From assembly GCA_016926475.1 (NCBI GenBank), contig JAFGON010000079.1, forward strand, positions 1 through 8,197: a DNA stretch of 8,197 nt, written 5' to 3'. The notes below the pieces were generated by a model. It was not told the origin of the DNA, did not search any database, and saw only the letters and a program-made list of their open reading frames with translations. The stretch comes from a candidate division WOR-3 bacterium. Lineage in GTDB: Bacteria > SDB-A. The position numbers and the translations under genes were made by a program. Below, piece by piece: positions 1-8,197 of the stretch (within the stretch, counting starts at the first letter, position 1; each line of letters begins with the position of its first letter).

Positions 1-179
1 CTCGGCGAATTGTTCTTTATTATGTTAGCTATCAGTTTTTGCAGGCTTAGAATATAAGCTATCCCCATGCCTCTTTCTATTGCTGGATCTATGTTTATTA
101 TGTCTTTGGGGTCGATTTTGGAAAGTTCCGACATTTTTTTCAACTTCCCTTTTTTCATTTCAGGTCTTGGTTTCTCCAT
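1..179 (-). CDS. Hypothetical protein, N-terminal part (cut by the window edge)
   Basis: An open frame reads from an ATG at 179-177 off the left edge, giving at least 59 residues. The protein begins MEKPRPEMKKGKLKKMSELS and continues through a segment with IDPKDIINIDPAIERGMGIA to the edge. The N-terminus is very rich in lysine and the rest looks helical. There is no signal peptide. The start is supported by a Shine-Dalgarno AAGAGG six bases upstream; an in-frame ATG at 158 is a weaker alternative. The gene is divergent from the methyltransferase operon, with about 100 bp between the two starts. I do not recognise the family and assign no function. That it is a real gene rests on the ribosome site, the plausible composition and a candidate promoter upstream. 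Confidence 0.6.
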   Translation of the reverse strand, partial: MEKPRPEMKKGKLKKMSELSKIDPKDIINIDPAIERGMGIAYILSLQKLIANIIKNNSP

Positions 180-199
180 AAAAACCTCTTTTTTATTTG

Positions 200-226
200 A
201 TTGTAATCTAAACCAAAATTTCTCAA
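200..226 (-). promoter_or_regulatory. Candidate promoter of the leftmost minus-strand gene
   Basis: On the minus strand, TTGAGA (226-221; 5 of 6 to the -35 consensus) and TACAAT (205-200; 5 of 6 to the -10 consensus) are separated by 15 bp. That spacing is short but tolerated. Transcription would begin around 193, leaving room for the AAGAGG ribosome site before the ATG at 179. Confidence 0.3.
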
Positions 227-244
227 ATCCATCTCAATCGTTTC

Positions 245-273
245 TTTATTTTGGTCAAGATTTATTTTATCAT
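245..273 (+). promoter_or_regulatory. Candidate promoter of the methyltransferase operon, possibly leaderless
   Basis: TATCAT at 268-273 matches the -10 consensus at 5 of 6 bases. A weak TTTATT lies 17 bp upstream at 245-250. The expected transcription start, around 280, falls next to the ATG at 281, and no Shine-Dalgarno sequence precedes that ATG. The -35 is poor, so this is tentative. Confidence 0.25.
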
Positions 274-280
274 ACTAATT

Positions 281-940
281 ATGCCTGTAAACTCCTTTAG
301 TTCTGGTGCTTTAGATTTTTTGACCAAAGCGTATTACTTAACCGTGAGAACTTCCGATTCTTCATTTTTTTTTGAAGCCCTATACTCTGCCGTCAAAGAT
401 CCTTTCAGAATCGAAAAATCCGTCTACGAAAAGAGTAAAATTGAAAATATTCTCGGTATTATCGGAAAAAGAAAATTCAACGAAATTCTGGACATAGGCT
501 GCGGAAACGGTTTTTTCAGCCACCTTCTTCTTGCGGTATCAAACAAAGTCACCGGCATCGACATTTCATCAAGAGCCATCAAAGAAGCGAATGCCAAATA
601 CGGAAAGTTTGAAAATTTGAAATTCATCAGAGCTGATATCGGCAGCTTTACCACCAAAAACCGATTCGACCTTTTTTTCTGCTCCGAAGTCCTTTATTAT
701 CTGCGACCTGAAGAACTGGAAAAGACTTGCACAAAAATAAAAAAAATGACCAGTGGTCAATCACAGATAATTTTTGTGGGAAGAGCCGACGATGAATACG
801 TCAACAGGACTCTTCGCAGATACTTTAAAGAAAAGGAGAAATTTACCTTCCAGTCTACATTCCCGTTGTATTTTTTTCCAAGCTTTCGCGTTTCAAGGCC
901 TTACGGTATTTTTGTCTATGAACACAAAAAAAAGGACTGA
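281..940 (+). CDS. NodS-like class I SAM-dependent methyltransferase
   Basis: The protein is a cytosolic transferase with the Rossmann fold of class I methyltransferases; it has 219 residues from ATG 281. Motif I (EILDIGCGNGFFS) is the glycine-rich SAM loop. It is followed by VTGIDIS, whose acidic residue would hold the ribose, then the RADIGSF segment and FDLFFCSEVLYYL (motif IV/post-motif region). The stretch before motif I, with DPFRIEKSVYEKSK, resembles the DPWxxExSWYExRK signature of the NodS family, so NodS-like is the best subfamily guess. The methyl acceptor is unknown. A TTG at 251 would add ten residues (VKIYFIILI plus its initiator), but neither start has a Shine-Dalgarno sequence. 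I prefer the ATG because a -10-like element sits just before it. It is the first gene of a three-gene operon, 3 nt from the next start. Confidence 0.82.
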   Translation: MPVNSFSSGALDFLTKAYYLTVRTSDSSFFFEALYSAVKDPFRIEKSVYEKSKIENILGIIGKRKFNEILDIGCGNGFFSHLLLAVSNKVTGIDISSRAIKEANAKYGKFENLKFIRADIGSFTTKNRFDLFFCSEVLYYLRPEELEKTCTKIKKMTSGQSQIIFVGRADDEYVNRTLRRYFKEKEKFTFQSTFPLYFFPSFRVSRPYGIFVYEHKKKD

Positions 941-943
941 AAT

Positions 944-2059
944 ATGTCAAAAAAAAACGTGCTTCAATGCCCTAAATGCGGTGCTCCTTTAGACCCTGAA
1001 AAAGCCAATGGGAAATTCAGATGCCCATTTTGCGGCACCTGGATCGATTTTAACAACGATGATCGTGTTGATATTTCCAATATCCCTGAAATGAAATTTG
1101 ACTTTCCGACAATAGACAATCAAAGCGCGAAAAAAATAGTAAAAGTATCTTTTATTCTATTCTTGTCGATTGCAGTCCTGCTGGTTGGAGGAATGGTCGC
1201 ATTGATTAAATATTTTACATCAAGCGTTATAGTCGGCGATAAGAAAGTCGAAAAAATTTTTGAGTATGGATCGGAAGGGACAGGTCCAGGTTTTTTCCAA
1301 GACGTCAGGTATGTGATAACCACGCAAAACGGTCTGGTAATAACCTGCGAATACGAAAACGGACGGGTACAGGTCTTCGATTCATCTATGAATTATCTAA
1401 GGCAGTGGACTGTGGGAAAACAAGCTTACGTCCAATCTTTCTCCACAGACGGAAGAGAAACTGTTTTTGTGATATCAAAAGGAGATATACTGTCATACAA
1501 TCTGGAAAATGGTTCTTTTTCCGATTCAGTGGAAATACCTACTATCTCGGCTTTCACATACGAAGCCTTGACTGTATTGCCCGACGGGAATATTTTGGTG
1601 ATATACGACCGAGAGAACCTCGCGAAACTCGACAGTGATTTCAATTTGATCTGGAACAAAGAGAAAATCATTTCATCTAATTCAGATTTTTATCCGCACA
1701 CTTGCGAACTGGCGGTGGACGGGGAAGGATATATATACGTATTTGCCGTCACAAACAGTTCCGTCTTCAAATTTTCTCCGGAGGGAAAATTCTTCACGAG
1801 ATTCGGCTCTGAGGGTGATGGACCCGGTTTTTTGAGCCACGCCACCGGAGAACCTTTGGTCATTGACAACCAGTCAAACATCTATATTGAAGATTTTGAC
1901 GGAATAGAAGTATTCAACAAAGATGGAAGGTTTTTGACCCAGCTCGAAGTTGAAAGACCCGTTTACGGCATGACGATTGACATGAAGAACAACCTCTACA
2001 CCGCAAACGGAAAAAAAATAATTAAATACCGTCTAAACCCGGCAAACTTTTCCGAATAA
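944..2059 (+). CDS. Membrane-anchored protein: N-terminal zinc ribbon, one TM helix, NHL-like beta-propeller
   Basis: This 371-residue protein has three parts. Residues 9-30 form a four-cysteine zinc ribbon (CPKC at 9-12, CPFC at 27-30). A hydrophobic helix spans about 68-90 (from VSFILFLSIAVLLVGGMV). From about 100 to the end there are repeated beta-strand blades of NHL/six-bladed propeller type, with two clear motifs, GSEGTGPGFF (109-118) and GSEGDGPGFL (288-297), plus blade phrases such as VLPDGNILVIYD, VDGEGYIYVF and IDNQSNIYIED. By the positive-inside rule the zinc ribbon should be cytoplasmic and the propeller outside. The start at 944 has AAAGGA seven bases upstream. It sits between the methyltransferase and capA. 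Its function is unknown; a ligand-binding or scaffold propeller is plausible. The repeat GSEGxGPGFF matches loops seen in NHL-type propellers (family knowledge). Confidence 0.8.
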   Translation: MSKKNVLQCPKCGAPLDPEKANGKFRCPFCGTWIDFNNDDRVDISNIPEMKFDFPTIDNQSAKKIVKVSFILFLSIAVLLVGGMVALIKYFTSSVIVGDKKVEKIFEYGSEGTGPGFFQDVRYVITTQNGLVITCEYENGRVQVFDSSMNYLRQWTVGKQAYVQSFSTDGRETVFVISKGDILSYNLENGSFSDSVEIPTISAFTYEALTVLPDGNILVIYDRENLAKLDSDFNLIWNKEKIISSNSDFYPHTCELAVDGEGYIYVFAVTNSSVFKFSPEGKFFTRFGSEGDGPGFLSHATGEPLVIDNQSNIYIEDFDGIEVFNKDGRFLTQLEVERPVYGMTIDMKNNLYTANGKKIIKYRLNPANFSE

Positions 2060-2060
2060 A

Positions 2061-3242
2061 ATGCTTCCTTTTCTCCGTTTAACGTTGTCTTTGTTTTTTG
2101 GAATTTACGGATTTTACCCAGAAAATATTGTCTCGGATTTTACCCTTGGGCTGGAACCAGATATAGTTTCCCTGGTTTTCGTCGGAGATATAATGGTTCA
2201 CGATGAACAGTTAAAAGGGGCAAAAGACGCTGTCAGCGGGGAGTATGACTTTTCAAGCAGTTTTGATGATGTAAGGAATATTCTGTCCGGAGCCGATTTA
2301 ACAATGGGAAACCTCGAAACGACTCTCGCCGGTGAAGAAAAGCTTTTCACCGGCTACCCCCGCTTCAATTCACCAGACGAACTCGCGCAAGCGCTAAAAG
2401 AAACGGGCTTCGATCTATTGACAACAGCAAACAACCACTGTCTTGACAGGGGAGAACAAGGGCTTGTAAGGACTCTGGAAGTTCTCGACAGCATCGGAAT
2501 TTACCATACCGGCACATTCAGGGATTCTTCCGAAATGGATTTTTTGTTGATTTCCGTAAAAAACATCGACATCGCTTTTTTATCTTACACTTACGGGACA
2601 AACGGACTTTTTCTCCCTAAAGGCAGCCCTTGTCAAGTGAATTATATCGATACGGAAAATATCAAGAAGGCTATTCACCTCGCGGATGAAACCGGAGCCG
2701 ACGCGATAGTCGTGATTCTGCACTACGGCACCGAATACGATTTAATCCCCTCTGCACGTCAAAAAGCCCTTTTCGATTCGGTGTCTTCTTTCGGCGCGGA
2801 TCTAGTGATAGGAATCCATCCGCATGTAGTCCAGCCCATGAATTTAAAAAATTCACCAGAAGACATGCTGAAGCTTTTCTTCTATTCTCTGGGAAACTTC
2901 ATATCGTCTCAAAGAACTGTTCCGAGAGACGCAGGGCTGATTTTAGGGGTAGAGCTCAAAGTTTACCGATCCGGCTGGACGTTTTTATCCGGCGTCAATT
3001 TCCTGCCGACCTACGTCCAATTCAAGCCAGAAAACGGCAAATACGATGTGAGGGTAATAGACGCGACAAAAGCTTTTTCCCGAATCCAATCTGGTGACAG
3101 TTTGTCTTTTTCAAGCTACGACAGAAGCAGGATAAAAAAAATAGCAGAAAATCTCCCCTGTCATTTCCTCAGTATGACTGAGAATCTTCTTTCAACATAC
3201 GATTCTTTGACCGGTTTTTTCAAAGTTGAGATTTCGTATTGA
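2061..3242 (+). CDS. capA: CapA family protein (PGA_cap metallophosphatase fold), exported
   Basis: This 393-residue protein belongs to the CapA/poly-gamma-glutamate synthesis (PGA_cap) family, which has a calcineurin-like phosphoesterase fold. Its core motifs are in order: VFVGDIMVHD (39-48), GNLETTL (83-89), TTANNHCLDRG (121-131), VVILHYGTEY (217-226), GIHPHVVQPM (251-260) and FFYSLGNFISSQ (273-284). The Asp, Asn and His residues in these are the family's predicted metal ligands. Residues 3-17 are hydrophobic, consistent with a signal peptide or anchor and an extracytoplasmic site. Family members have been tied to capsule polymer synthesis, but many have no proven substrate, and capB/capC partners are absent here. 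It starts one base after the previous stop with no ribosome site, so translation is probably coupled. Its last 23 bp overlap the end of folE2 on the other strand. Confidence 0.85.
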   Translation: MLPFLRLTLSLFFGIYGFYPENIVSDFTLGLEPDIVSLVFVGDIMVHDEQLKGAKDAVSGEYDFSSSFDDVRNILSGADLTMGNLETTLAGEEKLFTGYPRFNSPDELAQALKETGFDLLTTANNHCLDRGEQGLVRTLEVLDSIGIYHTGTFRDSSEMDFLLISVKNIDIAFLSYTYGTNGLFLPKGSPCQVNYIDTENIKKAIHLADETGADAIVVILHYGTEYDLIPSARQKALFDSVSSFGADLVIGIHPHVVQPMNLKNSPEDMLKLFFYSLGNFISSQRTVPRDAGLILGVELKVYRSGWTFLSGVNFLPTYVQFKPENGKYDVRVIDATKAFSRIQSGDSLSFSSYDRSRIKKIAENLPCHFLSMTENLLSTYDSLTGFFKVEISY

Positions 3243-3252
3243 AACCGGTTTT
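3211..3252. terminator. Possible intrinsic terminator in the capA/folE2 convergent overlap
   Basis: The arm CCGGTTTTTTCAA (3211-3223) pairs with TTGAAACCGG (3239-3248), leaving a three-T bulge and a 15-nt loop. Four T follow on the plus strand. The structure contains both stop codons (capA 3240-3242 and folE2 3222-3220). The stem is imperfect and the T run short, so it would be a modest terminator, mainly for capA. Confidence 0.35.
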
Positions 3253-4014
3253 ATCCCTCTCGATCTCGGCGTAAGCCGAGTGGTTGTGAATGCTCTCCAT
3301 GCTCTCGCATTCTACCCGGAACCATACGATTCTATTATCCGCGAGAAGTTCGTCTGCAACGCCCCTGACGACGTCTTCAACAAATTTTGGATTGTCGTAA
3401 GCATTTTCGGTGACGAATTTTTCGTCTTGTCTTTTCAACAAAGAATAAAGTGCTCCGCTTGAATTTCTCTCGGCGAGTTCGACCATTTCTTCTATCCACA
3501 CAAAATCCCTGTATCTTATCCTGATTAAAACTCTCGCCCTCTGGTTGTGTGCTCCTCTATCGGAAATTTCCTTTGAACATGGACACAGCGTCATCACAGG
3601 AACTCCAACTTCAAGCGTGAACTCTTCTTTTTCACCCAATATGCCGTGAAACCGGCAGTCGTAATCCATAAGACTTTCTCTGCCGCTCACCGGCGCCGAT
3701 TTTTTAATGAAATACTTGAAGCTGACGTCCATAACAGCTTTACCGGCGTCGAGTTCATCCCTGACGTGCTTCAGGATTTCACCCATGTTGAGCATTGAAT
3801 ATTCTTTCTGGTATGAATGTAAAATTTTCACAAACCTGCTCATATGGGTTCCCCTGAAATGCTTTGGAAGCTCTACGAATATCGAAATTTTCGCAAGGGT
3901 CTGCTGAGTTTTATTTTCTCTGTCTTCGACGGAAATAGGGAAGTATATGTCTTTTACGCCAACCGAATCTATTTCTATGCCGTGATAAGGTTGGTCATTC
4001 TGGACATCGGGCAT
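3220..4014 (-). CDS. folE2: GTP cyclohydrolase IB (FolE2), first step of 7-deazaguanine/folate synthesis
   Basis: The enzyme converts GTP to 7,8-dihydroneopterin triphosphate. Family hallmarks are visible throughout. The N-terminus is MPDVQNDQ and then GVKDIYFPISV, followed by the LPKHFRGTHMSRF core. The active-site segment is MTLCPCSKEISDRGAHNQRA, with the cysteines and the histidine that the family uses for metal binding and catalysis. The C-terminus is ESMESIHNHSAYAEI. Its 264 residues are a normal full length. I start at ATG 4014 because the family usually begins MPDVQ. A TTG at 4020 would add two residues and has AGGGG eight bases before it, so it cannot be excluded. The start lies 7 nt after the queD stop. 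Pairing with queD points to queuosine (preQ0) rather than folate as the main destination. FolE2 is the alternative to the zinc enzyme FolE (family knowledge). Confidence 0.93.
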   Translation of the reverse strand: MPDVQNDQPYHGIEIDSVGVKDIYFPISVEDRENKTQQTLAKISIFVELPKHFRGTHMSRFVKILHSYQKEYSMLNMGEILKHVRDELDAGKAVMDVSFKYFIKKSAPVSGRESLMDYDCRFHGILGEKEEFTLEVGVPVMTLCPCSKEISDRGAHNQRARVLIRIRYRDFVWIEEMVELAERNSSGALYSLLKRQDEKFVTENAYDNPKFVEDVVRGVADELLADNRIVWFRVECESMESIHNHSAYAEIERDKTGFNTKSQL

Positions 4015-4021
4015 TTTCAAT

Positions 4022-4387
4022 TCAACCGCCCCTGTATGCGCATTTTGAATTATCGCTCTCCCAGACCGTTATTTCAAACAGCTCAGGGAGCAGGGGTTTC
4101 AGTCTGTCCCAAAGCCATATCACGAGGTTTTCGCTTGTTCCTTTCTCGAGCCCTTCAATCTCGTTTAGGTATTTATGATCTATTTTCTGTATTATTGGAT
4201 CGACTGTGTCTTTTATATCCCCAAAATCCATCAGCCATCCGATTTTACCGTCAACCCTACCTTTTATGCTGACGTCAATTCTGAATGAGTGCCCGTGAAG
4301 AGCGCTGCATTTGTGAGCTTCTGACAGCCCTGTTATCCTGTGGGCTGAATCAGCCCTAAAAGTTCTCGTCAAAATCACCGTTTTCAT
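4022..4387 (-). CDS. queD: 6-carboxy-5,6,7,8-tetrahydropterin synthase (QueD)
   Basis: This 121-residue enzyme of the 6-pyruvoyl-tetrahydropterin synthase fold turns dihydroneopterin triphosphate into 6-carboxytetrahydropterin, the second step to preQ0 and queuosine. The zinc ligands are His16 (DSAHR) and His31/His33 (LHGHSF). The catalytic Cys27 lies in the CxxxHGH arrangement (KCSALHGH) that marks QueD and separates it from the folate-type PTPS-III, which carries Glu there. Asp70-His71 (KIDHKYLN) and Glu110 (VWESDNS) complete the active site. Length is typical. The ATG at 4387 has no Shine-Dalgarno sequence, but a perfect TATAAT ends eight bases before it, so the mRNA may be leaderless. It is the first gene of the queD-folE2 operon. 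QueC and QueE are not in the window. Confidence 0.92.
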   Translation of the reverse strand: MKTVILTRTFRADSAHRITGLSEAHKCSALHGHSFRIDVSIKGRVDGKIGWLMDFGDIKDTVDPIIQKIDHKYLNEIEGLEKGTSENLVIWLWDRLKPLLPELFEITVWESDNSKCAYRGG

Positions 4388-4394
4388 GACTAGA

Positions 4395-4423
4395 ATTATA
4401 TGTTTTCAGCCGGATTAAACCAA
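4395..4423 (-). promoter_or_regulatory. Promoter of the queD-folE2 operon (leaderless geometry)
   Basis: A perfect -10 hexamer TATAAT reads on the minus strand at 4400-4395, and a weak -35 TTGGTT lies 17 bp upstream at 4423-4418. The predicted transcription start, about 4388, is one base from the queD ATG at 4387. This leaves no room for a ribosome site or for a preQ1 riboswitch, and none is seen. Confidence 0.5.
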
Positions 4424-4540
4424 TGAAATTTTTCTCTTGATTTTTCCTGTAAAAAAATGTAACATTGCCACCCAAGAAGGTCTCGGTTCTCATTTATAGT
4501 GTAATAGAGTTTAAATTGGCAGGTACTTTTTACATTTTGT

Positions 4541-4560
4541 CAAGCAAGGGAATTTGCTTG
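4541..4560 (+). promoter_or_regulatory. Hairpin in the leader of the small exported protein gene
   Basis: A perfect 7-bp inverted repeat has arms CAAGCAA (4541-4547) and TTGCTTG (4554-4560) with a 6-nt loop. It ends 17 nt before the AGGAGG ribosome site (4578-4583). It has no T tract, so it is not an intrinsic terminator. It could be a repressor site or an mRNA-stabilising 5' stem-loop. I found no convincing promoter in 4430-4540. Confidence 0.4.
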
Positions 4561-4593
4561 GAAGCGTAAAAATTAACAGGAGGGAAACAAAGA

Positions 4594-5148
4594 ATGAAAA
4601 GGAACTCAATAGTTCTCACCGTCGCTCTGGCAGCGATCTTCGTCTTGTATCTCGGCGCGGTGTCTTGCAGTCAGAAACCCCAAGACGTCACCGATACGAC
4701 AGCCGTCGACACTACGGTTACCGACACAACAGTTGTTGACACAACGGTTGTAGAAGAAGCTTATGTGGATGTCGGTTGCTTGATTTTTGCCCGCACGACA
4801 ACAACCGAATCTTTCAGATATGATTCGGCTTATGTAACCGCTTTGACCGCAGATTCGATTACCTTCAACTGGGCGGATACTTTTGCGGCAGGCGAGACGG
4901 GAAGAACTTACCCCAACACAAACGAATACTACTACGCCGTTAAAACCGACGCGGCTCCCGAAATGTTCGTAGCCGGCACCCCGGTCATGATAGCTCCCAA
5001 CGGCACCAGCTTCGTATGGTACTTCGGAGCCATATCAGCAGTCGCAGAGACAAACTATGTCGTCGACTATTTGATCCCCGGCGTCCCCGAAGCAAAACAG
5101 GACACAGTCGGACTCGACAGACTTTTCTTTGCCAAAGTTATGGAATAA
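4594..5148 (+). CDS. Small exported protein, probable lipoprotein, with Asp-Thr-Thr-Val repeat linker
   Basis: The protein has 184 residues. It begins with a textbook export signal, MKRNS and a hydrophobic run to residue 23, ending at Cys25. The context GAVSC resembles a lipobox, although Ala at -3 is unusual, so lipidation at Cys25 is likely rather than certain. Residues 34-53 are a low-complexity tract of repeated DTT/DTTV units that probably forms an extended linker. The rest, about 58-184, is rich in Thr, Tyr, Phe and Val with few lysines, and looks like a small beta domain. I do not recognise its family. Translation is well supported by AGGAGG ten bases before the ATG. The gene stands alone, with a strong terminator just after it, and is probably transcribed as a single-gene message. 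Phrases such as TADSITFNWADTF and GTSFVWYFGAISA have no familiar motif. Confidence 0.78.
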   Translation: MKRNSIVLTVALAAIFVLYLGAVSCSQKPQDVTDTTAVDTTVTDTTVVDTTVVEEAYVDVGCLIFARTTTTESFRYDSAYVTALTADSITFNWADTFAAGETGRTYPNTNEYYYAVKTDAAPEMFVAGTPVMIAPNGTSFVWYFGAISAVAETNYVVDYLIPGVPEAKQDTVGLDRLFFAKVME

Positions 5149-5166
5149 ATCCAAGAATATAGGTTT

Positions 5167-5199
5167 AAAAAGGGCGGTTTTAAACCGCCCTTTTTTTTT
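5167..5199. terminator. Strong bidirectional intrinsic terminator
   Basis: GGGCGG (5172-5177) pairs with CCGCCC (5185-5190), extended inward by TTT/AAA pairs. Nine T follow (5191-5199) and five A precede (5167-5171), so the stem works with a U tract in both directions. It lies between the convergent ends of the exported-protein gene (stop 5146-5148) and the nitroreductase gene, whose stop (5200-5198) is inside the T run. Confidence 0.92.
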
Positions 5200-5707
5200 A
5201 CCATCTGTTTCTGTGTATTTTCAAAGTGTCGTATCTCCGGGGTTGAACTGGTTTTTCCGCCGGGTATCCGAGGGCGACAATTCCCAACGGTTTGATATTT
5301 TGGGGCAGCTCTAAAATTTCTGATATCGCTTTTATCCTCTCCTCTCTCGGGTAAACCCCAAGCCAAACTGAACCCAGTTGGAGGGAATGAGCGGCCAAAA
5401 GCATGTTTTGTATCGCGGCGGAGCAATCCTGCACCCAATAACCTTGGTTTCCTTGAATTTCCTCGTCGGCGCAGACAACCACTGCAAGTGGTGCTTCATA
5501 CATCATTTCAGAGTAGGGATGAGCCCCGGCAATTTTATTGAGAATATTTCTGTCATCGACGACCACAAAACTCCAGGGTCTGAGATTTCTGGCAGAAGGG
5601 GCGAACATAGCCGCTTCTAAAATTTTTTGAACCGGCTCATTTTCTACTTTTGAATTTTGGTATTTTCTCACGCTCCGCCTTGTCAAAATACATTCCATTG
5701 CTTCCAT
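5198..5707 (-). CDS. Nitroreductase family flavoprotein (FMN-dependent oxidoreductase)
   Basis: This 169-residue member of the nitroreductase fold should bind FMN as a homodimer and reduce a substrate with NAD(P)H. Family landmarks are RRSVRKY (10-16), which contacts the FMN phosphate, then PSARNLRPWSFVVV (37-50), a central helix LLAAHSLQLGSVWLGVYP, and the C-terminal GYPAEKP (148-154). It is the short single-domain type. The physiological substrate cannot be read from the sequence; family members reduce nitro compounds, quinones or flavins. The start at 5707 has AAAGGA eight bases upstream. An alternative ATG three codons on (5698) is less well placed. It begins 2 nt after the stop of the threonine aldolase gene and is surely co-transcribed with it, but no shared pathway is evident. 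Confidence 0.88.
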   Translation of the reverse strand: MEAMECILTRRSVRKYQNSKVENEPVQKILEAAMFAPSARNLRPWSFVVVDDRNILNKIAGAHPYSEMMYEAPLAVVVCADEEIQGNQGYWVQDCSAAIQNMLLAAHSLQLGSVWLGVYPREERIKAISEILELPQNIKPLGIVALGYPAEKPVQPRRYDTLKIHRNRW

Positions 5708-5709
5708 CG

Positions 5710-6750
5710 CTATTTTCCTTTCACTTTCTCAAAAACAGCGGGAAGACAACTCAAGACATAATCCATATCTTCTTCGCTTATCTCCCTGTGAAACACGAAC
5801 CTCACGGATGCATCCTCGGGAGGATAAACGAGAATGTTTTTGTTTCTGAGCTCGGCGATAAAACTTAAAGCGGACTCATCGCTTTCAAACCTGGCGAAGA
5901 CCATATTTATTTTGACATTTTCCATTTCTACAAGTGATTGTTTGTATCCGGACAAAGCTTGCGCAAACATTTTCGCTTTCTCGTGGTCTTCTCCGAGCCT
6001 TTCTGTCATTTCTTCAAGAGCCACGATTCCCGGCGCGGCTATTATACCCGCCTGTCTCATGCCTCCGCCCATGATTTTCCTCCCTTTTCTCGCCTTTTCG
6101 ATGAACTGTTCTGATCCAACAAGCAAGGATCCTACGGGACAGCAGAGCCCCTTGGAGAGGCAGAACATTATGCTGTCACAGTACTCGGCAATTTCCAGAG
6201 GCTTCACGCCAAGAGCGATGGCGGCGTTGAATATTCTCGCGCCGTCCAAATGGATGGGAATACACCATTTGTTCGACAATTTCCTTATCTCTTTCATCTC
6301 CTCCAGCGTCTGGACATACCCGCTGGACAGGGCGTTTTCAAGACATATCAATCCGGTTTTGGGGAAGTGAATGTCCTTTTCTTTTCTTATCCTTTTATCA
6401 ATTTCCTCTCGAGTCAGACAGCCCTTTCGAGTTTTTACAGTTCTCAACTGGACAGCTCCAATAAAAGAACTCGCTCCGGCTTCGTGAACCACTATATGGG
6501 AATCTTCGGATAGAACAACTTCATCTCCCCTGTCGCAATGGGTGAACAGCGCCAGTTGGTTTCCGAATGTTCCGGAGGGCACTAAAAGCGCGGCTTCTTT
6601 ACCGAGGATTTTGGCGGATTTTTTTTCAAGCTCATTCACTGTGGGGTCTTCACCGAGAACATCGTCCCCGAATTCCGCATTCATAATGGCATCAAGCATT
6701 TTAACCGTCGGTTTTGTCACCGTGTCCGAACGCAGGTCTATTGATTTCAA
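5710..6750 (-). CDS. ltaE: Low-specificity L-threonine aldolase (PLP-dependent)
   Basis: The enzyme cleaves L-threonine or L-allo-threonine to glycine and acetaldehyde. The protein opens with the family signature IDLRSDTVTKPT. It goes on with VLGEDPTVNELE, the PLP phosphate loop PSGTFGNQ, IPIHLDGARIFNAA with the PLP-contacting Asp, and MFCLSKGLCCPVGS, which carries the Schiff-base lysine (about Lys200). KIMGGGMRQAGI follows. I place the start at TTG 6750, giving 346 residues, because AAGGAG (6762-6757) lies exactly six bases upstream and the family normally begins within a few residues of IDLRSDT. An upstream ATG at 6792 would add 14 residues (MFCLYSWTIDKEIN) that run across this ribosome site and lack family resemblance. 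The nitroreductase gene follows 2 nt downstream. A TATAAT on this strand at 6810-6805 is the likely promoter. Confidence 0.93.
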   Translation of the reverse strand: MKSIDLRSDTVTKPTVKMLDAIMNAEFGDDVLGEDPTVNELEKKSAKILGKEAALLVPSGTFGNQLALFTHCDRGDEVVLSEDSHIVVHEAGASSFIGAVQLRTVKTRKGCLTREEIDKRIRKEKDIHFPKTGLICLENALSSGYVQTLEEMKEIRKLSNKWCIPIHLDGARIFNAAIALGVKPLEIAEYCDSIMFCLSKGLCCPVGSLLVGSEQFIEKARKGRKIMGGGMRQAGIIAAPGIVALEEMTERLGEDHEKAKMFAQALSGYKQSLVEMENVKINMVFARFESDESALSFIAELRNKNILVYPPEDASVRFVFHREISEEDMDYVLSCLPAVFEKVKGK

Positions 6751-6804
6751 ATTTATCTCCTTGTCGATTGTCCATGAATAAAGACAAAACATTAATTAAT
6801 TGTT

Positions 6805-6833
6805 ATTATAATCTGTCAATATTATTTTATGAA
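6805..6833 (-). promoter_or_regulatory. Promoter of the ltaE-nitroreductase operon
   Basis: On the minus strand, TATAAT (6810-6805) is a perfect -10, with TTCATA (6833-6828; 4 of 6) 17 bp upstream. Transcription would start near 6798, leaving a 48-nt leader that holds the AAGGAG ribosome site. The -35 overlaps the start codon of the divergent cyclase remnant. The same AT-rich block also contains a plus-strand TATAAT (6807-6812). Confidence 0.45.
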
Positions 6834-7381
6834 AACAAAAATATTCATACCTGATTTTTTTTCCGAGAAATATTCAATAGGCGAGTATTCGGGCAATTTC
6901 CTGGGCTGCGCAATGTTCCTCGATCTGTCAGGTTTTACTTCAGTGACAGACAAATTGATGAGAGAAGACAAAGAAGGCATTGAAGTTCTGGGAAATTTCC
7001 TGAGTCAAATCTTCGAAAATATAATTTCAAACATTCACCAAAGAGGCGGTTTTATATCATCTTTCGAAGGAGACGCACTCCTGGCGATATTTCCGGGCGA
7101 AGAAAGCTTTAGAGGCGCCCTGTCGTGTTCAGAGGAAATAAACGGATTTTTCTCAGACAAATCTGTTTTCAAGACAAAGTTCGGAAATTTTTACATCTCC
7201 ATAAAGACAGGAATCTCCTACGGAGGCATTGACTATCTCATCACCGGCAAAAAACAAAGAATGGTTTACACTTTTTCAGGAGATGCGGTAAAGAAAAGTA
7301 TTAAATGCCGGAAATATTTACCTGTCCTCTAAAAGACACGGCAAATTAAAAGAGATCAACGATAAATTATCAATGATAAAC
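6829..7381 (+). pseudogene. Class III adenylate/guanylate cyclase domain, frameshifted and truncated
   Basis: The intact part (6829-7332, 167 codons) is a class III cyclase catalytic domain. MFLDLSGFTSVTDKLM carries the first metal Asp (Asp32). GGFISSFEGDALLAIFPG carries the second (Asp82). Later come ISIKTGISYGG and VYTFSGDAV, the family's GDAVN block with Lys in place of Asn. The frame then breaks after about residue 159 and ends in an unrelated RKYLPVL. From 7304 the next frame carries the expected continuation, NAGNIYLSSKRHGKLKEIND, to about 7380. Only about seven residues separate GDAV from AGNI, where the family has about a dozen, so a short deletion of 3n+2 bases is the simplest cause. 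Homologues with this N-terminus often carry long ATPase/TPR regions, none of which is present. No Shine-Dalgarno sequence precedes the ATG. It is most likely non-functional. Confidence 0.75.
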
Positions 7382-7383
7382 GG

Positions 7384-7482
7384 TCAGGCTGCCGAACCTG
7401 AAAAGGATTCGTAGAGGTTTTTGTAGAGCTCGCATTTCTCGAACAGTTCTTCATGCTTCGCCGTCATGATTATTTCGCCCTT
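7384..7482 (-). pseudogene. C-terminal tail of an ABC exporter (gene remnant)
   Basis: Read on the minus strand, 32 codons and a stop encode KGEIIMTAKHEELFEKCELY followed by KNLYESFSGSAA. This matches the extreme C-terminus of ATP-binding/permease exporters of the MsbA/MdlB type, where a G-x-I-V-x-x-G-x-H-x-E-L-L stretch precedes G-x-Y-x-x-L-Y. All upstream domains (Walker A, signature, Walker B, membrane part) are missing, and an in-frame stop (7485-7483) lies directly before the first recognisable codon. The 3' end abuts the cyclase remnant tail to tail. It is a decayed relic of about 10 percent or less of such a gene. The assignment rests on a short motif, so it is moderate. Confidence 0.6.
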
Positions 7483-7561
7483 TTAATTCGAAAAATAGCT
7501 TGTCAACTACTTGAGGGTTTTGAGGTGATGAGTAAAACTGAAAGTAGATCTGTCAACAATT
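7483..7561. other. Non-coding stretch between the ABC remnant and the CRISPR array
   Basis: This is a short AT-rich stretch with no credible gene. It holds the heptamer TGTCAAC twice, at 7501-7507 and 7551-7557, exactly 50 bp apart. On the minus strand each reads as GTTGACA, which contains a perfect -35 hexamer, but neither has a good -10 at the right distance. In the likely direction of array transcription this is the trailing end. I see no strong terminator hairpin here. Confidence 0.4.
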
Positions 7562-7589
7562 AAAACACCCCCAGGCACGTGGGGAAGAC
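7562..7589 (-). repeat. Degenerate terminal CRISPR repeat (leader-distal)
   Basis: This copy differs from the other ten at two positions: A for G at 7562 and G for C at 7574. The second change destroys the apical C-G pair of the repeat hairpin. Decay of the last repeat is normal at the end away from the leader, and this supports minus-strand array polarity. Confidence 0.9.
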
Positions 7590-8197
7590 CGACTAATCCA
7601 CCTAAAAATCCACCACCGGGGAGAAACACCCCCACGCACGTGGGGAAGACCATGTACTGCCATCATCGCCGTAACTTTTGAAAGAAACACCCCCACGCAC
7701 GTGGGGAAGACGATTTGAAAATCTAAATAAGGCAGTAGGGGATAGAAACACCCCCACGCACGTGGGGAAGACTCCGCTTGCTTCGGGAAAATTATAAATC
7801 ATTCGGAAACACCCCCACGCACGTGGGGAAGACTCCTCGTAAGTCTTGAAAGAAAGAGACAACTCGGAAACACCCCCACGCACGTGGGGAAGACCAACGG
7901 TTTTCTGATAATCTGCTTGAGTCCCAAGAAACACCCCCACGCACGTGGGGAAGACCATCTGAAATCCCAGCGGAGAAGAGGACCCACGGAAACACCCCCA
8001 CGCACGTGGGGAAGACACTGTGGTTTGTTCGGGGATATAGTGGATGAAGGAAACACCCCCACGCACGTGGGGAAGACTATGAGAATGTGAAGTCGACGAT
8101 AAACTGTCTGGAAACACCCCCACGCACGTGGGGAAGACTTTTCAAATCCCATGCTTTCCTCCTCTTTTATAGAAACACCCCCACGCACGTGGGGAAG
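7562..8197 (-). CRISPR. CRISPR array, type I-E-like repeat, 11 repeats and 10 spacers, continuing past the right edge
   Basis: A 28-bp repeat recurs with a strict 61-bp period, and every spacer is 33 nt. Repeat starts are 7562, 7623, 7684, 7745, 7806, 7867, 7928, 7989, 8050, 8111 and 8172; the last is cut by the edge after 26 bases. Repeats 2-11 are identical over the bases visible. On the minus strand the repeat begins GTCTTCCCC, contains the stem CCCCACG-CA-CGTGGGG, and ends GGTGTTTC, which is the usual shape and length of type I-E repeats, the last eight bases being the crRNA 5' handle. That suggests minus-strand transcription. It fits with the only degenerate repeat being at the left (leader-distal) end and with a leader beyond 8197. 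No cas gene lies in the window, so the subtype rests on repeat character and the 61-bp period alone. Confidence 0.97.

Follow-up and report, generated by a model that had tools for sequence, protein, structure and literature searches.

Spacer-initial pyrimidines in a type I-E CRISPR array of a candidate division WOR-3 bacterium as probable remnants of an AAY PAM

We analyzed a stretch of 8,197 nucleotides (the window), one end of which carries a CRISPR array whose spacers all begin with C or T, and we conclude that this spacer-initial base is almost certainly copied from an AAC or AAT motif in the captured DNA. We are highly confident that the array is of type I-E and that its Cas1e-Cas2e picks prespacers at a 5'-AAY-3' PAM, the Y being retained on integration. 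The phenomenon has already been published; the window array is one more member, and the rule is not new. The features to which we refer are as follows.

7562..8197, minus strand: trailer-side half of a type I-E CRISPR array, with ten 33-nt spacers
Within 7562..8197, minus strand: nine complete 28-bp repeats, GTCTTCCCCACGTGCGTGGGGGTGTTTC
7562-7589, minus strand: degenerate terminal repeat, GTCTTCCCCACGTGCCTGGGGGTGTTTT, with two changes, forming the trailer end
8172-8197, minus strand: repeat cut by the contig end, 26 bases
7622, minus strand: T, initial base of the spacer at the trailer end; equivalent positions follow at 61-base intervals as far as 8171
8171, minus strand: T, first base of the spacer closest to the contig end

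The crRNA sense of the array is the minus strand, and its 28/29-bp hairpin repeat with a period of 61 bp (28 + 33) is characteristic of type I-E. A first-pass annotation of this DNA had listed the ten spacer-initial bases as C or T throughout, and re-reading the ten positions gave an identical list: T, T, T, C and C at 7622, 7683, 7744, 7805 and 7866, and T, C, C, C and T at 7927, 7988, 8049, 8110 and 8171, all in crRNA sense (10/10 pyrimidines). Its estimate that chance would produce this about once in 1000 was likewise borne out, the recomputed value being ∼1.2e-3 with pyrimidines making up 51% of the other bases of the window spacers. What follows the degenerate repeat at 7562-7589 is non-spacer sequence beginning with A, as expected at a trailer. 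Beyond it, a 167-aa open reading frame (6829-7332) resembles by eye the start of a nucleotide-cyclase-like protein and seems to be truncated immediately ahead of the trailer, and a stretch at ∼7390-7490 on the minus strand resembles, again by eye, the C terminus of an ABC-type transporter ATPase (KGEIIMTAKHEELFEKCELYKNLYE); the former had no Pfam match at E 0.001, and the latter no Pfam match. The trailer seems to abut gene remnants. Farther away, the minus strand at 3223-4387 carries adjoining genes, one for a FolE2-type GTP cyclohydrolase and one for a protein of the 6-pyruvoyl tetrahydropterin synthase family.

Elsewhere in the genome, the window repeat is found only at the end of a second contig, C84, where a complete type I-E operon (cas3-cse1-cse2-cas6e-cas7-cas5-cas1-cas2) precedes an AT-rich leader and eight repeats. 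The operon scored over cut-off for the NCBIfam models TIGR02547, TIGR02548, TIGR01907, TIGR01869, TIGR01868, TIGR03638 and TIGR01873 and for cas3_core, and the gene set that defines type I-E (cas3, cse1, cse2, cas7, cas5, cas6e, cas1e and cas2e) is present at this single locus. Its seven complete spacers begin with T, C, T, C, C, T and T (7/7 pyrimidines), and a partial eighth with T. Because the contig ends share an exact 27-base overlap (C84 terminates in the repeat plus T, and the identical 27 bases, CTTCCCCACGTGCGTGGGGGTGTTTCT, open the reverse complement of the window), the T of this partial spacer and window position 8171 may be one and the same base. Window and C84 together therefore give 17/17 or 18/18 pyrimidines, with a chance expectation of ∼1e-5 to 6e-6, and C84 and the window's contig (C79) are probably one array split in assembly. 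C or T comes first in 17/17 complete spacers, as in nearly all those of Vibrio cholerae, and G, the base fixed at position 29 in Escherichia coli K-12, in 0/17. No match to this Cas1e was found in the other three genomes of the phylum that were examined, and a Candidatus Desulfaltia genome encodes the most similar Cas1e found, at 87% identity, a distribution that suggests horizontal transfer.

When genome contigs were scanned once with this Cas1e, 78 loci were returned, the majority with an array directly behind cas1-cas2. Fifty-six of these, drawn from several phyla and including both loci of the present genome, have repeats ending in TTTC and together hold 1,594 unique spacers. A pyrimidine came first in 1,552 of these 1,594 spacers (97.4%; T 54.8%, C 42.5%, A 1.3%, G 1.3%), and the bias is confined to that base, positions 2-8 and the final six being near-uniform. 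The first-pass annotation had held that purines at the expected rate in further spacers would speak against its reading; they are absent from the seven on C84 and make up 2.6% of the TTTC set. Coincidence might have been entertained on the window alone, where a value of ∼1e-3 stands among the many observations a reader might make, but the further 7/7 on C84 and the frequency in relatives refute it and leave it a vanishingly small probability. In 34-nt spacers the pyrimidine is kept at the start without exception (32/32); changes in length therefore occur at the other end, and spacer length is measured off from the Y. Arrays whose repeats end in GTCC or AACC carry G in the slot (94/94), and those ending in ATCC, from Bacillota and Actinomycetota, carry C or T in 82%, one of them (L097) being mixed. 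This actinomycete I-E array has 16 G, 9 C, 4 T and 1 A as first bases, and a second (L099) has 7 G and 3 T; both possibly have a looser last PAM base.

Alternatively, since the slot lies directly after an invariant repeat, one could envision the pyrimidine as belonging to the repeat, at a degenerate position 29 that would be copied whenever the repeat is duplicated and would mutate from C to T or back; the G of E. coli was formerly depicted in this way. Under such circumstances one would not expect C and T to be intermixed along each array, as they are, nor the proportion of C among pyrimidines per array to rise with spacer GC (Spearman 0.63, p 1e-5, 40 arrays), a trend that suits a base acquired from invaders. 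Moreover, protospacers in several phages have the identical C or T next to AA, as described below, and we consider inheritance with the repeat extremely unlikely.

Protospacers were sought with repeat-free spacer strings because queries with entire arrays picked up other arrays in the genomes by way of their repeats. The window's ten spacers gave only chance or repeat matches to GenBank phages in distant mode and only short chance matches to four genomes of the phylum, and eight exact 22-mer scans of IMG/VR, one spacer each, found no match. Five large related arrays (L045, L035, L041, L054 and L056) yielded no usable protospacer among phages. Matches to a bajarodmic virus and a Gokushovirus recurred with unrelated arrays and were set aside as probably repeat-driven.

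Eleven spacers from relatives did have protospacers, and in 9/11 the best match was preceded by AA and began with a pyrimidine (p 7e-10 against 1/16); in the other two, CA or AG replaces AA. Vogesella spacer 10 (CTCC...) has GAA or AAA in front of its protospacers, which lie in Halomonas phage phiHAP-1, Vibrio phage VP882, Burkholderia phage BgVeeders33, three Pseudomonas phages and several genomes of the Vogesella family. Best-match flanks of further Vogesella spacers, with the spacer's first base after the slash, are CAA/C (spacer 9), GAA/C (22 and 23), CAA/C (26), GAA/T (27, with a weaker match, GAT/T, in phage FLC10) and CCA/C (15). The six Vogesella spacers with AA at the best match have their targets in phages or in genomes of relatives. 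Outside Vogesella, Ectothiorhodospira spacer 58 is flanked by GAA/C in the terminase genes of an Erwinia and a Salmonella phage, Marinobacter spacer L065-3 by CAA/T at two places and CAG/T at a third, Serratia spacer 15 by TAA/T, and Chimaeribacter spacer 16 by AAG/C at its best match and AAA/C at the next. Several of these matches cover only 27-29 of 33 bases, so that the targets are homologous to the sequence from which the spacer derives but are not that sequence. In the AA-flanked targets the base after AA is the spacer's own first base, C or T, which is the agreement between array and protospacer flank that had been proposed as a check. With AA before the protospacer and Y at its start, the motif is therefore 5'-AAY, the Y being carried into the array. 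These flanks uphold the earlier proposal that the unit is a 28-bp repeat, a PAM-derived Y and 32 nt of spacer, and they specify the proposed PAM ending in Y as 5'-AAY-3', a motif that extends to the window array by homology. Because protospacers were found for relatives and not for the array's own spacers, its PAM-derived reading is reached in the same way, and we infer that those spacers, too, came from AAY sites.

A purine-first spacer in Vogesella indigofera (L098 spacer 8; L175) is the only one explained among the 2.6%. Its first base is A, and it matches its own chromosome perfectly, with GCG in front; many relatives carry comparable sites, and the flank at these sites is GCG or GTG, not AA. 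To judge from these sequences, the host itself was the source of this spacer, at a place lacking the motif, and the need for a motif should make the spacer harmless.

The bias could also arise without a PAM if the integrase or crRNA processing favored pyrimidine ends, and in V. cholerae interference is indeed affected by which base comes first in the spacer (PMC7677007). Such a preference alone leaves unexplained the AA that occupies the two bases just upstream of the protospacer, bases that the array does not contain, and we regard this explanation as very unlikely. We thus favor capture of the base from the PAM, for which the following sequence of events may be proposed. Cas1e-Cas2e would select prespacers adjoining a 5'-AAY-3' PAM (RTT on the other strand) and take up the prespacer together with it, and the trimmed end is predicted, by the precedent of E. 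coli, to retain one PAM base, the PAM strand putatively being trimmed one base inside the motif as it is there. With AAY as the PAM, the retained base is C or T. Each new unit would then consist of a duplicated 28-bp repeat and a 33-nt insert made up of the PAM-derived C or T and a 32-base guide. Because Y is common to target and array, discrimination of self from non-self would rest on AA in the target as opposed to TC at the repeat end.

In a Cas1e tree, the groups with TTTC repeats and Y, and with ATCC repeats and Y, fall in different clades, and the GTCC group, with G, adjoins the TTTC group. It is conceivable, although we incline slightly against it, that repeat end and Cas1e clade jointly predict the position-29 rule (TTTC giving Y; GTCC and AACC giving G), with Y in two separate clades and more than one switch of base specificity, possibly through few Cas1 residues. 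At the column of F175 in this organism's Cas1, W is found in 6/6 G-type Cas1e and F in 40/47 Y-type; F175 is only a candidate specificity residue, confounded with ancestry and long branches.

These observations leave the understanding of type I-E unchanged, but they show that the rule described for Vibrio and Gardnerella also holds at 56 TTTC-repeat loci in several phyla, and they provide an AAY PAM prediction and a fixed spacer boundary for a large group of I-E arrays from uncultured bacteria. With the boundary fixed and the PAM predicted, spacers of such arrays can be oriented and matched without experiments, and the difference between Y and G offers a natural contrast with which to search for the Cas1 residues that recognize the final base of the PAM.

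Several systems have been described with which the window array can be compared. In E. coli K-12 type I-E (2012), the last repeat base is the third base of the PAM (PMC3338789); the same slot, position 29, is thus PAM-derived, but the PAM is AAG and the slot is therefore fixed as G. CRISPR4 of Streptococcus thermophilus DGCC7710 (type I-E) also has 33-nt spacers, and AA lies upstream of its protospacers (reviewed in PMC3890593); AAY is listed for Lactobacillus casei as well (PMC4246573). In Gardnerella vaginalis type I-E (2012), 97.5% of spacers begin with C or T and AA lies immediately upstream of protospacers, although that study left open whether the C or T belongs to the repeat, as base 29, or starts the spacer (PMC3559282). 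G. vaginalis shares the first trait with the present array and the second with protospacers of the relatives studied here, but is an actinobacterium, and in the related Bifidobacterium array recovered here the repeat ends in ATCC and the Cas1 belongs to a distant clade. The type I-E system of V. cholerae O395 (GI-24; Bourgeois et al. 2020, PMC7677007) has the repeat of the window except for loop bases 13-15, and likewise 33-nt spacers that nearly all begin with C or T. The two differ in host and in kind of evidence, interference having been shown in V. cholerae and the present case being drawn from sequences. Among 873 V. cholerae spacers, 99.7% of those with targets begin with a pyrimidine, the motif is RTT, spacer and target agree at the base concerned in 94-98% of pairs, and the purine in the target proved in conjugation assays to be required for interference (PMC7677007). 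Its PAM, AAY (written 5'-RTT, for the other strand), with the Y captured from the prespacer, matches the AAY found here in the protospacers of relatives.
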